A stretch of 64,000 nt of DNA from assembly GCF_002305895.1 (NCBI RefSeq), contig NZ_CP022203.1, positions 7,536,001 through 7,600,000 of the forward strand. Reading direction: 5' to 3'. Every line of letters begins with the position of its first letter. Positions within the stretch are counted from its first letter, which is position 1. Of this stretch, positions 1 to 64,000 are shown piece by piece. The notes under the pieces were generated by a model. That model was not told the origin of the DNA. It saw only the letters and a program-made list of their open reading frames with translations, and did no database searches. The stretch is from Corallococcus macrosporus DSM 14697. GTDB lineage: Bacteria; Myxococcota; Myxococcia; Myxococcales; Myxococcaceae. The position numbers and the translations under genes were made by a program.

Positions 1-724
1 CCAGCAGCTCGCGGAAGAGCCACGGGTTGCCCAGCGCGGCGCGGCCAATCATCACGAAGTCGCAGCCGGTGGTCTCCCGCATGCGCGCGGCGTCCGCGGG
101 CGTCTTCACGTCCCCGTTGCCGATGATGGGCAGCTCCGGGAAGTGGCGCTTGAGGTCGGCGATGACGCCCCAGTCCGCCTGCCCCGAGTAGCCCTGCTCG
201 CGCGTGCGGGGGTGGATGGCCAGCCCCGCGCAGCCGGCCTCCTGGAGCGCGCCGGCCACCTGGAGGTAGTTGAGGCTGCGGGCGTCCCAGCCCGAGCGAA
301 TCTTGCAGGTGACGGGCAGGCCGGTGGCCTCGCGGATGCGCCGGACGATGTCCGCCGCGCGGGGCACGTCGCAGAGCAGGCCGCTGCCCGCCCCGTTCTT
401 CACCACCTTCTTCACCGGGCAGCCCATGTTGATGTCGATGATTTGCGCGCCCGCCGCCTTCCCCACCACCGCGGCCTTCGCCATGGCCTCCGGCTCGCCG
501 CCGTAGATTTGGAGCGAGTAGGGCCGCTCCACCTGGGCGTCGTAGCGGAGGTACTTCAACGTCCGCTGGTTGGCGCGCATCAGCCCCTGGGAGCTGACGA
601 GCTCGGTGGGGCAGAGCGCGGCGCCCAGGCGGAAGGCGAGCACGCGGAAGGGCATCTCGCTTACCCCGGCCATGGGGGCCAGGATGTACGGGTTCGGCAG
701 GGTATAGGGACCGAGCTGCGGCAT
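1..724 (-). CDS. tRNA-dihydrouridine synthase, DusB-like (3' end cut by window)
   Basis: This flavoenzyme reduces uridines in the tRNA D-loop with NADPH. The reverse strand from the ATG at 724 reads MPQLGPYTLPNPYILAPMAG, the usual Dus opening with the LAPMAGV FMN-binding loop. It continues with a QI.G substrate loop, the INMGCPV.KV signature that carries the catalytic Cys, and near the window edge the phosphate-binding GCDFVMIGRAALGNPW stretch. About 241 residues are present, so some 80-100 C-terminal residues lie beyond position 1. The gene is divergent from the M50 protease gene, with about 95 bp between the starts. The exact subclass (DusA, B or C) cannot be fixed from this part; the GCP motif and overall spacing favour the DusB type. 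Confidence 0.9.
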   Translation of the reverse strand, partial: MPQLGPYTLPNPYILAPMAGVSEMPFRVLAFRLGAALCPTELVSSQGLMRANQRTLKYLRYDAQVERPYSLQIYGGEPEAMAKAAVVGKAAGAQIIDINMGCPVKKVVKNGAGSGLLCDVPRAADIVRRIREATGLPVTCKIRSGWDARSLNYLQVAGALQEAGCAGLAIHPRTREQGYSGQADWGVIADLKRHFPELPIIGNGDVKTPADAARMRETTGCDFVMIGRAALGNPWLFRELL

Positions 725-819
725 GAAGGGCGGGGAACCTAGCGGATTTGCCAGGGAGATGGCGCCGGCGGTGTGCAAGTGCCTGCGCTCGGGGGTGCTA
801 ACGGTTAAGGTCCGTCCCC

Positions 820-2247
820 ATGTTCCGCTTTCGCCTCGGGAGCATTCCCGTCGAAGTCCATCCGAGCCACCTGCTGGTGTCCGGCATGCTGGCCTGGAGC
901 TCCGTCCCCGCGGCCCAGAACGGCTGGCCGTTCCGCATGGTGGATGGGGCTCCCACCCTGGGCCACGCCAGCGCGATGGTCGTCTACATCCTGTCGTGGA
1001 TGCTCATCGTCTTCGTGTCCGTGCTCATCCATGAGATGGGGCACGCGCTGGCCAGCCGCCTGTTCGGCTACCGGCCAAGCATCGCGCTCGTCTGGATGGG
1101 TGGCCACACGCTCCCCACCGACGCGCCGGGCCCGCTGCCCTGGAAGCGGGATTTGCTCATCACCGCGGCCGGCCCCTTCTTCGGGCTGATGCTGGGCGTG
1201 CTGAGCGGGGTGGGCTTCGTCCTGCTCGAGGGCCGCTCGCCCGCGCTGGACTTCTTCCTGCTCACCTTCATGCTGGCCAACCTCTTCTGGGCGTTCCTCA
1301 ACATGCTGCCCGTGCTGCCGTTGGACGGCGGGCGCATCACCACCACCCTGGCCACGCGGGTGTTCGGCCCCCGGCGCGGCTTCGTGCTGGCGCAGGGCCT
1401 GGCCCTGCTGGTGTGCGTGGGCGCGGTGGTCTACGGCCTGAAGTCGGGCTCGCTGCTGCTCACGCTCATCTTCGCCATGTACGGCATGCAGTCCTTCCGC
1501 GTGGTGGCGGAGGCGCTCCGCAGCGGGCAGGCCCAGAGCGTCCCGCTGGAAGGCCCCCTGGCGGAGAAGCTGCGGGAGGCCCGGGCCGCGCTCGACGCGG
1601 GCCAGATGGACGAGGCGCGCCGGCTGGGCGCGTCCGTGCTGGAGGCCGAGGAGGGCCTGACGCCGAAGCTGGCCAGCCACGCCCACCACCTGATGGGCTG
1701 GCTCGCCTTGAAGGAGGGCCACGGCCGCCAGGCGCTGGACCACTTCTCCCAGGTGCAGGGCCTGCCGGTGGAGCCGCACGCGGTGGCGGCGTCCTTCTCC
1801 CTGGTGGGGGACGACGGGCGCGCGGTGGAGTGGTGGAAGCAGGCGTGGCAGACCTCATCGGACCGGACCGTCCTCCACGAGTACGCCGGCACCCTCATCC
1901 GCCTGGGCCGCGAGGCAGAGGCCCTGAAGCTGCCGGGCCTGGACCCGGAGGCGGCCTTCTCCTGCGCGGAGCGGGTGCTCTTCATCCGGGGCGCGTACTC
2001 GGAAGCGGCGGCCGTGGGCGAGGCGGCGCTGCAGCACGCGCCCAGCGCCACCCTGGCCTACGACGCGGCGTGCGCCTACGCTCGCGCACGCAACGTGCCT
2101 GACGCGATGCGGCTCCTGCACCGCGCCACGGAGCTGGGCTTCACCGACGGCGCCTATGCCGCCTCGGACGAGGACCTGGCACCGCTCCATGGGTACCCCG
2201 CATTCGAGGAGTGGTTGACGGCGCTGCGGCAATCCGCCGCCTCCTGA
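820..2247 (+). CDS. Site-2 protease family (M50) membrane metalloprotease with TPR-like tail
   Basis: The product is a predicted intramembrane zinc protease of 475 residues. The zinc motif HEMGH lies at residues 71-75 inside a hydrophobic helix, and the second M50 motif, NMLPVLPLDGGR, supplies the third ligand near residue 169. Hydrophobic segments fall at about 52-70, 112-135, 145-165 and 185-215. From about residue 240 to the end the protein is soluble and helical, resembling TPR repeats, a tail the minimal S2P/SpoIVFB fold lacks. Known relatives cleave membrane-bound anti-sigma factors or other transmembrane substrates; the target here is unknown. The ATG at 820 fits the family N-terminus. 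The divergent dus gene shares the upstream region. Confidence 0.85.
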   Translation: MFRFRLGSIPVEVHPSHLLVSGMLAWSSVPAAQNGWPFRMVDGAPTLGHASAMVVYILSWMLIVFVSVLIHEMGHALASRLFGYRPSIALVWMGGHTLPTDAPGPLPWKRDLLITAAGPFFGLMLGVLSGVGFVLLEGRSPALDFFLLTFMLANLFWAFLNMLPVLPLDGGRITTTLATRVFGPRRGFVLAQGLALLVCVGAVVYGLKSGSLLLTLIFAMYGMQSFRVVAEALRSGQAQSVPLEGPLAEKLREARAALDAGQMDEARRLGASVLEAEEGLTPKLASHAHHLMGWLALKEGHGRQALDHFSQVQGLPVEPHAVAASFSLVGDDGRAVEWWKQAWQTSSDRTVLHEYAGTLIRLGREAEALKLPGLDPEAAFSCAERVLFIRGAYSEAAAVGEAALQHAPSATLAYDAACAYARARNVPDAMRLLHRATELGFTDGAYAASDEDLAPLHGYPAFEEWLTALRQSAAS

Positions 2248-2329
2248 CAGTGCCGTGACAGGTGGGGGTGTTGATGCGGGGTGAGGCTGAGCAGCTTGCA
2301 GCTCGGCCCACCCAGCGCACGAGGCTCCC

Positions 2330-3412
2330 TTGCAGACACCGTCCCACGCCCTGCCCGCGGCGGATGAGCGCCTCAACTGGCGCTCCTCCATCCCCTTCTT
2401 CGCCGTCCACCTGATGTGCCTCTTCGTCTTCGCCGTCGGGGCGAAGCCGGTGGACGTGGCCGTCTGCGTGGGCCTCTACGTCGTGCGCATGTGGGGCATC
2501 ACCGCGGGCTTCCACCGGTACTTCTCCCACCGGGCCTTCAAGACGGGGCGCGTCTTCCAGTTCATCCTGGCCTTCGTGGGCAGCATGTCCGCGCAGAAGG
2601 GCGTGCTGTGGTGGGCCGCGCACCACCGCCACCACCACCGCCATTCGGACCAGGCGGAGGACATCCACTCGCCCCTGCAGAAGGGCTTCTGGTGGAGCCA
2701 CGTGGGGTGGATTCTCTCCGACAAGTACAACGACACCCGCCTGGAGGGCATCAAGGACTTCGCCCGCTTCCCGGAGCTGGTGTGGCTCAACCGCTTCCAC
2801 CTGGTGCCGCCCGTGCTGCTGGGCGTGGCCCTCTACTTCATCGGCGGCTTCTCCATGCTGGTGTGGGGCTTCTTCGTCAGCACCACCCTGCTGTGGCACG
2901 GCACCTTCACCATCAATTCGCTCAGCCACATCTTCGGCAAGCGCCGCTACAAGACGACGGACACCAGCCGCAACAACTGGCTGCTGGCGCTCGTGACGCT
3001 GGGCGAGGGGTGGCACAACAACCACCACTTCCACCAGAACACCGCCAACCAGGGCTGGTTCTGGTGGGAGGTGGACCTCAGCTACTACTCGCTGAGGGTG
3101 CTCTCCTGGTTCAAGGTGGTGGAGGGCCTGCGGCTGCCCTCCGAGGCCACGAAGTACGCCTTCCAGAAGTACACCGAGGAGGAGCGCGCGGCGCTGGCGG
3201 CGCCCACCCGCTTCTGGGGCGCCTCGGGCGAGCGGGCCCAGCTCGTGGCGGCGAAGGCCGCCAGTGACGCCGCGAAGGCCGCCAGCGACGCGGCGAAGGT
3301 CGCCAGTGACGCCGCGAAGGCCGCGGGTGACAAGGTGCGCGAGGCCCTGACGGCCGCCGCGGACCACCTGCCCACCTCCGCGCCGCCGCCGTCCGCCCTG
3401 CTCAAGCGGTGA
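2330..3412 (+). CDS. Acyl-CoA/acyl-lipid fatty acid desaturase with repetitive C-terminal tail
   Basis: This is a membrane di-iron desaturase of about 360 residues that introduces a double bond into fatty acyl chains, presumably to adjust membrane fluidity. The three histidine boxes are clear: HRYFSH (62-67), HHRHHH (98-103) and HNNHH (229-233), with transmembrane pairs between them as in stearoyl-CoA delta-9 desaturases. The likely start is a TTG at 2330, preceded by a GAGG-like site, because no in-frame ATG precedes the conserved N-terminus. After about residue 305 the tail is built of near-identical seven-residue Ala/Lys/Asp units (roughly AAKAASD, four to five copies), predicted to form a helix; this tail is not part of the catalytic fold. 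Confidence 0.88.
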   Translation: MQTPSHALPAADERLNWRSSIPFFAVHLMCLFVFAVGAKPVDVAVCVGLYVVRMWGITAGFHRYFSHRAFKTGRVFQFILAFVGSMSAQKGVLWWAAHHRHHHRHSDQAEDIHSPLQKGFWWSHVGWILSDKYNDTRLEGIKDFARFPELVWLNRFHLVPPVLLGVALYFIGGFSMLVWGFFVSTTLLWHGTFTINSLSHIFGKRRYKTTDTSRNNWLLALVTLGEGWHNNHHFHQNTANQGWFWWEVDLSYYSLRVLSWFKVVEGLRLPSEATKYAFQKYTEEERAALAAPTRFWGASGERAQLVAAKAASDAAKAASDAAKVASDAAKAAGDKVREALTAAADHLPTSAPPPSALLKR

Positions 3413-3532
3413 GAGCCCTCGCGCCAATCGCGACGTTCGTGTCAGGGTTGTGACCGCTCGACGGGCAGCCCTTCACACATCCGCGTCGCGAACCTTGAAG
3501 CCGCGCCCATCCCACTGTTAGTGGGACCTGCA

Positions 3533-5638
3533 ATGACTGCAGGGGATGCACCCGCCTCAGGCCAGGCGGTCCAGCGCGCCGTCTGGGTTCGCCTTCGCGC
3601 GGCGACGAGCCGCTTCACCCACGCCGCCCTGGGAGCGTCCAACCGCCTGCGCCTGCCCGGCCCCTCCGTCCTGCCGGTGGCGGGCGCGGTCGTCGGCCTG
3701 TACAGCGGGCTGGCGGCCGGCATCTTCTCCAGCCTCATCGGCCTGGTGAGCGGGCTCACCTTCGGCGCGGCCTCGCTGAAGCACACGCTGCGCGAGGGCC
3801 AGTTCCGCACCCTCATGGAGGCCTTCGCCGCGGCCCGGTGGCATCCGGAGTACGCCTTCATCGGCGTGCCGTTGGCGGCCGGCGCGCTGCTGCTGTCGCG
3901 CATCATCGAGCCGGGTGGGCCTCGCGACGAGGTGAAGCGCCGGCTGCGCCTGCTGGCCCTGCTGACGCTGGGCGCGCTGTCGCTCTACTACCCGCTGGTG
4001 GCGCTGTCCGCGCTCAACAGCGTGTTCGGCCACAGCCACAACCTGGTGGAGGCGATTCCCCACCTCCCGTGGTGGCTGATGCTGCTGGCGCCCACGTTGG
4101 GCGGCGTGGTGGTGGGACGTCTGCTGCGAGACAGGCCGGAGACGCACGGCCACGGCGTGCCCGAGGTGGTGCGGGCGGTGAAGAGCGGCGCCAACGAGTT
4201 GCCGGCCGACCGGGGCCTGCTGAAGCTGGTGGCGTCCGCCATCACCATTGGCAGCGGCGGCTCGGCGGGCCGCGAGGGCCCCATCGTCTATGGCGGCGCG
4301 GCGTTCGCCTCCACCGTGGGCCGGCTGCTGGGCTTCAGCCGCAAGGAGCTGTCCATCCTCCTGGCTTGCGGCGCGGGCGCGGGCATCTCCGCGTCCTTCA
4401 ACGCCCCCATCGCCGGCGCCGTGTTCGCGATGGAAATCATCCTGCGCGAGTTCGAGCTGCGCGTCTTCTCCCCCATCATCCTGGCCAGCGTGGCCGGCAC
4501 CCTGGTGAGCCAGGGCGTGATGGGCGAGTCCGCCATGCTCCGGCAGGTCCCCTACGAGCTGGTCAGCGGCGGCGAGGTACTGGCCTACGCGGGCCTGGGC
4601 ATCACCTGCGGGCTCCTGGCCTTCACCTTCGTGCAGTTGCTGCACGGCGTGGAGCACTTCTTCCACGGCCACGGCAAGAACCGGCTGTCCCCGTGGCTGG
4701 GCAGCAAGCCGCTGCCCCTGCGCGCGGGCCTGGGCGGGCTGTGCGCCGGCATCCTGGCCTTCGCCAGCCCCACCGTGTGGGGCAGCGGGCACGACTACAT
4801 CAACCTGGCCGCGCTGGGCCGGCTGCCCTTCCTGTTCCTCATCACCGCGTGCCTGCTGAAGCTGGTGGCGACGGCCGTCACCATCGGCTCGGGGGGTTCG
4901 GGCGGCACCTTCTTCCCGGCGGCGCTCATCGGCGCCATGGCGGGCGGCGCCTTCGGCACGCTGGTGCACTACTTCTTCCCGGAGAGCACCGGCCCCAGCG
5001 GCGCGTATGCCCTGGTGGGCATGGGCGGCGCGGTGGCGGCGCTCACCCGCGGCCCGCTCACGGGCATGATGATGCTGTACGAGCTGAGCGGGAACCACGA
5101 CATCATCCTGCCGCTGATGGTGACGTGCACCATCGCCTCCGCGCTCTGCCACTACCTCACCGAGCGGAAGGCGCCGAAGGTCCAGAGCGACGCGGACCTG
5201 CTGGAGGCCACGCCCGTGCGCTCGCTGATGGCGCACCTGACGCCCGTGCCCGCGGGCACGCCGCTGCGCGCGCTGACGGACCTGCTGCTCACCTCCGAGG
5301 CGGGCACCCTGCCCGTCCTGGACACCGTGGGCCGCATCTACGGCACCGTGCAGGTGGAGCAGCTCCGCGAGGTGTGGCGCGACGAATCCGTGTACCCGCT
5401 GCTGGTGGCCAGCGACCTGGCGCGCAAGCTGCCCGCGCTGGCGCCCGACGCGAACCTGGCCCACGCGCTCCACGTCATGGACCACGAGGACGTGGACGCC
5501 CTGCCCGTCACCGCGCCACCGGGCAACCCCACCTGCGGGTTGATTACCCGCGCCGCGGTGCGCCGGTTCCTCTTCGCGCAGCACGCCCAGGCCCACGCGG
5601 AGGGCGAATACCCCATCACCCCCTCCGAGGCGCACTGA
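3533..5638 (+). CDS. ClC-family voltage-gated chloride channel/transporter with CBS domains
   Basis: A ClC anion channel or Cl-/H+ antiporter of about 701 residues. The selectivity-filter motifs are present: GSGGSAGREGP (around residue 244-254 counted from a GTG at 3521), whose Glu is the gating glutamate, and GSGGSGGTFFP (around 456-466). The membrane domain spans about residues 40-540, followed by a cytoplasmic CBS pair (about 560-690) that in relatives binds adenine nucleotides. The ATG at 3533 is preferred; the GTG at 3521 sits on the arm of a small CCCAC-TGTTA-GTGGG inverted repeat (3511-3525) and has no visible ribosome site. The gene ends convergently with the glycosyltransferase gene, with only 12 bp between stop codons. 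Confidence 0.9.
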   Translation: MTAGDAPASGQAVQRAVWVRLRAATSRFTHAALGASNRLRLPGPSVLPVAGAVVGLYSGLAAGIFSSLIGLVSGLTFGAASLKHTLREGQFRTLMEAFAAARWHPEYAFIGVPLAAGALLLSRIIEPGGPRDEVKRRLRLLALLTLGALSLYYPLVALSALNSVFGHSHNLVEAIPHLPWWLMLLAPTLGGVVVGRLLRDRPETHGHGVPEVVRAVKSGANELPADRGLLKLVASAITIGSGGSAGREGPIVYGGAAFASTVGRLLGFSRKELSILLACGAGAGISASFNAPIAGAVFAMEIILREFELRVFSPIILASVAGTLVSQGVMGESAMLRQVPYELVSGGEVLAYAGLGITCGLLAFTFVQLLHGVEHFFHGHGKNRLSPWLGSKPLPLRAGLGGLCAGILAFASPTVWGSGHDYINLAALGRLPFLFLITACLLKLVATAVTIGSGGSGGTFFPAALIGAMAGGAFGTLVHYFFPESTGPSGAYALVGMGGAVAALTRGPLTGMMMLYELSGNHDIILPLMVTCTIASALCHYLTERKAPKVQSDADLLEATPVRSLMAHLTPVPAGTPLRALTDLLLTSEAGTLPVLDTVGRIYGTVQVEQLREVWRDESVYPLLVASDLARKLPALAPDANLAHALHVMDHEDVDALPVTAPPGNPTCGLITRAAVRRFLFAQHAQAHAEGEYPITPSEAH

Positions 5639-5657
5639 CGCCGCGCCCGCTCAGTGC
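5632..5657. terminator. Inverted repeat at convergent gene ends
   Basis: The 7-bp perfect inverted repeat GCACTGA (5632-5638) / TCAGTGC (5651-5657) has a 12-nt GC-rich loop and covers the stop codons of both the ClC and glycosyltransferase genes. It could act as a bidirectional terminator or RNA-protecting hairpin, but no U-tract follows on either strand, so termination is only inferred. Confidence 0.35.
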
Positions 5658-6874
5658 CTGGGGGTGCCCGGGTGCGACAGCGCGTCCTGGGCGCTGGTGA
5701 GGCGGGCATAGGCAGAGAGGTAGCGGCTGGCCATCCGCCGGGGCGCGTACGTCAGCGCCCACGCCCGCGCGCGCAGGGCCAGCCGGGTGCGCAGCGCGGC
5801 GTCCTCGCGCAGCCGCTCCAGCGTCTCCACCAGGGCGTCCACGTCATCCGGGGGCACGAAGCACGCGGCCCCATCCCCCCACACCTCGCGCAGCGACGGG
5901 AGGTCCCCCAGCACCAGCGCGCAGCCGGACAGGGCCGCCTCCAGCGCGGCGAGGCCGAAGGGGGCGTAGCGGGCGGGCAGCGCGAAGATGGAGGCCCGCG
6001 CCATCCACTCCGCCAGGGCATGCGGCGCCAGGTGCCCCATCCACTGGAGGTTGCGCGGCTCCGCCTTCCGCTCAGAGGGGTGGCGCGCGTCGCCCACGAG
6101 CTTCACCGGCCAGCCCAGGCGCGGCGCGGCGGCCTCCAGCACCGAGACGTTCTTCGCCTCGTCCCAGGGGCTGCCCACGCTGAGGATGAAGGGCTCCCGC
6201 TCCGAGCGCGGCGGCGCCCGGTCCGGGCGCCGGGCATGGGGGATGACCTCCGCGGCGGCCAGCGGGCCGTAGTGCGCCTGGAGCGCGGCGAGCAGGTCCC
6301 GGCTCGGCGCCACCACCCGGCCCGCCGCGTGGAGCCCCGCGCGGACGGCCTCGCGGTAGCGGGCGTGGCGCTCCGGCGCGTCCTCGCCCTTCACCGCCCG
6401 CCACCACGACAGGCGGCACGCGTGGCCCACCACCAGCGGCCGGTGCAGCCACGGCAGCGCCCCGTGCACATAGCCATTGAGGTGCACCACGTCCGGACAC
6501 ACCCGCCGCTCCAGGGCGAGCAGCCACTCGCCCGCGGAGCGGACGTCCTCCCAGGGGTCCTCCATCCACTCCAACCGGAAGCGCCCCTCTTCGACGGCGA
6601 GGTTGGGGATGCCACGCGCCTCCGCCCACTGCGCGCTGGAGAGCGGGGCCCCCATGGTCGCCAGCGTCACCTCCACCCCGTGCGGCGCGAGCGCCCGCGT
6701 CAGCTCCAGCGCGTAGGTCCACACGTCCCCCACGGCGTCCGCCGTCATCAGCACGCGCCGCACGCTCCGGCCCGACGCGACGTCACGGCCCGACGCAGGC
6801 CTGCCCTCGCGGAGCAGGGCGCCGCCATCCAGTCCTTCCTCTTCGCTCGCCATGCGCATCCGCTGACTGTTCAT
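5651..6874 (-). CDS. Glycosyltransferase family 4 (GT-B fold)
   Basis: This predicted cytoplasmic GT-B glycosyltransferase has 407 residues. The donor-binding C-terminal half is recognisable: an ILSVGSPWDEAKN strand-turn around 230-245, a QWMGHL segment, and the E-x7-E region ALPARYAPFGLAALEAALSG around 300-320 that contacts the nucleotide-sugar phosphate. The N-terminal half has GDVWTYALELTRAL as the acceptor-side Rossmann start, preceded by a low-complexity leader of about 40 residues. The ATG at 6874 follows a GGGGGGA ribosome site. Family members build exopolysaccharide, LPS or glycolipids; the sugar and acceptor cannot be read from sequence. It stands alone, convergent with the ClC gene and divergent from the GNAT gene. 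Confidence 0.82.
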   Translation of the reverse strand: MNSQRMRMASEEEGLDGGALLREGRPASGRDVASGRSVRRVLMTADAVGDVWTYALELTRALAPHGVEVTLATMGAPLSSAQWAEARGIPNLAVEEGRFRLEWMEDPWEDVRSAGEWLLALERRVCPDVVHLNGYVHGALPWLHRPLVVGHACRLSWWRAVKGEDAPERHARYREAVRAGLHAAGRVVAPSRDLLAALQAHYGPLAAAEVIPHARRPDRAPPRSEREPFILSVGSPWDEAKNVSVLEAAAPRLGWPVKLVGDARHPSERKAEPRNLQWMGHLAPHALAEWMARASIFALPARYAPFGLAALEAALSGCALVLGDLPSLREVWGDGAACFVPPDDVDALVETLERLREDAALRTRLALRARAWALTYAPRRMASRYLSAYARLTSAQDALSHPGTPRH

Positions 6875-7092
6875 GGTCCCCCCGCCGGGCTCGTGGAGGG
6901 CAACGTAGGCCGAGCGCCTTCATGGGAGGATTGCCCCACCGCGCCCCCTCGCTGCACGGCAGCCGATGGAAGTGACGACGAGGCCCCGCCCGGGCCCCTC
7001 CCCGCCCGCCCGCCGGACCGGGCAGATACCTGTCGGGACACCCTGGCCGCCGGACGCACGAAGCGTCATCCTGGGAACACGAGAGGCCCTCC
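6875..7092. other. Divergent intergenic region, 218 bp
   Basis: This gap between two outward-reading genes must hold promoters for both the glycosyltransferase (minus) and the GNAT gene (plus). It is GC-rich, and I could not identify convincing -35/-10 or sigma-54 elements. Confidence 0.3.
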
Positions 7093-7596
7093 ATGGAGAT
7101 TCTCCGAGCGACTCCGTCCGAGCACACGCTGCTTCGAAACCTCTATGCGCTCTACCTCCACGACCTGAGCGAGTTCGGCGTGGAGTACGCGATGGACGAG
7201 CAGGGGCGCTGGCGGCCGGACTTCCTGCCCACGTGGCTGGTTCCCGCCCCGGAGGTCCATCCCCTGCTGCTGCGCTGGGAGGGCCGCGTCGTGGGCTTCG
7301 CCTTCGTGGGCCAGTCCCCCTTCCCCTACATGACGCCCGGGCGCGACTACCGGATGAGCGAGTTCTTCATCCTCCGAAGCGAGCGGAGAAACGGCCTGGG
7401 TCGGCGCGCGGCCTGGGCCGTGTTCGACCACTTCCCCGGCATCTGGGAGCTGTCGCAGCTTCCTCGCAACCGCGCCGCCATCGCCTTCTGGCGGAGCGTC
7501 ATCGGCGAGTACACGGGCGGCGCCTTCGAGGACACCTTCATCGATGGCTCGCCCGCCCAGGTCTTCGACAGCCGGCGGCGCGCGGCGCCCAGGTAG
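7093..7596 (+). CDS. GNAT-family N-acetyltransferase
   Basis: A 167-residue GNAT-fold protein, predicted to transfer an acetyl group from acetyl-CoA. Strand beta-4 (RVVGFAFVG) is followed by SEFFILRSERRNGLGRRAA, where R-R-N-G-L-G-R is the acetyl-CoA pyrophosphate loop (Q/R-x-x-G-x-G/A). A conserved LPRNRAAIAFWRSV helix follows, typical of the C-terminal alpha-4 region. The N-terminal Y..YLHDLSEF stretch resembles a subgroup of uncharacterised bacterial GNAT proteins. The ATG at 7093 gives the natural N-terminus. The gene is convergent with the peroxiredoxin gene. The substrate is unknown. Confidence 0.82.
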   Translation: MEILRATPSEHTLLRNLYALYLHDLSEFGVEYAMDEQGRWRPDFLPTWLVPAPEVHPLLLRWEGRVVGFAFVGQSPFPYMTPGRDYRMSEFFILRSERRNGLGRRAAWAVFDHFPGIWELSQLPRNRAAIAFWRSVIGEYTGGAFEDTFIDGSPAQVFDSRRRAAPR

Positions 7597-7677
7597 GGAT
7601 GCTGGGACGCTGGCGGTGGAGACGCCCCCGGTGGCCACCGAGGTGCCCCGCCAGCACACGGAGGACTCCGCCGAGGG

Positions 7678-8208
7678 CTACTTCGTGCCCGAGTCCGGCG
7701 TCTTCGCGTCCGCGCCGGCCGGCTTGCGCAGCGGACAGGAGACAATGGCGCCGTTCGGGTCGATGGCGTCGTTGCCGGACTCCACCTTCAGAATCTTCCG
7801 GTCCTCGCCCACGACGAAGGTGTAGCGCTTCGGCACGGACAGCAGCGGCATCTTCACGTCATAGGCGCCGACGACCTTGCCCTCCGGGTCGGGGATGAAC
7901 GGAAAGGGCGCCTTCAGGTCGGCCTTGAAGCGCGTCAGCGTCTCCGCGTCATCCATGCTGATGGCCAGCACCTGGCCCTGGGCCTTCTCCACGTCCGCGT
8001 ACCTGTCCCGATACGCCTTCAGCTCACGGGTACAGCCGCCCGTGAAGGCCTTGGGGAAGAAGGCCAGGATGACGGGCCCCTTCTTCACCATCTCCGACAA
8101 CGTGTAGACGTTTCCGGCGGAGTCCTTCGCCGTGAAGTCCGGCGCCGTCTCCCCGACCTGGGGGACGGCGCCACTGAAGAGTCCGGCGACGAGCAATGGC
8201 ACGAGCAT
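7678..8208 (-). CDS. Exported peroxiredoxin (AhpC/TSA, Bcp-like)
   Basis: The product reduces hydroperoxides by thiol chemistry. The core shows V-G-E-x-A-P-D-F, then the peroxidatic site [13 protein letters not shown], whose Cys matches the Bcp/PrxQ peroxidatic cysteine. The Arg and Thr that activate it are present (T-x-x-C pattern). A second Cys near the C-terminus (VSCPL) could be the resolving residue. The ATG at 8208 starts [15 protein letters not shown], a short signal peptide, so the enzyme is probably periplasmic or membrane-anchored; an in-frame TTG at 8244 would add 12 residues that spoil the signal. It lies 48 bp downstream of the amidohydrolase gene on the same strand and may be cotranscribed. 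Confidence 0.85.
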
Positions 8209-8256
8209 GGGCGGGACTAGACAGGCTTCCCGCCCTGGCGGCAAGGCACCCGAGGG

Positions 8257-9627
8257 CTACTTCTTCGCCGCCTCCGCCATCCGCGCCCACACCGCCGACG
8301 CGGCCTCGCGGGCCTGCTCCGCCACCACGGTGGGGCTCACCGACAGCGGCCGGCGCGCCCACATGCGCCACACGCCATCCACCATCACCGCCTCCACATG
8401 GCGGCTGCCCAGGCCGAACACCACGTGCCAGGCCAGGTTCTCCGCCGTCAGCGGCGTGGCCGGCAGGTAGTCCAGGATGAGCAGGTCCGCGAGCGCGCCC
8501 TCGCGCATGGGCCCCACCGGCGCGTCGAAAATCTGCGACGCCATGCGGTGCCCGTTGGCCAGGTAGCGCAGCACGTCGATGGGCTGCCCCGCCTCTCGCG
8601 AGCGCAGGTACGCCGCCTGCGCCTCCGCGAACAGGTCCGCGGACACGCCATCCGCGCCCAGCGTGGCCCTCGCGCCGAACTTCAGCGCCGGCGCGTAGCC
8701 CACCTCCAGGCCCTGGTTGGCGCGCGGCGTGTGGACCAGCCACGCCCCCGTGGCAATCACCTGCGCCAGGTCCGCCCAGTCCAGGTGCCCCACGTGCGCG
8801 AGCTGGCTCTTGGGCGACAGCAGGCCCGCCTCCAGCAGCCGCGACACCGGCGAGGCCCCGTAGTTCTCATTGGAGAGGCGCTCGTCGAGCGGGTCCTCCG
8901 CCAGCGGCAGGTGCAGCCCGCCGTTGCCCAGCGTCTTCAGCGCCTCCGCCAGGCCTTGCAGCGCGTCCGGCCCCAGCGTGAAGCACGGCGCGGCGCCCAC
9001 CTGCCCCCGGAAGCGCCCCTTCGCCTTCTTCGCGAAGCCGACCGTCTCCTCCAGGCCCTCCTCGCGGCCCAGCGCGCCCTGGCGGTCCGACACCGCGTAG
9101 GCCAGCACCCCGCGCACGCCCACCTCGTGGAGCCCACGCGCCAGCCGCGTCAGCGAGCCGGCGATGGCCTTGGGCGACGCGTGCAAATCACACACGGTGG
9201 TGGTGCCACACTGGAGCGCCTCCAGGCCACCGGCACAGCCGGCCACCTGCACGGCGTCCAGGTCGAGCGCGTTCTCGTAGGGCCAGGCCACCTGCTCCAG
9301 AATCTCCTGGTAGGACTCCAGCGGTGGGCGTGGCATGCCGCGGCCCAGCACCGCATACAGCCGGTGGTGCGCGCTCACCAGCCCCGGGAAGACCAGCTTG
9401 CCCGACAGCGCGACGACCTCGTCGTCCGCGCCCGGCGTCAGGTCCGGTCCCCGGGCGACGATTCGCTCTCCTTCAATGCGCAGGTCCACGCGCTCGACCA
9501 GCGCCGGCTCCAGTTCGACGACGTAACCACCCTTGAGGACTGTGCCCAACCATCCCTCCGGACGCAGCGCGTGCGTGTGCCTGGGCCACCTCCCGCCAGG
9601 CCCATGAAACAAGCCGGACGTTAACAT
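8257..9627 (-). CDS. SsnA-like amidohydrolase-superfamily protein with altered metal site
   Basis: This protein of 456 residues has the TIM-barrel layout of ATZ/TRZ-type amidohydrolases, closest in motif order to the SsnA aminohydrolase group. It carries PGLVSAHHRLY (81-91), CGTTTVCDLHASP (140-152), LAEDPLDE (242-249), AHVGHLD (277-283), VHTPRANQ (298-305) and LGADGVSADLF (323-333). In this family the first motif is normally HxH and the LAED segment is preceded by a ligand His (HVAED). Here the second positions are Arg89 and Pro241, so at least two metal ligands appear lost. The ATG at 9627 has a GGAGCGGGA ribosome site; longer extensions would run into the divergent kinase gene. Activity as a hydrolase is doubtful. 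Confidence 0.78.
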   Translation of the reverse strand: MLTSGLFHGPGGRWPRHTHALRPEGWLGTVLKGGYVVELEPALVERVDLRIEGERIVARGPDLTPGADDEVVALSGKLVFPGLVSAHHRLYAVLGRGMPRPPLESYQEILEQVAWPYENALDLDAVQVAGCAGGLEALQCGTTTVCDLHASPKAIAGSLTRLARGLHEVGVRGVLAYAVSDRQGALGREEGLEETVGFAKKAKGRFRGQVGAAPCFTLGPDALQGLAEALKTLGNGGLHLPLAEDPLDERLSNENYGASPVSRLLEAGLLSPKSQLAHVGHLDWADLAQVIATGAWLVHTPRANQGLEVGYAPALKFGARATLGADGVSADLFAEAQAAYLRSREAGQPIDVLRYLANGHRMASQIFDAPVGPMREGALADLLILDYLPATPLTAENLAWHVVFGLGSRHVEAVMVDGVWRMWARRPLSVSPTVVAEQAREAASAVWARMAEAAKK

Positions 9628-9728
9628 TCCCGCTCCCTCGCGCGAGCGGGCAGGTAGCGGACCCCCACCCGCCGTAATGGCCACAACACTGTGCGCGGAC
9701 GGCCCCCTACACGTAGACTGCGCGCACT

Positions 9729-12215
9729 TTGGAGCCGGAGCAGAACCCCAATCAGGTGGGTCGCTACCGACTGTCCGCGCGCATCGCGACAGGCGGCATG
9801 GCGGAGGTGTACCTGGGGCGCCGCCTCGACGACGACGGCGGCCGAGGGCCCGCGGTCGCAGTGAAGCGCCTGATGCCACACCTCGCCTCCGACCGGCGCG
9901 TGGTGCAGATGTTCCTCAACGAGGCCCGCATCACCGCGCAGGTGCGACACCCCAACGTCGTCACCATCATCGAGCTGGGCATGGAGGGCAGCGAGCCCTT
10001 CATCGCCATGGAGCTGCTGGAGGGGCGCTCCTTCGCCGAGCTGCGCCAGGAGGCCGCCGAGCACGGACAACGCGTGCCGCTGGGCATCACCCTGCGCGTG
10101 CTGGTGGAGGCCTGCCGGGGGCTCGACGCGGCGCACCGCGCGGTGGACGAGGCCGGCCGGCCGCTGCGCATCGTCCACCGCGACTTCACGCCCGACAACA
10201 TCCACGTGGGCGTGAATGGCGCGGTGAAGGTCATCGACTTCGGCATCGCCAAGGCGGACGCGCTGGGGTCGGGCACGGAGCCCGGCGTGCTCAAGGGCAA
10301 GTTCTTCTACATGTCGCCGGAGATGATTGCCGGCAAGCCGGTGGACCACCGCGCGGACCTGTTCGCCGCGGGCGTCATGCTCTACGAGCAGCTCTGCGGC
10401 CGCCGCCCCTTCACCGGCCTCTCCGCCGACGAGGTGCTGGGCCGCATCGCGGAGGGCCGCCCCAGGCCGCCCACCGCCTTCGACCCGTCCGTGCCCACGG
10501 CGCTGGAGCTGGTGTGCCTCACCGCGCTGGCCCGGGACCCGGCCGCGCGCTTCGACAGCCTGGAATCGTTCATCGCGGCCATCGAGGCCATTGGCGGCGC
10601 CGCGGAGATGGCCACGCCCGAGCAGCTCGCCGCCTACGTGGATTCGCTCTTCCCGCCCGACCGCGACCCCAAGCGGCTGGCCCTGCGGCGCGCGCGGCTC
10701 GCGGACCCGTCTCATGGCGGCACGCCGCCACCACACGCCCGTCCCATCCTGAGCGCCATCGACGTGCCGCCCGCGTGGCCCCAGGTCGCCCGCACCACGA
10801 ACCCCGACGCCGTCACCGTGGCGGGCGCCACGCGGAAGGGGCTCGCGGATACGGCGGCTCCGACGCAGCCGGAGGCAGCGCTCGCCGGGCAACCGGCAGC
10901 CGCCCTGGCGCATGGGGAGGCGCATCCGGGAGGAACGCCGGGGATGACCGCTCCGCACGGCGCGGTGGCGCACGGCGGGTCGTACGCGGGCGGCGCTCCG
11001 ATGGGCGCGGTGGCGCACGGCGCGACGCACACGGGCGGCGCTCCGATGGGAACGAGCCCGCATGGCGCGGTGGCGCACGGCGGGTCGCACGCGGGCGGCG
11101 CTCCGATGGGAACGAGCCCGCACGGCGCGGTGGCGCACGGCGCGTCGCACACCGCTGGCGCTCCGATGGGCACGGGCCCGCATGGCGCGTCGCACGCGAG
11201 CGCCGCGGCCGCTCCCGCCTCCGAAGACACAGTGCGCCCAGCCGCTGGCGCCGGGGATGAGCCCTCTTCACGCGGGCGACGCTCACGCCTGGTCCCCCTG
11301 CTCGCGGGCGTGCTCGCACTGGGCGCGGTGGGCGCGGGCGCGACGTGGCTCCTCATGCGCCCCGCCGCGCCTCCCGCCAGGCGCCTGGCCCAGGCCGAAG
11401 CCGCCACCACGCCGGCCGCGAAGGCGGAGGCGTTGGAGGGGCTGGCGTCGGACGACCGGGCGAGCGCGGAGGAGCTGAGCCGGGCCGGTGCGCTGCTCCT
11501 GGAAGCCGGCGCGAACACGGAGGCCCTGGCGCTGGCGGATGGCTTCGTGGCGCGCTTCCCCCAGGACATCGAAGGGCACCTCATCGCCGCGCGCGCCGCC
11601 ACGGAGCTGCGGATGGGCAAGCGGGCCGAGCACGCCATCGAGGAAGCCACCGCGCTGGCCCCCAAGGACCTCCGCCCTCCGCTGGCCCTGGCCGAGCTGC
11701 GTGAGCGCCAGGGAGACCTCCCTGGCGCGCTGGCCGCGCTGGCCACGGTGCATGCCCGCAAGCCCGGCTCCGCGGAGGTGACGCCACGCTACGGGTTGCT
11801 CCTCTCGCGGAGCGGCCGCCTGGAGGAAGCCGCCAGCGTGCTCTCCGCCTGGACGCGCTCCCACGACGACGCGGCGAGCCTCGCCGAACTCGGCTTCGTG
11901 CGCTTCCGCCAGCAGCGCGTGGACGAGGCCGCCTCCCTGCTCAAGCGCGCGATTCGCAAGGCCCCCAAGCTCGCGGTGGCGCACTACTACCTGGGGGCCG
12001 TCCTCTTCCGGCAGGGCGACACCGCGGGCGCCGAGCGGGCCTACGTCGAGGCGGACCGGCTCGCACCCGAGGACCCTCGGGCCCTGGCCTCCCGCTGCCA
12101 GGTCCACGCCCACACCGGCAACACGGCGGGCGTCGCCGAGGTGAAGCGCTCCCTGGCCGAACGTTTCCCAACGCGCGCGGAGGCCCTGGCCGCCGAGTGC
12201 GTCGCGGTGAAATGA
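9729..12215 (+). CDS. Membrane Ser/Thr protein kinase with repetitive Gly/His linker and TPR sensor domain
   Basis: An 828-residue Hanks-type kinase. The kinase domain (about 12-290) has a TGGMAEVYLG loop, catalytic K46, HRD at 150-152 and DFG from D170. The catalytic loop reads HRDFTPDN, so the usual RDLKPxN Lys is Thr, a common substitution in myxobacterial kinases. A flexible region follows, with four Gly/His/Met-rich direct repeats (about 406-490), then one transmembrane helix (about 520-544) and TPR-like helices to the end, presumably periplasmic. The start appears to be a TTG at 9729 directly before the VGRYRL kinase start; no strong ribosome site is visible. Targets are unknown. Confidence 0.88.
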   Translation: MEPEQNPNQVGRYRLSARIATGGMAEVYLGRRLDDDGGRGPAVAVKRLMPHLASDRRVVQMFLNEARITAQVRHPNVVTIIELGMEGSEPFIAMELLEGRSFAELRQEAAEHGQRVPLGITLRVLVEACRGLDAAHRAVDEAGRPLRIVHRDFTPDNIHVGVNGAVKVIDFGIAKADALGSGTEPGVLKGKFFYMSPEMIAGKPVDHRADLFAAGVMLYEQLCGRRPFTGLSADEVLGRIAEGRPRPPTAFDPSVPTALELVCLTALARDPAARFDSLESFIAAIEAIGGAAEMATPEQLAAYVDSLFPPDRDPKRLALRRARLADPSHGGTPPPHARPILSAIDVPPAWPQVARTTNPDAVTVAGATRKGLADTAAPTQPEAALAGQPAAALAHGEAHPGGTPGMTAPHGAVAHGGSYAGGAPMGAVAHGATHTGGAPMGTSPHGAVAHGGSHAGGAPMGTSPHGAVAHGASHTAGAPMGTGPHGASHASAAAAPASEDTVRPAAGAGDEPSSRGRRSRLVPLLAGVLALGAVGAGATWLLMRPAAPPARRLAQAEAATTPAAKAEALEGLASDDRASAEELSRAGALLLEAGANTEALALADGFVARFPQDIEGHLIAARAATELRMGKRAEHAIEEATALAPKDLRPPLALAELRERQGDLPGALAALATVHARKPGSAEVTPRYGLLLSRSGRLEEAASVLSAWTRSHDDAASLAELGFVRFRQQRVDEAASLLKRAIRKAPKLAVAHYYLGAVLFRQGDTAGAERAYVEADRLAPEDPRALASRCQVHAHTGNTAGVAEVKRSLAERFPTRAEALAAECVAVK
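10992..11190 (+). repeat. Tandem direct repeats encoding the kinase linker
   Basis: Near-identical units beginning GGCGCTCCGATGGG start at about 10992 (45 nt), 11037 (60 nt), 11097 (60 nt) and 11157 (partial). They encode roughly G-A-P-M-G-T-S-P-H-G-A-V-A-H-G-x-S-H units. They are in frame with the kinase gene and look like recent slippage or recombination, so copy number may vary between strains. Confidence 0.85.
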
Positions 12216-12262
12216 CGCGAACAGTCCGTGCACCAGGGCCACGGCCCATTAACTTCCAGGCC

Positions 12263-13288
12263 ATGCGCTCTCGCAGCCCTCGCCTCGCCCTCGGGGTCCT
12301 GCTCGCCGGTGTCGCGGCGTGCTCGTCCTCGGACACTTCGCGCCGCCCCACGCAGGAGGATGCCGGCAGCGTGCCGCCCACCGGCGAGGAGCCCACGGTG
12401 CCGGAGCGCACCGCGTGCACCGGCCTCACCGTGGGGCCCGGCACCTACGACTGGACGGTGGCGCACCAGGGACGCACCCGCCACTACCGCGTCCACGTCC
12501 CGCCCGGCTACGACGCCACCCGGCCCACCGCCGCGGTGGTGGCCTTCCACGGCTTCGGCTCCAACGAGCGGGAGATGGAGGGGCTGATGGGCCTGTCCAG
12601 GCTGGCCGACACGGAGGGCTTCCTCGCCGTGTACCCGCGGGGCCTCAGCGCCTCCGAGATCAACGACAACGGCACCGACGGCACCAGCCGGGGGTGGAAC
12701 GGGGGCGCGTGCTGCGGCCCCGCGTGGACCGCCAAGGTGGATGACGTGGGCTTCGTGGACGCGCTGCTGACGGACCTGGACTCGCGCGTGTGCGTGGACA
12801 CGCGCAGGACGTTCGCCACCGGCTTCTCCAACGGCGGCTTCTTCTCGTACCAACTGGCCTGCCAGCGCGCGAGCCGCTTCGCCGCCATCGCCCCCGTGGC
12901 GGGCACGGAGGGCGCCTCCCCGTGCAACCCGTCGCGCCCCGTGCCGGTGCTGCACCTGCACGGCACCGCCGACCCGGTCATCCGCTACCAGGGCGGCAGC
13001 AACCTGGGGCCCTTCGGCGGCACCTACCCGTCCGCGGAGGAGTCCGTGCGCCGCTGGGCCGAGCGCAACGGCTGCACGGGCCCCACCGTGGAGACGTACC
13101 AGCAGGGCGACAGCACCTGCACCGCCGCCACCGGCTGCAGCCCGGAGTCCGCCACCGCCTCGCTGTGCACGGTGCAGGGCGGCCAGCACACCTGGCCCGG
13201 CTTCACGGACTTCAACCACGGCGGCACGCCCCACCTGGACGCCACGCTCGAAGCATGGAAGTTCTTCCAGACCCGTCCCCGGCCCTGA
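12263..13288 (+). CDS. Lipoprotein alpha/beta hydrolase, PHB depolymerase/LpqC-like esterase
   Basis: A secreted serine esterase of 341 residues. The ATG at 12263 starts a lipoprotein signal (MRSRSPRLALGVLLAGVAAC, Cys20 as lipid site). The mature protein carries the LpqC/PHB-depolymerase pattern: HYRVHVPPGYD, an AFHGFG oxyanion strand, nucleophile elbow GFSNGG, acid HGTADPVI and catalytic His in GGQHTWPG. Paired cysteines in the C-terminal half suggest disulfides. Family members hydrolyse poly-hydroxyalkanoates, feruloyl or acetyl esters; the substrate here is not evident. The gene starts 47 bp after the kinase gene on the same strand and precedes the YdjC-type deacetylase by 24 bp, so the latter two are probably cotranscribed. 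Confidence 0.85.
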   Translation: MRSRSPRLALGVLLAGVAACSSSDTSRRPTQEDAGSVPPTGEEPTVPERTACTGLTVGPGTYDWTVAHQGRTRHYRVHVPPGYDATRPTAAVVAFHGFGSNEREMEGLMGLSRLADTEGFLAVYPRGLSASEINDNGTDGTSRGWNGGACCGPAWTAKVDDVGFVDALLTDLDSRVCVDTRRTFATGFSNGGFFSYQLACQRASRFAAIAPVAGTEGASPCNPSRPVPVLHLHGTADPVIRYQGGSNLGPFGGTYPSAEESVRRWAERNGCTGPTVETYQQGDSTCTAATGCSPESATASLCTVQGGQHTWPGFTDFNHGGTPHLDATLEAWKFFQTRPRP

Positions 13289-13312
13289 GCCCACCGCGAG
13301 GAGCACCCCGCC

Positions 13313-14062
13313 ATGCCGTCACGCGCCCTCATCATCAACGCCGATGACCTGGGCTACGACCCGGGCGTCACGCGCGGCATCCTCCGCGCCATGCGGGAGG
13401 GCGTCGTCTCGTCGGCCACCTTCATGGTGAACACACCCTTCTCCGAGGCCGCCGCCCGCGAGGCCCGGGGCCTCTCCATCGGCCTGCACCTCAACCTCGC
13501 CCGGGGCACGCCGGTGTGGCGCGGCTTCCCGCGCGAGCTGCTCGGCGAGGATGGCGGCTTCGTGGAGGCCCGCGCGGGCAGCCTGCCGGCGGACGTGGTG
13601 GAGGCGGAGGCCTTCGCCCAGCTCGCGCGGCTCGCGGGCCTGCTGGGCCAGCCGGCCACCCACGTGGACGTGCACAAGCACCTGCACCTTCACGCGGGCG
13701 TCCTGGAGGGTCTGGCCCGGGCCGCGAGGAGCGTGGGTGTGCCGGTGCGCTCCATCAACCCGGAGATGCGGCGCGCGCTGCAAGCCCAGGGTGTGGCCAC
13801 CAACGCGCACTTCGTGGGGGACGCGGGCGCGGAGGCCTACTGGACGCTGGAGCGCTTCGCGTCGGAGCTCGCCGCCCTGCCCGCGGACGGCGTCATCGAG
13901 CTGATGTGCCACCCGGGCTACCGGCCGGAGACGCTGAAGAGCGGCTACGCGGCCCAGCGCGAGGTCGAGCTGGAGACCTTCCTCCACCCCCAGGCCCGTG
14001 AAGTGTTGGCCCGGACGGGCATCGTCCCGGTGGACTTCCGCGTCCTCAGCTCCGCGAGCTGA
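13313..14062 (+). CDS. ChbG/HpnK (YdjC) family carbohydrate deacetylase
   Basis: A 249-residue predicted metal-dependent deacetylase of N-acetylated sugars such as chito-oligosaccharides or hopanoid sugars. The hallmarks are [14 protein letters not shown] near the N-terminus (Asp pair), [11 protein letters not shown] (metal His), [12 protein letters not shown] (metal ligands) and ELMCHPGY near the C-terminus. The ATG at 13313 is preceded by GAGGAGC. The C-terminus overlaps the convergent histidine kinase gene by 17 bp. Placement next to a secreted esterase suggests, without proof, shared work on extracellular polymers. Confidence 0.88.
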
Positions 14063-15944
14063 GCAGCTCCAACGGCGCCTCGGCCGTGGGGCGCCGCTCC
14101 ACGGCGAGCGCGTTGCGGACCCGCGCCACCAGGTCCTCGGGCCGGTAGGGGCGCGTACACAGCGACGTGCTCTCCTGGGCCCACCAGGGCCGCTCGTCGC
14201 CGGCCAGCAGGATGGGCACGGGCCGCGCGCGCGGCAGCGTGGCGAAGGTCTCCAGGAAGACGCCCGTCTGTCCCTGGGTGGCGCTGGTGGACAGGACGAT
14301 GAGGTCCACCGGCAGGTGCGTGGCCCGCCGCAGCGCCTCGGCGCCGTCGCGCGCGGTGAGCACCTCGAAGCCCTCGGAGAGCAGCACCCGCTCCGCCGCG
14401 GCCTCCTGCGTCTGGTCCTCGTCCAGCAGCAACAGCCGGTGGGGCAGCCGCTTCACGTCGTGCGGCGCCATGCGCGGCAGGCTCAGCGAGAAGGTGCTCC
14501 CCTTCCCCTCCGCGCTGCGCATCGTCAGCCCGCCGCCGTGGAGCCGGGCGATGGAGTGGCTGATGAAGAGGCCCAGGCCCAATCCGCCGAAGTTGCGGTG
14601 CGACACGTTGCGCGCCCGGTAGAAGCGCTGGAACACCTGCGACTGGTCCGCGCCCGGGATGCCGATGCCGTGGTCCTGGACGTGGATGCGCGCCTCGCCC
14701 TGGTTGCGCTCCACCGTCACCACGATGGGCTCCTCCGACGCGCTGTACTTGTGCGCGTTCTCCAGCAGGTTCACCAGCACCTGCTCCAGCCTGTCCCTGT
14801 CTCCGCGCACCCAGACGCGCTCGCGGGGCACCTCCACGGCGAAGGGCCGCTCGAAGGCCGCGCGGAAGTGGTCCACCACCTCCGCCACCAACTGCCCCAC
14901 CTCCAGCGGCGCCAGGTCCAGGGCCAGCCGCCCCGCGTCCAGGCGAGACGCGTCCAGCAGGTCATCCACCAGCCCCACCAGCCGGTCCACCTGCCGCTTC
15001 GACTTGAGCACCGTGGCCAGCTCCACCGGCTGGCCCGACGCCAGGCGCCGCTCCATGGTGAAGAGGCCCAGCTTCAGCGGGGTGAGCGGCGTCTTCAGCT
15101 CGTGGCTGGCGATGGAGATGAACTCCTCGCGCACCTGGAGCGCCGCCTTGGCCTCGCGCAAGAGGCGCGCGTTCTCCACCGCCACCGCGAGCTGGTTGGC
15201 CGCGGCGCTCCACAGGTCCAGCTCCCGCACGGAGAAGGACGTGCCCTGCTCCTTGTAGAGCAGCAGCAGGCCCACCGTCCGGCGCGGCGCGCACAGCGGC
15301 ACCGCGGCGAAGATGGAGCCCATGGCGTCCCCATAGCCCCGCTGGATGCCGAGCTGCGCCTGGCGCAGCGCCAGCGCCTGCCGGAACGGGTCCGACTGGG
15401 CGTCGAACACGGCCTCGGGCGCCTCCGAGCCGGCCAGGTCCGACACCGCCACCCGGCGCAGGGCGCCACCCTCCTCCTCGCAGAGGTACACCTCGGCGCG
15501 GCGCACGTGCGCGCAGCGGACCAGGGCCACCACGGCGGCGGCGCAGACGCTGTCCACCTCCAGCGACTCCCCCACCGAGCGGGCAATCTCCTGCACCGCC
15601 TGGGAGAAGGCGCCCTCGTCGTCCACGCCGGACGGCTCCACCACCAGCCAGGCGCCCGCCGCCTCGCCCGCCGCGGCGGGCTTCACCTGCACCCGGACCT
15701 GCCGCAGCCCCCGGGTGATGACGTGGCCGGTGTGGGGCGCGCCGTCCCGGATGGCGCGCTCCAGGACGTCCAGGCTCCGGGTGCGCTCCAGCGCGTCGCG
15801 CAGGTCTCCGCCGGCGTGCAGGGCCACGCCCGTCTTGAGGGCGAATCCTTCCTCGCACCACTGCACGCGCAGGTCCGCGCCCACGCGAACCAGCGCCAGC
15901 GGCAGGCACGAGAATGCATCTTCGACGTCAGCAGGAAGCGGCAT
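14046..15944 (-). CDS. GAF-domain hybrid sensor histidine kinase with degenerate receiver domain
   Basis: A soluble sensor kinase of about 632 residues. The N-terminal 1-110 looks PAS-like, 120-265 is GAF-like ([19 protein letters not shown]), and HisKA has phospho-acceptor His281 in ASHELKTPL. HATPase_c is intact, with N-box [16 protein letters not shown] and [10 protein letters not shown]-terminal receiver-like domain (about 490-610) keeps the acidic pair (LLLLDED), but the phospho-acceptor position reads LIVLSTS, with Ser552 instead of Asp, and the usual KP is TRP. It is therefore probably a pseudo-receiver. The ATG at 15944 is preferred over a TTG at 16001. No membrane segment is seen, so the stimulus is probably cytoplasmic. 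Confidence 0.85.
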
Positions 15945-16106
15945 GTGCTCGGGCAGGGGGAAGGGACGTCCCTTGATTATGAGCCCCCGCCCGAGCGGCA
16001 ACCGGGGCTCCCCCTGGATTCACCCCCACTGGACGCCAGGCGCGTTGGCAGGCGGACATCGAAGGGAGGGATGACACGCGGCGTTGGTGTGGTAGACGAC
16101 AGCGCC

Positions 16107-16475
16107 ATGCCCTCGCAGCCGTCCAAGGAACTGCAGACCTTCCCCAACCCCGCCGCCGACCGCGACTACGAAATCGCGTTCGACGTGCCGGAGTTCACCT
16201 GCCTCTGCCCGCTCACCGGTCAGCCTGACTTCGCACGGTTCAAGATCACCTACGTGCCGGACCAGACCTGCATCGAGCTCAAGAGCCTCAAGCTCTACAT
16301 GTGGGCGTACCGCAATGAGGGGGCCTTCCACGAGAAGGTCACCAACACCATCGCGGACGACATCATCAAGGCCATCCAGCCGCGCAAGCTCACCGTGGTG
16401 GGCGACTTCTTCGTGCGCGGCGGCATCGGCACCATCGTCACCGTCACGCACGACAAGTCGAAGCAGCAGGGCTGA
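16107..16475 (+). CDS. queF: NADPH-dependent 7-cyano-7-deazaguanine reductase QueF (short type)
   Basis: QueF reduces preQ0 to preQ1 in queuosine biosynthesis, the only known nitrile-to-amine reduction in metabolism. The 122-residue length fits the unimodular, GTP-cyclohydrolase-I-like T-fold. It carries [14 protein letters not shown], containing the covalent-catalysis Cys and the adjacent Asp, and [20 protein letters not shown], the QueF motif with the substrate-binding Glu. The ATG at 16107 matches family start length. It is convergent with the downstream kinase gene (15 bp between stops). A QueA-like gene lies at about 24 kb, but no other queuosine genes are present. Confidence 0.93.
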
Positions 16476-16490
16476 GCCGCGCCCCGGGCT

Positions 16491-17579
<1,089 letters not shown>

Positions 17580-17659
17580 GGCGCGCAGGCTATCGAAGCA
17601 GACGCACAGCGTCGATGGGGGGATGTGGCCGCGCGCCGCCTCGCCGGGTCCGAGCCATC

Positions 17660-17884
17660 ATGCCCTGGCCCCGCACGCTGAAAGCCCACCTCCTCCTCCC
17701 CGTCCTCGCGCTCTTCACCTTCGGTGGCTGCTTCCACCATCACCACTACGACTCGCGTCCGCCCAAGTCGAAGAAGTCCAAGATGAGCAGCAAAAAGCGC
17801 TGCCACCCGAGCCACTACTGGGACGGCACGGAGTGCAAGCACAAGGGCAAGGGCAAGGGGGCCCGGAAACACGACGGGCGCTGA
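17660..17884 (+). CDS. Small lysine-rich lipoprotein
   Basis: A 74-residue predicted lipoprotein of unknown function. MPWPRTLKAHLLLPVLALF leads to lipobox FGGC, then a natural HHHH run, a basic region rich in Lys/Ser (KSKKSKMSSKK) and a Cys pair flanking HPSHYWDGTEC. The mature protein is strongly positively charged and could bind nucleic acid, LPS or metal, which is speculation. The ATG at 17660 is chosen because it gives the signal peptide; an in-frame GTG/ATG further upstream would not. Confidence 0.65.
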   Translation: MPWPRTLKAHLLLPVLALFTFGGCFHHHHYDSRPPKSKKSKMSSKKRCHPSHYWDGTECKHKGKGKGARKHDGR

Positions 17885-17953
17885 GGGCCGCCCCCCGTGT
17901 CACGGTGAGGCTGTGCCGTGGAGACGCCGGGAGCGGTAGGGTGGAGGGCGCCC

Positions 17954-19087
17954 ATGCGCGCCGAAGCCTCGCTGCCACCGTTGACCGCCCCGGGTCTCCG
18001 CCCTCCCCTCAATGAGGTCCGCGAGGAGCGCTTCACCCTGCTCGACGGTGGGACGGAGGCGTACCCGCGGATGCTGGAGGCCATCGCCTCCGCGCGGGTG
18101 CGGGTGCACCTGGAGGTCTACACCTTCGAGCGGGAAGGCATTGGCGCGCGGTTCCTCGACGCGCTGGTGGCGGCGGCGCGGCGGGGCGTCGCGGTGAAGG
18201 TGGTGGTGGACGGCTGGGGCAGCATCGGCGCCAGCCGGCACCTCACGCAGGCGCTGAGGGCCGCGGGGGCGAAGGTGCGCGTGTACAACCCGCTCACCTC
18301 GCTGTGCACCGGCCGCTCCTGGCGCAACCACCGGAAGATCCTCCTTGTCGATGACACGGTGGCGTTCCTGGGTGGCATCAACATCGGGGACGCCTACGCG
18401 GCGAATGGCGACGAGCCCGGCTGGGCGGACCTGGCGCTGGAGCTGCGAGGGGACATCTGCCGGCAGCTCGGGGCCACGCTGCACGCGGGGGCCTCCGCGC
18501 TGGAGTCGGGCGCGGTGCGGCTGTTCCTGTCCGGCTTCTCGGGAGGGCACAAGCTGCGCAAGCGGTACCTCCAGGCGATTGACGGCGCGGCGCACGAGGT
18601 GGTGCTGGCGCACGCGTACTTCCTGCCGGACAAGGGCTTCATGCGGGCGCTCAAGCGCGCGTCGCGGCGGGGCGTGACGGTGCGGCTGATGCTGGCCGGT
18701 CGCAGCGACGTGGTGTTCGCGCGCGCGGCGACGATGCGGCTGTACCGCGACTTCCTGCGCGCCGGGGTGAGCATCCACGAGTGGACCGCGTCCACGCTGC
18801 ACGCCAAGGCGGCGCTGGTGGATGGACGGAAGCTGCTGGTGGGCAGCTTCAACCTGGACCCCTTGTCCCTGGTGAACCTGGAGACGCTGGTGGAGGTGGA
18901 GGAGCCCGGCGTCGCGGCGCAGGCGCAGCGGTGGCTGGACAAGCACCTGCGCGGCTCGCGGCGGGTGTACCTGGAGGACTGCGCGCGCTCGGGGCTCCAG
19001 CAGTGGCTGCTGGACATCGTGGGGCTGGCCGTCGCCCGCTTCGCGGAGCGCTTCGCCAGCTTCATGGGGCGGCGGCGCAAGCGGTAG
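17954..19087 (+). CDS. Phospholipase D-superfamily enzyme, cardiolipin synthase (ClsB)-like
   Basis: This 377-residue protein has two HKD motifs: NHRKILLVDD around 130-139 and STLHAKAALVDG around 277-288, each followed by the G-G/S-x-N element (LGGINIGD and VGSFNLDP). Such enzymes condense phosphatidylglycerol with another phospholipid to make cardiolipin. There are no N-terminal transmembrane helices, as in ClsB rather than ClsA. A basic, amphipathic C-terminus (FASFMGRRRKR) may help membrane binding. The ATG at 17954 follows a strong GGAGGG site, so it is preferred over a GTG at 17918. The toxin gene follows 48 bp downstream on the same strand. Confidence 0.88.
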   Translation: MRAEASLPPLTAPGLRPPLNEVREERFTLLDGGTEAYPRMLEAIASARVRVHLEVYTFEREGIGARFLDALVAAARRGVAVKVVVDGWGSIGASRHLTQALRAAGAKVRVYNPLTSLCTGRSWRNHRKILLVDDTVAFLGGINIGDAYAANGDEPGWADLALELRGDICRQLGATLHAGASALESGAVRLFLSGFSGGHKLRKRYLQAIDGAAHEVVLAHAYFLPDKGFMRALKRASRRGVTVRLMLAGRSDVVFARAATMRLYRDFLRAGVSIHEWTASTLHAKAALVDGRKLLVGSFNLDPLSLVNLETLVEVEEPGVAAQAQRWLDKHLRGSRRVYLEDCARSGLQQWLLDIVGLAVARFAERFASFMGRRRKR

Positions 19088-19135
19088 CGTGTCCCCATGG
19101 GTGCGCGTCCACGCTGGGCGTGCACGGGAGGGGAC

Positions 19136-19843
19136 ATGCCGCGACGCACGTGGAGGGTGCTGCTGGTCAGTGGCGCGGTCGACGGTTGCGCGGCGCGCCC
19201 GGAGCGCTATGGGTTCGATTCGGCGACCAGCGCGTGCCGGCGGAACCCGGCGGCGTGCGCTCGGATGGCGGGCGAGGAGGCCGTCCTTCCTGGCTCCCGG
19301 GCCATGCGGGTGGCGGCGTCCATTGGCACCGCCGGGGACGCGGCGCTGCGGGTGCTTCGGGCTGAAGAGCGGGATGCCCTCGAGGAGGCCTTGTCACGAT
19401 GTGCCGAGGACGCCCGGTCCACGGTCCTGCTCGAACGCTTCCATGGCCGGAACCCCATGCCGGCGGAGTGCAGGGAAGTCGTGGACCGGGATGCCCACGG
19501 TCAGCCCATCACCTGGGCCATGAAGCTGGGCATCGAGATGCACCGGATGGCGCTGGACTGCGCCCGGCAGGAACTGAGCCAGCAACGCCCTGGAGGGTTC
19601 AGCCTGGAGCCGAGGTACCACCGCAATCCGCGAACCCAGGCCTGGGAGCCCCTGAGCAACAAGGAGGCACAGGCGCTCGTCGTGTACGACTTCAAGTTCC
19701 CCTGCCTGGGAGATGATCCGTCGAAGTGGCGGGTCTACCCCAGGGGACACCCGCATACGGGCCGAACGCAGAAGTTCATGTACGAACAGGCGGTGAGTGC
19801 GCCAGCCTTTCGCATCATCCCCCGGTGGGGAGTCTTGCCATGA
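19136..19843 (+). CDS. Putative polymorphic toxin with degraded REase-like nuclease domain
   Basis: A 235-residue protein. The ATG at 19136 has an excellent GGAGGGG site and starts a short signal-like region with Cys (VSGAVDGC), possibly lipidated though the lipobox is poor. The C-terminal half (about 115-235) matches a myxobacterial toxin domain I recall: a WAM.LG.EMH helix, GGFSLEPRY, then VYDFKFPC and RYP.GHPH.G..Q.FMYEQA. D-F-K is the D-x-K part of a PD-(D/E)xK nuclease. Relatives carry a PDVVI motif roughly 25 residues earlier, and here that segment seems absent. The stop overlaps the next start (ATGA), the classic toxin-immunity arrangement. The toxin role is inferred from domain and context. 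Confidence 0.65.
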   Translation: MPRRTWRVLLVSGAVDGCAARPERYGFDSATSACRRNPAACARMAGEEAVLPGSRAMRVAASIGTAGDAALRVLRAEERDALEEALSRCAEDARSTVLLERFHGRNPMPAECREVVDRDAHGQPITWAMKLGIEMHRMALDCARQELSQQRPGGFSLEPRYHRNPRTQAWEPLSNKEAQALVVYDFKFPCLGDDPSKWRVYPRGHPHTGRTQKFMYEQAVSAPAFRIIPRWGVLP

Positions 19844-20742
19844 CCGAGCACTACCCTCGCCTTCGCGTCCATGCCCGCAACGGGCGCCTCATCGTTCGGG
19901 AAGGCCTGCACATCTGCTTCTACATGCGTCAGCCACATGCCGCCGTGGCCCCGCATGTCCTGCGCGCCCTGGAGATTTTTCACGAAGCGGCAGGCGCCAA
20001 CGCCTTCGGCCGATACGCCGATTCCGAGGGGGACTGGCACATCCTGGATGCCTCGGGCTGGCAGCACGTCCGCGACGAACTCCAGGCCGACGACTGGGCC
20101 GTGGTCCGTCTCCAGAGCGCTCCTCACGAGGAATCACTCCACGCCTTCGAGTATCACGGGAAGGACCTCGAGGCCGTGGCCGAGGAGTCCCCAGGCGCAG
20201 TCACCGCGCTGGGGTTCTGGTTGCCCACCGAACGGCTGGAGGAATGGGGTCCACAACGCGTTCGTGAGCTCGCGCTCAACCTGGCGCAGCCCCTGCCCTT
20301 CTGTGCCGGACATGCGGGCCTCTCCTTCAACGGGGAACTCGACCTCGTGGGCGTCGAACAACAGACCAAGGCATGGCGCTTCCGCTACCCCGGACTCGAC
20401 ATCATCGACCTGCACGGGCTCTCCTGGAAGCTGGGCACACGGCTCCGAGGCCCTTCGTGGCTCACCTTCCTGGGCCAGCCAGTGCTGGGTGAACTGAACG
20501 GAGCCATGGCCCTCCAGTCCCGCCTGAGCGCGGCGGGCACCACGGTGCAGGCCCTGGATGAAGGCCGCGCGGTCGTCACGCTCGGGGAACGGCCCGAAGC
20601 CGGGGATACGGACCAGGGCAACCGACTCCCCGCCTATCGCGAGCTGGCCCGTGTGCTGGAGCCGTGGACGTACCGCGAGGAGCACCTCCGCGGCTTGGGG
20701 GCGGAAGCCCGGCGCCGCTGGGAGCGCCGCTTCCTCGACTGA
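19840..20742 (+). CDS. DUF3396-type immunity protein
   Basis: A 300-residue soluble protein of the DUF3396 type, a family commonly paired with polymorphic and type VI toxins as antidote. Visible family features are the HICFYMR segment near residue 26, ALGFWLPTE around 127, the LPFCAGHAGLSFNGE turn around 150-164, and GLDIIDLHGLSWKLG around 185 followed by GPSWLTFLGQP. Translation is coupled to the toxin by an ATGA overlap at 19840-19843. Third-position GC is visibly lower than in neighbouring housekeeping genes, consistent with horizontal origin. A specific match to this toxin is inferred. Confidence 0.75.
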   Translation: MTEHYPRLRVHARNGRLIVREGLHICFYMRQPHAAVAPHVLRALEIFHEAAGANAFGRYADSEGDWHILDASGWQHVRDELQADDWAVVRLQSAPHEESLHAFEYHGKDLEAVAEESPGAVTALGFWLPTERLEEWGPQRVRELALNLAQPLPFCAGHAGLSFNGELDLVGVEQQTKAWRFRYPGLDIIDLHGLSWKLGTRLRGPSWLTFLGQPVLGELNGAMALQSRLSAAGTTVQALDEGRAVVTLGERPEAGDTDQGNRLPAYRELARVLEPWTYREEHLRGLGAEARRRWERRFLD

Positions 20743-20840
20743 TACGGGTCTGTCGCATGGTGAAGCGGGGGACCGGCCTGTCGATGCGGTTCCCGCTGCG
20801 ATTACCGCCCGGGCCCCGTACACTCCGGCCAGAAACGCAC

Positions 20841-22358
20841 ATGCCCCCTCGCCGCCCCCCCCAGCCTGTCCTCGCCGCCATTGACGTGGGCACCAACGCC
20901 GTCCGCCTGGAGCTGGCGCGGCCAGACGCCGACGGCGCGCTCGAAACCATGCACCAGGAGCGCGACGCCATCCGCCCTGGAGAGGGCGTCTTCGCCACCG
21001 GCTCCATGCCAGAGGAGACGGCCGAGCGCCTGCTGGCCACGCTGCGCCGCTACTCCGCGCTCTGCCGCCGCCACAAGGCCCAGGTGCGCGCGGTAGCCAC
21101 CAGCGCCCTGCGTGAGGCCAAGAACAGCGCGGAAATCGTCCGCCGCGTGCGCGAGGAGGCCGGCCTCAACCTGGAGGTCGTCAGCGGCAAGGAGGAGGCC
21201 CGCCTCATCTGCCTGGGCGTGCTCCACCGCAAGCCGCCCCACACGCGCTCGCTCCTCATCGACATTGGCGGCGGCAGCACGGAGGTCGCCACCGCCACCG
21301 GCGAGAAGCCCGACAACCTCTGGAGCCTCGCGCTCGGCTCCGTGCGCCTCACCGAGGTCTTCGACGCCTCGCGCACCGTGCCCCCCAAGCAACTGCGCCT
21401 CATGCGCAGCTTCGTCACGGACGTGCTGCAGAAGACGCTGCCGCCCACCGTGCCCAACGTCCCCCGGGTGGCGCTCGGCTCGTCCGGCACCATCAGCGCC
21501 GTGGTGTCCTTCGCCGCCGCGGAGAGCAGCGGCAACGCCACCGTCCGCCAGCTCACCCAGACGGTGGACACCCTGGCGCAGATGCCCCCCGAGCGCCGCC
21601 GCAAGCGCTTCGACCCGCGCCGCGCCGACATCATCGTCTCCGGCGCCGTCATCCTGGAGGCCGTGGCGAAGTACCTGGGCGTCGAGTCCGTCAGCGTCGT
21701 CAACCGCGGCCTGCGCGACGGCATCCTCGTGGACCTGCTCTACAAGCAGGACGAGCACCGCGACGACCACAGCCTCGCGGACGCCGCCTTCGCCATGGGC
21801 AAGCGCTTCTTCTTCGACGAGAAGCACGCCCGCCAGGTGGCCCGGCTGTCGCTCGCCCTGTTCGACAACCTGGCCGCCCTGCACCAGCTCCCGCTGTCCG
21901 TCCGCCCCTATCTGGAGGTCGCCGCCCTCCTCCACGACGTGGGCCACGCCGTCAGCTACGAGCGGCACCACAAGCACACGTACTACCTCATCCGCCACGC
22001 CGACCTGCCGGGCCTGGCGGACCGTGAGCGTGAAATCGTGGCGCGCATCGCCCGCTACCACCGGCGCAGCCCGCCGGAGCTGGCCCACTCCGGCATGGCG
22101 GGCCTCAACCCGACCGAGGCACGGACGGTGCGCAAGCTGGCCACCCTGCTGCGCGTGGCCAACTCGCTGGACGTCAGCCACCACCAGCCCATCAAGGACT
22201 TCAAGGCCACCAATGGCCGCGAGGGCGTGGCGCTGCACCTGCACACCCGGCACCCGGTGGACCTGGAGCTGTGGAACGCGGACCGCGAGGTCCTGAACTT
22301 CCGCCGCGTCTTCGGCAAGCGGCTCACCTTCCACGTGCACCACACCTCCGGCCGCTGA
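20841..22358 (+). CDS. Ppx/GppA exopolyphosphatase/guanosine pentaphosphatase with HD domain
   Basis: This ASKHA-fold phosphatase of 505 residues hydrolyses polyphosphate and/or pppGpp. Phosphate-1 motif AAIDVGTNAVRLEL lies at 13-26, AVATSALREAKN near 80, phosphate-2 LIDIGGGSTEV near 142, and GSSGTIS near 215. The C-terminal third is HD-type: LLHDVGHAVSYERHHKHTYYL around 370-390, with later His/Asp, as in Ppx proteins such as E. coli PPX. The ATG at 20841 begins just before the fold. It should act in the cytoplasm in phosphate and stringent-response metabolism, which influences development in myxobacteria. It is followed by its own terminator. Confidence 0.9.
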   Translation: MPPRRPPQPVLAAIDVGTNAVRLELARPDADGALETMHQERDAIRPGEGVFATGSMPEETAERLLATLRRYSALCRRHKAQVRAVATSALREAKNSAEIVRRVREEAGLNLEVVSGKEEARLICLGVLHRKPPHTRSLLIDIGGGSTEVATATGEKPDNLWSLALGSVRLTEVFDASRTVPPKQLRLMRSFVTDVLQKTLPPTVPNVPRVALGSSGTISAVVSFAAAESSGNATVRQLTQTVDTLAQMPPERRRKRFDPRRADIIVSGAVILEAVAKYLGVESVSVVNRGLRDGILVDLLYKQDEHRDDHSLADAAFAMGKRFFFDEKHARQVARLSLALFDNLAALHQLPLSVRPYLEVAALLHDVGHAVSYERHHKHTYYLIRHADLPGLADREREIVARIARYHRRSPPELAHSGMAGLNPTEARTVRKLATLLRVANSLDVSHHQPIKDFKATNGREGVALHLHTRHPVDLELWNADREVLNFRRVFGKRLTFHVHHTSGR

Positions 22359-22445
22359 GGCCTCGCTCCCCTGCCCGTCCGGCGGAAGAGGGGGCGCCGC
22401 GCGCTTTGCCCTCACCCGGGCCGATGCCCAGCCTCCAAGTCACGC

Positions 22446-22471
22446 GGGTCTGCGTCCGCGCAGGCCCTTTT
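22446..22471 (+). terminator. Intrinsic terminator after Ppx/GppA gene
   Basis: The 9-bp stem GGGTCTGCG (22446-22454) / CGCAGGCCC (22459-22467), with one G-U pair, closes a TCCG tetraloop of the stable UNCG class and is followed by TTTT (22468-22471). It separates the phosphatase gene from the dehydrogenase gene. Confidence 0.75.
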
Positions 22472-22506
22472 CGTCTTGGGGCCCCGAGGGGGCAGGAGCG
22501 CGCGCT

Positions 22507-23727
22507 ATGAAGGCTGTCGTTTTCCATGGGATTGGGGACATCCGGCTCGACGACGTGGCGGAGCCCAGAATCGAGAAGCCGACGGATGCCATCGTCCGCC
22601 TGACGGCGAGCGCCATCTGCGGCACCGACCTCCACATGATTCGCGGCACCATGCCGGGCATGAAGCCGGGCACCATCCTGGGCCACGAGGGCGTGGGCGT
22701 CATCGAGGCGCTGGGTGACGACGTCCGCAACCTCAACGTGGGCGACCGGGTGGTCATCCCGTCCACCATCGCCTGCGGCAACTGCTCGTACTGCCGCGCC
22801 GGGTACCACGCGCAGTGCAACGAAGCGAACCCCAACGGCCCCAGCGCGGGCACGGCCTTCTTCGGCGGCCCCCAGCAGACGGGGCCCTTCCACGGCATGC
22901 AGGCGGAGAAGGTGCGGGTGCCCTTCGCGAACGTGGGCCTGGTGCGGATTCCGGATGGCGTCAGCGACGAGCAGGCCATCCTCATCTCCGACATCTTCCC
23001 CACCGGCTACATGGGCGCGGAGCTGGCGGAAATCAAACCCGGTGACACCGTGGCGGTGTTCGGCTGCGGCCCCGTGGGCCTCTTCGCCATCGTCAGCGCG
23101 AAGCTCCTGGGCGCCGGCCGCGTCTTCGCCATCGACTGCCACGAGGACCGCCTGGACCTGGCGCGGGCCCAGGGCGCGGAGGTCATCAACTTCGACGAGG
23201 AGGACCCGCTCGAGACGCTCAAGCGCCTCACCCACGGCATCGGCGTGGACCGCGCCATCGACGCGGTGGGCGTGGACGCCATGCACCCGCACCACGGCCC
23301 CGGGGCGAAGAAGGCCCACGAGGAGAAGGCCGAGTTCAAACGCGAGGTGAAGGAGGCCGCGCCCAAGACGAACCCCAAGGGTGACAACTGGGTCCCCGGC
23401 GACGCGCCCGCGCAGGCCCTGATGTGGGCCGTGGAGGGCCTGGCCAAGGCGGGCACCCTGTCCATCATCGGCGTCTACCCGCAGCAGGTGCGCACGTTCC
23501 CCATTGGCATGGCGATGAACAAGAACCTCACGATGAAGATGGGAAACTGCAACCACCGCAAGTACATCCCCAAGCTGCTGGAGCTGGTGCGCACCGGCGT
23601 GGTGGACCCCACGGCCATCCTGTCCCACGTGGAGCCCATGGGCAGCGCCATTGACGCGTACCGCAACTTCGACGTGCGCAAGCCCGGCTGGGTGAAGGTG
23701 GAGCTGGAGAACACGCAGCTCCAGTAG
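22507..23727 (+). CDS. Zinc-dependent alcohol dehydrogenase, glutathione-independent formaldehyde dehydrogenase-like
   Basis: A medium-chain dehydrogenase of 406 residues. The catalytic zinc site is Cys38 (ICGTDLH) with His60-Glu61 (GHEGVG). The structural zinc tetrad is Cys90, 93, 96 and 104 (CGNCSYCRAGYHAQC). The NAD-binding VFGCGPVGLFA lies near 183-193. The insertion after residue 258 (HPHHGPGAKKAHEEKAE...) is typical of formaldehyde-dismutating or glutathione-independent FDH relatives, longer than simple ADHs. It probably oxidises formaldehyde or small alcohols with bound NAD. The ATG at 22507 begins the fold at once. The 3' end is convergent with the QueA-like gene, 3 bp apart. Confidence 0.88.
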   Translation: MKAVVFHGIGDIRLDDVAEPRIEKPTDAIVRLTASAICGTDLHMIRGTMPGMKPGTILGHEGVGVIEALGDDVRNLNVGDRVVIPSTIACGNCSYCRAGYHAQCNEANPNGPSAGTAFFGGPQQTGPFHGMQAEKVRVPFANVGLVRIPDGVSDEQAILISDIFPTGYMGAELAEIKPGDTVAVFGCGPVGLFAIVSAKLLGAGRVFAIDCHEDRLDLARAQGAEVINFDEEDPLETLKRLTHGIGVDRAIDAVGVDAMHPHHGPGAKKAHEEKAEFKREVKEAAPKTNPKGDNWVPGDAPAQALMWAVEGLAKAGTLSIIGVYPQQVRTFPIGMAMNKNLTMKMGNCNHRKYIPKLLELVRTGVVDPTAILSHVEPMGSAIDAYRNFDVRKPGWVKVELENTQLQ

Positions 23728-23730
23728 GCC

Positions 23731-24756
23731 TCACGCATCCAGCAGCAGGCACGAGTCGCCGAACTCGTGCCCCAGGTAGCCGCGCGCCTCCGCGTGCGCG
23801 GCCACCTCCTGGAGCAGGGGCAGCGGCGCGAAGGCCTGGAGCAGCGCATGGTGGCTGCTGCCGGGCTCGTGCACGCCGGTGAGCAGCCCGTGCACCAGGC
23901 GCGGGACGAAGCCCGGCCCCAACAGCAGGTCCGTCACCTCCTCTCCCGCCACCAGCCAGCCGCCGTGCTGCGCCGCGCGGCCCTCCAGGGCCCGCACCAC
24001 GGTGGTGCCCACCGCCACCACCCGCCCGCCCAAGGCCCGCGTGTGCAGCACGGCCTCCACCGTGGCGGCGGGGAGGTCGGAGCGCTCCGGCCGGGGCAGC
24101 GCCGCGTCCAGCGCCGCGTCTCCCGTGGAGGACAGCCCCGCCGCGTGGGTGAGCGACGCCAGCCGCACGCCCCGCCGGCGCAGCGCCAGCAGCACGCTCC
24201 ACGTGAGCGGCAGGCCCGCGGACGGCGGCTCCACGGACCAGGGCCGCGCGCCATAGGCCGTCTGCACGTGCCACAGCGACAACGGCGCCTCCGTGTACGC
24301 GTACTGCACCGGGCGCCCGCTCCGGTAGAGCCCGGACCAGAGCGCCGCTCCCGTCGCGTCGAAGGCCACGCGCAGCAGGCGGGGGGACGGCGGCAGCACC
24401 GCCACCACCCGGGCCTTCAGCCCGCCCACCATGAGCTCCGCACCCTCGGACACCGCGGGCGGCGGTGGCCGGTCCTCCGTGCGCCGCCGCCAGTCCCCCG
24501 CGCCGAACAGCACCACCGTCCAGGTGCCGTCCGGCTCGCGAGACAGCAGGCGCAGCTCGATGCGCTCGCCCGACGCCGTCCTCCCCCACAGGGACGCGGG
24601 CAGGGTGGCGGCGTCGTTCACCACCAGCAGGTCCCCGTCGCGCAGCAGCGACGGGAGGTCCGCCACGCGCGCGTCGTGGAAGCGGCGGGCGCGCGGCTCG
24701 ACATGAAGCAGGCGGCCCTCGTCGGGGCGGTCCGCAGGCCAGCGCGCGGGCTTCAT
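23731..24756 (-). CDS. QueA-like S-adenosylmethionine:tRNA ribosyltransferase-isomerase paralogue
   Basis: A 341-residue protein with the QueA layout: DGDLLVVNDAATLPASL near 40-56, VQYAYTEAPLSLWHVQT near 158-174, LPLTWSVLLALRRRGV near 194-209, RVVAVGTTVVRALEG near 256-270, and the C-terminal TDLLLGPGF-(8)-TGVHEPGSSHHALLQAF. QueA makes epoxyqueuosine in tRNA from preQ1-tRNA and SAM. The central LHVGLGTF...H.MHSE stretch of true QueA is replaced here by LTHAAGLSST and PRPERSDLP, so the substrate may differ. Start ATG 24756 overlaps the SDR stop (ATGA), showing a two-gene operon. QueF at 16 kb shows the host does make preQ1. Confidence 0.72.
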   Translation of the reverse strand: MKPARWPADRPDEGRLLHVEPRARRFHDARVADLPSLLRDGDLLVVNDAATLPASLWGRTASGERIELRLLSREPDGTWTVVLFGAGDWRRRTEDRPPPPAVSEGAELMVGGLKARVVAVLPPSPRLLRVAFDATGAALWSGLYRSGRPVQYAYTEAPLSLWHVQTAYGARPWSVEPPSAGLPLTWSVLLALRRRGVRLASLTHAAGLSSTGDAALDAALPRPERSDLPAATVEAVLHTRALGGRVVAVGTTVVRALEGRAAQHGGWLVAGEEVTDLLLGPGFVPRLVHGLLTGVHEPGSSHHALLQAFAPLPLLQEVAAHAEARGYLGHEFGDSCLLLDA

Positions 24757-25481
24757 GCGGCCTCCAGCTTCGCCGCCTCCAGGCGGGTCCCCGAGGGCAC
24801 GGACTCCGCCTGCCACGCCACCCAGTCCACGAGCCGGGCCGCCACCGCCTCCGGCCGGCTCAATTGGGAGTAGTCCGCGTCCGGCACCGCGTCCCGGTAC
24901 ATCCGCGTGTCCATCTCCCCCGGGTCCACGGAGAAGAAGCGCACCCCGGTGCCCTCCAGCTCCGCGGCCCAGACGCGGCCCAGGTGCTCCAGCGCCGCCT
25001 TCGACACGCCATAGGCGCCCCAGCGGGGATAGGCCGACACCGCCGCGTCCGAGGTGATGCTCACCACCAGCCCCCTGCCCCGCACCGCCATGTTCCCCGC
25101 CACGGCCTTGGTGAGGCGGAAGGGGCCCACCACGTTGACCTCCAGCACGCGCTGCAGGTCCTCGCAGGCCGTGTCCAGCAGCAGCGGCAGCGGCGTGGGG
25201 CCCAGCGTGCTCGCGTTGTGGACCAGCACGTCCAGCGGGCCCACCAGCGCCGTCGCGGCGCCCACCAGCGGGTAGATGGCCTCCTTGTCTCCCACGTCGT
25301 AGGTCAGCGCGTGGGCGTCCAGGCCTTCCCAGCGCAGCGCCTCCGCCACGGCCTCCATCTCCGCGGCGTGGCGCGCCACGCCCACCACGCGCGCGCCCCG
25401 GCGGGCGAAGCCATTCATCAGCGCCAGGCCCAGCCCCCGGCTGGCGCCCGTAATCAGGATGCTCTTGTCGATGCGAACCAT
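24753..25481 (-). CDS. Short-chain dehydrogenase/reductase
   Basis: A classical SDR of 242 residues. The cofactor loop TGASRGLG lies at 11-18, NAS (residue 91 region) replaces the usual NNAG/NAG, catalytic Ser is in SITSDAA, and the YGVSK pair is near 156-160. The loop carries ARH after strand 2, compatible with NADP(H). Substrate unknown. It is the first gene of an operon with the QueA-like gene, and is divergent from the XRE-cupin regulator whose start is 86 bp away; this arrangement suggests control by that regulator. Confidence 0.85.
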   Translation of the reverse strand: MVRIDKSILITGASRGLGLALMNGFARRGARVVGVARHAAEMEAVAEALRWEGLDAHALTYDVGDKEAIYPLVGAATALVGPLDVLVHNASTLGPTPLPLLLDTACEDLQRVLEVNVVGPFRLTKAVAGNMAVRGRGLVVSITSDAAVSAYPRWGAYGVSKAALEHLGRVWAAELEGTGVRFFSVDPGEMDTRMYRDAVPDADYSQLSRPEAVAARLVDWVAWQAESVPSGTRLEAAKLEAA

Positions 25482-25528
25482 GCGTGTGTCCTCCTTGCGT
25501 CTGGAGATACACCTCGCTCGCTATTCCA

Positions 25529-25563
25529 TTGGCGCCTGGGCCAAGGGCTTGGCAGATTGCCAA
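25529..25563. promoter_or_regulatory. Probable operator for the XRE-cupin regulator
   Basis: Just before the regulator start lies the perfect inverted repeat TTGGCA-GAT-TGCCAA (25549-25563). A weaker related pair, TTGGC ... GGCCAA, lies at about 25529-25544, one to two helical turns away. The position between divergent genes, 3 bp before the ATG at 25567, suits autorepression and control of the SDR/QueA-like operon. Function is inferred. Confidence 0.5.
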
Positions 25564-25566
25564 TCC

Positions 25567-26124
25567 ATGAACGACGATGACCTGCCCGGCAGGCTGGCCC
25601 GCAACATCCGCTCCCTGCGCGAGACGCGAGGCGCCACGCAGGCGCAGTTGTCCCGGCTGGCGGGCGTGCCTCGCGCCACCTGGGCCCACCTGGAGTCGGG
25701 CGCGGCCAATCCGACGCTGTCCGTGCTGCACCGCGTGGCCGCCGCGCTCCAGGTGTCGCTGGAGGAGCTGATCGCGAAGCCTCGCGCCAGCGCCCGGCAC
25801 TACCCCCGCACCACCCTGCCCGTCCGGGTGCGCGGCGGCGGCATGCTGCGCAAGCTGCTGCCGGACCCGCTGCCCGGCATGGAGTTCGACCGGGTGGAGC
25901 TGCCGCCTCAGGTGCGCGTCACCGGCGTTCCGCACACACCCGGCACGCGGGAGTACCTGGCGTGTGAGACAGGGGAGCTGGTGCTCGTGGCCAGCGGGGA
26001 GCGCTTCCTCCTCCAGCCCGGCGACGTCGTCGTCTTCCGCGGGGACCAGAAGCACTCCTACGAGAATCCTGGAGCACGGACGGCCGTGGGTTACTCGGTC
26101 GTCCTGCTGGCGCCTTCGATATGA
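25567..26124 (+). CDS. XRE-family transcriptional regulator with cupin domain
   Basis: A 185-residue protein with an N-terminal helix-turn-helix: RLARNIRSLRETRGATQAQL then SGLAGV-type turn (LSRLAGVPRATWAHLESG) and NPTLSVLHRVAAALQVSLEEL, residues about 8-70. A C-terminal cupin barrel (about 105-180) has GTREYLACETGELVLVASG and LQPGDVVVFRGDQKHSYEN, including a Gly-Asp and His of the metal site. Such regulators sense a small molecule in the cupin and control neighbouring metabolic genes. No clear ribosome site is visible; the message may be nearly leaderless, with the operator overlapping the start. It couples to the DUF4230 gene by an ATGA overlap. Confidence 0.85.
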   Translation: MNDDDLPGRLARNIRSLRETRGATQAQLSRLAGVPRATWAHLESGAANPTLSVLHRVAAALQVSLEELIAKPRASARHYPRTTLPVRVRGGGMLRKLLPDPLPGMEFDRVELPPQVRVTGVPHTPGTREYLACETGELVLVASGERFLLQPGDVVVFRGDQKHSYENPGARTAVGYSVVLLAPSI

Positions 26125-26780
26125 GCACGCCGGAAGCGCCGGCCGGGGGAGGTACACTGGGGGCCATGGCGCACCTCTCGCGAGTCCTCACCGTCGTCCT
26201 GGGTGCCGTGCTCGGCGCGCTGGGGGCGTGGGTGTTGCTGAAGCCCGCGTCGCCGTCCCTGCCGGACACGCCGTCCGTCGTGCAGCAGATGCGGGACGTG
26301 GCCCGGCTGGAGACGCTGGAGGTCGCGCTCTACAAGAAGGTGTCCTTCGCGCCGGAGCCCCAGGCCACGGACGCGCTCTGGAAGGACGTGCTGAACTGGG
26401 CGCGGCACGCGCTCCAGAACCCACATGGCCGCGCCATCGTCTTCGCGAACGCGCACCTGGGCTTCGACTTCCAGCGCTTCGACCGCTCCCACCTCCAGGT
26501 GACGGGGACCCGCGTCTACGTGGTGCTGCCGCCCATGGAGGTGAAGGTGGAGCTGCGTCCAGGGGAGACGGAGGTCATCGACTCCAACCTGGACAGCGAG
26601 CAGACGGCGCAGCTCCTGGAGAAGGCCCGCGTCGCCTTCGAGCACGAGGTCCGCGCGGACGGGCGCCTTCAGCGAAAGGCGCGGGAGTCGGCGGAGCGCT
26701 CGCTGCGGGCGCTGCTGCTCACGCTGGGCTACCGCGAGGTGCTGTTCGTGGACCGGCTGCCCGCGGGCACGGCGGGCTGA
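26121..26780 (+). CDS. DUF4230 membrane-anchored protein
   Basis: A 219-residue protein (204 if the ATG at 26166 is used). One N-terminal transmembrane helix (VLTVVLGAVLGALGAWVLL) is followed by a soluble domain: TPSVVQQMRDVARLETLEVALYKKV, then GFDFQRFDRSHLQVTGTRVYVVLPP and TEVIDSNLDSEQTAQLLEKAR, the pattern of DUF4230 proteins of unknown role. The first ATG overlaps the regulator stop; the second has a GGGGG stretch and gives a cleaner signal anchor. Convergent with the TPR protein gene. Confidence 0.7.
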   Translation: MSTPEAPAGGGTLGAMAHLSRVLTVVLGAVLGALGAWVLLKPASPSLPDTPSVVQQMRDVARLETLEVALYKKVSFAPEPQATDALWKDVLNWARHALQNPHGRAIVFANAHLGFDFQRFDRSHLQVTGTRVYVVLPPMEVKVELRPGETEVIDSNLDSEQTAQLLEKARVAFEHEVRADGRLQRKARESAERSLRALLLTLGYREVLFVDRLPAGTAG

Positions 26781-26787
26781 GGCCGGT

Positions 26788-28047
26788 TCACAGTGCGGAC
26801 AGGCCCTCCTCCGTCAGACGGAAGCGGCCAGGGATGCCATCCGGCGAGGGCGACAGCCGCTCCAGCGCTTCACAAGCGGCGACCTCCGACTCGCGGCAGA
26901 CCAGCGCCAGCTCCCGCCGGCCCAGACTCACTCGCAACGGACCTTCTCCCGCGAGCTGCGCCAGCGCCTCGCGCTGCGATGGCAGGAGCAGCCGCGCGGC
27001 GTCATGGCCATCCCCCTCCGCCACGGCCCACAGCCCGGTGAAGGCCTCCGCCAGTCGGACTTCCCCCTGGTCGACGAGCACGGGCCGCACCGGCGCGAGG
27101 CGCGAGGCGAGGTTGCGCCAGGCCGCCGCGTCGGCGGACTCGGGCGTGAGTCCCGCGGAGGCCAGCGCGGACTCGGGCAGGTAGCGCACGAAGTCGGCGT
27201 CCTCCAGGACGTAGAAGAGCGCCAGGCCCGCGGGCCCGGGGCGGTGCAGCGCGCCCACGGCCCGGTGCCCGAAGTCCGCCGGACGCAGTACGGGACGCAG
27301 CCGCGCCTCCAGCGCCGCCCCCTCCGCGCTCAGGCCCGAGGACAGCCCGCCGAGCCGTGACGCCAGCGCCTCCGCGTAGGCGGTGAGCCCCTGCGTGCCC
27401 GGGGACTCCTGATAGGCGGCGTACAGCGAGCCCACGTCCACGCGCCCGACGCCGCCCGTGGCGAGCTTCACGAGCAAGTCCTTCCCCTGCCGCCGGAACA
27501 CCACCCGGGCGCGCCCCAGCGCGGCGGTCAGCGCGGCGGTGAACTCCGGGCGCAGCACCTGCTCCCGCGGAGCGGGCGGAGGCGGCAGGTCCGCGGCCTC
27601 CAGTTCCTCCTTCAACAGCCGGGCCTCGGCATCGAAGGGGTCCCGGGCCAGCGCGTCCGCGACATAGGCGCGGGCCTTGTCCGCCTCACCGCGCCGCAGG
27701 CCCAGCACCGCGAGCACCTTGAGCACCTCCGGGTCATCCGGAGACTGGGCCAGGACGTCGTTCAAGAGCCGCTCGGCGTCACCATGGCGCTCCAGTCCGA
27801 GCAGCGCCCGCGCCAGCCCCAGACGCACGGGCAGGTCGCGCGGGAAGTCGCGCCGCAGGGCCTCCAGCAGGGGCAGGGCCTCACGCTCAGCGCCCGCGTT
27901 GATGAGGGCGTGAGCCAGGGCCAGCCGCAAGGCGGGGCCGGCGCCACGCTGCGCCTCGGCGCGGAGCAGGGCCAGCTCCGCGTCGCTCAGAACCTCACCC
28001 GCCTCCACCTTGCGGCGGACGCGCTCCAAAGTCAGGGGGGCACTCAC
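26788..28047 (-). CDS. TPR protein with DUF1444-like domain
   Basis: A protein of about 419 residues. The N-terminal third contains three to four TPR-like helical pairs (PALRLALAHALINAGAERE, LGLARALLGLERHGDAERL and the like). The C-terminal part resembles DUF1444 proteins: FVRYLPESAL, an ADFGHRAVGALHRPG turn, LFYVLEDADFV, a LLLPSQREAL segment and ELALVCRESE. Function unknown; likely cytoplasmic, since no signal is present. The GTG at 28047 is preferred because extending to 28134 would overlap the divergent toxin gene. Confidence 0.65.
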   Translation of the reverse strand: MSAPLTLERVRRKVEAGEVLSDAELALLRAEAQRGAGPALRLALAHALINAGAEREALPLLEALRRDFPRDLPVRLGLARALLGLERHGDAERLLNDVLAQSPDDPEVLKVLAVLGLRRGEADKARAYVADALARDPFDAEARLLKEELEAADLPPPPAPREQVLRPEFTAALTAALGRARVVFRRQGKDLLVKLATGGVGRVDVGSLYAAYQESPGTQGLTAYAEALASRLGGLSSGLSAEGAALEARLRPVLRPADFGHRAVGALHRPGPAGLALFYVLEDADFVRYLPESALASAGLTPESADAAAWRNLASRLAPVRPVLVDQGEVRLAEAFTGLWAVAEGDGHDAARLLLPSQREALAQLAGEGPLRVSLGRRELALVCRESEVAACEALERLSPSPDGIPGRFRLTEEGLSAL

Positions 28048-28092
28048 CGGCGCGAATCTAACGACCTGCGGGCAACCGCGTGAAGGCGAAGC

Positions 28093-28793
28093 ATGAAGCG
28101 CAGTACCTTCCATTCCCGGACAATGCGAACGCACCTGTCATTCTGGCTCCTGCTGCTCACGGCAACCTGGGCGGGCTGCGCGCCGGTGCCGAAGGCGTCC
28201 CTTCAGCAAGGATGGAGCAACGCAGAGGAGGAGTGCGCCAGGCCCGATGATGACCCATGCGTCTCACTCCTGTGCATGGGCGACGCCTGCGGCTTCTACA
28301 GGTGTCAGGACCTGGGCGGAGTGCTCGAATTCGCGCGCTTCCCGCCGGCGCGCCCCCCGCGGCGGCCGCCGCCCCCGGACGAGGCCCCCGGCGGCACTGG
28401 GGCGGAGGACAGCACCTCCCTCGGGGTGCCGTCATGGTGTTCCCCAATTGGAGTGGCGCCCCCGAGCGCGCCTTCCCAGGCCCACCTCGACTCACGCCCG
28501 GCCGGTGGGAGAAACACCACATCTTCCCGCAGGCGGAGGACCTCGCCCGCTGGTTCGAACGGCAGGGCGTGAAAATCCACGACTACACCATGCCCATTCC
28601 ACGCCACGTCCATCAACGGATTCACCGAGGAGGAGAACGCGGCGGCGATTGGAACAACGCATGGCGCGAGTTCAAGGACGCGAACGAGGGTGCGACACCG
28701 GCCGAGATTTTCAGGCACGCAGGCGAGCTGATTCACCGCTTTGAGCTCATGGGCGGCCCCATTCAGCCCTACTATTCACGCCCCGGAGCATGA
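28093..28793 (+). pseudogene. SitA6-like polymorphic toxin lipoprotein, reading frame broken near 28353
   Basis: Frame 1 from the ATG at 28093 (GAAGG site) encodes a lipoprotein signal ending WAGC, then a Cys-rich SitA6-like N-terminus (CVSLLCMGDACGFYRCQDL) through EFARFPPARPP. The C-terminal toxin half lies in the -1 frame: APGRGPRRHWGGG, MVFPNWSGAPER, and HNH-like EKHHIFPQAEDLARWFERQG with HRRIHRGG-type histidines (HQRIHRGGERGG) to the stop at 28793. The frames meet at the C6 run 28353-28358, which in frame 1 is C_CCC_CCG, a slippery heptamer form; a single base loss, sequencing error or -1 frameshifting are all possible. In myxobacteria SitA lipoproteins pass between cells by outer-membrane exchange. 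The immunity gene starts 6 bp downstream. Confidence 0.72.
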
Positions 28794-28799
28794 GGACGA

Positions 28800-29525
28800 A
28801 TGACGCGTTTCTTCTGGCTGCGCGAAGACTCGACAGTGCAACCCCGCCTCAACGGCAGCCTCAACGCCGCGCACAAATGGGGGCTGCCTGGCCTTGCGGG
28901 ATGCCCGGGCTGCGGCGAGACCTGGGCCAGCTCAGGGCACCAGTACCCCGCTGTCGATTTGTCCGTCCTGCCCGAAGAGCGCGCGTTCCTGAAAGCCAGG
29001 TCCGAGCCATTCAACGAGTTCGCACGGCTCCGGGAATTGGTGCGCCCCCTGGCGCCCTCAGGCGCCCCACTTCCTCCAGGGACGACGTTCGGCCCCCTGA
29101 TGGGAACAGCCTCGGGGCGGTTCGGTCCCTTCGCGTGGCTGGGCAGCAGCCTGTTGCTGATTCGCCACGAAGCGCTGGAGCGACTTCAGGAGGAAGGCAT
29201 CCGCGGACTGCTCGGCGCTCGAACGGAGCTGCGGTTCCGGCAGCAGGACGCCCCCATGCTCCTGGAGCTTCAGCTCGACCCACGTGGCCAGCTCCACGCG
29301 GACTGCCTGCCCCCCGGACTGCCTGCTCGGTGTGCCACCTGTGGACGCCTCGGGCTCCGTCGGCCCGACGAGCCCATCCTCGACGCGGCCTCGCTTCCAG
29401 CGGACGTGGACCTGTTCCGGGTGGGCAACTTCGCCACGATGATTGTCGGCACCGAGCGGTTCATGGAAACGGTGCGCCGCATGGAGCTGGAGGGCATCTC
29501 GTTCCGCGAGCTGCCCACACGCTGA
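28800..29525 (+). CDS. SitI6-like double-CXXCG immunity protein
   Basis: A 241-residue soluble protein with two CXXCG motifs: GCPGCGETW near residues 29-37 and CATCGRLGL near 177-185. This is the hallmark of the myxobacterial double-CXXCG paralogous family that protects from SitA6-type toxins. The Cys pairs probably bind zinc. Other family features are FLKARSEPFNEFARLR, a Pro-Leu loop (LPPGTTFGPLMG) and a C-terminal ERFMETVRRMELEGISFREL. The ATG at 28800 has a GAGGA site and lies directly after the toxin stop. The gene appears intact even though the toxin frame is broken. Confidence 0.85.
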   Translation: MTRFFWLREDSTVQPRLNGSLNAAHKWGLPGLAGCPGCGETWASSGHQYPAVDLSVLPEERAFLKARSEPFNEFARLRELVRPLAPSGAPLPPGTTFGPLMGTASGRFGPFAWLGSSLLLIRHEALERLQEEGIRGLLGARTELRFRQQDAPMLLELQLDPRGQLHADCLPPGLPARCATCGRLGLRRPDEPILDAASLPADVDLFRVGNFATMIVGTERFMETVRRMELEGISFRELPTR

Positions 29526-29539
29526 GGAAGCACGACCCC

Positions 29540-29782
29540 TCAGTGCCTGCTCGGCTGCTGCGGCTCCTGCATGGGCATGGCGCGTCCGATGCCGGCCGAG
29601 GGCTCCTCGTCCTCGAGCAGGCCGCGAATCATCTCGCGCAGCTCGGCGGAGTCCTCGTGGCCATGCGCGGAGACCGCGTGCGCGACAGCCGCGTTGAAGA
29701 CCTCGTCCTCCTCGCCGGAAATCGTCAGCGTGCAGTGGATGTCGCTGGGCGCCTTCCGGCAGTCCATCGTCTTGCGTGACAT
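29540..29782 (-). CDS. Small DUF1059 protein
   Basis: An 80-residue protein. The ATG at 29782 is preceded by GGAGGAG at good spacing. MDCRKAPSDIHCTLTISGEEDEVFNAA matches the DUF1059 pattern (Cys-rich start, then a helix ending VAHAVSAHGHEDSAELREMI). Small DUF1059 proteins are of unknown function, often stress-linked. The last 20 residues (P/Q/M-rich) are not part of the domain. Convergent with the immunity gene. Confidence 0.7.
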   Translation of the reverse strand: MSRKTMDCRKAPSDIHCTLTISGEEDEVFNAAVAHAVSAHGHEDSAELREMIRGLLEDEEPSAGIGRAMPMQEPQQPSRH

Positions 29783-29843
29783 GGTGGTGTCTCCTCCTGC
29801 TTCACAGGTGGACACCCCCGCCCACCATGACAAGAGAAGGGCA

Positions 29844-29864
29844 GGCAGCCAACGCCCGGCTGCC
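29844..29864 (-). terminator. Stem-loop upstream of DUF1059 gene
   Basis: GGCAGCC (29844-29850) / GGCTGCC (29858-29864) form a 7-bp stem with a 7-nt loop in the gap between the DUF1059 start and the protease gene's end. On neither strand is there a real U-run, so it may be an mRNA leader hairpin rather than a terminator. Confidence 0.25.
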
Positions 29865-29910
29865 GTGCCCCCCCCCGTCACCGCCCCGCCCGTGTCAGGC
29901 GGAGCGACGG

Positions 29911-32106
29911 CTACTGCTTCGGCTTCGGCTCGCCGAAGGCGTAGATGTCGTAGCCGATGCCGCCCAGGCTCTCACGGTCCGGCGCGTCCTGGTCGAACTG
30001 CACGAACTCCAGGCGGTAGGGCTCCTCGGTGGCGTCCGCCGAGCGCTCGAAGCGCACCCGCACCTGGTGCTCCTCGCGGAACGCCAGCGGCAGGCCGTGG
30101 AACACCCCGCCTTCGGGCGAGGTGACCTCGAAGGTGCCCTCCTGGTTCACCATCTCCAGGCCCTCGGCCCTGCCACCGGCCTCCAGCCAGCCCTTGAACA
30201 GTGCCTCCGGCAGCCGCACCAGCACGCGGCCCGCCTTCACCGGGAAGGGCCGGCCAAGCTCCGCCTCCGGCACGCGCACGGCCAGGCTCAACGCCCGGAC
30301 GTTCCGGTGCACGTTGCGGACGATGAAGTGAATCTCCGACGAGCCCGACTCCAGGTCCACGATGTTCACGTTGCGCCAGATGATGTTGTTGTTCTGGCGG
30401 ACGTTGGTGCCGATGTCCGTCCCCTCCAGGAAGGACATCGGGTCGAACGCGGACTCCCAGCGCGCCACCAGGCAGTAGTGCCCTTCGCCCGGCAGGCCGC
30501 TCCAGGGGACCATGGCGATGTGCGTGTCCGCGGGGAAGCCGTTGATGGGGAGGTCACCGAACTGCGTCCAGTCCGAGTCCCAGTCCAGGCCGGTGGACGC
30601 GTTCGCGTAGTACAGCTTGAGCCGTCCGGAGGCGCCCGGGCGCGGCCCGCCGTGCAGCTTCACATAGACGTAGTTCGTGGCGCCCAGCTCCGGGTTCTGG
30701 TGGACGTGCGGGTTGGCGACGCCGTCCGGGTTGCGGCGAATCCAGATGTAGGGGCTGGCCCACATGTCCTGGCCCGCGGTGGCCGCGTCCGGCTCCAGGC
30801 CGGTGTCGGACCAGGTGTCGCGCATCCAGACGTCATACGGGTCCGGGCAGGCGGCGCTGCGCAGCGCGCACTGCGGGAGCAGCGAGCCCAGGTGGCTGAT
30901 GATGGAGGTGATGGGCACGCCGCGGTTGGGGCAGTTGGCGCAGTGGTGCAGCGCGACGACGCGGTGGTCCGAGTTCGCGATGACCGGCGAGCCCGACGAG
31001 CCCCCCTGCGTGTCCGCGTAGTAGCCGATGTCCAGCGGGCCGCCCGGCGAGCACGCGGGGCGGTTGAGGGCGAAGACCTCCGCGAAGCCCGAGGCGTCCG
31101 ACACGTGCGTGGAGTTGCGCGCGATGTACTTGCCCCACGCGGCGGGGTGCTGGGGAATGTAGATGCGCTCGTCCACCACCGCGGTGGCGTTGCGGAGCTG
31201 GAGGTAGCCGTACGTGGCCGTGGGGTTGGTGGGCAGGCGCACCAGGGCGTAGTCGCGCGGCGCGTCCACGGCGATGAGCGTGGAGGTCGTGGCCACCACC
31301 GTGCCCGGACAGGCGAGCCCGAAGTTGCACGTGGAGGAACAGGAGGCGCCCTCCGCCATGAACTCGAAGTCGGTGTTGGCCGCGTCAGTCGCGTTGGCGA
31401 TGCAGTGCTCGTTGGTCATCACGTGGCCCTGGTTGCCCACGAGCCAGCCGGTGCACGCCCCGCTGCCGTTGATGAGCAGGCGGGCCACCGCGCGCGAGTG
31501 CTTGTACTGGCGCGGGTCCGCCCCCTGGTAGCAGCGCGCGTTGCGCGAGTCGTCCGTGCCGCAGAGGGCCTTGTTGTCCTTGTCCTCGTCGCCCAGCGCC
31601 GCCAGGTTGGCGAAGCCGCGCGCGAACCGGTCGATGGCGTAGCCGGACTTCGCGCGGCCGCCCACGCTCCACAGCTCGACGATGGCGACGTCGCCGGAGA
31701 TGTGGCCGCTCCAGAAGCCCTCCCGCAGGGGCGCCTTGCCGTCGCCCTTGCCGAAGCCCTCGTAGCGGTACTCGCGCGAGCCGTCCGGCGCGCGGACGAT
31801 GACGTAATCCCCCGGCGCCAGCGCGAACTGGCTGAAGTGCGGCGCGATGTACGTGGCGCCCGGGCTGCTGATGCGGTCCGTCCAGGACAGCTCCGCCTTG
31901 GCGCGGACGCCCTCCGGCCGCGCCGCGGGTTGGCGCGACTTGAAGCTGGAGACGACGTCCTCGCCAACCTTCACGCGCCCCTGCGCGTCCCGCTGCAGGG
32001 GAGGTTGTGATGTACGGCCCTCGCAGACCGCGCTCTCTTCCGCCATGGCACCGCCGCCGGCCAGCAGCATTCCGGCCAGCAGCAGGCCGCTCAGATTGAC
32101 TCTCAC
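29911..32106 (-). CDS. Large secreted trypsin-like serine protease
   Basis: A predicted exported S1-type protease of about 731 residues. The GTG at 32106 begins a signal peptide (VNLSGLLLAGMLLAGGGAMA). The catalytic triad is visible: His in MTNEHCIA, Asp in DAPRDYALVRL, Ser in GGSSGSPVIA, with several Cys pairs in the domain (CSSTCNFGLAC, HHCANCP). A region before the protease domain (about 40-190) looks like a pro- or accessory domain. The C-terminal 300 residues (from about 420) are beta-rich with YVYVKLHGGP and HFIVRNVHRNV, resembling adhesion or reprolysin-associated extensions. Myxobacterial predation uses such proteases; the substrate is unknown. Confidence 0.82.
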   Translation of the reverse strand: MRVNLSGLLLAGMLLAGGGAMAEESAVCEGRTSQPPLQRDAQGRVKVGEDVVSSFKSRQPAARPEGVRAKAELSWTDRISSPGATYIAPHFSQFALAPGDYVIVRAPDGSREYRYEGFGKGDGKAPLREGFWSGHISGDVAIVELWSVGGRAKSGYAIDRFARGFANLAALGDEDKDNKALCGTDDSRNARCYQGADPRQYKHSRAVARLLINGSGACTGWLVGNQGHVMTNEHCIANATDAANTDFEFMAEGASCSSTCNFGLACPGTVVATTSTLIAVDAPRDYALVRLPTNPTATYGYLQLRNATAVVDERIYIPQHPAAWGKYIARNSTHVSDASGFAEVFALNRPACSPGGPLDIGYYADTQGGSSGSPVIANSDHRVVALHHCANCPNRGVPITSIISHLGSLLPQCALRSAACPDPYDVWMRDTWSDTGLEPDAATAGQDMWASPYIWIRRNPDGVANPHVHQNPELGATNYVYVKLHGGPRPGASGRLKLYYANASTGLDWDSDWTQFGDLPINGFPADTHIAMVPWSGLPGEGHYCLVARWESAFDPMSFLEGTDIGTNVRQNNNIIWRNVNIVDLESGSSEIHFIVRNVHRNVRALSLAVRVPEAELGRPFPVKAGRVLVRLPEALFKGWLEAGGRAEGLEMVNQEGTFEVTSPEGGVFHGLPLAFREEHQVRVRFERSADATEEPYRLEFVQFDQDAPDRESLGGIGYDIYAFGEPKPKQ

Positions 32107-32386
32107 GCAGAACCTCGTGGGGTGGGGCAACCGCCGGGGGTGGACGCCCGAATCAGGACCGCGGGCACCGGCGGGAGCGCGGACCCGGAGCAAGCCGCGA
32201 GCCACACTCTCAGTTTCAGACACACGGCGAGATTGCGTTGCGGTGGCGTCTTTTCGCTAGAAGTCCGGGGGCTTCCACGAAGAAGCAGCGCGGGCGTGTG
32301 ACGGCCTCCGCAACACTTTGAGTGAAAAATGTAGCCCCAAGGGTTACCGGAGGGCGGGAGGCGCCACGACGTCCCGTCCGCGTCGC

Positions 32387-34426
32387 TCAGGCGGGCGGCG
32401 CGGCCCCCGAGGGGTTCGGACCATTGTCGGGCATATCGGTATCCGCCTGCCCCAGGAAGTCGTCCAGGGCGCCCACGTCGATGGGCTTGCGGAACACGGC
32501 GTCCACCAGCGCCAGGTTGGAGCGGTTCTGCCCCCGCACGTCCATGCCGGTGACGATGGCCAGCAGCGCCTGCGGAGACTTCTTGCGCAGCTCGCGGGCC
32601 AGCTCCCAGCCGCTCATCTCCGGCATCACCGCGTCCAGCAGCGCGGCGTCGTAGCGGCGGCGGTCCCACATCCCCAGCGCCACCGCCGGGCTGTGGGCCA
32701 CCTGCACCTCGTAGCCCTCCTCGCCCAGCACCTCCGCCATCATCCGCGCGTTGTCGAGGTCGTCGTCCACCACCAGCACCCGGCGCGTCTGCTGGAAGCG
32801 CCGGGGCCCCGCCGGCCGCATCACCTCCGCGCGCGCCGGCTCCGGACGAGGCGCGGTGGCCGTGACGCCGTCATGCGCGCGGGGCAGCCGCACCACGAAG
32901 GCCGTGCCCGAACCGGAGGGCGGCACCTCCGCCGTCAGCTCGCCGCCCCAGCGCTCCACCTGCGCCCGCGCCACCGCCAGGAACAGGGAGAGCTGCGGCG
33001 CGCCCGCGTCCCTGCGCAGCGGGTCGAACAGCCGCGCCAGCTCATCGGGCGCGTAGGGCGTGCCCTCGTCCTCGATGCGCAGCGTCAGCCACGCAGCCCC
33101 ATCCGCGCGCGTGGAGACGTGCAGCCGGCCTCCGGCCTCCATCCGGTCTCTGGCGACGAGCAGCAGGTTCACCACCAGCTCGCGGAAGAAGCCCGTGTCC
33201 GCGCGCACGTTGCCGGACCCGCCCAGGTCCAGGTCCACGTACACGGGGTGCTCGCGCTGCTCCAGCTCGCCTCGCGCCAGCTCCAGCGCCTCGCGCACCG
33301 TCTGGTCCACCGGCACGTCGGTGGGCTGCTCCTGGGTGCGCTGGATGTTGAACTCCTGGAGCCGGGCCACCAGCTCGCCAATCTGCTGCACCGTCTTGTC
33401 GAGCGCCTCCAGGTGCTCGGGCTTGAACTCGCGCTGCAGCAGGGTGATGCGCAGCCGCAGCACGTTGAGGAAGTTGTTGAGCGCGTGCGCCGCGCCGCTG
33501 GCGAGCTGCCCCAGCGCCTGCTGGCGGGTGCGCTGCAAGAGCCGCCCCTGCAGCCGGCGCAGCTCCCCGTGCGCGCTCTGGAGCGCCTTCGTCTTGTTCA
33601 CCGCCTCCGTGCGGTCGGTGAAGGTCTGGATGGCGCCGGCCAGCTCGCCCTCCTCTTCCCAGACGGGCGTGGCGCTCAGCTCCAGCGTGGCGGTGTCCCC
33701 GCCGGGGCGCTCCACCACCATCATCACCCCGCGCACCGGGCCCTTCTCCTTGAGGGCGCGGAGGAAGGGCATGTCGGCCAGCTTGAAGGGCTCGCCCGTG
33801 AGGTGGCGCGCGTTCACCTGCGTCAGCACGGGGGTGATGGTGCTCGCCGCCCGGGCGCCCACCACCGCGCGCATGGGCACGCCCATGAGCCGGCTCACCG
33901 GCGGCGTGGCGAAGGAGACGGTGCCGTCCACCTCCGCCAGCATGATGCCCACGTCCACCTGGTTGAGCACCGACTCCATCACCGCCGCTTCGCGGAAGCG
34001 CACCTCCTCCGTCTTCAGGATGCGCGCGTAGGACGCCTGGGCCGCGGCGTCCGCCTCCCACACCAGCTCCGCCATGAGCTCGGCGACCTCGGGCTCGATG
34101 AAGCCGCCGTTGCGCCGCGCGTAGACGTGCAGCATCACCTCTTCCAGGGACTTGAACTCGCGTGACAGGTCCTCGGGGTCGAAGTTCTGGCTGTAGCGGA
34201 AGGCGCCGTGCGGGCGGACCACCTCCGGCCAGAGCCGGACGGCGTCCTCCGGCCGGTCCCTGAGCAGGCGGGCCAGCTCGTCCAGCAGCCGGCGCAACGG
34301 AGCGCGCAAGTCCCTCCCGGGGACCTCCACGTCATAGGTCTCCGCGCGCAGGCGCTTGGCCCACAGGCGCGCCACGCGCTCGCGCTCCTCCTGGAGGAGG
34401 TCGGACAGGGCCTGGATGGAATTCAC
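32387..34426 (-). CDS. PAS sensor kinase-like protein with degenerate ATPase domain and intact receiver
   Basis: A 679-residue soluble protein. The N-terminal helical region (1-150, with LLDELARLLRDRPEDAV) resembles RsbRD-type sensors. A PAS domain follows (about 165-285, VESVLNQVDVGIMLAEVDG), then HisKA with His314 in GAAHALNNFL. The HATPase region is degenerate: the N-box reads NLLLVARD, with Val424 where Asn belongs, and the GLGL box reads PQLSLFLA. The C-terminal receiver (about 550-665) looks fully functional: VVDDDLDN, phospho-acceptor Asp598 in LLDAVMPEM, TGM and FRKP. It may act as a phosphoryl-sink or scaffold. The start is probably the GTG at 34426; upstream extension is improbable. 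Confidence 0.78.
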   Translation of the reverse strand: MNSIQALSDLLQEERERVARLWAKRLRAETYDVEVPGRDLRAPLRRLLDELARLLRDRPEDAVRLWPEVVRPHGAFRYSQNFDPEDLSREFKSLEEVMLHVYARRNGGFIEPEVAELMAELVWEADAAAQASYARILKTEEVRFREAAVMESVLNQVDVGIMLAEVDGTVSFATPPVSRLMGVPMRAVVGARAASTITPVLTQVNARHLTGEPFKLADMPFLRALKEKGPVRGVMMVVERPGGDTATLELSATPVWEEEGELAGAIQTFTDRTEAVNKTKALQSAHGELRRLQGRLLQRTRQQALGQLASGAAHALNNFLNVLRLRITLLQREFKPEHLEALDKTVQQIGELVARLQEFNIQRTQEQPTDVPVDQTVREALELARGELEQREHPVYVDLDLGGSGNVRADTGFFRELVVNLLLVARDRMEAGGRLHVSTRADGAAWLTLRIEDEGTPYAPDELARLFDPLRRDAGAPQLSLFLAVARAQVERWGGELTAEVPPSGSGTAFVVRLPRAHDGVTATAPRPEPARAEVMRPAGPRRFQQTRRVLVVDDDLDNARMMAEVLGEEGYEVQVAHSPAVALGMWDRRRYDAALLDAVMPEMSGWELARELRKKSPQALLAIVTGMDVRGQNRSNLALVDAVFRKPIDVGALDDFLGQADTDMPDNGPNPSGAAPPA

Positions 34427-34559
34427 GGCGGGCACGTTCAAGTCAGCAAGCTGTTCATGCCCGCCCGCCTTGGCCACCCGGGCGCCCGCCCGCCTGCCTG
34501 CCGCCAGCACCCGTGCCGCATTGCAAACGCCCACTGCCCAGCCCACCTTCCGGGGAAGG

Positions 34560-35330
34560 ATGGCCGTGCGCGAACGCGACAAGAACGATGTGCTGGAATC
34601 GCCTTGGCTGTCCCAGCAGGCGATGGCGCAGCTTTTCCGGGGGGAGCTGAGCCGCTCCGACACCTGGCGCACGCGCCTGGACACCACCACCAACTGGGCG
34701 CTCACGACGACGGCGGCGGTCATCTCCTTCGGCTTCGCCTCCACGCAGAGCTCCCACGTCACCTTCCTCGTGGGCATCTGGATGGTGGTGTCCTTCCTCC
34801 TCATCGAGGCGCGGCGGTACCGCTACTACGACTTGTGGAACCGCCGGGTGCGCCTGCTGGAGGACGGGTGGTGGGCGCCCATGCTCCGCCGCGAGCCCGT
34901 GGACCCGGACGCCCTGCGCGAGCTGGCCCTGGAGCTGGAGCGGCCGCAAATCCAGCTATCCCTCTTCTCCGCCATCTCCACCCGGCTCAACCGCGCCTAC
35001 GGGCCCATCCTGATGGTCCTGATGATGACGTGGTTCGTGAAGGTCTACAGCCACCCGAAGCCGCCGGTGGACCTGGACGAGTTCCTGGCGAGGGCCCGGG
35101 TGGCCTGGATTCCCGGCGAGGCGGTGACGGCCATCCTGCTGATGCTCACCCTGACGGCGTCCTACCTGTTCCTGTCGTCCTTCTTCATCCGGGCGCCCCT
35201 GGGCGAGCTGCGGACCCGGCCCCGGGGCCGCCGGGCGGCCCTGTGGGAGTCCTTCTACCGGCCCTACGCCATCCACACCCGGCGCAGGCCCACCCGGCGC
35301 CCGCGTCCGTCCGCCTCGTCCGAGCACTGA
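34560..35330 (+). CDS. DUF2270 integral membrane protein
   Basis: A 256-residue protein of the DUF2270 type. Four hydrophobic segments are evident: TTTAAVISFGFAST, FLVGIWMVVSFLLIE, YGPILMVLMMTWFV and AILLMLTLTASYLFLSSFF. Conserved ARRYRYYDLWNRRVRLLEDGWWAPMLR sits between helices 2 and 3. The C-terminus is basic. Function unknown. The ATG at 34560 abuts a GGGGAAGG site and the GTG at 34566 is an alternative with better spacing. Divergent from the PAS kinase-like gene. Confidence 0.8.
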   Translation: MAVRERDKNDVLESPWLSQQAMAQLFRGELSRSDTWRTRLDTTTNWALTTTAAVISFGFASTQSSHVTFLVGIWMVVSFLLIEARRYRYYDLWNRRVRLLEDGWWAPMLRREPVDPDALRELALELERPQIQLSLFSAISTRLNRAYGPILMVLMMTWFVKVYSHPKPPVDLDEFLARARVAWIPGEAVTAILLMLTLTASYLFLSSFFIRAPLGELRTRPRGRRAALWESFYRPYAIHTRRRPTRRPRPSASSEH

Positions 35331-35473
35331 CACCTGGAGCGGCGGCCTCCCTGGCGGGGAGCCGACCGGGAGGGCCAGGGGTGTGCCTTCCTCATGGCCC
35401 CCATGCCTCCGGCTGAATGCCGGGTGTTTTCGTTCTTCCGACGCCAGGAAAATTGTGCTGTGAATCCGCACCC

Positions 35474-36478
35474 ATGGCGAACACCCGCACTGTCACGATC
35501 ATCAATGGCGATGGCATTGGCCCCGAAGTGATGGCGGCCACCGTGCGCGTCCTCGAGGCGCTCAAGGTCCCGCTCGATTTCGAGTACAAGGACGCAGGCA
35601 CGGAGGTGGTGGCCAAGTACGGCACCAACCTGCCGCACGAGACGGTGGAGGCGGTGCTGCGCAGTGGCATCGCGCTCAAGGGCCCCACGGGCACGGTGGT
35701 GGGCGGCGGCCTCCCTTCGGCCAACGTGGGCCTGCGCAAGCGGCTGGACCTGTACTCGTCGCTGCGGCCCGTGAAGAGCGTGCCGAACGTGAAGACGCGC
35801 TACGAGAACGTGGACCTCGTCGTGGTGCGTGAGAACACGGAGAGCCTCTACGCTGGCCTGGAGCACATCATCGTCCCGGGCGTGGTGGAGTCGCTGAAGA
35901 TCATCACCGAGAAGGCGTCGACGCGGATTGCCCGCTTCGCCTTCGAGCACGCCCGCAAGCATGGCCGCAAGAAGGTCACGGCCGTGCACAAGGCGAACAT
36001 CATGAAGCTGTCGGACGGCCTCTTCCTGGACTGCTGCCGCAAGGTGGGCCGTGAGTTCCCGGAGATCACCTACGAGGAGGTCATCATCGACAACCTCTGC
36101 ATGCAGCTCGTGAAGGACCCGACCCGCTTCGACGTGCTGGTGGCGGAGAACTTCTACGGCGACGTGCTGAGCGACCTGTGCGCGGGCCTCGTCGGCGGCC
36201 TGGGCGTGGTGCCGGGCGCCAACATCGGCGAGCGCACCGCCGTCTTCGAGGCCGTGCACGGCACCGCCCCGGACATCGCGGGCAAGGGCATCGCGAACCC
36301 CACCGCGCTGATGATGTCCGCGGTGATGATGCTGGACTACCTGGAGCACACCGAGGCGGCGCGTCGCATGGAGAGCGCCATCTGGAAGGTGTACAGCTCC
36401 GGCGAGGTCCGCACCGGCGACATCGGCGGCAAGGCCACGACGCGCGAGTTCACCGACGCCATCATCGCGGCGCTGTAG
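35474..36478 (+). CDS. NAD-dependent isocitrate/isopropylmalate-type dehydrogenase
   Basis: A decarboxylating beta-hydroxyacid dehydrogenase of 334 residues, most like NAD-dependent isocitrate dehydrogenase of the TCA cycle. [10 protein letters not shown] lies at the N-terminus, and the substrate loop [11 protein letters not shown] carries the Ser/Asn pattern of isocitrate rather than isopropylmalate enzymes. [13 protein letters not shown] follows, then the signature [19 protein letters not shown] with metal-binding Asp residues, and [14 protein letters not shown]. The ATG at 35474 begins directly at the fold; no ribosome site is obvious. A strong terminator follows the gene. Confidence 0.88.
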
Positions 36479-36507
36479 TCCGCACGGCGAAGACGGTCGT
36501 CACACAG

Positions 36508-36544
36508 AAGCCCGGGCGCCTTCACGGCGGCCCGGGCTTTTTCG
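36508..36544 (+). terminator. Strong intrinsic terminator
   Basis: AAGCCCGGGC (36508-36517) pairs perfectly with GCCCGGGCTT (36530-36539), with an inner GCC/GGC extension and the run TTTTT from 36538-36542. It lies about 30 bp after the dehydrogenase stop. Confidence 0.9.
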
Positions 36545-36790
36545 TGTCCGGGCCTTCGGGTTGGGGGGCACCTCCACCTCCCACCAGTCGAGGACACGCC
36601 CACCCGGGCCGCCGCAGCGATCAAAGCGTTGGTCCACGGCGACGAAGTACAAGCCCGGCGTCGGCCCCGCGAAGACGGAGACGTCCAAGCCCTGCTCCGG
36701 ACTCGAACACCCCGCGAAGAGGTTGGGAAGTGGGTTGGACCGGATGCTTACGGGCCGTCTTCTCTCATGGCCAAGCGAGCACGCTGCTGG
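36545..36790 (-). pseudogene. C-terminal fragment of an unidentified protein
   Basis: On the minus strand an open frame without a credible start reads protein-like sequence: RPVSIRSNPLPNLFAGC, then SSPEQGLDVSVFAGPTPG, LYFVAVDQRFDRCGGPGG and RVLDWWEVEVPP. The balanced composition, with conserved-looking W/Cys/Gly residues, differs from antisense noise. Upstream, the frame runs into the DUF2019 gene in another phase. Downstream it enters the dehydrogenase terminator. I read it as a remnant of a gene cut during island insertion. I do not recognise the family. Confidence 0.4.
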
Positions 36791-36792
36791 CG

Positions 36793-37149
36793 CTACTCCG
36801 GATCGAGGCTCCAGGCGCCTTCTGCCCAGCGCTTCAACGCCTCCTGGGCCTCAAAGGGGATGAGCCCTTCGCCCTTCGCGGCTTCTTCGAGCACGGCCTT
36901 GGCTTCTACGGTTCTGTACCGAAGCAGGTAGGTCGCAGCAGCGGTGCGCACATCCATCCGTGGGTGCGTGAACAACTGGGCCAGCGCGTCCCGCCCTGAA
37001 TCTCCGTGAGCACGCAGCTTCTTGAACGCGGCGATGTACCGATTCGCATGCTTGTTCCCGGTCTTCGCATCACCGCGCCAGATGGCTTCCTTCTGTGCAG
37101 CAACATTCTCCGCGAACTCTTCGACCAACTGCGAGAGCGTCATCGCCAT
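36793..37149 (-). CDS. DUF2019 protein, putative immunity to the SitA5-like toxin
   Basis: A 118-residue all-helical protein (TLSQLVEEFAENVAAQ, ANRYIAAFKKLR, RMDVRTAAATYLLRYR, AKAVLEEAAKGEGLIPFEAQEALKRW), matching HEAT-like DUF2019 proteins. It starts inside the toxin stop: ATG at 37149 overlaps by 10 bp, or ATG at 37143 by the ATGA form; GAGGAAGGGG upstream serves either. Tight coupling to a nuclease toxin makes it the likely antidote. The family is not otherwise proven as immunity, so the role is inferred from position. Confidence 0.7.
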   Translation of the reverse strand: MAMTLSQLVEEFAENVAAQKEAIWRGDAKTGNKHANRYIAAFKKLRAHGDSGRDALAQLFTHPRMDVRTAAATYLLRYRTVEAKAVLEEAAKGEGLIPFEAQEALKRWAEGAWSLDPE

Positions 37150-38636
37150 AGCCCCTTCCTCACGTTCTCCAGGGCTCTGAGCCCAAATTCGCGTTGCGCC
37201 TCATATGACTGGGCTCGAAGCCACTGCCTCACCGTGAAGGCATCGGAGCCCGTGGCGGAGACATTCTTCGACGAATAGAACGCGCTCACCCTCGTGTGAA
37301 GCTCCTTGTCGAGCGCAACGATGTTCTCCGTGTTGTGGATCGCCTTCGGTCCGAACCTCCCCACATTACCGTCGGTCTGCTCGACGATGTGATGCCACTC
37401 CTTCCCCGGACCTGCGGGGCCCATCGCTCGTTTGAAGGACTTGAACGACGAGTAGGACTTCATGCCGCCAGGGCCAGCAGGTGGCGTCGCACTGGAGCCG
37501 CCTCCCTCCCCTGCCCGTTGAAGGATGATGGCGGCCCCTGGCCCACCGCTCAGCACCCCCGCCGCACGTCCCGCAGATGCGGACACGAGTCGCATGGCGA
37601 CAGTGCCATCGGCGGCTAACACGAGCGCTGGGACCTCTGCCGTGGCGAAACCTGCTCCCCCCAACGTGCGCGTCGCGGCTGACACTGTCCCCCATGTAGC
37701 GATGAGGTTCGTCACCAGCTTGGAGACGGCTTGCACCTGCTCGCCCCTGGTCATGTACCGGAAGCGCTCCAGGTACTCGGGGGACGACTCCAGCAACGCC
37801 ACCACTGCGGCGGGCATCTCTCGGAGTGCCGCGAGGTTGTCCGCTGGCGACGTCGAGAAGAACTTCCCCACTGCGAGGGCGAGCCCGACGAAGGCTTCTT
37901 CCGCCCCGTCCAGCGTGCGACGTATGACGTCGGCATCGTCGTGAACATCCGCGATGGGGAAGCCGTTCTCCTCCCGTAGTTCTTCGTTCAGCAGGCGGAA
38001 AACGCCCGTTCGTCCGTCGTAGAAGCGACCCAACTCGAAGCCGTGCGCGCGAAAGGCCCCGTCCTTCCACTCGACAGGCGCCACCCGTTGCTGTGTCCTT
38101 CCGCTGCGCACCCACGCGAGGCACCCGTCAGGCCGGAGCACCGCCAGATGCCGGAAGCGCTCCACCCGGCGATCCAATTCCACCCGCGACACCTCGCCCG
38201 TGGCCAGCACCTCCCGCAGCATGAAGCCCACCGCGAGGCGTGAGGGGAACTGGCCTAACGTCACGTCCTTCTCCAATAGCGTCTGGAGGAGTCTCGCGGC
38301 ATGGGTCGGGGAGAGAGTGATTCCCGCGACTGGCCGCGTGTCGCGCTCTTCGAGCCCCGCATTTTGAAGCAGGACACCAAACGCATCCTGAGGCCTCCCG
38401 CCCACCCCGAGGGACACAGACTCCCGGAACATGTGGCGGCGGTGGAGCGGTGGCCTTGATGAGTCGTCGGTCTCTTCGGCCTCCTGTTCGCTTTCGGGGT
38501 CTTCGCCCGAAACACTCCACCGCTCCCCGGGAAGTCCCGCGCGCTGATGGAACGTGTCCCTGCGAGTCGACGACTCAACCCCAGAGCAGCCCATGAACAG
38601 CAGGGCGACACCTACCACCCAAAGGCCAGCACGCAT
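37140..38636 (-). CDS. SitA5-like polymorphic toxin lipoprotein with C-terminal HNH-type nuclease
   Basis: A 498-residue protein. ATG 38636 starts a lipoprotein signal (MRAGLWVVGVALLFMGC; lipobox FMGC). The long N-terminal region (20-410) has the order I associate with SitA5 toxins: DTFHQRAGLP, LHRRHMFR, GITLSPTHAARLLQTLL, ELGRFYDGRTGVF, FFSTSPADNLAALREMP and SPEYLERFRYMTRGEQVQAVS. A Gly/Ser/Pro-rich hinge follows. The C-terminal 100 residues carry EWHHIVEQ, IHNTENIVALDKELHTRVSAFYSSK, an HNH/AHH-like nuclease pattern (His-His, Asn, His). Delivery would be by outer-membrane exchange between kin. The stop overlaps the DUF2019 gene start. Confidence 0.78.
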   Translation of the reverse strand: MRAGLWVVGVALLFMGCSGVESSTRRDTFHQRAGLPGERWSVSGEDPESEQEAEETDDSSRPPLHRRHMFRESVSLGVGGRPQDAFGVLLQNAGLEERDTRPVAGITLSPTHAARLLQTLLEKDVTLGQFPSRLAVGFMLREVLATGEVSRVELDRRVERFRHLAVLRPDGCLAWVRSGRTQQRVAPVEWKDGAFRAHGFELGRFYDGRTGVFRLLNEELREENGFPIADVHDDADVIRRTLDGAEEAFVGLALAVGKFFSTSPADNLAALREMPAAVVALLESSPEYLERFRYMTRGEQVQAVSKLVTNLIATWGTVSAATRTLGGAGFATAEVPALVLAADGTVAMRLVSASAGRAAGVLSGGPGAAIILQRAGEGGGSSATPPAGPGGMKSYSSFKSFKRAMGPAGPGKEWHHIVEQTDGNVGRFGPKAIHNTENIVALDKELHTRVSAFYSSKNVSATGSDAFTVRQWLRAQSYEAQREFGLRALENVRKGLWR

Positions 38637-38867
38637 TCCGCCCCCCGCGCCTCCCGCAGGGGCAGGCAAGAAGCGGGGATGTTGGCATTAGCGTCTGACA
38701 AGCACTTGGGTAATCGACGAGCGGGCGGAATCCTACACCGTCACGCCGCCCCTCCCGACAACGTACCCGTTCAGAGGTCTGAGGTTGGCCGAGGGGGAGT
38801 TGGGGACCGGCCGGCGAGTAGGCTGGGCGCTCGACGTGGGGCGACGAGGCGTGGGAGACGGCAATGC

Positions 38868-39355
38868 GTGGCAGGCCCCGACGCCAAGGATGTACGCATC
38901 GCGCAGTTGGAGGCGGCGGTCGCCGAGCGCGACACGCTCATCGAGCAGTTGCGTGCGGAGTTCGCCGCGCTGCGAGCTGAAGTCGCGGAGCTGAAGTCGC
39001 GGCTGAATGCCAACAGCACCAACAGCAGCAAGCCGCCCAGCAGCGACGGCCCCGGAGTGAAGCGCAAGGCGCGCGAGGGCAAGGGGCGCAAGCGAGGCGG
39101 GCAGCCCGGGCATAAGGGGACGCAGCGAGAGCTGCTGCCCACCGAGACATGCAACAAGGTGGTACCGGTGACGCCGGGCCCCTGCGCTGGGTGCAGTGGC
39201 CCGGTGCGTGTGAAACCGGGCGCCTCGCCGGGGCTGCGGCACCAGGTGTGGGAGGTGCCGGAGGTGGCGGAGTACCAGTTGCACGCTGGGTGCTGCGGCG
39301 GGTGTGGGCAGTGGCACGTGGCGAAGCTGCCCGCGGGCGTGCCCAGGCGGTGCAA
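38868..39355 (+). mobile_element. IS66-family transposase (TnpC) N-terminal remnant
   Basis: From a GTG at 38868 the frame encodes about 160 residues of an IS66 TnpC N-terminus: leucine-zipper LEAAVAERDTLIEQLRAEFA, then NANSTNSSKPPSSDGP, GRKRGGQPGHKGTQR, and the Cys zinc finger CAGCSGPV with HAGCCGGCGQWH. After PAGVPRR (39353) homology stops, and the frame runs through repeats to a stop at 39557; the DDE domain (about 350 residues) is missing. This is a dead IS fragment between two toxin modules. The left end and terminal repeat were not found with certainty; sequence from about 38760 may belong to it. Confidence 0.8.
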
Positions 39356-39456
39356 CCGCACCAATTCCTGCAGCCGGTCCATCTCCACTCTCCGGTTACT
39401 CACGCCACTTCCCTTTCCAAGGGAAGCCAGCGTGGCCTGTCGGCGGGACGCCCGGA
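39356..39456. other. Non-coding junction sequence in IS remnant
   Basis: About 100 bp between the truncated transposase and the tandem repeats. It contains CTTTCCAAGGGAAG, a small palindrome, but I see no gene. Confidence 0.3.
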
Positions 39457-39550
39457 GGACCGGTTTGGCCGAACCGGTGCGGACCGGTTTGGCCGAACTC
39501 ACCCCGACCGGGTTCGCCGAACTCCGGAGGACCTGTTACGCCGAGCTAGC
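39457..39550 (+). repeat. Four degenerate tandem repeats GACCGGTTTGGCCGAAC
   Basis: Copies start at 39457, 39481, 39506 and about 39529, with spacings of 24, 25 and 23 bp. The first two share GGACCGGTTTGGCCGAAC exactly; the third reads GACCGGGTTCGCCGAAC and the last GACCTGTTACGCCGAGC, decaying rightward. Such arrays resemble transposase-binding repeats at IS21-type ends, but no IS21 gene is present; the origin is inferred. Confidence 0.7.
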
Positions 39551-39682
39551 GAGCTAGGACACCTGGGCGGGAAGCTCTACGCGATGGGGACGGGCGGCTC
39601 GCTGCTGTTCCCCACTGCGGAAGGGACGCTGCGACCGGGGGCCTTCGCGTCGGTGGGCCTGGGGATGGACAATGCGCGCTGA
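39551..39682 (+). pseudogene. C-terminal remnant of a gene upstream of the DUF2380 toxin
   Basis: Frame from 39551 to the stop at 39682 reads ELGHLGGKLYAMGTGGS, LLFPTAEGTLRPGAFASVG and LGMDNAR. It looks like a genuine protein C-terminus overlapping the toxin start by 11 bp, as in operon partners. The IS-derived repeats directly precede it, so the 5' part has been removed. An ATG at 39584 could still allow a peptide of 32 residues. Identity unknown; a delivery or helper gene of the toxin operon is possible. Confidence 0.45.
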
Positions 39683-41201
39683 CGTTCTGCTGTGGGTGGT
39701 GGCGGTGGTCCTGGCCACGAGGGCGCACGCTTCCGGCCCTGGCTCAACGCTGCACGACGCATCACGCGTGGCCACGTCCCCCGCGTGGGTGGAGTTGCTG
39801 GACAGCGAGGCTCCGCTCGTCCCGGCTTCACCTCCGCATTCCATCGCGGGGTCCGAAGCCCAGCAACGGCTGTGGCGGAAGCTGAGTCCACGAAACGACG
39901 CAATAGGAGCTGGACCTGGCACTGCGTCCGTCGCTGTCGGGGGTGGAGTGCGGAACGCCGCATCGGTGCGTGAGGCAACCCTCGACGCCATTGGCGAGGT
40001 GAAGCGCTCCCTGGAGGGAATGGAAGCCGCGCGCGCTCGACTTGCGTCACGTCCGTCCTCTCTTGGGGAACGTGGACTCGACGGTGTCTTCACGCGCTAT
40101 CTCGACCACTGCTCCAAGCAACTGACGTGGCTCCGAGGGACGCTGGAGAGCGCCACCGCGCTGGCGGGCGTGGCGTCAGAGGTGGGGGATTCAGGAATGG
40201 AGCTGGGCCTCCTCCAGATGACGGGGCCCCGGCTCCAGGCCGCGATGTTCGGAACCCTGCTGCTGGCCACCTGGGTGGACTTCCTCCAACTCGCGGATGC
40301 CCTGCTCCGCGACTGCCCCATGTGCGGCTCCGAGAAGCTGTTCGCGGACCTGCATCGAGTTCAAGGCAAGCTGACTCCGACGCTGGAGGAATTCGCCTCG
40401 GAGGACTCGCAGCGTATCGAGGCGGCGACGACCGCGATGCCCGCGCTGATGGGGGAGTTGACCCACGAGTTCGACACGATTCGTCGGGAGGCGCGCTCGG
40501 CCATGGAGGTGGGCGGCAAGGTTGTGGCGGCGGCACAGGTGATGGAGCTGCTCGCCCTGATTTCCACGCTGAAGATGTCGCTCCCCCGGCCACCCCCATC
40601 AGCCCCCGCGACACTTGGCGTGGGGCTCGTCATGAGTTCGGGGGGCGTCATGGCGGGCTCGCGGCTCGTCGTCTCGGCTGAGTGGGTGGAGATGATGCGA
40701 AGGCTGGTGCAGGCGGGCGTCCTTTCCCTCCCAGCCGTCAGCGCCGCAGTCCGCATCCACGGTGGGCAGGTGATGATGGCCCAGGCAAATCAGGACTTGC
40801 CCGAAGGCGTGCGCGAGGCGCTGGGGGACAGCCCCGAAGTGCGCGGCATGAAGGTGACGGGCAAGGCCGGTGCGGGCATGGCCGACGCACCGAAGCACCA
40901 CGTCCTGCCGAAAGAGCACCGGGAGTGGTTCGAGCGGCGTGGCTTCAAGGGCGACATGGGCATCGACAACTTCTGCGTCCGTCTGGAGCAGGCCCACCAC
41001 GAGGCGATTCACGGAGGGGGAAACTGGAGGCTGGGACGTACATGGCCCGGTGCGTGGAACCGGATGATCATGGAGGCATTGCGCGAGGCTGAGATTGAAG
41101 CTGGGCGCATGTTGACGCGGAATGAAATCTTGAAGGAGGTTGCGAAGCGAATGCGGGACTACAGAATCCCAATGAACTTCGTCACTGGGAGAAGGCGATG
41201 A
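39672..41201 (+). CDS. DUF2380-family putative polymorphic toxin
   Basis: A 509-residue exported protein. MRADVLLWVVAVVLATRAHA is a signal peptide without lipobox. The central helical region (130-330) includes TWLRGTLESATALAGVASEV, CPMCGSEKLF and a hydrophobic hairpin around 295-330. The last 110 residues are the DUF2380 domain known from myxobacteria: KHHVLPKEHREWFERRGF, IDNFCVRLEQAHHEAIHGGGNW, LTRNEILKEVAKRM. Paired HH and H residues suggest an HNH-like nuclease. Toxin function is inferred from architecture and the coupled gene (ATGA overlap at 41198). The native promoter may be lost or changed because an IS remnant lies just upstream. Confidence 0.72.
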   Translation: MRADVLLWVVAVVLATRAHASGPGSTLHDASRVATSPAWVELLDSEAPLVPASPPHSIAGSEAQQRLWRKLSPRNDAIGAGPGTASVAVGGGVRNAASVREATLDAIGEVKRSLEGMEAARARLASRPSSLGERGLDGVFTRYLDHCSKQLTWLRGTLESATALAGVASEVGDSGMELGLLQMTGPRLQAAMFGTLLLATWVDFLQLADALLRDCPMCGSEKLFADLHRVQGKLTPTLEEFASEDSQRIEAATTAMPALMGELTHEFDTIRREARSAMEVGGKVVAAAQVMELLALISTLKMSLPRPPPSAPATLGVGLVMSSGGVMAGSRLVVSAEWVEMMRRLVQAGVLSLPAVSAAVRIHGGQVMMAQANQDLPEGVREALGDSPEVRGMKVTGKAGAGMADAPKHHVLPKEHREWFERRGFKGDMGIDNFCVRLEQAHHEAIHGGGNWRLGRTWPGAWNRMIMEALREAEIEAGRMLTRNEILKEVAKRMRDYRIPMNFVTGRRR

Positions 41202-41665
41202 ACGGCGGAGCTGCTTGGCAGGGCAACATCAAGGCACGCCTGTACGAGCGCGTCCGCGAGCGAGGTTACGATTCACTGACCGCCTTTGCCGAAGCACGCC
41301 CTGCCGTTCCGCTGTACGTCCTGGCCGACGAACTGGGCAACGACGTTGCTGCGGTGCAGGTGTTGAGCGGTCTGCTGTATGAGGCGGAGCGGCACAAGCG
41401 GGTCACGCGCTTCGTTCGTGACGTGCTCGTGCGCGAGTTGTCCGAGAGGTTTCCGGACGGCTGGCCAGACACGCTGGACGACGCGACCCGTGGAGAGGTG
41501 GCGTTGGCACTCGGCGCGTGGACCGCCTACACCCCAGAAACGCACAAGGAGCGAGTCCGGCAGGCCCGAGCGGTGCTTCGTGCGACCCCGCCCCTCGCTG
41601 GATGGCGCCCGCTCGGACCTGACGACGAGCTTCTCCGGACACTCCTTCCCGACGAAGAAGCGTAA
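41198..41665 (+). CDS. Putative immunity protein for the DUF2380 toxin
   Basis: A 155-residue acidic, helical soluble protein with no family I recognise. Segments: IKARLYERVRERGYDSLTAF, PLYVLADELGNDVAAVQVLSGL, RVTRFVRDVLVRELSERFPDGW, and C-terminal LGPDDELLRTLLPDEEA. Start ATG 41198 lies in the toxin stop (ATGA), giving translational coupling. The position matches immunity genes of the other modules here. Function is inferred only from context. Confidence 0.6.
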   Translation: MNGGAAWQGNIKARLYERVRERGYDSLTAFAEARPAVPLYVLADELGNDVAAVQVLSGLLYEAERHKRVTRFVRDVLVRELSERFPDGWPDTLDDATRGEVALALGAWTAYTPETHKERVRQARAVLRATPPLAGWRPLGPDDELLRTLLPDEEA

Positions 41666-41762
41666 CCCACAGCGGCGGTCTCGCGCGGGCGCCGCTGGGT
41701 CCAAGGGCGGCAGTCTTCAGACCCGGGCATGGCGCCACGCCCGATGCGGAGCCTCCGGCTCC

Positions 41763-42152
41763 TCAGCCGACTGTGACCTTCCGCACGCCCCGGGCCTCCA
41801 GCAACGCGGGGAGCCGCTCACGCTGGTCGCCCTGGAGCACCAGCGTGTCGTCCTCCACCACGCCACCACAGCCGAGCGAGTTCTTCAGCGCCTTGAGCCA
41901 CACCTCGCGCTGTGCCGCGGGCAACTCCAGGTGCTCCACCACCGTGACTTCCTTGCCACCCCGCCCCTTGCGCTCCATGCGCACCACCGCGCGCGCGGGG
42001 CCCTTGGGCTCGGCCTTCACGGGCGGCGGGGCCACGGGCGCGGCGGGAGCCTGGGGCAAGGCCTCCCGCTGCGCCGAGAGCGCGGCGAACGGATTGTTGA
42101 ACGGAGCCGCCGGTGCCGCTGGCGGCTCACCCTTCTTGTCGCGCTTGCCCAT
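41763..42152 (-). CDS. SUI1/YciH-family translation factor
   Basis: A 129-residue protein. The C-terminal 75 residues form the SUI1 (eIF1-like) fold: AVVRMERKGRGGKEVTVVEHLEL, then LKALKNSLGCGGVVEDDTLVLQGDQRERLPALLEARG, the classic KK-LGCGG and QGD signatures. The N-terminal 50 residues are Pro/Ala-rich and disordered. YciH-like proteins modulate start-codon fidelity in bacteria. It is the last gene of a probable operon after the VKOR-DsbA gene (18 bp gap). Convergent with the immunity gene. Confidence 0.85.
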   Translation of the reverse strand: MGKRDKKGEPPAAPAAPFNNPFAALSAQREALPQAPAAPVAPPPVKAEPKGPARAVVRMERKGRGGKEVTVVEHLELPAAQREVWLKALKNSLGCGGVVEDDTLVLQGDQRERLPALLEARGVRKVTVG

Positions 42153-42170
42153 GGTGCGAGTGCTGCGTCC

Positions 42171-43577
42171 TCAGTGGTTGTGACCCGCGTGGTCGTCGTG
42201 CCCCCCCACCGGACGCGGGCGCGGCGGCGGCAGCACGTCGAAGCCAGGGGCGCTCGGGTTCCCGTCCGCCATCACCAGCGCGTAGATGAACGGCGCGGAG
42301 GGCATCACCTCGCGGCCATTCACCAACACCAGCGGCGTCCCCTGGATGTGGTGGCGCATGGCATAGCGAGAGTCCTCCTGAATCTTCGCCGTCGTGGCCG
42401 GGCTGTTCATGCACACCTCCAACTGCGAGCGCGGCACCGAGCCCGACGACGCAATCTCCACCGCCCGCTCCGTGTCCAGCACGGCCTGCGCGGCGAACAT
42501 CTTCTCCCGCAGCTCCCAGTAGTCCGGCGCGCCCTCCAGGCAAATCTGAGCGCGGGCAGCCACGCAGCGCACGCTGGGGGCATCCGGACCGCGGCGCGGA
42601 ATCGCCGGGTTGCATGCGCCGTCCAGCGGGAACTGGCGCGCCTCCAGCGACAGCTTCCCTTCAGGGACACGCTTCTTCAGCGCGGACAGCTCCTCCACCA
42701 GCATCTTGCAGTGGGGGCACTTGCTGTCCGTCCACTCGACAATCTTCACCGGCGCATCCACGGGCCCGTAGCGGTGCCGCGCGGGGGCCGCGGCGGGCTG
42801 CGGCGTCTCACTGCGGTACGCGGCCAGCGAATCCGCGATGAACTGCTGATGCTGCGGGGGCAGCGAGCGAAGGAACTCCTCCAGTGACGCGGGAGGAGGC
42901 GGCGGCGTCCGAGGCGTCACGCCCGGCATCGGCGTGCTCGCCACCGGCGGCGCGGGCGGCAGCAGCGCGACCCCGGACGCCTCCGACGCCTTGGGCGTGG
43001 CCCGGCCCGGCAGCAGCGTCGCCAGGAAGACCGCGGCCGTGACGCCCACCGTCCACTTCAGCGTGTCACCCCACTCGCCCGCGCCAGGCAGCAGCGGCCC
43101 GGGCAGGCCCTTCCAGGCCACACCGGCGAACACCACCACCAGCGCATAGGTCGCGAGGCACGTGGGGCACAGCGCGCCCGACTGCGCGCTCGCCACCGCG
43201 AAGACGACCACGGAGACGAGGCCCGCGGCGGCCACCAGCCGCAGCCCGTTGGCCGCCGGGCGCACCGGCCTGCCCGACCGCGCCCACGCCAGGAACAGCG
43301 CGGACAGGCCCACCGCGGCCAGGCCCCACACCAGGCCCAGCGCCGCCACGGGCAGCCCCACCAGCTCATGCACGCGGCTGGCGAAGGGGGAGTTCCACAC
43401 CGTCTCGCAGTTCACCGTGTCGGAGACGCCGCACACGGTGGAGCCGCCACCGCGCAGGGTGAGCAGCTGCATCCACTGGAAGATGGACAGGCCACTCTCC
43501 GCGAGGCCCAGGACCAGCAGCGCCAGCGCGCCGCGAGTCGCCACGGGAGTGGGCGAGGGGGAAGACTTGGGGCTCAT
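42171..43577 (-). CDS. VKOR-DsbA fusion, disulfide bond formation membrane protein
   Basis: This 468-residue membrane oxidoreductase joins a vitamin K epoxide reductase-like quinone reductase to a DsbA-like thioredoxin domain. N-terminal VKOR (1-190): Cys49 and Cys57 loop pair, CPTC at 137-140 in a helix as active site, five hydrophobic segments. A Pro-rich linker (200-265) follows, then the thioredoxin fold with CPHC at 287-290, cis-Pro near GTPLVLVNG. The C-terminus ends in His-rich GGHDDHAGHNH. It would oxidise periplasmic thiols and pass electrons to quinones. Start ATG 43577 overlaps the cupin stop (ATGA). Confidence 0.9.
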   Translation of the reverse strand: MSPKSSPSPTPVATRGALALLVLGLAESGLSIFQWMQLLTLRGGGSTVCGVSDTVNCETVWNSPFASRVHELVGLPVAALGLVWGLAAVGLSALFLAWARSGRPVRPAANGLRLVAAAGLVSVVVFAVASAQSGALCPTCLATYALVVVFAGVAWKGLPGPLLPGAGEWGDTLKWTVGVTAAVFLATLLPGRATPKASEASGVALLPPAPPVASTPMPGVTPRTPPPPPASLEEFLRSLPPQHQQFIADSLAAYRSETPQPAAAPARHRYGPVDAPVKIVEWTDSKCPHCKMLVEELSALKKRVPEGKLSLEARQFPLDGACNPAIPRRGPDAPSVRCVAARAQICLEGAPDYWELREKMFAAQAVLDTERAVEIASSGSVPRSQLEVCMNSPATTAKIQEDSRYAMRHHIQGTPLVLVNGREVMPSAPFIYALVMADGNPSAPGFDVLPPPRPRPVGGHDDHAGHNH

Positions 43578-43900
43578 GCATGCTCCGGGGGCGGGGTCAT
43601 CAGAACGAGGAGGCGGGCGGCCTCGGGGCCGTCATTGGTGACGCCGTGCTCGGCGCCCGCGGGGGCATAAATGGCGGCACCAGGGCCGTGGACTTCCTCT
43701 TCGGCCCCCACGCGAAACCGGCAGCGCCCGTCCAGGACGACATACACCTTGTCCGACGTGGCATGGCGGTGGGGCTTCTGCGCCTGCCCCGACTGGAGGC
43801 AGTACACGTCCAGGAAGAAACGGCCGGACTGGAAGACGGTGTGCTTCAGGAGCTTCTCCGGGGAGAAGTCCTGGAAGGACGACAGGTGCTTCACATCCAT
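43574..43900 (-). CDS. Small cupin-domain protein
   Basis: A 108-residue single cupin. Motif 1 PHRHATSDKVYVVLDG (42-57) holds two His and Lys in place of the usual Glu; motif 2 PAGAEHGVTN (80-89) has the third His. A metal-binding barrel is expected but the reaction is unknown. First gene of the cupin / VKOR-DsbA / SUI1 operon; the stop overlaps the VKOR start. Only 38 bp separate it from the divergent ygfZ gene. Confidence 0.82.
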   Translation of the reverse strand: MDVKHLSSFQDFSPEKLLKHTVFQSGRFFLDVYCLQSGQAQKPHRHATSDKVYVVLDGRCRFRVGAEEEVHGPGAAIYAPAGAEHGVTNDGPEAARLLVLMTPPPEHA

Positions 43901-43938
43901 CGTGGCATTCGCTCCTTCGCCTCTATATAGCGACGGAC

Positions 43939-45009
43939 ATGGAACCGCTGTCTCTGCATTTTCTTCACGAGAAGGCGGGCGCCCGCTTCGGCGCAGTGGG
44001 CGGCCGGGAAACCGTGGCCGGGTATGGAGACGTGGAGGCAGAGTACCGGGCGGCGAAGACGTCCGCAGTCCTCCATGATGCCTCCTACCGCGAAACCCTC
44101 CGAATCACTGGAGAGGACCGGGTCTCCTTCCTACACGGGATGGTCACCCAGGAGGTGAACAACCTGCCCGTGGGCACCGCGGCCTACGCCGCCATGCTTA
44201 CCGCCAAGGGGGCCATGGTGGCGGATGCCCGCATCCTCAAGCGGGAGACGGACCTGCTGCTGGACCTGGAGCCCGGCACCGGCGCCAAGGTACGGGAGTT
44301 CCTGGACAAATACCTCATCTCCGAGGACGCCGAGCTGCACGAGGCCACGGGGGAGCTGGCCCTGCTCCGGCTGCTCGGGCCCCGGACGGCGGAGGTCCTG
44401 TCGGCCGCCCTGGGCAGCCCCCATGCGCCGCTGTCCCACCTCGCCGCCCGCGCGGTGACGCTGGCGGGCCAGGAGGTGTGGCTGCTGGGGAACGCCGCCA
44501 CGGACGCCCACGGGGTGGACGTGTGGGCGCCACGCGCCGGGCTGGAGGCCGTCTGGCGGGCCCTGATGGAGGCCGGCGCCCCCCTCGGCGTGAAGCCCCT
44601 GGGCTTCGAGGCCCTGGAGCTGCTGCGCGTGGAGGCCGGCGTGCCCCGGTACGGCCAGGACATGGTGGACACCACCATCCCGCTGGAGGCCAACCTAGCG
44701 AGCGCCATCTCCTACAACAAGGGCTGCTACATCGGGCAGGAGGTCATCGCCCGGGCCACCTTCCGCGGCCACATGAACCGCAAGCTGACGGGCCTCTTGC
44801 TGGGCGACGTGGACGTGGCCCCCGGCGCCGAGCTGCGTCGCGGGGAGAAGAAGGTGGGCTGGCTGACCAGCGTGGTGCGGTCGCCCGTCGCCGGGCAGCG
44901 GGTGGCCCTGGGCTACGTGCACCGGGACTCGCTGGAGCCGGGCACCGAGCTGACCGTGGCGGCGGGGCCCGCCACCGTGAAGGTGGCGTCGCTCCCCTTC
45001 TCCGCGTGA
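43939..45009 (+). CDS. ygfZ: YgfZ/GcvT-like folate-binding iron-sulfur cluster assembly protein
   Basis: A 356-residue T-protein homologue that uses tetrahydrofolate to help build or repair Fe-S clusters. The signature KGCYIGQEVIARATFRG is present near residues 260-276 with the conserved Cys. Supporting regions: RVSFLHGMVTQEVNNL, AAMLTAKGAMVADAR, and GVPRYGQDM with ETNL replaced by EANL (PLEANLA), as in YgfZ. The ATG at 43939 is preceded by TATATAG at about 43923-43929, a possible -10-like element. A canonical gcvT would be larger and glycine-cleavage linked, and no such genes are here. Confidence 0.88.
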   Translation: MEPLSLHFLHEKAGARFGAVGGRETVAGYGDVEAEYRAAKTSAVLHDASYRETLRITGEDRVSFLHGMVTQEVNNLPVGTAAYAAMLTAKGAMVADARILKRETDLLLDLEPGTGAKVREFLDKYLISEDAELHEATGELALLRLLGPRTAEVLSAALGSPHAPLSHLAARAVTLAGQEVWLLGNAATDAHGVDVWAPRAGLEAVWRALMEAGAPLGVKPLGFEALELLRVEAGVPRYGQDMVDTTIPLEANLASAISYNKGCYIGQEVIARATFRGHMNRKLTGLLLGDVDVAPGAELRRGEKKVGWLTSVVRSPVAGQRVALGYVHRDSLEPGTELTVAAGPATVKVASLPFSA

Positions 45010-45034
45010 AGCAGTCCCAGCATACTGGGTGGCC

Positions 45035-45862
45035 ATGTCCATGGGCTCACCTGGTCCCCTGCTCCGCCCCGCGCTGCTGCTCGCGGCGCTGCCCCTCCTC
45101 CTGACGACGGGCTGCTTCAATGTGCAGCAGGACCTCTGGATTGAGCCAGGGGGCTCGGCGCGGCTGGTGGTGGACATGGGGCTGCCCAGGTCGGTGACGG
45201 CCCTGGCGCGGCTGGGCGGCGCGGCGGACGCCAGGGCGCAGCTGCTCGCGACGGCCCGCGAGGCCGAGAAGGCGCTGCGCGAGGACCCCGAGGTCACCCA
45301 GGTGATGCTCCGGGACTACGAGCAGGAGGGCCAGGTCCACCTCGTCTACGACGTGACGGTGAAGGACGTCACCCGCCTTCCGGACCTGTACCGCCGCGCC
45401 GCCGAGAAGCACGCCCAGGGCCAGCAGGCGCCGAACGAGGCGTGGGACTTCCGCATCGAGCGCCAGGGCGGGGACTACGTCTACACCCAGCGCTTCCACC
45501 CGGAGAAGGCCTTCGCCGTGCCGCCCGTCGGCACGGGGGACGAGGCCACGGACCAGGCGGCACGGGAGCTCGCGAAGGGCATGGCGAAGGCGATGCTCGT
45601 CAACAACCGCCTCACCCTGCGAATCCACGGCCCCGGCATCGGCGAGACGAACGGCACGGTGAACGAGCAGAAGGACACCGTGGAGTGGAAGCTCAACCTG
45701 GCGGAGCTGATGGACGCGCCCGCCGAGGGCCGCGAGCTTCGCGCCGTCATCCACGGCGGCGAGCCGCTCTGGCTGTGGCCAGTGGTGCTGGGCGTGCCAG
45801 TCGCGGTGCTGCTGCTGACCGTCGCCGCCGCGCGGAAGCGCCGACGGGCCGCCGCCAGATAA
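45035..45862 (+). CDS. LppM-like lipoprotein with C-terminal membrane helix
   Basis: A 275-residue protein. ATG 45035 (GGGTGG upstream) starts a lipoprotein signal to lipobox TTGC (Cys about 27). The mature part begins FNVQQDLWIEPGGSARLVVDMGLP, like LppM/DUF3153 domains, and ends in WLWPVVLGVPVAVLLLTVAAARKRRR, a transmembrane helix with basic stop. Thus it is anchored at both ends if lipidated. LppM in mycobacteria affects surface lipids; role here unknown. An in-frame GTG at 45029 is an alternative start. Confidence 0.7.
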   Translation: MSMGSPGPLLRPALLLAALPLLLTTGCFNVQQDLWIEPGGSARLVVDMGLPRSVTALARLGGAADARAQLLATAREAEKALREDPEVTQVMLRDYEQEGQVHLVYDVTVKDVTRLPDLYRRAAEKHAQGQQAPNEAWDFRIERQGGDYVYTQRFHPEKAFAVPPVGTGDEATDQAARELAKGMAKAMLVNNRLTLRIHGPGIGETNGTVNEQKDTVEWKLNLAELMDAPAEGRELRAVIHGGEPLWLWPVVLGVPVAVLLLTVAAARKRRRAAAR

Positions 45863-45972
45863 CGCGGGCGCCCTGACACGCCTGTCACGGCCGCCCCGCC
45901 ATTCCCGGCCCCGGAACAGTCATTCCGAGGGCTTCGCGCTGGAACGGACCTTGCTGCGGCAGGCGTCCGGGC

Positions 45973-46107
45973 ATGAGACGCGCGGCATCGCTGACCTGGC
46001 TGTCCTTCATCACCGGCATGACGGTCATGGCGTCGGAGCTGGCGGCCTCCCGGCTGGTGGCGCCCTCCTTCGGCAGCGGCACGTCGAGCGGGGAGCGCCT
46101 GCCATGA
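45973..46107 (+). pseudogene. Truncated N-terminus of a spermidine-synthase-like membrane protein
   Basis: 44 codons: MRRAASLTWLSFITGMTVM then ASELAASRLVAPSFG and SGTSSGERLP. The FxxGMxxMxxELAASRLVAPxFG pattern is the first helix of fused MFS/spermidine-synthase-like proteins, normally continuing through many helices. Here it stops after 44 residues, with the TGA overlapping the next gene start (ATGA). Either a remnant or a small leader peptide. Confidence 0.5.
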
Positions 46108-46562
46108 AGCGCCTCCCCGCCATGCCGGAGTTCCTCGCGCCGCTGCCGCTGTGCGCGGTGGCGCTGATGGCGGTGAACGACCGCTGGCTCAAGCCCACCT
46201 TCCACAACGCCCTCACCGGCAAGCTGTCCGATGTGGCCATCTGCTTCTTCCTCCCGCTCTACGTGTCCGCGCTGCTGGCGCTGGTGACGCGCTGGCCCCG
46301 GGCGCGCAGGGTGGCGGTGGGCGCGGGCATCACCGCGTGCCTCTACACCGCGCTCAAGGTCTCCCAGCCCGCGGCGGACCTCTTCTGTGAGCTGCTGCGC
46401 CCCCTGGGCGCGCTGCTCGGCATCACCGGCTTCCGGGCCTGGGCGGACCCCACCGACCTCGTCACGTTGCCGCTCATCTGGGCCGCGGTGCGCTACAGCC
46501 GCGCCGCCGCCCACGAGCGGCCGCCCCTCTCCGCCTCATCCCCCACTGGAGTCAGCGCGTGA
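46104..46562 (+). CDS. Small integral membrane protein of unknown function
   Basis: A 152-residue protein with about four hydrophobic helices (LPLCAVALMAV, VAICFFLPLYVSALLALV, VAVGAGITACLYTAL, LGALLGITGF / LVTLPLIWAAV). Conserved-looking NDRWLKPTFHNALTGKLSDVA between helices 1 and 2. Start ATG 46104 overlaps the preceding short frame's TGA, and its TGA overlaps the next gene's GTG (46559), so the three frames form a tight translational unit. No family recognised. Confidence 0.65.
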   Translation: MKRLPAMPEFLAPLPLCAVALMAVNDRWLKPTFHNALTGKLSDVAICFFLPLYVSALLALVTRWPRARRVAVGAGITACLYTALKVSQPAADLFCELLRPLGALLGITGFRAWADPTDLVTLPLIWAAVRYSRAAAHERPPLSASSPTGVSA

Positions 46563-47047
46563 AAGTCATCCTGACGAACCTCGCGGCCACGGCCGCGCTC
46601 GCCACCACGGCCGTGCTGCTCATCGCGGACTCGGGCGGCGTCAAGGAGTGCCACCAGGCCGCGCAGGAAGTCACCTTCGACGTGGGCCACAACACCTGCG
46701 GAGAGCCGGGCATCCTCCGGGTGGGCACGCCCGACCGCGAGTGCCGCCTCGACGTGGAGGTGGAGGAGCGCACGGGCCTGCCCACGATGGGAGACGTCTA
46801 CGAGGGCACCGTGGACATCCGCCAGGGCAACAACTGGTACCTGGCGGATACGAATGTCCTCATCACCCTGCAGGCCGACGGTGGCACGCGGCCCGACGAC
46901 GCCGGCAGCGGGACGCAGGTTCCGGTCAACCGGACCTGCGAGGTCCTCCGCGAAAGCGACATCCTCCGGCTGAAGTGCATCGCGCGCCGGGCGGACCTCG
47001 CGAACGAGCAGGTGCACACCTGCGAGGCCGTGCTCACCCCGCGCTGA
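46559..47047 (+). CDS. Hypothetical exported protein
   Basis: A 162-residue protein with an N-terminal signal or anchor (VILTNLAATAALATTAVLLIADSGG). The mature part has six cysteines (KECHQ, HNTCGEP, RECRL, RTCEVL, LKCIA, HTCEA), likely disulfides. Beta-rich. Starts with GTG at 46559 in a GTGA overlap with the membrane protein gene, so the two probably work together. No family recognised. Confidence 0.65.
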   Translation: MKVILTNLAATAALATTAVLLIADSGGVKECHQAAQEVTFDVGHNTCGEPGILRVGTPDRECRLDVEVEERTGLPTMGDVYEGTVDIRQGNNWYLADTNVLITLQADGGTRPDDAGSGTQVPVNRTCEVLRESDILRLKCIARRADLANEQVHTCEAVLTPR

Positions 47048-47100
47048 CGGCCCTCACTTGCGGCGGCCACGCCCGGACAGGCGCGGCCGCCGCCCACGAC

Positions 47101-47760
47101 TCAGGCGGGCACCGCGTCCGGCTGCCGGTCGGGCTGGGCGGCCTGGAAGGCGGGCAGCGCCTGGCACTCGGCCTCGATGCGCAGCAGCGTGGGGTACGGC
47201 GCCAGGTCCACGCCGAAGCGGCGCGCGCCGTAGAGCTGCGGCACCAGGCACACGTCCGCGAGCGTCACCGCGTCCCCGATGCAGAAGCGCCCCACCGTGG
47301 GCTGCACCGCCGCCTCCAGCGCCTCCAGGCCCCGCGCGTTCCAGTAGGCCGACCACGCCTTGTCATCCGCGTGCAGCTCCTGCTTCAGGCGCTGCATCAC
47401 GGACAGGTTCTGCAGGGGCTGGATGCCGGAGTTCACCATCTCCGCCAGCATCCGGGTCCGGGCGCGCAGGTACGCGTCCGCGGGCAGCAGCGCGGGCGTG
47501 GGGAAGCGCTCCTCCAGGTACTCCAGCACCGGCAGGGACTGGGACAGGCGGCGCACCGAGCCGTCCGCCTCCGTCCACTCCAGCGTGGGCAGCGTGCGCA
47601 TGGGGTTGAGCGCCCGGTACGCGGCGCCGTGCTGCTCGCCGCCGTCCTTCACCAGGTGCACCGGCGCGTAGTCGAACGCCAGGCCCTTGAGGTGCAGGCC
47701 GATGCGCACCCGCCACGACGCCGACGAGCGCCAGTAGCTGTAGAGCCGCAGCCCCTTCAT
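47101..47760 (-). CDS. maiA: Maleylacetoacetate isomerase (zeta-class GST)
   Basis: A 219-residue GST-fold enzyme that isomerises maleylacetoacetate to fumarylacetoacetate in tyrosine degradation. YSYWRSSASWRVRIGL at 8-23 is the zeta-class active site (S-S-x-x-W-R-V-R; Cys of some homologues is Ala). LNPMRTLPTLEW and LSQSLPVLEYLEE carry the glutathione-binding cis-Pro and QS. Residues C-terminal of about 90 form the helical domain with GDAVTLADVCLVPQL. It follows the fumarylacetoacetase gene with an ATGA overlap. Confidence 0.9.
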   Translation of the reverse strand: MKGLRLYSYWRSSASWRVRIGLHLKGLAFDYAPVHLVKDGGEQHGAAYRALNPMRTLPTLEWTEADGSVRRLSQSLPVLEYLEERFPTPALLPADAYLRARTRMLAEMVNSGIQPLQNLSVMQRLKQELHADDKAWSAYWNARGLEALEAAVQPTVGRFCIGDAVTLADVCLVPQLYGARRFGVDLAPYPTLLRIEAECQALPAFQAAQPDRQPDAVPA

Positions 47761-48737
47761 GACTTCCGCACCACCTTCTGCGCGATGCGGCCGAACACGC
47801 TGCGGCCCTCGGCGTCGAACATCTCGATGTCGATGGTGTCACCCGGCTTCATGAAGGGCGTCTTGGGCCCGCCCTGCTCAATCGTCTCAATCATCCGGCG
47901 CTCGGCGAGGCAGGAGATGCCGCGCTCGCGGTCCGCGTTGGACACCGTGCCGCTGCCCAGGATGGTGCCCGCCGTGTAGCTGCGCGTCTTGCACAGGTGC
48001 TGGATGAGGTCGAAGAAGGAGAAGTGCATCTCCGGCCCCGCGTCCGTGTCCCCCACCTGCTGCCCGTTGAGCACCGAGCGCAGCCGCAGGTGGATGCGCC
48101 CGTCGCGCCAGGCCTCGCCCAGCTCGTCCGGCGTCACCGCGAAGGGGCTGAAGGCCGTGGCCGGCTTGCTCTGGAAGAAGCCGAAGCCCTTGGCCAGCTC
48201 GTTGGGGATGAGGTTGCGCAGCGACACGTCGTTGGCCAGCATCAGCAGCTTGACGTGCGGGGCCGCGTCCTCCGCCTTGGTGCCCTGCGGCGTGTCGCCC
48301 AGGATGGCGCAGACCTCGCCCTCGAAGTCCAGGCCCCAGGCCTCGTCGGCCAGCGGGATGTCGGCGGTAGGCGCCAGGAAGTCGCCGGAGCCGCCCTGGT
48401 ACACCAGCGGGTCCGTCTTCAGCGTCTCCGGGGGCTCGGCGCCGCGCGCCTTGCGCACCAGGATGACGTGGTTGAGGTACGCGCTGCCGTCCACCCACTC
48501 ATAGGCGCGCGGCAGCGGCGCGTGCAGGGCGCTGACGTCCAGCGGCCGGCTCTGCACCGTGCCCGCCTCCAACTGGGCGTCGAGCGCGCGGAGCTGCGGC
48601 TCCTTCACCTCCCAGTCATCCAGCGCGGCTTGCAGCGTGAGCGCCACGTTGGTGGCCAGCGCATAGGCCGAGTTGTCCCGCTTGACGACGATGAGGCGGC
48701 CGTCACGGGTTCCGTCCTTGAGCGTCGCGAGCTTCAA
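47757..48737 (-). CDS. Fumarylacetoacetate hydrolase family protein
   Basis: A 326-residue FAH-fold hydrolase, the last step of tyrosine catabolism (fumarate + acetoacetate). WGLDFEGEVCAILGDTP has the metal-ligand Glu pair; LLMLANDVSLRNL has the next Asp; TYSYTAGTILGSGTVSN-like segment (SYTAGTILGSGTVSN), ISCLAERR and FMKPGDTIDIEM complete the fold. Start TTG 48737 with GGGAG upstream begins KLATLKDGTRDGRL, the family N-terminus. The downstream partner is maiA, supporting assignment as fumarylacetoacetase. A homogentisate dioxygenase gene is not in the window. Confidence 0.88.
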   Translation of the reverse strand: MKLATLKDGTRDGRLIVVKRDNSAYALATNVALTLQAALDDWEVKEPQLRALDAQLEAGTVQSRPLDVSALHAPLPRAYEWVDGSAYLNHVILVRKARGAEPPETLKTDPLVYQGGSGDFLAPTADIPLADEAWGLDFEGEVCAILGDTPQGTKAEDAAPHVKLLMLANDVSLRNLIPNELAKGFGFFQSKPATAFSPFAVTPDELGEAWRDGRIHLRLRSVLNGQQVGDTDAGPEMHFSFFDLIQHLCKTRSYTAGTILGSGTVSNADRERGISCLAERRMIETIEQGGPKTPFMKPGDTIDIEMFDAEGRSVFGRIAQKVVRKS

Positions 48738-48870
48738 TGCCGGGCTCCCTGGCGGCCTCTGAGGAAAAGGGCCGGCCGCCTGTGATTCCGGGCTTTTCCG
48801 CCGGGGCACCGGGGGTGTCAAGCAAGACGGACACGCGCCGCGGGAGAAAAGCGAACGGCCGACATGCCGC

Positions 48871-48908
48871 GAAAAGAAGCGCACGGGCGGAACCGGCCGC
48901 CCGTGCGC
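48871..48908 (-). terminator. Intrinsic terminator after the 48933 gene
   Basis: Perfect 12-bp stem GCGCACGGGCGG (48879-48890) / CCGCCCGTGCGC (48897-48908), 6-nt loop; read on the minus strand it is followed by TTCTTTTC (complement of 48871-48878). It terminates the small secreted protein gene before the fumarylacetoacetase operon. Confidence 0.85.
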
Positions 48909-48932
48909 TCCTGACTGCGTCGCTTCAGTCAC

Positions 48933-49322
48933 TCACGCCCGGAGCGGATTCACGGCCTCCGGGCAGTGCCAATACGTGTACTCGCAGGCCTCCTGCGCGG
49001 CATCGCAGGGCACCTGGATGATGGTGATGGCCTGGCACGGGTGGCGCGGAGCCTCATGCGGGCCTCCGCCCCTCGTGCGGCCTTCGTCGGGGACACCCCC
49101 CTGGGCCTCCAGCGCGTCCTTCGCGTCTGGAGGCGGCGTCACGCCCGCCTGCGGGACGGGAGCGGAGGCGCCCTTCGCCGGGCCTCCGCGGCCCTTGCGA
49201 GAAGCCCCGCGCGAGTCCTGACGCGACTCCTGCGTGGCGACCACCGGCGGAGCCGTCACCACCGGCAGCAGGCCCGGGGCGGCGCCCAGCACCGCGCCCA
49301 GGACGTACAACTTCGTGTTCAT
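48933..49322 (-). CDS. Hypothetical exported Cys-containing protein
   Basis: A 129-residue protein. MNTKLYVLGAVLGAAPGLLPVV is a signal peptide with AlaX-like cleavage after VVATA-type residues. The middle is a Gly/Pro/Ala-rich disordered region, and the end has PCQAITIIQVPCDAAQEACEYTYWHCPEAV, four Cys suggesting two disulfides. No family recognised. It has its own terminator downstream. Confidence 0.65.
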   Translation of the reverse strand: MNTKLYVLGAVLGAAPGLLPVVTAPPVVATQESRQDSRGASRKGRGGPAKGASAPVPQAGVTPPPDAKDALEAQGGVPDEGRTRGGGPHEAPRHPCQAITIIQVPCDAAQEACEYTYWHCPEAVNPLRA

Positions 49323-49537
49323 GAAACCCCCTTGCCGGGTGCGACCGCCGTCGCGCCCCTTCGGCGCGCCGGTACCGGAGCAGCGGCAGGGACGTCAGTA
49401 CCAGGTGGGTCTGACATTCCCTGCCCTTCCGGACAGGGCCGGGGAGGCGCCGCTGGCGTGCCCCATCCGGCCCCCCGCTCTAGACGTGTCAGCGGCTGCG
49501 GCTAGGATGGCGCGCCCGCCCGGAGCCCGTCACCGTC

Positions 49538-49915
49538 ATGCCATTCCAGATCACCGTTCACGCGCAGGACCGCATCCTCGAGGTTGTCTACCCCCCGCAA
49601 GTCACGACCGCGGCCCTGGCCGAGTACCTGGCCGACGTGAAGAAGGCCATCACCGACCTGGATGGTGAGTGGTCCGCCCTGGTGGACCAGTCCCAGCTCC
49701 GGGTGATGCCCAGCGACGTGGTGACGGCCATGGCCAGCCTCAACGCCTTCGCCCAGCTCCACGGCATGAAGCGCTCCGCCCGGGTCGTCACTGACGCCCC
49801 CTCCGGGCTCCAGGCCTGGCGCATGACGAAGCGGGCCATGCTGAGCATCCCCACCCGCACCTTCGAGACGCGGGGGGAGGCCCTCCAGTGGCTGCGCGAC
49901 CCCGACGCGGACTGA
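49538..49915 (+). CDS. STAS/SpoIIAA-like small protein
   Basis: A 125-residue protein with beta-alpha pattern FQITVHAQDRILEVVYP, ALAEYLADVKKAITDL, EWSALVDQSQLRVMP, KRSARVVTD, and C-terminal RTFETRGEALQWL. The strand-helix order resembles STAS-like domains often found alone in myxobacteria, but without a clear phospho-Ser motif. Function unknown. Confidence 0.6.
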   Translation: MPFQITVHAQDRILEVVYPPQVTTAALAEYLADVKKAITDLDGEWSALVDQSQLRVMPSDVVTAMASLNAFAQLHGMKRSARVVTDAPSGLQAWRMTKRAMLSIPTRTFETRGEALQWLRDPDAD

Positions 49916-50030
49916 AGACGCCCGCGGGCTCGTCCGCCAGCAGACAGCAGGAACGCCTTTTTTCACCTATATTGCGGCAGCCCGCCCCGGACGGGGTGGG
50001 CCTCACATCTCCCGTAGGAGTGGTTGTCTC

Positions 50031-51668
50031 ATGCGTATCCCCCGGACCGACGCCCGCAGGAAGCTGCTCGGCGCGCTGTTGTGTACCTTCTCCGTCGCGG
50101 CCTGTGGCCCGGCCACGGAGGGCGAGCCGGCTGGCAGCGGTTCCGCCGAGCAGCCCGTCGTCTATGGCAACGACGACCGGATGGACGTGTACGAGCACCC
50201 CGACGCCACCTTGCGGCAGTACGCCATGCAGGCCAGCGCCGTCATGGTCGACCCGTACGAGATTGACGACTCGGACCCCAACAACGTCGTCTTCACCAGC
50301 CCCACCCTGGGCGAGTGGGTCAACCTCTGCTCGGGCCAGCGCTTCATCGACGACCCGTCGCCGGGCTACTGCTCGGGCACGCTCATCGACGATGACCTCC
50401 TGCTGACCGCCGGCCACTGCGTGACGGGCGCCGCCGACTGCCGGGACTTCAAGTGGGCCTTCAACTTCTTCCGCCCCGCCCAGAACGTCCTGCAGACCAT
50501 GACCACGCAGGACATCTTCGGCTGCAAGGAGATTGTCGTGCGGAAGGAGCAGACCATCGGTGGCCGCGAGCTGGACTACGCCATCATCCGGCTGGACCGC
50601 TCGGCGGCGCCGCGCTTCACCCCCGCGCCCGTCCGCCGGAGCAACACGGGCCTGGAGGTGGGCACCAGCGTGGCCGTCATCGGCTCGGGCAGCGGCATCC
50701 CGCTCAAGATTGACTCGGGCGGCAAGGTGCGCACCAGCCGCGCCAGCACGATGGACTACTTCATCGCCACCACCGACACCTTCGGCGGCAACTCCGGCTC
50801 GGCCGTCTACGACATGACGGACCACACCATCGCCGGCATCCTCGTCCGCGGCGCCACGGACTACGTCTACCAGGGGAGCTGCCGCGTCGTGAACGTGTGC
50901 GCGGAGACCGGCTGCAGCGGCGAGGACATCACCTACGTCAACCCGGCCGTCGACGAGTTCTGCGCCAGCCACAGCAGCGTCCGGCTGTGCGACAGCACGC
51001 CGCCGCCGCAGACGTCCTTCGACTTCACGGCCAGCGACACCGCCAACGCCACCGTGAACACCACCCGCCACACGGTGGAGCTCACGGCCGGTCAGAGCCT
51101 CACCGTGGGCACCTGCGGCGTGACGGGCGCCAGCGCCACCGGCGACACCTGGCTGCGCGTCAACGGCCCCAGCGGCACGGAAATCGCCTCCAGCGATGAC
51201 GGCTGCGCCGAGGGCCGGGGCTCCTATGTCACCCTCACCGCCGGGGCCGCCGGGGCGTACGAAATCATCGCGGGTTGCTTCAGCGACACCGCCTGCAGCG
51301 GCACGGTGGCGTGGAGCATCGGCACGGCGACCCCGCCGGCCTCCTCCGGCACCTTCAGCTACAGCTCGGTCAACTCCAACAGCGCGCGGCAGAACACCAC
51401 CAACGAGGACGTCACCCTCACCGCGGGCCAGCGCATCGCCTTTGGCACCTGCAACGTGGCGGGCGCCTCCGGCACGGGTGACTCGTTCCTCCGCCTGTAC
51501 AACGCCGCCGGCGCGCAGGTGAAGTTCAACGACGACGGCGCCGGCTGCGGCAGCCTGTCCCACGCGACCTACACGGTGCCGGCGAACGCGGGCGGCACGT
51601 ACCAGCTTCGCGCGGGCTGCTACGGCAACACGAGCTGCAGCGGCACGGTGGGCTGGAGCATCCAGTAG
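50031..51668 (+). CDS. Secreted trypsin-like serine protease lipoprotein with two C-terminal PPC-like repeats
   Basis: A 545-residue protein. Signal ends SVAACG (lipobox VAAC, Cys25). Trypsin fold: His in LLTAGHCV (about 133), Asp in ELDYAIIRLD (about 184), Ser in FGGNSGSAV (about 257), with Cys pairs. Then two about 95-residue repeats: FDFTASDTANATVNTTRHTVELTAGQ...GTVAWSI (about 327-425) and FSYSSVNSNSARQNTTNEDVTLTAGQ...GTVGWSI (about 440-545), beta-sandwich PPC-like modules, each with two Cys. Likely surface or vesicle-associated. A hairpin follows the stop. Confidence 0.88.
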   Translation: MRIPRTDARRKLLGALLCTFSVAACGPATEGEPAGSGSAEQPVVYGNDDRMDVYEHPDATLRQYAMQASAVMVDPYEIDDSDPNNVVFTSPTLGEWVNLCSGQRFIDDPSPGYCSGTLIDDDLLLTAGHCVTGAADCRDFKWAFNFFRPAQNVLQTMTTQDIFGCKEIVVRKEQTIGGRELDYAIIRLDRSAAPRFTPAPVRRSNTGLEVGTSVAVIGSGSGIPLKIDSGGKVRTSRASTMDYFIATTDTFGGNSGSAVYDMTDHTIAGILVRGATDYVYQGSCRVVNVCAETGCSGEDITYVNPAVDEFCASHSSVRLCDSTPPPQTSFDFTASDTANATVNTTRHTVELTAGQSLTVGTCGVTGASATGDTWLRVNGPSGTEIASSDDGCAEGRGSYVTLTAGAAGAYEIIAGCFSDTACSGTVAWSIGTATPPASSGTFSYSSVNSNSARQNTTNEDVTLTAGQRIAFGTCNVAGASGTGDSFLRLYNAAGAQVKFNDDGAGCGSLSHATYTVPANAGGTYQLRAGCYGNTSCSGTVGWSIQ

Positions 51669-51692
51669 TCCTGGCGCATCCATGACGTGAGC

Positions 51693-51735
51693 ACGGCGGG
51701 GCGCGTCACTCCCTCTGGAGTGGCCGCCCCGCTGT
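51693..51735 (+). terminator. Long hairpin after protease gene
   Basis: ACGGCGGGGCG (51693-51703) pairs with CGCCCCGCTGT (51725-51735) with an inner CACTCC/GGAGTG stem closing a TCT-type loop. No U-run follows, so it may be a transcription end or mRNA stabiliser. Confidence 0.5.
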
Positions 51736-51822
51736 CGCGTCGGGCCTCCCGCGCGCGGTTGAAGGCCCTCCCCGCAAAACGTTAAAATCCTCACATTCCG
51801 CATTTCAGCCTGGAGGGGCGCG

Positions 51823-52194
51823 GTGCTGAGGATTCGCCCCGAGCAGATGGTGTGCCTCGACGCGACGGTGCGCGGCGCCTACGTGAGCAGCGTGGTGCGC
51901 TTCCTGCGGGCGCAGCTCCCCCGGGAGAGCGGCGGCCTGGGGGAGCGCGAGCTGCGCGCCCAGGCGGAGCGCGGCATCGACGCGGCGGCCCGGCACGGCA
52001 TCACCGCCCGCTGGGACGTGGCGCGCTTCATCGCCTGCCAGCTCTGCCTGGGCGAGCACTTCGACACGGACCCGGCCCATGCCTGGCCCCAGGCCGTGCT
52101 CGCGCGGCCGTACCTGACGCCCTCCCGGAAGATGGACTGGATTGAGCGCCACTACCTGCGGCCGTACCGCGGGCGCTCGCCAGCCGTGCCCTGA
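51823..52194 (+). CDS. Small partner protein of the 1068-residue protease, T6SS accessory-like
   Basis: A 123-residue protein starting at GTG 51823 (TGGAGGGG site). LRIRPEQM at the start, then ERELRAQAERGIDAAARHGITARWDVARFIACQLCLGEHFDTDPAHAW. This E-L-R...GI..A..YGI....DV.RF......G..FD.DP pattern is one I associate with small genes beside type VI effectors in Proteobacteria. Stop is two bases before the next start, so translation is coupled. It may be an adaptor/chaperone for the large protein. Confidence 0.6.
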   Translation: MLRIRPEQMVCLDATVRGAYVSSVVRFLRAQLPRESGGLGERELRAQAERGIDAAARHGITARWDVARFIACQLCLGEHFDTDPAHAWPQAVLARPYLTPSRKMDWIERHYLRPYRGRSPAVP

Positions 52195-52196
52195 CG

Positions 52197-55100
52197 ATGC
52201 CCTACCTCCCCCTTCGCTGTGACTGGACGCACTTCGCGCCCTCCCAGGAGACGCTCGCCGTCACCTACGACCCGCCGGATGCGGGCAGGCTCGTCTCCGT
52301 CCGGCTGGAGGTGCGCGACCACGCCAATGTCCTGGTGTACCGCTCGGACGCGCTCGACTGTCAGGGAGGGCCCGCGGCCGTCACGTGGACAGGCGCGCTG
52401 AACGTGGGCAACGACGCCGTCCAGGAGCCCTTCGCCACGCCGCTGCGCGCGCCCTACACGCTCCAGGTCGACGCCGTCATTGAACCGGAGGCGCGTGAGG
52501 GGCTCCGTCAGCCGGAGGACCTGCCCAACACCGGGTTGGACCCGGTGATGGCCTGCGAGGCCCGGCGCGACCAGTCCCTCCCGGAGGAGGAGGCGCGGGC
52601 GCTGCCGCCTCCGCCGCCCACCACCGCGCGGGTCGACGTCCTCTATCATTCGGTGGAGGTCGTCCGCGGCCCCTGGCTGGCCACCGGAGAAGCGCTCACG
52701 CGAGGCACCCACGCCAGCATCTGCCACAAGCTCAACCAGCTCGGGTACTACGCCGGGCCTCCGGCGCGCGCGGCGGCGGGCACCACGGACCTGCTCGACA
52801 AGGCCAAGGAGCGCTTCCGGCGCAATCACGGCGACCTGCGCATCATCGCCGCGCCCACGAACGCCAACTTCGAGGACGCGCTGGACGGCGCGCTGGGCCA
52901 CGCCCACGGCGCCCTCCCGACGCTGACGGACGACCAGAGCGCGCCCATCGCGGAAGGGACCGCCATCCCCCAGGGGAACAACGACCCGCTGCGTGTCTAT
53001 GTGGAGGCCGTCGGGTTCGACGAAGACCTGGCCAACCAGACGGACGAATTCCTGCGGCAGATTCCCCCCAACCGGAGCCGCGGCGCCATCAACTGGAGCG
53101 CGCTCCACAACAAGACGGCGAGCGAGGCCGCCAAGCTCAACCGCCCGCTCGTGCCGCTGGAGGCGGTCATCTACCTCAAGGGCCACGATGACCGCCGCGT
53201 CGCCGCCCCACGCGCGGTGGGCGAGGTCCGGGTGGACTGGTCCGCGGACGAGCCCGGCGAGGACCTCTCACACCTGCCCCTGAACGACCGCGTCCATACG
53301 GGGACGCGGACCTACGTCGGCCGCGTCCTGCGCAGCAACCACGTCGACCTCCACCACGACGGCGGCACCAACTGCCCGGCGGCCTATGGGGGCATCCGCA
53401 CCGCGGCGAACAACTTCCGCAACCCCTTCTGGCGCGAGCCGCAGCCCTACGCGCCCCATGCCGTGCCCACCGAGGACGCCGCCGCGGCGACAATCTGGGT
53501 CCCCGCCTACACGAACGACGGCGCGCATCCGAACCGCGTGGGACGCGCTGGCGTCTACCTCCAGCCCTCATTGATTGCGGGCGACCGGTACAAGGTCCGC
53601 GCGCGGCTCAGCTATCAGGGCCGCCCCAACGCCATGGCGCTGGAGGCCGCCAACCCCGTCTGCCAGTACGAGACGAAGCCCATCGTCGTCTGGCGCCGGG
53701 TGGAGGTCTTCGGAGTCGTTGGCTGGCCCCTTCGCAACCATGGCGCGCTGCCAGCGAAGTGCCAGGCGCGCTACGCCGAGTCCTTCCTGCGGGTCGACTT
53801 CTCCCGGACCCGGTACCAGGCCATCACCGCGGTGCTCACCCACCAGGACTACGTGGACTGGCTGGCCCACATCGAGGTCCACGCCACCCCGGTCATCGGT
53901 CCGCTCAGGGCGGTGCTCGACGCAACCACCCTCCATGACGCCTGCCCCATCGTGCTGCGGAACCCGAACGCGGCGCTGAGCTCGGGCCAGAAGAACAACC
54001 TCTACTTCTTCACCAACAACATGTTCAGCGAGCTGGTCAGCGCGCCCAACGTCCCCAGCGCCGGGGGATTCCTGCTCGACCGCATCGCCCAGCGGATGCG
54101 CACCGGGCATGCGCCCTGCGGCGGCATCATCATGCTGGAGTACAAGCTGTCGGACGACATCAAGGAGGCGCTCCGGACCTCCGACGGCGGCGACGTGCCC
54201 ACGACGTCGAACGGCAACGGCGCCCTGATGGGCATCATCGACCAGGACGTGAACGCGAACGCCGACTTCGTCTTCACCCACGAGGTGGGCCACTGCTTCT
54301 GGCTGACCCACCACGAGGCCGCCTCGGGGGTGGTGCCGCAGCACCATGACCAGTTCGACCACAACTGCATGATGAGCTACCCGGACTGGGACGGGCGACG
54401 GCCCCAGTACCCGCACCAGGCGCCGGCCACGTTCGACCCGCACTTCTGCGGCAAGTGCAACCTCAAGCTGCGGGGCTGGGACATCACCCACGCCGACATC
54501 CTGGCGCTCGACCAGCCCACGTTCCCGGACCAGCTCTCCGCCCTCTTCTATTACGACCGCGCCGACCCCGGGCTCCGGTGGGACGTCGAGCTGGCGCACG
54601 TGCAGGACGCCTTCACCCGTGTCTCCCGCGGGCTGTTCCGGGAGCGCTTCTTCGACCGGAACGCGGACTTCGACACGTGGATGACGGACCTGGGGAACTG
54701 CGACATCTACCACCACGTCACCCACGGCAACGTCCGCTGCGCGAAGCACAAGGTGCGAGTGGCCTCCATGGGCACGGCCGTTCCCCGCTACCCGACGTGG
54801 TGCAGGAATGACGGCGCCAAGGTGAACCGGCTCAGCGCCGAGGAGCGGGACCTCTGCACGCGCACGGGCTTCGCCCCGGCCCCGCTCACGGAATGGGCGA
54901 AGTCCTCCCTCATCACCCCGAAGACGTACTGGCATGACCTGAGCAGCGTCATCCAATGGACCGTGGACCTCAACGACTCCAGCCAGGACATCGAGTTCAC
55001 CTACGAGCAGCTTCAACAGGCCTTCAAGCAGGGCCGGAAGGCGCCACGCCTGCTCGCCTTCTTCAGCTCGTGCCTGCTGGGTTGGGAGCGGCGCTTCGCC

Positions 55101-55403
55101 GAGCTCTTCATCAGCCGGGGCACGCCCTACGTCATCGCCTTCCGCAGCCGCTACCAGACCACCCAGGCGCTGCCGTTCAGCCAGCGGTTCTACCGGGTCC
55201 TCCGGGACAACGACTTCGCGCCTGACGCCATCCAGCGCGCCTTCATGACGGCCGCGGGGGACCACCCCCACGCGGAGCCCTGCCTCTTCACGGCCCAGGG
55301 CATCACCCGCTGCAGCGCCGCGACCCGAGGCGGGCAGGCGGCGTTCCAAGGCTGCGATTGGAGCAGCGACGCCTTCGACGCCCCGCGCTTCCCCAACCCC
55401 TGA
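52197..55403 (+). CDS. 1068-residue protein: metzincin-like zinc protease plus CHAT/caspase-like domain
   Basis: No single known family fits the full length. A peptidoglycan-binding-like helix pair lies near 165-205 (HKLNQLGYYAGPPA... KAKERFRRNHGDL). Residues 695-706 read HEVGHCFWLTHH: HExxH plus a third His six residues after the motif, as in metzincins (their Gly is Trp here). CMMSYP at 724-729 is a fitting Met-turn. Residues 830-1040 look like a CHAT domain: IYHHVTHGNVR with His843 and LAFFSSCLLG with Cys959, followed by GTPYVIAFRS, a caspase-type His/Cys dyad with typical spacing. No signal peptide. With the small gene before it, a secreted (perhaps type VI) effector is possible. Activity is unproven. 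Confidence 0.7.
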   Translation: MPYLPLRCDWTHFAPSQETLAVTYDPPDAGRLVSVRLEVRDHANVLVYRSDALDCQGGPAAVTWTGALNVGNDAVQEPFATPLRAPYTLQVDAVIEPEAREGLRQPEDLPNTGLDPVMACEARRDQSLPEEEARALPPPPPTTARVDVLYHSVEVVRGPWLATGEALTRGTHASICHKLNQLGYYAGPPARAAAGTTDLLDKAKERFRRNHGDLRIIAAPTNANFEDALDGALGHAHGALPTLTDDQSAPIAEGTAIPQGNNDPLRVYVEAVGFDEDLANQTDEFLRQIPPNRSRGAINWSALHNKTASEAAKLNRPLVPLEAVIYLKGHDDRRVAAPRAVGEVRVDWSADEPGEDLSHLPLNDRVHTGTRTYVGRVLRSNHVDLHHDGGTNCPAAYGGIRTAANNFRNPFWREPQPYAPHAVPTEDAAAATIWVPAYTNDGAHPNRVGRAGVYLQPSLIAGDRYKVRARLSYQGRPNAMALEAANPVCQYETKPIVVWRRVEVFGVVGWPLRNHGALPAKCQARYAESFLRVDFSRTRYQAITAVLTHQDYVDWLAHIEVHATPVIGPLRAVLDATTLHDACPIVLRNPNAALSSGQKNNLYFFTNNMFSELVSAPNVPSAGGFLLDRIAQRMRTGHAPCGGIIMLEYKLSDDIKEALRTSDGGDVPTTSNGNGALMGIIDQDVNANADFVFTHEVGHCFWLTHHEAASGVVPQHHDQFDHNCMMSYPDWDGRRPQYPHQAPATFDPHFCGKCNLKLRGWDITHADILALDQPTFPDQLSALFYYDRADPGLRWDVELAHVQDAFTRVSRGLFRERFFDRNADFDTWMTDLGNCDIYHHVTHGNVRCAKHKVRVASMGTAVPRYPTWCRNDGAKVNRLSAEERDLCTRTGFAPAPLTEWAKSSLITPKTYWHDLSSVIQWTVDLNDSSQDIEFTYEQLQQAFKQGRKAPRLLAFFSSCLLGWERRFAELFISRGTPYVIAFRSRYQTTQALPFSQRFYRVLRDNDFAPDAIQRAFMTAAGDHPHAEPCLFTAQGITRCSAATRGGQAAFQGCDWSSDAFDAPRFPNP

Positions 55404-55496
55404 CCCACGGCCGGGGGCCGGCCCGCCGTCCACTGCCGTGCCGCCTCTCCATCCCACCCTTGACAGCCCCAGGGCCCAGGTCTAACGCAAGGCGCC

Positions 55497-56750
55497 ATGA
55501 GCACTCCCCAGTTCCCGCCCTCTCCGACGCGCGCCATCAGCAGTGAAGGCCCCTTCCGAGCCCTGCTGCTGGAGAACATCCACCCGTCCGCGGGGGAGAT
55601 GCTGGCCGCCGAGGGCTTCCAGGTGGAGCGCGTCTCCTCCGCCCTCAAGCCGGACGAGCTGGCGGAGCGGTTGAAGGGCGTGCACCTGCTGGGCATCCGC
55701 AGCAAGACGACGGTGCCGCTGGCCGCGCTGGCGCACGCGGAGGACCTGCTCGCCATTGGCGCCTTCTGCATCGGCACCAACCAGGTGGACCTGACGTCCG
55801 CCAACACGCACGGCATCCCCGTCTTCAACGCGCCCTTCAGCAACACGCGCAGCGTGGCGGAGATGGTCATCGCGGAAATCATCGTCCTGACGCGGCAGCT
55901 CTTCGACCGCAGCCGGGAGGTCCACGCGGGCCAGTGGCGCAAGGTGGCCACCGGCAGCCATGAGGTGCGCGGCAAGACGCTGGGCATCATCGGCTACGGC
56001 CACATCGGCTCGCAGCTCGGCATCATCGCCGAGGCGCTGGGCATGCGCGTGCTCTACTTCGACGTGATGACCAAGCTGCCGCTGGGCAACGCGCAGCCGT
56101 CCGTCACCCTGGAGGAGCTGCTCGGCGCGTCCGACTTCGTCACCCTGCACGTGCCCGCGCTGCCCACCACGCACATGATGATGGGCGCCGAGCAGATCGC
56201 GCAGATGAAGAAGGGCGCGTGCCTCATCAACGCCAGCCGCGGCACGGTGGTGGACATCGACGCGCTGGCCCGCGCGCTCCAGTCCAAGCACCTGGGCGGC
56301 GCCGCGGTGGACGTCTACCCGGAGGAGCCGGAGAGCAACTCGGACGGCTTCGTCACCGCGCTCCAGGGCCTGCCCAACGTGGTGCTCACGCCGCACATCG
56401 GCGGGTCCACGGAGGAGGCCCAGGCCTCCATCGGCAAGGAGGTGGCCACCAGCCTGCTGAAGTACTTCAAGGCGGGCGCCAGCACGGGCGCGGTGAACTT
56501 CCCGCACATCGAGGCGCCGCTCATCCCCGGCACGCACCGCATCCTCAACGTGCACCGCAACATCCCGGGCGTGCTGCGCGACATCAACCGCATCGTCTCC
56601 GACCTCAACGCCAACATCCACGCCCAGGTGCTCAGCACGGACGCCAACATCGGCTACCTGCTGATGGACCTGGACCAGGACGTCTCCACCCCGGTGTGCG
56701 AGGCCATCGCCGGGCTGCAGACGGACATCAAGACGCGCATCCTGTCCTGA
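55497..56750 (+). CDS. serA: D-3-phosphoglycerate dehydrogenase
   Basis: A 417-residue NAD-dependent enzyme for the first committed step of serine synthesis. Substrate domain LLLENIHPSAGEML, NAD loop LGIIGYGHIGSQLG near 160-173, catalytic Arg in INASRGTVVD, Glu/His pair in VYPEEPE and TPHIGGSTEEAQ. A C-terminal ACT domain (about 340-417, HRNIPGVLRDINRI...DANIGYLLMDLD) gives serine feedback inhibition, as in the E. coli-type enzyme of about 410 residues. ATG 55497. Convergent with the FAD-linked oxidase (12 bp between stops). Confidence 0.92.
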   Translation: MSTPQFPPSPTRAISSEGPFRALLLENIHPSAGEMLAAEGFQVERVSSALKPDELAERLKGVHLLGIRSKTTVPLAALAHAEDLLAIGAFCIGTNQVDLTSANTHGIPVFNAPFSNTRSVAEMVIAEIIVLTRQLFDRSREVHAGQWRKVATGSHEVRGKTLGIIGYGHIGSQLGIIAEALGMRVLYFDVMTKLPLGNAQPSVTLEELLGASDFVTLHVPALPTTHMMMGAEQIAQMKKGACLINASRGTVVDIDALARALQSKHLGGAAVDVYPEEPESNSDGFVTALQGLPNVVLTPHIGGSTEEAQASIGKEVATSLLKYFKAGASTGAVNFPHIEAPLIPGTHRILNVHRNIPGVLRDINRIVSDLNANIHAQVLSTDANIGYLLMDLDQDVSTPVCEAIAGLQTDIKTRILS

Positions 56751-56762
56751 CGTCCGGCGCCC

Positions 56763-58169
<1,407 letters not shown>

Positions 58170-58346
58170 GCCTCTAGGCGTATTGCAGCCGCATGGCCGT
58201 GACAAGGTGCAGCACGGGCCGGGTGTTGGGCGGGGGCGTTCGCGCCGGGACGCGCCGAATCCGCCAAGGAATCGAACGGAAGGCGTATAGGGCGTGGGCT
58301 CATGGCGGAATCCGCCCGTTTTCAGCCCCTCCGAGAGGAACCTCTT

Positions 58347-58724
58347 ATGTCGAAGTCCCTGTCCCGGCGCATCCAGGCCCTTTCCCTGCTCGCGGCCGTT
58401 GCACTGGCTCCGACCGCGCTCGCGGAACAGGCTCCAATGGGTCGGCCCTATGTCTTCGCGACAGTGGACGACTACACCGTCAGGCTTGATGGCTACATCG
58501 AGGTCACGGGCGTGATCCAAGGCGAGGCGGCCCCTCGCACCGTGACCTTCTGGGTCTCGCCGAATATTGGCGCAGGGGTGAATTTCCAGGCGATGAGTAG
58601 CCGCTGCGACCGGATGGCCATGCTCACCATGGCCAAGCCTGGCGCCTACCTGTTCACCATGTCGGTGGAAGAGCAGCAGAACTACTACCGTCAGTTCGTC
58701 TGCAAGCTGACCCGCCTCCCCTGA
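58347..58724 (+). CDS. Hypothetical exported protein
   Basis: A 125-residue protein. ATG 58347 follows GAGAGGAA; MSKSLSRRIQALSLLAAVALAPTALA is a good Sec signal (ALA cleavage). Mature part is short and beta-rich with two Cys (RCDRM and VCKLT). No family seen. Divergent from the FAD oxidase with 177 bp between; upstream of the calcium-repeat lipoprotein by 36 bp, possibly cotranscribed. Confidence 0.65.
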   Translation: MSKSLSRRIQALSLLAAVALAPTALAEQAPMGRPYVFATVDDYTVRLDGYIEVTGVIQGEAAPRTVTFWVSPNIGAGVNFQAMSSRCDRMAMLTMAKPGAYLFTMSVEEQQNYYRQFVCKLTRLP

Positions 58725-58760
58725 CGCCCCACGGACTCACGGACGAAACGGACGGCTCCC

Positions 58761-60557
58761 ATGGGGACGAATGGACGGACCTGGCTGGCGCTGACGCTGG
58801 CCATGGCGACGTTGGCGGGCTGCTCGGGCGGTGCCGGCCCGGAGCAGGACTCGGACGGTGACGGTGACGGTGTCGTCGACGCCCTGGACTGCGCGCCGGG
58901 GGATGGCACGCGCTGGCGGTTCCTGGCGGGCCACGTGGACGCGGACCTGGACGGCCTGGGCGCGGGTGCCGCCCTCCAGAGCTGCGTGGGACACCAGCTC
59001 CCCGCGGGCCTGAGCGCGCAAGGCGGTGACTGCGCGCCCGACGATGCGTCCCGCTGGCGCGAACAGAGCGGCCTCTACCCGGACCAGGACAACGACGGGG
59101 CGACTGGCGAAGGCCCGGTGACGGCATGCGTGGGCGACACGCTCGTGGGCTACCGGTTGGAGGCGGGCCCGCGGGACTGTGATGACACGGACGCTCGAGT
59201 GTCGGCCTTGGCGCTGGCCTGGCCCGACCCGGACGGGGACGGCGTGGGCAGCGGCGAGCCCGTGTCCCACTGCGCCGGCGGGCAGCCGCCTGCGGGCCAT
59301 GCGGCGGTGGACGGCGACTGCGCGCCCGATGACCGCGTCCGTGCCCACTGGCTCGCGTACACCCACCGCGACGCGGACCGGGACGGCTTCACGGTGCCGG
59401 AGGAAGGCCGGCTGTGCGCCCTCGACCGGCTGCCGGAGGGCTACGCCCTGCGCGCCAACGGACTGGACTGCGATGACGCGAACGGCGCGCACTGGATGGA
59501 GCGCACCGTCTACGTGGACACCGACGGAGACGGCTTCGGCAGCGGCGAGTCCCAGACACAGTGCACGGGACAAACGGTGCCGCCGGGCTACGCGCTGGCT
59601 GCGGAGGACTGCGCGCCGGAGGACGGCACGCGGTGGCAGTGGCGCTCGTATGCGCATCGGGACGCGGATGGCGACGGCGACACCGTCCCGCAGCAAGGCG
59701 TGATGTGCAGTGGGGCGCAGCTTCCCCGGGGCTATGCCGAATGGCCCACCGGGCAGGACTGCGACGACCGTGACGCCCGCCGCATGGTGAGCTGGAGCGT
59801 GTTCCCGGACACGGACGGTGACGGCGTGGGCGCGGGCGCCCGGCAAACCGTCTGCGAGGGCCGCTCGCTGCCCGAGGGCTTCTCCCTGGCGGACACGGAC
59901 TGCGACGCCGTCGATTTCACGCGCTGGCAAGTGCTCGCGTACGCGCACCGGGACGCGGATGGTGACGGCTTCACCACACCCCAGGAAGGCTCACTGTGCG
60001 CGGGCGCGGCGCTTCCGGCGGGCCATGCCACCCAGGCCCAGGGCCACGACTGCGACGATACGGACCAGAGCGTCCACACCAACGTCCTGGCATGGCCGGA
60101 CACGGACGGTGACGGCGTCGGCGAGGGCGAGCCCGTCGTGCGGTGCACGGATGGCACGAGGCCCACGGCGCCCTGGTCCGCCCTGGGCGGGGACTGCGCG
60201 GCGGACGATGCGACGCGCTGGCGGCAGGTGGCCTACGCGCATGTGGACCGGGACGAGGATGGATACACGCGGCCCGAGGCTGGCAGCGTGTGCGCCGGTG
60301 ACTCACTGCACGAGCCCTACTTCGCCCAGGCCACGGGCAATGACTGCGACGACGCGGACGCCGTGCGCTACCGGTGGGCGGTGCTCTACCCGGACGCCGA
60401 CGGCGACGGCGTGGGCACCTCGCCCCGCACGATTCCCTGCCTCGGCGCACAGACGCCCTCGGGCTTCTCTCTCAAGGGCTACGACGTGGATGACTCGGAC
60501 GCGTCCATCCAGGAGGACGCCGAGGATGCGCTGATGGTGGAGCTCATCCTCGATTAG
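58761..60557 (+). CDS. Lipoprotein of eleven calcium-binding Asp-rich repeats
   Basis: A 598-residue surface lipoprotein (LAGC lipobox near 21). The mature chain holds about eleven modules of about 48 residues, each with one D-x-D-x-D-G loop (e.g. DTDGDGVG, DADGDGFT), a Cys pair and a terminal DCDD or DCAPDD turn. Modules alternate between two types: HRDADxDGxT and PDTDGDGVG. Loop type resembles thrombospondin-type-3/dockerin-like calcium loops. Function could be adhesive or structural. The DNA is also repeated (e.g. GGACACGGACGGTGACGGCGT at about 59810 and 60100). Confidence 0.82.
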   Translation: MGTNGRTWLALTLAMATLAGCSGGAGPEQDSDGDGDGVVDALDCAPGDGTRWRFLAGHVDADLDGLGAGAALQSCVGHQLPAGLSAQGGDCAPDDASRWREQSGLYPDQDNDGATGEGPVTACVGDTLVGYRLEAGPRDCDDTDARVSALALAWPDPDGDGVGSGEPVSHCAGGQPPAGHAAVDGDCAPDDRVRAHWLAYTHRDADRDGFTVPEEGRLCALDRLPEGYALRANGLDCDDANGAHWMERTVYVDTDGDGFGSGESQTQCTGQTVPPGYALAAEDCAPEDGTRWQWRSYAHRDADGDGDTVPQQGVMCSGAQLPRGYAEWPTGQDCDDRDARRMVSWSVFPDTDGDGVGAGARQTVCEGRSLPEGFSLADTDCDAVDFTRWQVLAYAHRDADGDGFTTPQEGSLCAGAALPAGHATQAQGHDCDDTDQSVHTNVLAWPDTDGDGVGEGEPVVRCTDGTRPTAPWSALGGDCAADDATRWRQVAYAHVDRDEDGYTRPEAGSVCAGDSLHEPYFAQATGNDCDDADAVRYRWAVLYPDADGDGVGTSPRTIPCLGAQTPSGFSLKGYDVDDSDASIQEDAEDALMVELILD

Positions 60558-60622
60558 CCCTCAGCAGCAGACCTCCCCTGGCCGGAGGAATGCCCTGCCC
60601 CACCCGCGCTAGAGTCCCGCGG

Positions 60623-62554
60623 ATGCGCCTCGCGAGAACCTCCTGGCTCTGGGCCCTCCTGCTGGCCCTCTCCGCCTGCACCTCCGACTCGCCTCCTTCC
60701 ACGCCCGACTCCGGGACACCGACCCAGCTCGGCCGCGTGACGGGACAGGCCCTGCTCGAAGGGGCCACCGCCCACGAAGGAATCCTCCTCACGCTGGAGG
60801 GCAGCGAGCACCGCGCGCTCACCGACGCGGAGGGGCGCTTCACCCTGGAGGGCCTCCCCGCGGGTACGCACACGCTGGTGGCCCGGAAGCCGGGCTACTA
60901 CGACGCGACACAGCGCGTACAGGTCCAGGCCGGCGAGACAACCACCGTCACGCTCCAGCTCAGGGCGGAGCTGGGCGCGCTGCAAGGGCTCGTCATCCGT
61001 GAGGACGAGGCCCCGGTTCCCGATGCGCGCGTCACGCTGACGGAGACGGGCGCCACCCGGACCACGGACGAACAGGGCCACGTCGACTTCGGCCCGCTCG
61101 TCCCGGGCACGTACACCGTGGTGGCCGAAAAGAACGGCCATGTCCGCACCCAGGAGACGGTCCGCGTCACGAACGTCGAACGCTCCCAGGTCACCCTCAC
61201 CCTCCGGCGCGAGCGAGGCAGCGTGAGCGGCACCGCGCTGCTCGAGAGCGCCACCGCGCATGACGGCATCACCCTCACGCTGCTGGAGAGCGGCGCCACC
61301 ACGACCACGGATGCGCAGGGCCACTTCGCCTTCCCCAGCGTCCCCGTGGGCACGTACACGGTGCTGGCCCGCAAGGGCCTGTATACCGAGGCCCGTCAGT
61401 CCGTGGAGGTCCGCGCGAACCTTCCAGGCCAGGTCGACCTGACGCTGAATCGGCTCCCGGCCCCGGAGCTCACGGCGCCCGCGCTGGCCGTCCAGCGCGG
61501 CCACCTGCGGCTGACGGGCGCGCACTTCGGCCCCGAGCAAGGGAGCCACACCATCACCCTTGGCGGCGTGGAGGTCGACGAGTACCTCGCCTGGTCGGAC
61601 GCCGAAGTGGTGGTGCGCGTGCCCGGGAGCCTCGCGCCCGGCGTACACGCGCTGGTCATGGCCTCCGGTGTGAGCTGGCGGGCCGACGCCACCGCCTCGC
61701 TGCGCGTGCTCCGGCAGCGGACCCTGGCCTACGCCGCCAACTGGGGCATGGGCGTCCTGCCGGACAACACCGTCACCGTCTGGGGCTCGGCCGATGCGTC
61801 GAACGATGTCACGCCGGTTCCCTCGGCCATCACCGACGTCGTGAGCGTGGCCGCCGGGGCGTCGTTCGCGGTGGCCCTGCAGGCGGATGGGAGCGTCATC
61901 AAATGGGGAGGGCCCGACCCCGTCCCGGTGCCCGATGGCCTGTCGGACGTGGTGGACATCAGCGCGTATGGCACCCGCGTCCTGGCGCTCAAGCGGGATG
62001 GCACCGTCGTCACCATCGCCGGGGGCATCTCCGAGGAGACGCCGGTCCCCGCGGGCCTCCAGGACGTCATCGCGGTGTCCGCGGCGCCGTTCCACGGCAT
62101 GGCGCTCAAGGCGGACGGCACCGTCGCCGTCTGGGGGCAGGACGTCTTCGACCTTCAGACGGTCCCAGCGGACTTGAATGACGTGGTGGCCATCGCCAAC
62201 ACGAGCAGCAGCGCGCTGGCGCTGCGGGCCAATGGCACCGCCGCCGTCTGGGGATTCGGCGCGGCGTACTACGACCTCGCGCTCACCCCGGACCTCGGCG
62301 ACGTCGTGGAGATCGCGGGGGGCGAGCACCACTACATGGCGCTCCGCTCCAACGGCACCCTCCGCGTCTGGGGGAACAGCGCCCATGGCCAGACGACGCC
62401 CCCCGCGGGACTGACGAACGTCGCCGCCGTCGCGGGCCAGGCCTTCAACAAGAGCCTGGCGCTCCGGGGGGACGGCACCGTCGCGAGCTGGGGCGACGCG
62501 ACGCCTTCACACCTGCCACCGCCAGGACTGGTCCTCCGCGTCCCTGCCCGGTAG
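60623..62554 (+). CDS. Lipoprotein with carboxypeptidase-regulatory, IPT-like and RCC1 repeats
   Basis: A 643-residue protein with lipobox LSAC. Three N-terminal repeats (about 30-290) of G.L.GTHTLVARKPGYYDATQ type are CarboxypepD-regulatory-like beta-sandwiches. An IPT/TIG-like domain follows (about 290-370: ITLGGVEVDEYLAWSDAEVVVRVP). From about 375 come six to seven RCC1-type repeats (VVSVAAGASFAVALQADGSVIKWG, VIAVSAAPFHGMALKADGTVAVWG, VVEIAGGEHHYMALRSNGTLRVWG), predicted beta-propeller. Surface binding or signalling is likely; no enzyme motif. Confidence 0.82.
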   Translation: MRLARTSWLWALLLALSACTSDSPPSTPDSGTPTQLGRVTGQALLEGATAHEGILLTLEGSEHRALTDAEGRFTLEGLPAGTHTLVARKPGYYDATQRVQVQAGETTTVTLQLRAELGALQGLVIREDEAPVPDARVTLTETGATRTTDEQGHVDFGPLVPGTYTVVAEKNGHVRTQETVRVTNVERSQVTLTLRRERGSVSGTALLESATAHDGITLTLLESGATTTTDAQGHFAFPSVPVGTYTVLARKGLYTEARQSVEVRANLPGQVDLTLNRLPAPELTAPALAVQRGHLRLTGAHFGPEQGSHTITLGGVEVDEYLAWSDAEVVVRVPGSLAPGVHALVMASGVSWRADATASLRVLRQRTLAYAANWGMGVLPDNTVTVWGSADASNDVTPVPSAITDVVSVAAGASFAVALQADGSVIKWGGPDPVPVPDGLSDVVDISAYGTRVLALKRDGTVVTIAGGISEETPVPAGLQDVIAVSAAPFHGMALKADGTVAVWGQDVFDLQTVPADLNDVVAIANTSSSALALRANGTAAVWGFGAAYYDLALTPDLGDVVEIAGGEHHYMALRSNGTLRVWGNSAHGQTTPPAGLTNVAAVAGQAFNKSLALRGDGTVASWGDATPSHLPPPGLVLRVPAR

Positions 62555-62664
62555 CTCGAAAGCGACCCACCCCACAAACAAGTCTTTCAAGAAATACAGG
62601 TTGCGCCGGGTACCATGCGGAGGAACACTCCAGCATGCTCGCAGCCCAACGGAGAGACGAGGCG

Positions 62665-63123
62665 ATGACGGACCCGGTTCCGCTCGACGCGCCCGACATC
62701 CAGGACGTGGTGCGGACCCGGACGCTGGGGGTGGCCTATGTGGGCACGGTGCTGGTGGTGGCGCACAACGCGCAGCACCCGGCCGCGGACGACTGGGCGC
62801 GCTACTGCGAGCTCATCGCCCGTCACCAGGGCACGGCCACCGCGCAGTTCGTCCTCGCCGAAGGGCCCGGGCCCAGCGCCACCCAGCGGCAGCAGGCGCT
62901 CAACCAGGTGCCCAAGGACTACGTCATTCCGCCCACCGCGGTGTTCACCGAGTCCTCGCTGGTGCGCGGCGTCGTGACGCTCTTCAACTGGTTCAGCCCG
63001 CGCTCCATGCGCGCCTTCGTCCCCGGCGACCTCCGGGGCGCGGCGCGGCACCTGGGCCTGGGCGAGGACCAGGTGCGGCGGCTGGTGGCAATCGGCGAGG
63101 CGGTGCGGCCGGCCGTGCCGTGA
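62665..63123 (+). CDS. STAS/SpoIIAA-like protein
   Basis: A 152-residue protein from ATG 62665 (GGAGAG eight bases before; ATG 62635 also possible). Pattern LGVAYVGTVLVVAHN, DDWARYCELIARHQ, TAQFVLAEG, then PPTAVFTESSLVRGVVTLFNWFSPRSM and a helix HLGLGEDQVRRLVA. Resembles standalone STAS-like proteins of myxobacteria. No phospho motif. Convergent with the Cys-rich protein gene. Confidence 0.6.
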   Translation: MTDPVPLDAPDIQDVVRTRTLGVAYVGTVLVVAHNAQHPAADDWARYCELIARHQGTATAQFVLAEGPGPSATQRQQALNQVPKDYVIPPTAVFTESSLVRGVVTLFNWFSPRSMRAFVPGDLRGAARHLGLGEDQVRRLVAIGEAVRPAVP

Positions 63124-63135
63124 GGCGCCCCCTGG

Positions 63136-64000
63136 CTACGGCCGGGTGCCCTGCTGGATGCGCAGCTCCTGGATGCCCTTGAGCGTCCGGGGCGCCGTCA
63201 GCAGCACGTTCTGGTTGAGGAGCTTGCCGTCCACGGGGATGCATTGGCCCGACACGCAAGCGGTGTACGCGGGGCACGGCGACTGGCACTGGAAGGACTC
63301 GGGCGACACCTGACACGTCTCATCACAGTAGCCGGAGAGGCAGGCCTCATGCCGGATGCACGGCTGTCCGTCCGGGAGCTGGCACAGCTTCGTCGCGCCG
63401 CACTGCGAGGGCGGAGGACAGCCGGCGTTGCTGTCACAGCGCCCGTCATCGCGGCTGCACTTGCGCTCGGCGTTGCAGAAGAAGCTGGCGCAGTCGCGGT
63501 CGTTCTCACAGGCCTCCTCCGGCGCGAGGAGGCACGTGGGCGAGCCAAGCACGTCCACACACGTCAGCGCGCCCGGGCACTCCTGCGCGGCGGCGCAGTC
63601 CTTCCCCAGGGGCACCGTGCACCCCACGCCGGGCTCGCAGTGGCCGGTGATGCACTGGTCGCTCCGGGTGCAGGGCTGGCCTCGCGACGCCAGGCACACG
63701 CCGCCGTCCACCTGCGTCGCGCACGTCAGGCCCCGGCCACAATGGCCATCCGGACAGGGGGCGCCGGGCCCCGGATGCCGGGCCTTGTCCGCGGCGAGCA
63801 GGGAGGCCACCGTCCCGAGCAGGATGAACGTCCCCACCGCGATGACGGCCCGGTTCATGGAGCGCGCCTTCGCGGCGGCCGGCGCGGCCACCACCTCGGC
63901 GGTGACGACGGGCCCCAGCGCGAAGCGCGCGTCCGGCCGGTCACAGTCCTCCACGCGCAGGTGGAAGGCGAAGTGACCCGCCGGCGTCCCCGCGGGCACG
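63136..64000 (-). CDS. Cys-rich repeat membrane-anchored protein (5' part beyond window)
   Basis: At least 287 residues. A soluble N-terminal part (VEDCDRPDARFALG), one transmembrane helix (AVIAVGTFILLGTVASLLAA), then about six short disulfide-rich units: PCPDGHCGRGLTCA, PCTRSDQCITGHCEPGVGC, ACENDRDCASFFCNAERKC, PCIRHEACLSGYCDETC. They resemble EGF-like or dickkopf-like Cys-rich knots common in myxobacterial proteins. The frame is open to the window end, so the true start lies beyond 64000. Function unknown. Confidence 0.7.
   Translation of the reverse strand, partial: VPAGTPAGHFAFHLRVEDCDRPDARFALGPVVTAEVVAAPAAAKARSMNRAVIAVGTFILLGTVASLLAADKARHPGPGAPCPDGHCGRGLTCATQVDGGVCLASRGQPCTRSDQCITGHCEPGVGCTVPLGKDCAAAQECPGALTCVDVLGSPTCLLAPEEACENDRDCASFFCNAERKCSRDDGRCDSNAGCPPPSQCGATKLCQLPDGQPCIRHEACLSGYCDETCQVSPESFQCQSPCPAYTACVSGQCIPVDGKLLNQNVLLTAPRTLKGIQELRIQQGTRP

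Follow-up and report, generated by a model that had tools for sequence, protein, structure and literature searches.

The closest described relative of the protein considered here, the queuosine enzyme QueA, uses S-adenosylmethionine (SAM) in an unusual way, namely by transferring its ribosyl part, and its substrate preQ1-tRNA is supplied by Tgt. Archaea are not known to have queuosine. Another described system of relevance is that of non-enteric SoxR which, according to two papers, responds to redox-active compounds and acts directly on its target genes (PMC8859910, PMC3534580). Searches of the PMC literature, a scope that leaves most subscription journals outside, gave no description of a QueA paralogue of the kind presented below, of its operon or of its link to SoxR, and no paper in which the listed targets of SoxR include an enzyme of the QueA family.

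Such a paralogue, called Q2 in the following, lies together with a reductase of the SDR class in the window, that is, the whole stretch of 64,000 nucleotides of Corallococcus macrosporus DSM 14697 DNA that was analysed. The features of the window and of its source genome (contig C1) that enter the comparison are these:

16110-16475 (+): QueF-II, unimodular, preQ1 synthase (181 bits, cut-off 86.9)
23731-24756 (-): Q2, QueA-fold paralogue of 341 aa (PF02547)
24753-25481 (-): SDR reductase of NADPH type, 242 aa (PF00106, 153 bits)
25549-25563, between regulator and SDR: dyad TTGGCA-N3-TGCCAA, candidate operator, conserved in the Myxococcaceae alignment
25567-26124 (+): XRE-cupin regulator of 185 aa, divergent from SDR-Q2 (HTH_31 and Cupin_2)
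C1:5784107-5785174: canonical queA, next to tgt
C1:7633604: QueC

Because the genome, a single contig of 8.97 Mb, carries a separate canonical queA next to tgt, the cell does not depend on Q2 for a queA gene to make queuosine with, and Q2 is to be regarded as a genuine paralogue. The first-pass annotation of this DNA had described a QueA paralogue in an operon with an SDR and had proposed a search for a second, canonical queA; both the operon, in which the SDR stop overlaps the Q2 start (ATGA), and the second gene are borne out, so that the alternative of no other queA in the genome does not hold. It was also right in recognising a true QueF at 16 kb and in concluding that preQ1 is made, given the presence of QueF and QueC in this genome, a conclusion that has no bearing on Q2. 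The QueF-II gene belongs to the normal queuosine pathway and is unlinked to Q2, from which it is 7 kb away. Other genes in the vicinity encode a TsiV-type immunity protein (19726-20742, +; PF11876, 191 bits) and a zinc alcohol dehydrogenase (22507-23727, +), the latter convergent with Q2, from whose stop its own is separated by 3 bp; its top NCBIfam model is glutathione-independent formaldehyde dehydrogenase, at 186 bits against a cut-off of 637.

Q2 matches PF02547 with 171.6 bits (cut-off 25) and misses all three curated QueA equivalog cut-offs (138 vs. 324, 109 vs. 267 and 47 vs. 588 bits), as do three more members of its family. Invariant or nearly invariant residues are common to Q2 and canonical QueA (N47, A180, E224, G250, T251, R255, E258, H296, G333 and D334), whereas eight others are fixed in Q2 only (T51, Y152, E176, S179, G294, H302, H330 and E331; 98-100% in 83 paralogues), canonical QueA having at these positions, in the same order, V, P, A, T, N, L, F or other, and S. 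Most residues of the motifs that are invariant in canonical QueA (PTAGLH, GTF, TNFH and FSYGD) are replaced in the 83-row paralogue set. The earlier statement that the GTF/H.MHSE stretch is missing is accurate, the canonical GTF and H.MH residues being replaced, with the qualification that both families retain the glutamate of the stretch (E224). The AF2 model of Q2 (mean pLDDT 96.3) finds full-length structural matches only in the QueA structures 1wdi, 1vky and 1yy3 (Z 24.9-26.2), with rmsd values of 7-9 Å that suggest a probably different orientation of the domains. Net charge, considered because a shift could indicate that RNA binding has been lost, does not distinguish Q2 from its canonical counterpart (20 genome pairs, Wilcoxon p 0.48) and was dropped, as it gives no evidence of such a loss. 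Q2 has more histidines, on average 12.4 against 9.65 (p 0.014), an excess to which the invariant positions H302 and H330 contribute.

An eight-row alignment used to scan GTDB genomes returned at least 593 pattern matches, at least 578 of which encode relatives, and the best 80 were taken for further analysis. Four plasmid loci and the window were added to these and two short rows removed (L054 and L061, excluded also from the conservation counts), giving the 83 Q2 rows that were compared with 21 canonical QueA rows in a phylogenetic tree. The phylogeny of the paralogue, also proposed earlier, sets Q2 apart: a branch supported at 100/100 separates all canonical rows (21 of 104) from the others. 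The Q2 rows come from Myxococcota, Acidobacteriota, Planctomycetota, Alphaproteobacteria, Chloroflexota, Bacillota, Actinomycetota, Verrucomicrobiota, Fibrobacterota, Deinococcota, Cyanobacteriota, the archaeal Thermoplasmatota and others; since many of them are metagenome-assembled genomes (MAGs), single placements may be due to contamination. Four rows from Thermoplasmata cluster with one another. Within a single genus (g6) the presence of Q2 is patchy, as it is missing from two of the 16 genomes. Homologues are plasmid-borne in 32 Rhizobium records, a location which suggests that Q2 is an accessory, transferable trait; the gene order is SoxR-SDR-Q2 in all three Rhizobium plasmid loci inspected (L033, L034 and L036).

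The SDR is the partner of Q2, as shown by linkage. A same-strand SDR lies upstream of Q2 in 113 of the 114 loci that have at least 750 bp of upstream sequence (76/77 named loci and 37/37 from evenly drawn Actinomycetota), seven of the 84 named loci being too short to enter this count (L042, L051, L054, L058, L061, L067 and L068). Conversely, the window SDR used as query matched none of 20 loci of canonical queA (4.2-6.5 kb each); with these two counts side by side, the pairing is not due to chance. As sole query the same protein matched 78 of the 84 Q2 loci, and five of the six misses have less than 400 bp upstream. The sixth, L069, which is the only roomy Q2 locus without an SDR in any forward frame, sits at the end of a MAG contig. 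In a Scytonema MAG (L113, 5255-5491) the SDR is only partly open next to an intact Q2, possibly reflecting a recent loss of the reductase. The overlap between SDR stop and Q2 start recurs in 55 of 78 loci (31 ATGA and 24 GTGA). In 74 complete operon SDRs the residues of the N116-S144-Y157-K161 tetrad and R37 are conserved to 97-100%, and the tetrad taken together with the TGxxxGxG motif to 95-100%. None of the 25 NCBIfam matches listed for the window SDR reached its cut-off, and the promiscuity of SDRs is such that the class cannot name the substrate. Both the SDR and the XRE-cupin gene are present in all 30 Myxococcaceae loci considered (the best 30 matches, the window's own included), while in Bacillota Q2 is followed at 24 loci by a small gene of VOC/glyoxalase fold, one of which was examined with Pfam.

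The regulators next to the operon differ between clades. The loci of Alphaproteobacteria and Actinomycetota have SoxR as their divergent gene; two representatives scored 187 and 209 bits against TIGR01950 (cut-off 117). The dyad core AAGTNNACTT, of SoxR type by the SoxR-box consensus, occurs exactly in 18 of the 25 intergenic regions of SoxR-linked loci (0.01 expected from shuffles), and in 24 of the 25 when up to one mismatch is allowed (0.74 expected). A SufR-like regulator is found at loci of Thermoplasmata, Acidimicrobiia and some other groups; the two that were tested score 100-110 bits with TIGR02702 and thereby miss the cut-off of 179. The loci of Nonomuraea and Streptomyces have instead a GAF histidine kinase pair, and those of myxobacteria the XRE-cupin protein, with the dyad TTGGCA-N3-TGCCAA kept in an alignment of 30 Myxococcaceae loci and present once in the window (0.03 expected). 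The claim that the pair is under an XRE-cupin regulator therefore stands as far as two features carry it, the divergent position of the regulator gene and the conserved dyad. Since the window operon has this regulator and no SoxR, redox control would apply to it only by analogy with the other clades. One other exact copy of the dyad exists in the genome (C1:109302, i.e. L174 1501-1515), about 105 bp upstream of a different SDR gene; with approximately 0.5 such sites expected, as estimated from 12 fixed bases, the dyad was dropped as a regulon marker.

The distribution of Q2 was then compared with that of the queuosine pathway in an even draw of 198 Actinomycetota genomes, in which canonical QueA (at least 340.6 bits) and Q2 (at most 277 bits) were separated by their PF02547 score alone, a fragment of 297 bits in G291 being counted as canonical. 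Tgt is present in all 104 genomes with canonical QueA, 11 of which hold both types, and in none of the 28 genomes that have full-length Q2 alone; the five genomes with only a fragment of Q2, kept apart from the 28, lack it too. All 37 Q2 regions taken from this set have the SDR. Ten of the 198 genomes have Tgt without any PF02547 protein and are candidates for preQ1-only metabolism or queuine salvage. A second set of 50 genomes, all with Q2, includes 32 that also have canonical QueA and 18 that miss it. Among the latter, 13 are without Tgt above the cut-off and five possess it; these five are all MAG records, possibly incomplete, and they count against a clean split. Five of the 13 are named isolates, namely three of Geodermatophilus, Pseudonocardia terrae and Streptomyces sp. 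PH10-H1. The search for QueC gave only noise-level matches in the three Geodermatophilus and in Pseudonocardia (23-24 bits over about 60 of 210 positions), while Streptomyces sp. PH10-H1 has a real QueC. Of the 20 Q2 genomes tested for MnmG, which is required for aminomethyl-uridines, 15 have no match to it or one no better than noise, including all five named isolates, and nm5U34 of tRNA was consequently ruled out as acceptor. Likewise, preQ1 outside tRNA was ruled out because of the noise-level QueC matches in Geodermatophilus and Pseudonocardia. Given the lack of Tgt in Q2-only genomes and of QueC and MnmG in isolates, neither preQ1-tRNA nor nm5U-tRNA can be the common substrate of the family. 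The possibility raised in the first-pass annotation that Q2 acts on a different nucleoside or small molecule gains support from the 28 Q2-only Actinomycetota without Tgt and from the four named isolates that lack QueC and MnmG as well.

These results bear directly on what Q2 may do. The suggestion, also made earlier, that its product is a modified queuosine, for which preQ1-tRNA or epoxyqueuosine-tRNA would be the starting material, could draw on the presence of the queuosine pathway in the window's genome and of canonical QueA in 32 of the 50 sampled genomes; yet Tgt is missing from all 28 Q2-only Actinomycetota and QueC from four named isolates, so that members living without a queuosine pathway leave this idea unsupported, indeed refuted as a function common to the family, and very improbable in general. 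Even more improbable is that Q2 merely duplicates QueA, or is decaying from it, without a separate role. Occasional decay is suggested by G065, where Q2 is fragmentary, and by G007, where it has an in-frame TAG, but the locus evolves under purifying selection (dN/dS 0.14-0.39), the family-specific residues are invariant and the operon is fixed across phyla. We thus consider it almost certain that Q2 constitutes a separate, selected family that has an SDR for its partner and no tie to queuosine.

Among the roles that such a family could have, modification of an RNA nucleoside other than preQ1 or aminomethyl uridines, perhaps under oxidative stress and with the SDR finishing the modification, would be in keeping with the action of QueA itself on tRNA and with the equal net charge of the two proteins. 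We regard it as unlikely, considering that both aminomethyl wobble nucleosides that can be named are unavailable in the three Geodermatophilus and Pseudonocardia (no Tgt; QueC and MnmG at noise level or absent), and that SoxR regulation and the pairing with SDR and VOC proteins resemble small-molecule chemistry. Slightly less doubtful, though still improbable, is a two-step synthesis by Q2 and SDR of a protective or signalling metabolite from SAM, for which redox stress would merely be the cue. The retained QueA core and the redox-type regulators of several clades agree with such a synthesis, and so does the fact that in many phyla the two genes stand by themselves and have hardly any further neighbours in common, an arrangement to be anticipated where the two substrates are metabolites found in most cells; however, the patchy occurrence, seen for example in genus g6, fits an accessory defence equally well.

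The explanation that we favour, tentatively and at somewhat less than an even chance, is that the pair forms a redox-induced operon unrelated to queuosine, in which SAM-dependent Q2 and the reductase modify a small molecule and thereby disarm redox-active or electrophilic compounds. Its parts deserve different degrees of confidence. The QueA fold and the invariant core make it most likely that Q2 still uses SAM, and we are reasonably confident that it retains SAM-based chemistry, in which case it would take the ribosyl part from this cofactor as before. That its substrate is a small molecule, rather than preQ1-tRNA, appears probable to a marginally lower degree; the acceptor would be bound by Y152, E176, H302 and H330-E331. 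The upstream SDR would act in a coupled, NADPH-dependent step in which either the substrate or the product is reduced (or oxidised), the glyoxalase-fold protein presumably acting as a helper in Bacillota. Redox sensors would switch the operon on, this being the role of SoxR in Alphaproteobacteria and Actinomycetota and of SufR-like Fe-S regulators elsewhere; in myxobacteria the XRE-cupin protein would take their place, with a redox signal assumed only by analogy. Disarming redox-active compounds would be the likeliest purpose of the operon, an assignment that we hold with slightly less than even confidence. A more specific version, in which Q2 moves the rearranged ribose of SAM, in the manner of QueA, onto redox-active toxins reduced by the SDR and so caps their electron-cycling group, with induction by the toxins via SoxR or another Fe-S sensor, is speculative and rather unlikely as formulated.

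Whatever its substrate, Q2 very probably does a job that has not been recognised before. Its annotation as a queuosine enzyme is misleading, given that the family is present in bacteria without a queuosine pathway, and pathway reconstructions that rely on PF02547 will assign queuosine to organisms that lack it. A second family with the QueA core, a fixed reductase and redox control in several clades would extend SAM-ribosyl chemistry beyond tRNA and indicates a stress pathway that can be tested in strains of Myxococcus, Rhizobium, the Bacillus group and actinomycetes.

In comparison with known systems, the operon SDRs resemble classical members of PF00106 in the N-S-Y-K tetrad, the TGxxxGxG motif and the arginine of NADPH type, and differ from the one unrelated SDR compared in sharing W154-G155, D186 and P210. 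The Q2 loci with a divergent true SoxR and SoxR-type boxes (24 of 25 with at most one mismatch) are akin to the redox genes under SoxR control in non-enteric bacteria, whereas other Q2 clades, including that of the window, have other regulators. With respect to QueA (PF02547; TIGR00113/NF001140), Q2 shares the fold over its whole length and the invariant core residues, but the canonical PTAGLHF, GTF, HxMH, TNFHLP and FSYGD give way to PSAG, SS, TGxHEP..SH and HEFGD; it lies far under the equivalog cut-offs, is independent of Tgt and has an SDR partner, accompanied in several clades by regulators of redox type.

What the first reader, a model, noticed from the sequence alone, without database searches (positions are those of the whole stretch)
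52197..55403. Single protein with both a metzincin-like zinc site and a CHAT/caspase-like dyad
Sequence shows HEVGHCFWLTHH (695-706) with downstream CMMSY Met-turn, and separately His843 in a THG motif and Cys959 in SSC, spaced as in CHAT cysteine proteases. Established: metzincins use HExxHxxGxxH plus a Met-turn; CHAT domains use a His...Cys dyad. A PG-binding-like region near 165-205 and no signal peptide suggest a secreted effector. I know of no described protein joining these two protease types, so it may be a new effector or a self-cleaving protease.
Basis: partly seen in the sequence, partly recalled or inferred. Interest (0 to 1): 0.8.

Follow-up and report, generated by a model that had tools for sequence, protein, structure and literature searches.

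The report
Two-protease injected effector of Myxococcus
A predatory soil bacterium encodes one large protein that carries two unrelated protein-cutting enzymes, both from families that relatives place in the cargo of a molecular syringe (type VI secretion), so it is probably a new double-bladed weapon protein.

Summary
ORF 52197-55403 (1068 aa, Myxococcus) contains a metzincin-type zinc site and a CHAT/caspase-like His/Cys dyad, and both folds are supported independently. The metzincin module (residues ~498-765) models onto ADAM/snake-venom metzincins (VIA Z 10.3). H695, E696, H699, H705, M726 and a following CxxC are invariant in 22 relatives. The site is HExxHxxWxxH, not HExxHxxGxxH. The C-terminal module (773-1035) models onto SAVED-CHAT (Foldseek 1.8e-5, Z 14.1); H843 and C959 are invariant down to 25% identity.

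The modules are separable. Short paralogues end right after the metzincin. The CHAT module recurs as the C-terminal extension of T6SS VgrG spikes. In a distant relative the metzincin gene lies in a contiguous PAAR - hub-like protein - DUF4123 - small protein - PG-binding - metzincin - exported-partner cassette. The window gene has the same small protein (51823-52194) directly upstream in every orthologue.

Most likely this is a type VI cargo effector with two protease warheads. Whether CHAT is a second toxin or a releasing/activating protease is open. No immunity gene is recognisable. Secretion, activity and toxicity are inferred, not shown. It is a new variant of a known kind (T6SS protease effectors), not a new category.

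The parts
51823..52194 (+). P0002: 123-aa small protein, stop 2 bp before the effector's start; member of an unannotated multi-copy family (candidate adaptor/chaperone)
   Evidence: Directly upstream in all orthologues incl. 41%-identical copy in G062; family in 43 of 195 phylum genomes; relatives next to DUF4123 and before other effectors; no Pfam/NCBIfam hit
52197..55403 (+). P0001: 1068-aa metzincin + CHAT protein (putative T6SS cargo effector)
   Evidence: full-length orthologues 72-75% in 7 other Myxococcus genomes and ~48% in G062
52218..52481 (+). N-terminal Ig-like region (residues ~8-95), also at the N-terminus of the short paralogues
   Evidence: Weak FlgD_ig match E 0.11; sequence comparison
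52689..52826 (+). Peptidoglycan-binding-like region (residues ~165-210)
   Evidence: Aligned with PG_binding_1 regions of relatives (Pfam hits in L042 2.3e-9 and partner gene of L035 2.5e-11); below threshold here
53124..53741 (+). Beta-rich module shared with the paralogues (residues ~310-515)
   Evidence: Best-conserved part against paralogues
53688..54491 (+). Metzincin module (residues ~498-765)
   Evidence: Model me9f0a7db0ae5; Foldseek ADAM-8 4.2e-4; VIA Z 10.3 acutolysin A, 162 residues, 3.6 A
54279..54314 (+). Zinc site HEVGHCFWLTHH (695-706)
   Evidence: Invariant HExxHxxxLxH in 22 sequences
54366..54380 (+). Met-turn CMMSY (724-728)
   Evidence: C724, M726, Y728 invariant in 22 sequences
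54447..54458 (+). CGKC knuckle (751-754) after the Met-turn, followed by LRGW
   Evidence: C751, G752, C754 and LRGW invariant
54513..55301 (+). CHAT/caspase-like module (residues ~773-1035)
   Evidence: Model mce4cc646c06b; SAVED-CHAT 8tl0 Foldseek 1.8e-5, VIA Z 14.1, 179 residues, 3.3 A; hhalign to Pfam-CHAT proteins of own genome prob 92.6, E 4.4e-7
54723..54725 (+). Putative catalytic His843 (YHHxxHGN)
   Evidence: Invariant in 11 sequences; follows model strand 74-78
55071..55073 (+). Putative catalytic Cys959 (SSC/DTC-xGWE)
   Evidence: Invariant in 11 sequences; aligned to the Cys of Pfam-CHAT proteins

Best explanation
P0001 is a cargo effector of the Myxococcus type VI secretion system with two protease warheads. 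A front half (Ig-like, PG-binding-like and beta-rich modules) and the co-encoded small protein P0002 load it on the spike. After injection, the metzincin module (Zn on H695/H699/H705, E696 as general base, M726 Met-turn) and the C-terminal CHAT module (H843/C959) each cut proteins in the recipient. The likeliest arrangement is two independently evolved effector domains fused into one bifunctional toxin, because each occurs alone at the C-terminal (toxin) position in relatives. Shown here: both folds, invariant catalytic residues, modular reuse, VgrG-CHAT fusions, and a PAAR/DUF4123 cassette holding a metzincin homologue. Inferred: secretion, catalytic activity, toxicity, and that P0002 is an adaptor.
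For: Folds; profile links, with negative controls near zero. Invariant catalytic residues. The metzincin occurs as the last domain in short paralogues. CHAT occurs as the last domain of VgrG (L039 TIGR03361 3e-182; Phage_GPD 2e-89; also L041, L040, and L038, where the VgrG is split over two ORFs), L038 and L039 lying beside TssK/L/M-like genes. L172, an order-level relative, has contiguous PAAR (9.3e-19), a GPD/YQBQ hub-like protein, DUF4123 (2.7e-32), P0002-like, CarboxypepD_reg/PG-binding-like, metzincin (1.4e-101) and exported partner genes on one strand. P0002-like genes sit by DUF4123 and before PLD, endonuclease-like and, in Azospirillum, lipase-plus-ankyrin genes. P0002-P0001 is the only conserved pair when synteny is lost in G062. 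The own genome has a T6SS cluster with two VgrGs, matching M. xanthus vgrG1 and vgrG2-tsxEI (PMC5801462). Fast evolution: 75% identity beside 98% for SerA.
Against: No VgrG, PAAR or DUF4123 gene in the window near P0001, and no PF05488 PAAR match in the own genome. No recognisable immunity gene beside P0001. The exported partner of the short paralogues has one full homologue in the genome, at the other paralogue, plus two short weak matches. The small genes downstream of VgrG-CHAT have no counterpart found in the window. The C-terminal CHAT could be a processing protease instead. Models are of middling confidence (pLDDT ~69), with poor loops in both domains. No biochemical data.
Confidence: 0.62

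Rival explanations
1. Single-toxin effector with an internal release switch: the CHAT module is an autoprocessing protease (as caspase-like domains are in many polymorphic toxins) that cuts P0001 after delivery and frees or activates the metzincin.
For: Caspase-like domains are frequent releasing peptidases in polymorphic toxins, also together with metallopeptidase toxins (PMC3482391). Both domains keep their catalytic residues in all fusions.
Against: Releasing domains usually lie just upstream of the toxin, whereas CHAT is the last domain here. The same CHAT is the last domain of VgrG without any metzincin. Short metzincins do without CHAT.
Confidence: 0.2
2. Not a type VI cargo: P0001 is released by another route (outer-membrane vesicles, lysis) as a predation protease, and P0002 is unrelated to secretion.
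For: Myxococcus uses secreted hydrolases and OMVs for predation (general knowledge; PMC4158809 listed). No T6SS gene is adjacent in the window. A secreted-type trypsin-like gene lies upstream (50031-51668).
Against: No signal peptide is evident at the N-terminus. VgrG-CHAT fusions and the PAAR-DUF4123-P0002-metzincin cassette favour a spike-linked cargo. The trypsin-like gene is not kept beside the pair in G062.
Confidence: 0.12
3. Intracellular regulated protease (programmed death or anti-phage defence), as for other CHAT proteins in bacteria.
For: CHAT proteases act in CRISPR systems (Craspase, SAVED-CHAT) and the closest fold is SAVED-CHAT.
Against: The sampled relatives of this CHAT branch are VgrG fusions rather than CRISPR or STAND proteins. 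No CRISPR, gasdermin or nucleotide-sensor gene was recognised among the window genes scanned. A PG-binding-like region would be odd in the cytoplasm.
Confidence: 0.06

Closest known systems
VgrG2b C-terminal metallopeptidase / Tpe-Tpi effector-immunity family (PMC6899460)
   Same: Zincin effector domain delivered by T6SS; exported immunity protein encoded next to it, as in the short Myxococcus metzincin paralogues
   Different: P0001 has the metzincin signature HExxHxxxLxH plus Met-turn and ADAM-like fold, is not fused to VgrG, carries a second protease, and lacks a recognisable immunity gene
Adamalysin/reprolysin-type metzincins (M12B), fragilysin, archaemetzincin
   Same: Three-His zinc site, Met-turn, best structural matches
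   Different: Trp/Phe replaces the motif Gly; unique CxxC-LRGW tail; no Pfam match above cut-off; embedded in a secretion-cargo architecture
CHAT proteases: SAVED-CHAT (PDB 8tl0), TPR-CHAT of Craspase, separase
   Same: Fold, His and Cys dyad positions, helix-strand order; Z 14.1 and 12
   Different: No TPR or SAVED sensor; C-terminal in an effector or VgrG; Pfam CHAT misses P0001 (only 0.18 for L038)
Polymorphic toxins with caspase-like and metallopeptidase domains (Zhang et al. 2012, PMC3482391)
   Same: Concept: caspase-like domain as releaser or C-terminal toxin, metallopeptidase as toxin, both in one protein in some cases
   Different: Different protease families, different order, and other export routes listed (T7SS, PVC, TcdB/TcaC, T2SS for caspase toxins)
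TsxE/TsxI of M. xanthus (PMC5801462)
   Same: Effector of the same single T6SS; LysM/cell-wall-binding plus enzymatic domain
   Different: Amidohydrolase next to vgrG2; P0001 is an orphan cassette and a protease

Membership tests
Metzincin metallopeptidases | HExxHxxGxxH/D zinc motif | tested here: inconclusive
   HExxH and third His met and invariant; Gly replaced by Trp; one distant relative has the Gly
Metzincin metallopeptidases | Met-turn downstream of the zinc helix | tested here: met
   M726 invariant in 22 sequences
Metzincin metallopeptidases | Metzincin fold | tested here: met
   All leading structural matches are metzincins, Z 10.3, Foldseek 4.2e-4; model pLDDT 69.5
Metzincin metallopeptidases | Zinc-dependent proteolysis | not testable with these tools
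   needs assay
CHAT/caspase-like (clan CD) proteases | Caspase-like alpha/beta fold with His after one strand and Cys after the next core strand | tested here: met
   8tl0 Foldseek 1.8e-5; Z 14.1 CHAT, 12 separase, ~10 caspases; H843 and C959 follow model strands
CHAT/caspase-like (clan CD) proteases | Sequence profile match | tested here: inconclusive
   Pfam CHAT not hit by P0001; hhalign to Pfam-CHAT proteins prob 92.6-94.3
CHAT/caspase-like (clan CD) proteases | Cysteine protease activity | not testable with these tools
   needs assay
T6SS effectors | Physical link to a spike component (VgrG, PAAR, Hcp) or its adaptor, in this protein | tested here: inconclusive
   None beside P0001 itself; met for relatives of each module
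T6SS effectors | T6SS-dependent export | not testable with these tools
   needs secretion assay
T6SS antibacterial effector-immunity pairs | Adjacent immunity gene | tested here: inconclusive
   No homologue of the paralogues' exported partner near P0001, but an unrelated immunity protein cannot be excluded; short paralogues do have the partner

The most novel reading that the evidence does not exclude
P0001 is a self-contained two-step proteolytic weapon: after T6SS injection the CHAT module is switched on by a signal in the recipient and cuts P0001 itself, releasing an ADAM-like metzincin, while also cutting target proteins. One protease would license another inside a single injected toxin, and this could explain why no immunity gene is needed.
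Probability: 0.15. Interest if true: 0.85.

Novelty: new variant of a known kind. Interest (0 to 1): 0.6.

Why it matters
It adds two protease branches (an ADAM-like metzincin and a CHAT) to the known type VI effector chemistries and shows them joined in one cargo. It predicts two substrates for one injected protein in a genetically tractable predator, M. xanthus, where one T6SS effector pair (TsxEI) has been characterised (PMC5801462). It also exposes an unannotated small-protein family that marks effector cassettes across Myxococcota.

Tried and rejected
Chance motifs: rejected by invariance and folds. Pfam, NCBIfam and PDB sequence searches gave no domain above cut-off. No relatives in plasmid or phage records. 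Direct clustering of P0002-like genes with VgrG in the genus was looked for by comparing positions: nothing closer than ~12 kb was noticed, so the link runs through DUF4123/PAAR cassettes only. Immunity by a homologue of the exported partner: one full homologue in the own genome, at the other paralogue, plus two short weak matches. Domain-wise dN/dS was computed but is unreliable at this GC content and is not used. A first CHAT control alignment contained one wrong-strand sequence (L094); repeated with it corrected, same result. His843 could not be aligned reliably by sequence profile alone, so that half rests on conservation and the structural match. Viral and metagenome collections were not scanned.

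Full report
What was checked. The ORF 52197-55403 translates to 1068 residues. The window lies in a complete 8.97-Mb Myxococcus genome (M. xanthus strains carry the orthologue). One correction: the zinc motif has Trp where the canonical metzincin motif has Gly.

Relatives. A whole-phylum search (195 genomes) found full-length orthologues in eight Myxococcus genomes including this one (72-75% identity to it) and one more distant copy (G062, 46-49% over the aligned parts). Beyond these, matches are partial and fall into two groups. Group one: 680- to 980-aa proteins in many Myxococcaceae, one of them in this genome (L035), match residues ~310-540 and ~690-768 and end just after the metzincin. 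Group two: proteins matching only ~948-1035. These are VgrG proteins with a C-terminal extension (L039: TIGR03361 3e-182; Phage_GPD 2e-89; also L041, L040, and L038, where the VgrG is split over two ORFs), L038 and L039 beside genes that look like TssK/TssL/TssM (identified by sequence appearance, not by a family search). So the two protease modules are independent evolutionary units that were joined.

Metzincin module. In 22 sequences the zinc site, H717/D718, C724, M726, Y728 and the C751-x-x-C754...LRGW tail are invariant. The predicted structure (pLDDT 69.5, pTM 0.75) matches ADAM-8 and snake-venom metzincins (Foldseek E 4.2e-4 for the best; VIA Z 10.3, 162 residues at 3.6 A, model 199-463 = protein 498-762); fragilysin and archaemetzincin follow in the Foldseek list. 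A profile comparison with M43 proteins of relatives hits the zinc helix only (prob 88, E 3e-6).

CHAT module. In 11 sequences H843 and C959 with their surroundings (YHHxxHGxV; xxCxxxWE) are conserved, the two residues themselves invariant, across 25-26% identity to the VgrG forms. The model (pLDDT 69.2, pTM 0.73) matches SAVED-CHAT 8tl0 (Foldseek 1.8e-5; Z 14.1, 179 residues at 3.3 A), then separase (Z 12), gingipain (11.7) and caspases (~10). Profile alignment to Pfam-CHAT proteins gives prob 92.6-94.3, with negative controls at or below 0.5.

Cassette logic. P0002 (51823-52194) ends 2 bp before P0001 and accompanies it in every orthologue, even where the rest of the neighbourhood differs. 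Its family, absent from Pfam and NCBIfam, occurs in 43 of 195 genomes with up to 11 copies. Sampled copies lie beside DUF4123 (L147, L164, L149, L158: 7e-30 to 9e-34) and precede large proteins such as a PLD-like enzyme and endonuclease-like enzymes (weak); a weak plasmid match in Azospirillum precedes an annotated phospholipase with an ankyrin gene behind it. That DUF4123 proteins are T6SS effector adaptors/chaperones is established knowledge. In G019 a contiguous same-strand run reads PAAR (9.3e-19), hub-like protein (YQBQ 1.6e-8; GPD below cut-off), DUF4123 (2.7e-32), P0002-like (located by the A4 profile search), CarboxypepD_reg-like/PG-binding-like protein, metzincin homologue (HEVGHHLFMPH, 1.4e-101) and exported-partner homologue. 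This is the strongest link of the metzincin family to a contractile spike. In the short-paralogue loci the PG-binding partner and the ~530-aa partner with an apparent signal sequence are conserved, the layout of the VgrG2b/Tpi metallopeptidase pair, whose immunity protein is periplasmic (PMC6899460).

What is missing. P0001 has no such partner; the full-length homologue in the genome belongs to the other paralogue. No VgrG, PAAR or DUF4123 lies in the window near it. The genome has a T6SS with two VgrG genes, as M. xanthus DK1622 does, whose authors allow for further effectors unlinked to vgrG (PMC5801462). P0001 has diverged faster than its neighbours (75% vs 98% for SerA), as weapons often do.

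Interpretation. Position in relatives argues that each module is a toxin in its own right, hence the two-warhead reading (0.62). CHAT as a releasing protease is the main rival (0.2), given the precedent of caspase-like releasing domains in polymorphic toxins (PMC3482391). Secretion, activity, targets and the role of P0002 are inferred.

Novelty. Protease effectors of T6SS are known (VgrG2b and the Tpe metallopeptidases, PMC6899460 and PMC9846239; a cysteine protease toxin acting on GyrB/ParE, PMC12136450, listed). The literature searches returned no T6SS effector with a CHAT domain or a metzincin fold and no fusion of the two; absence from that library is not proof. I therefore call it a new variant of a known kind.

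Noticed in passing
51823-52194; family in L067, L068, L069, L147-L169: Unannotated ~120-aa protein family, up to 11 copies per genome in Myxococcota, next to DUF4123 and upstream of diverse large putative effectors; could serve as a marker for T6SS effector cassettes.
   Followed up: partly
L035:5541-9840 (own genome 3.84 Mb): Paralogous cassette: PG-binding protein, ~700-aa metzincin, ~530-aa partner with apparent signal sequence (candidate immunity/inhibitor); conserved in about 20 Myxococcaceae loci.
   Followed up: partly
L040:6867-8171, L039:6498-7801, L041:6958-8255, L038:6590-7911: Two small genes (160 and 179 aa, no Pfam hit) conserved downstream of every VgrG-CHAT gene; candidate immunity or adaptor genes.
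   Followed up: partly
L067:3789-6815 (own genome 4.36 Mb): 1008-aa protein behind a P0002-like gene, with Ig-like repeats, zinc-ribbon-like Cys pairs and a stretch resembling a carbon-nitrogen hydrolase; another candidate effector.
   Followed up: no
50031-51668: Trypsin-like protease with two PPC domains and an apparent lipoprotein/signal sequence, directly upstream of P0002 in Myxococcus but not in G062.
   Followed up: no
58761-60557: Lipoprotein-like protein made of repeated DxDGDG calcium-binding-type motifs (cell-surface repeat protein).
   Followed up: no
L086 (G012), frame 1: Adenylate/guanylate-cyclase-like domain fused to a CHAT domain in one protein, found with the CHAT profile.
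   Followed up: no
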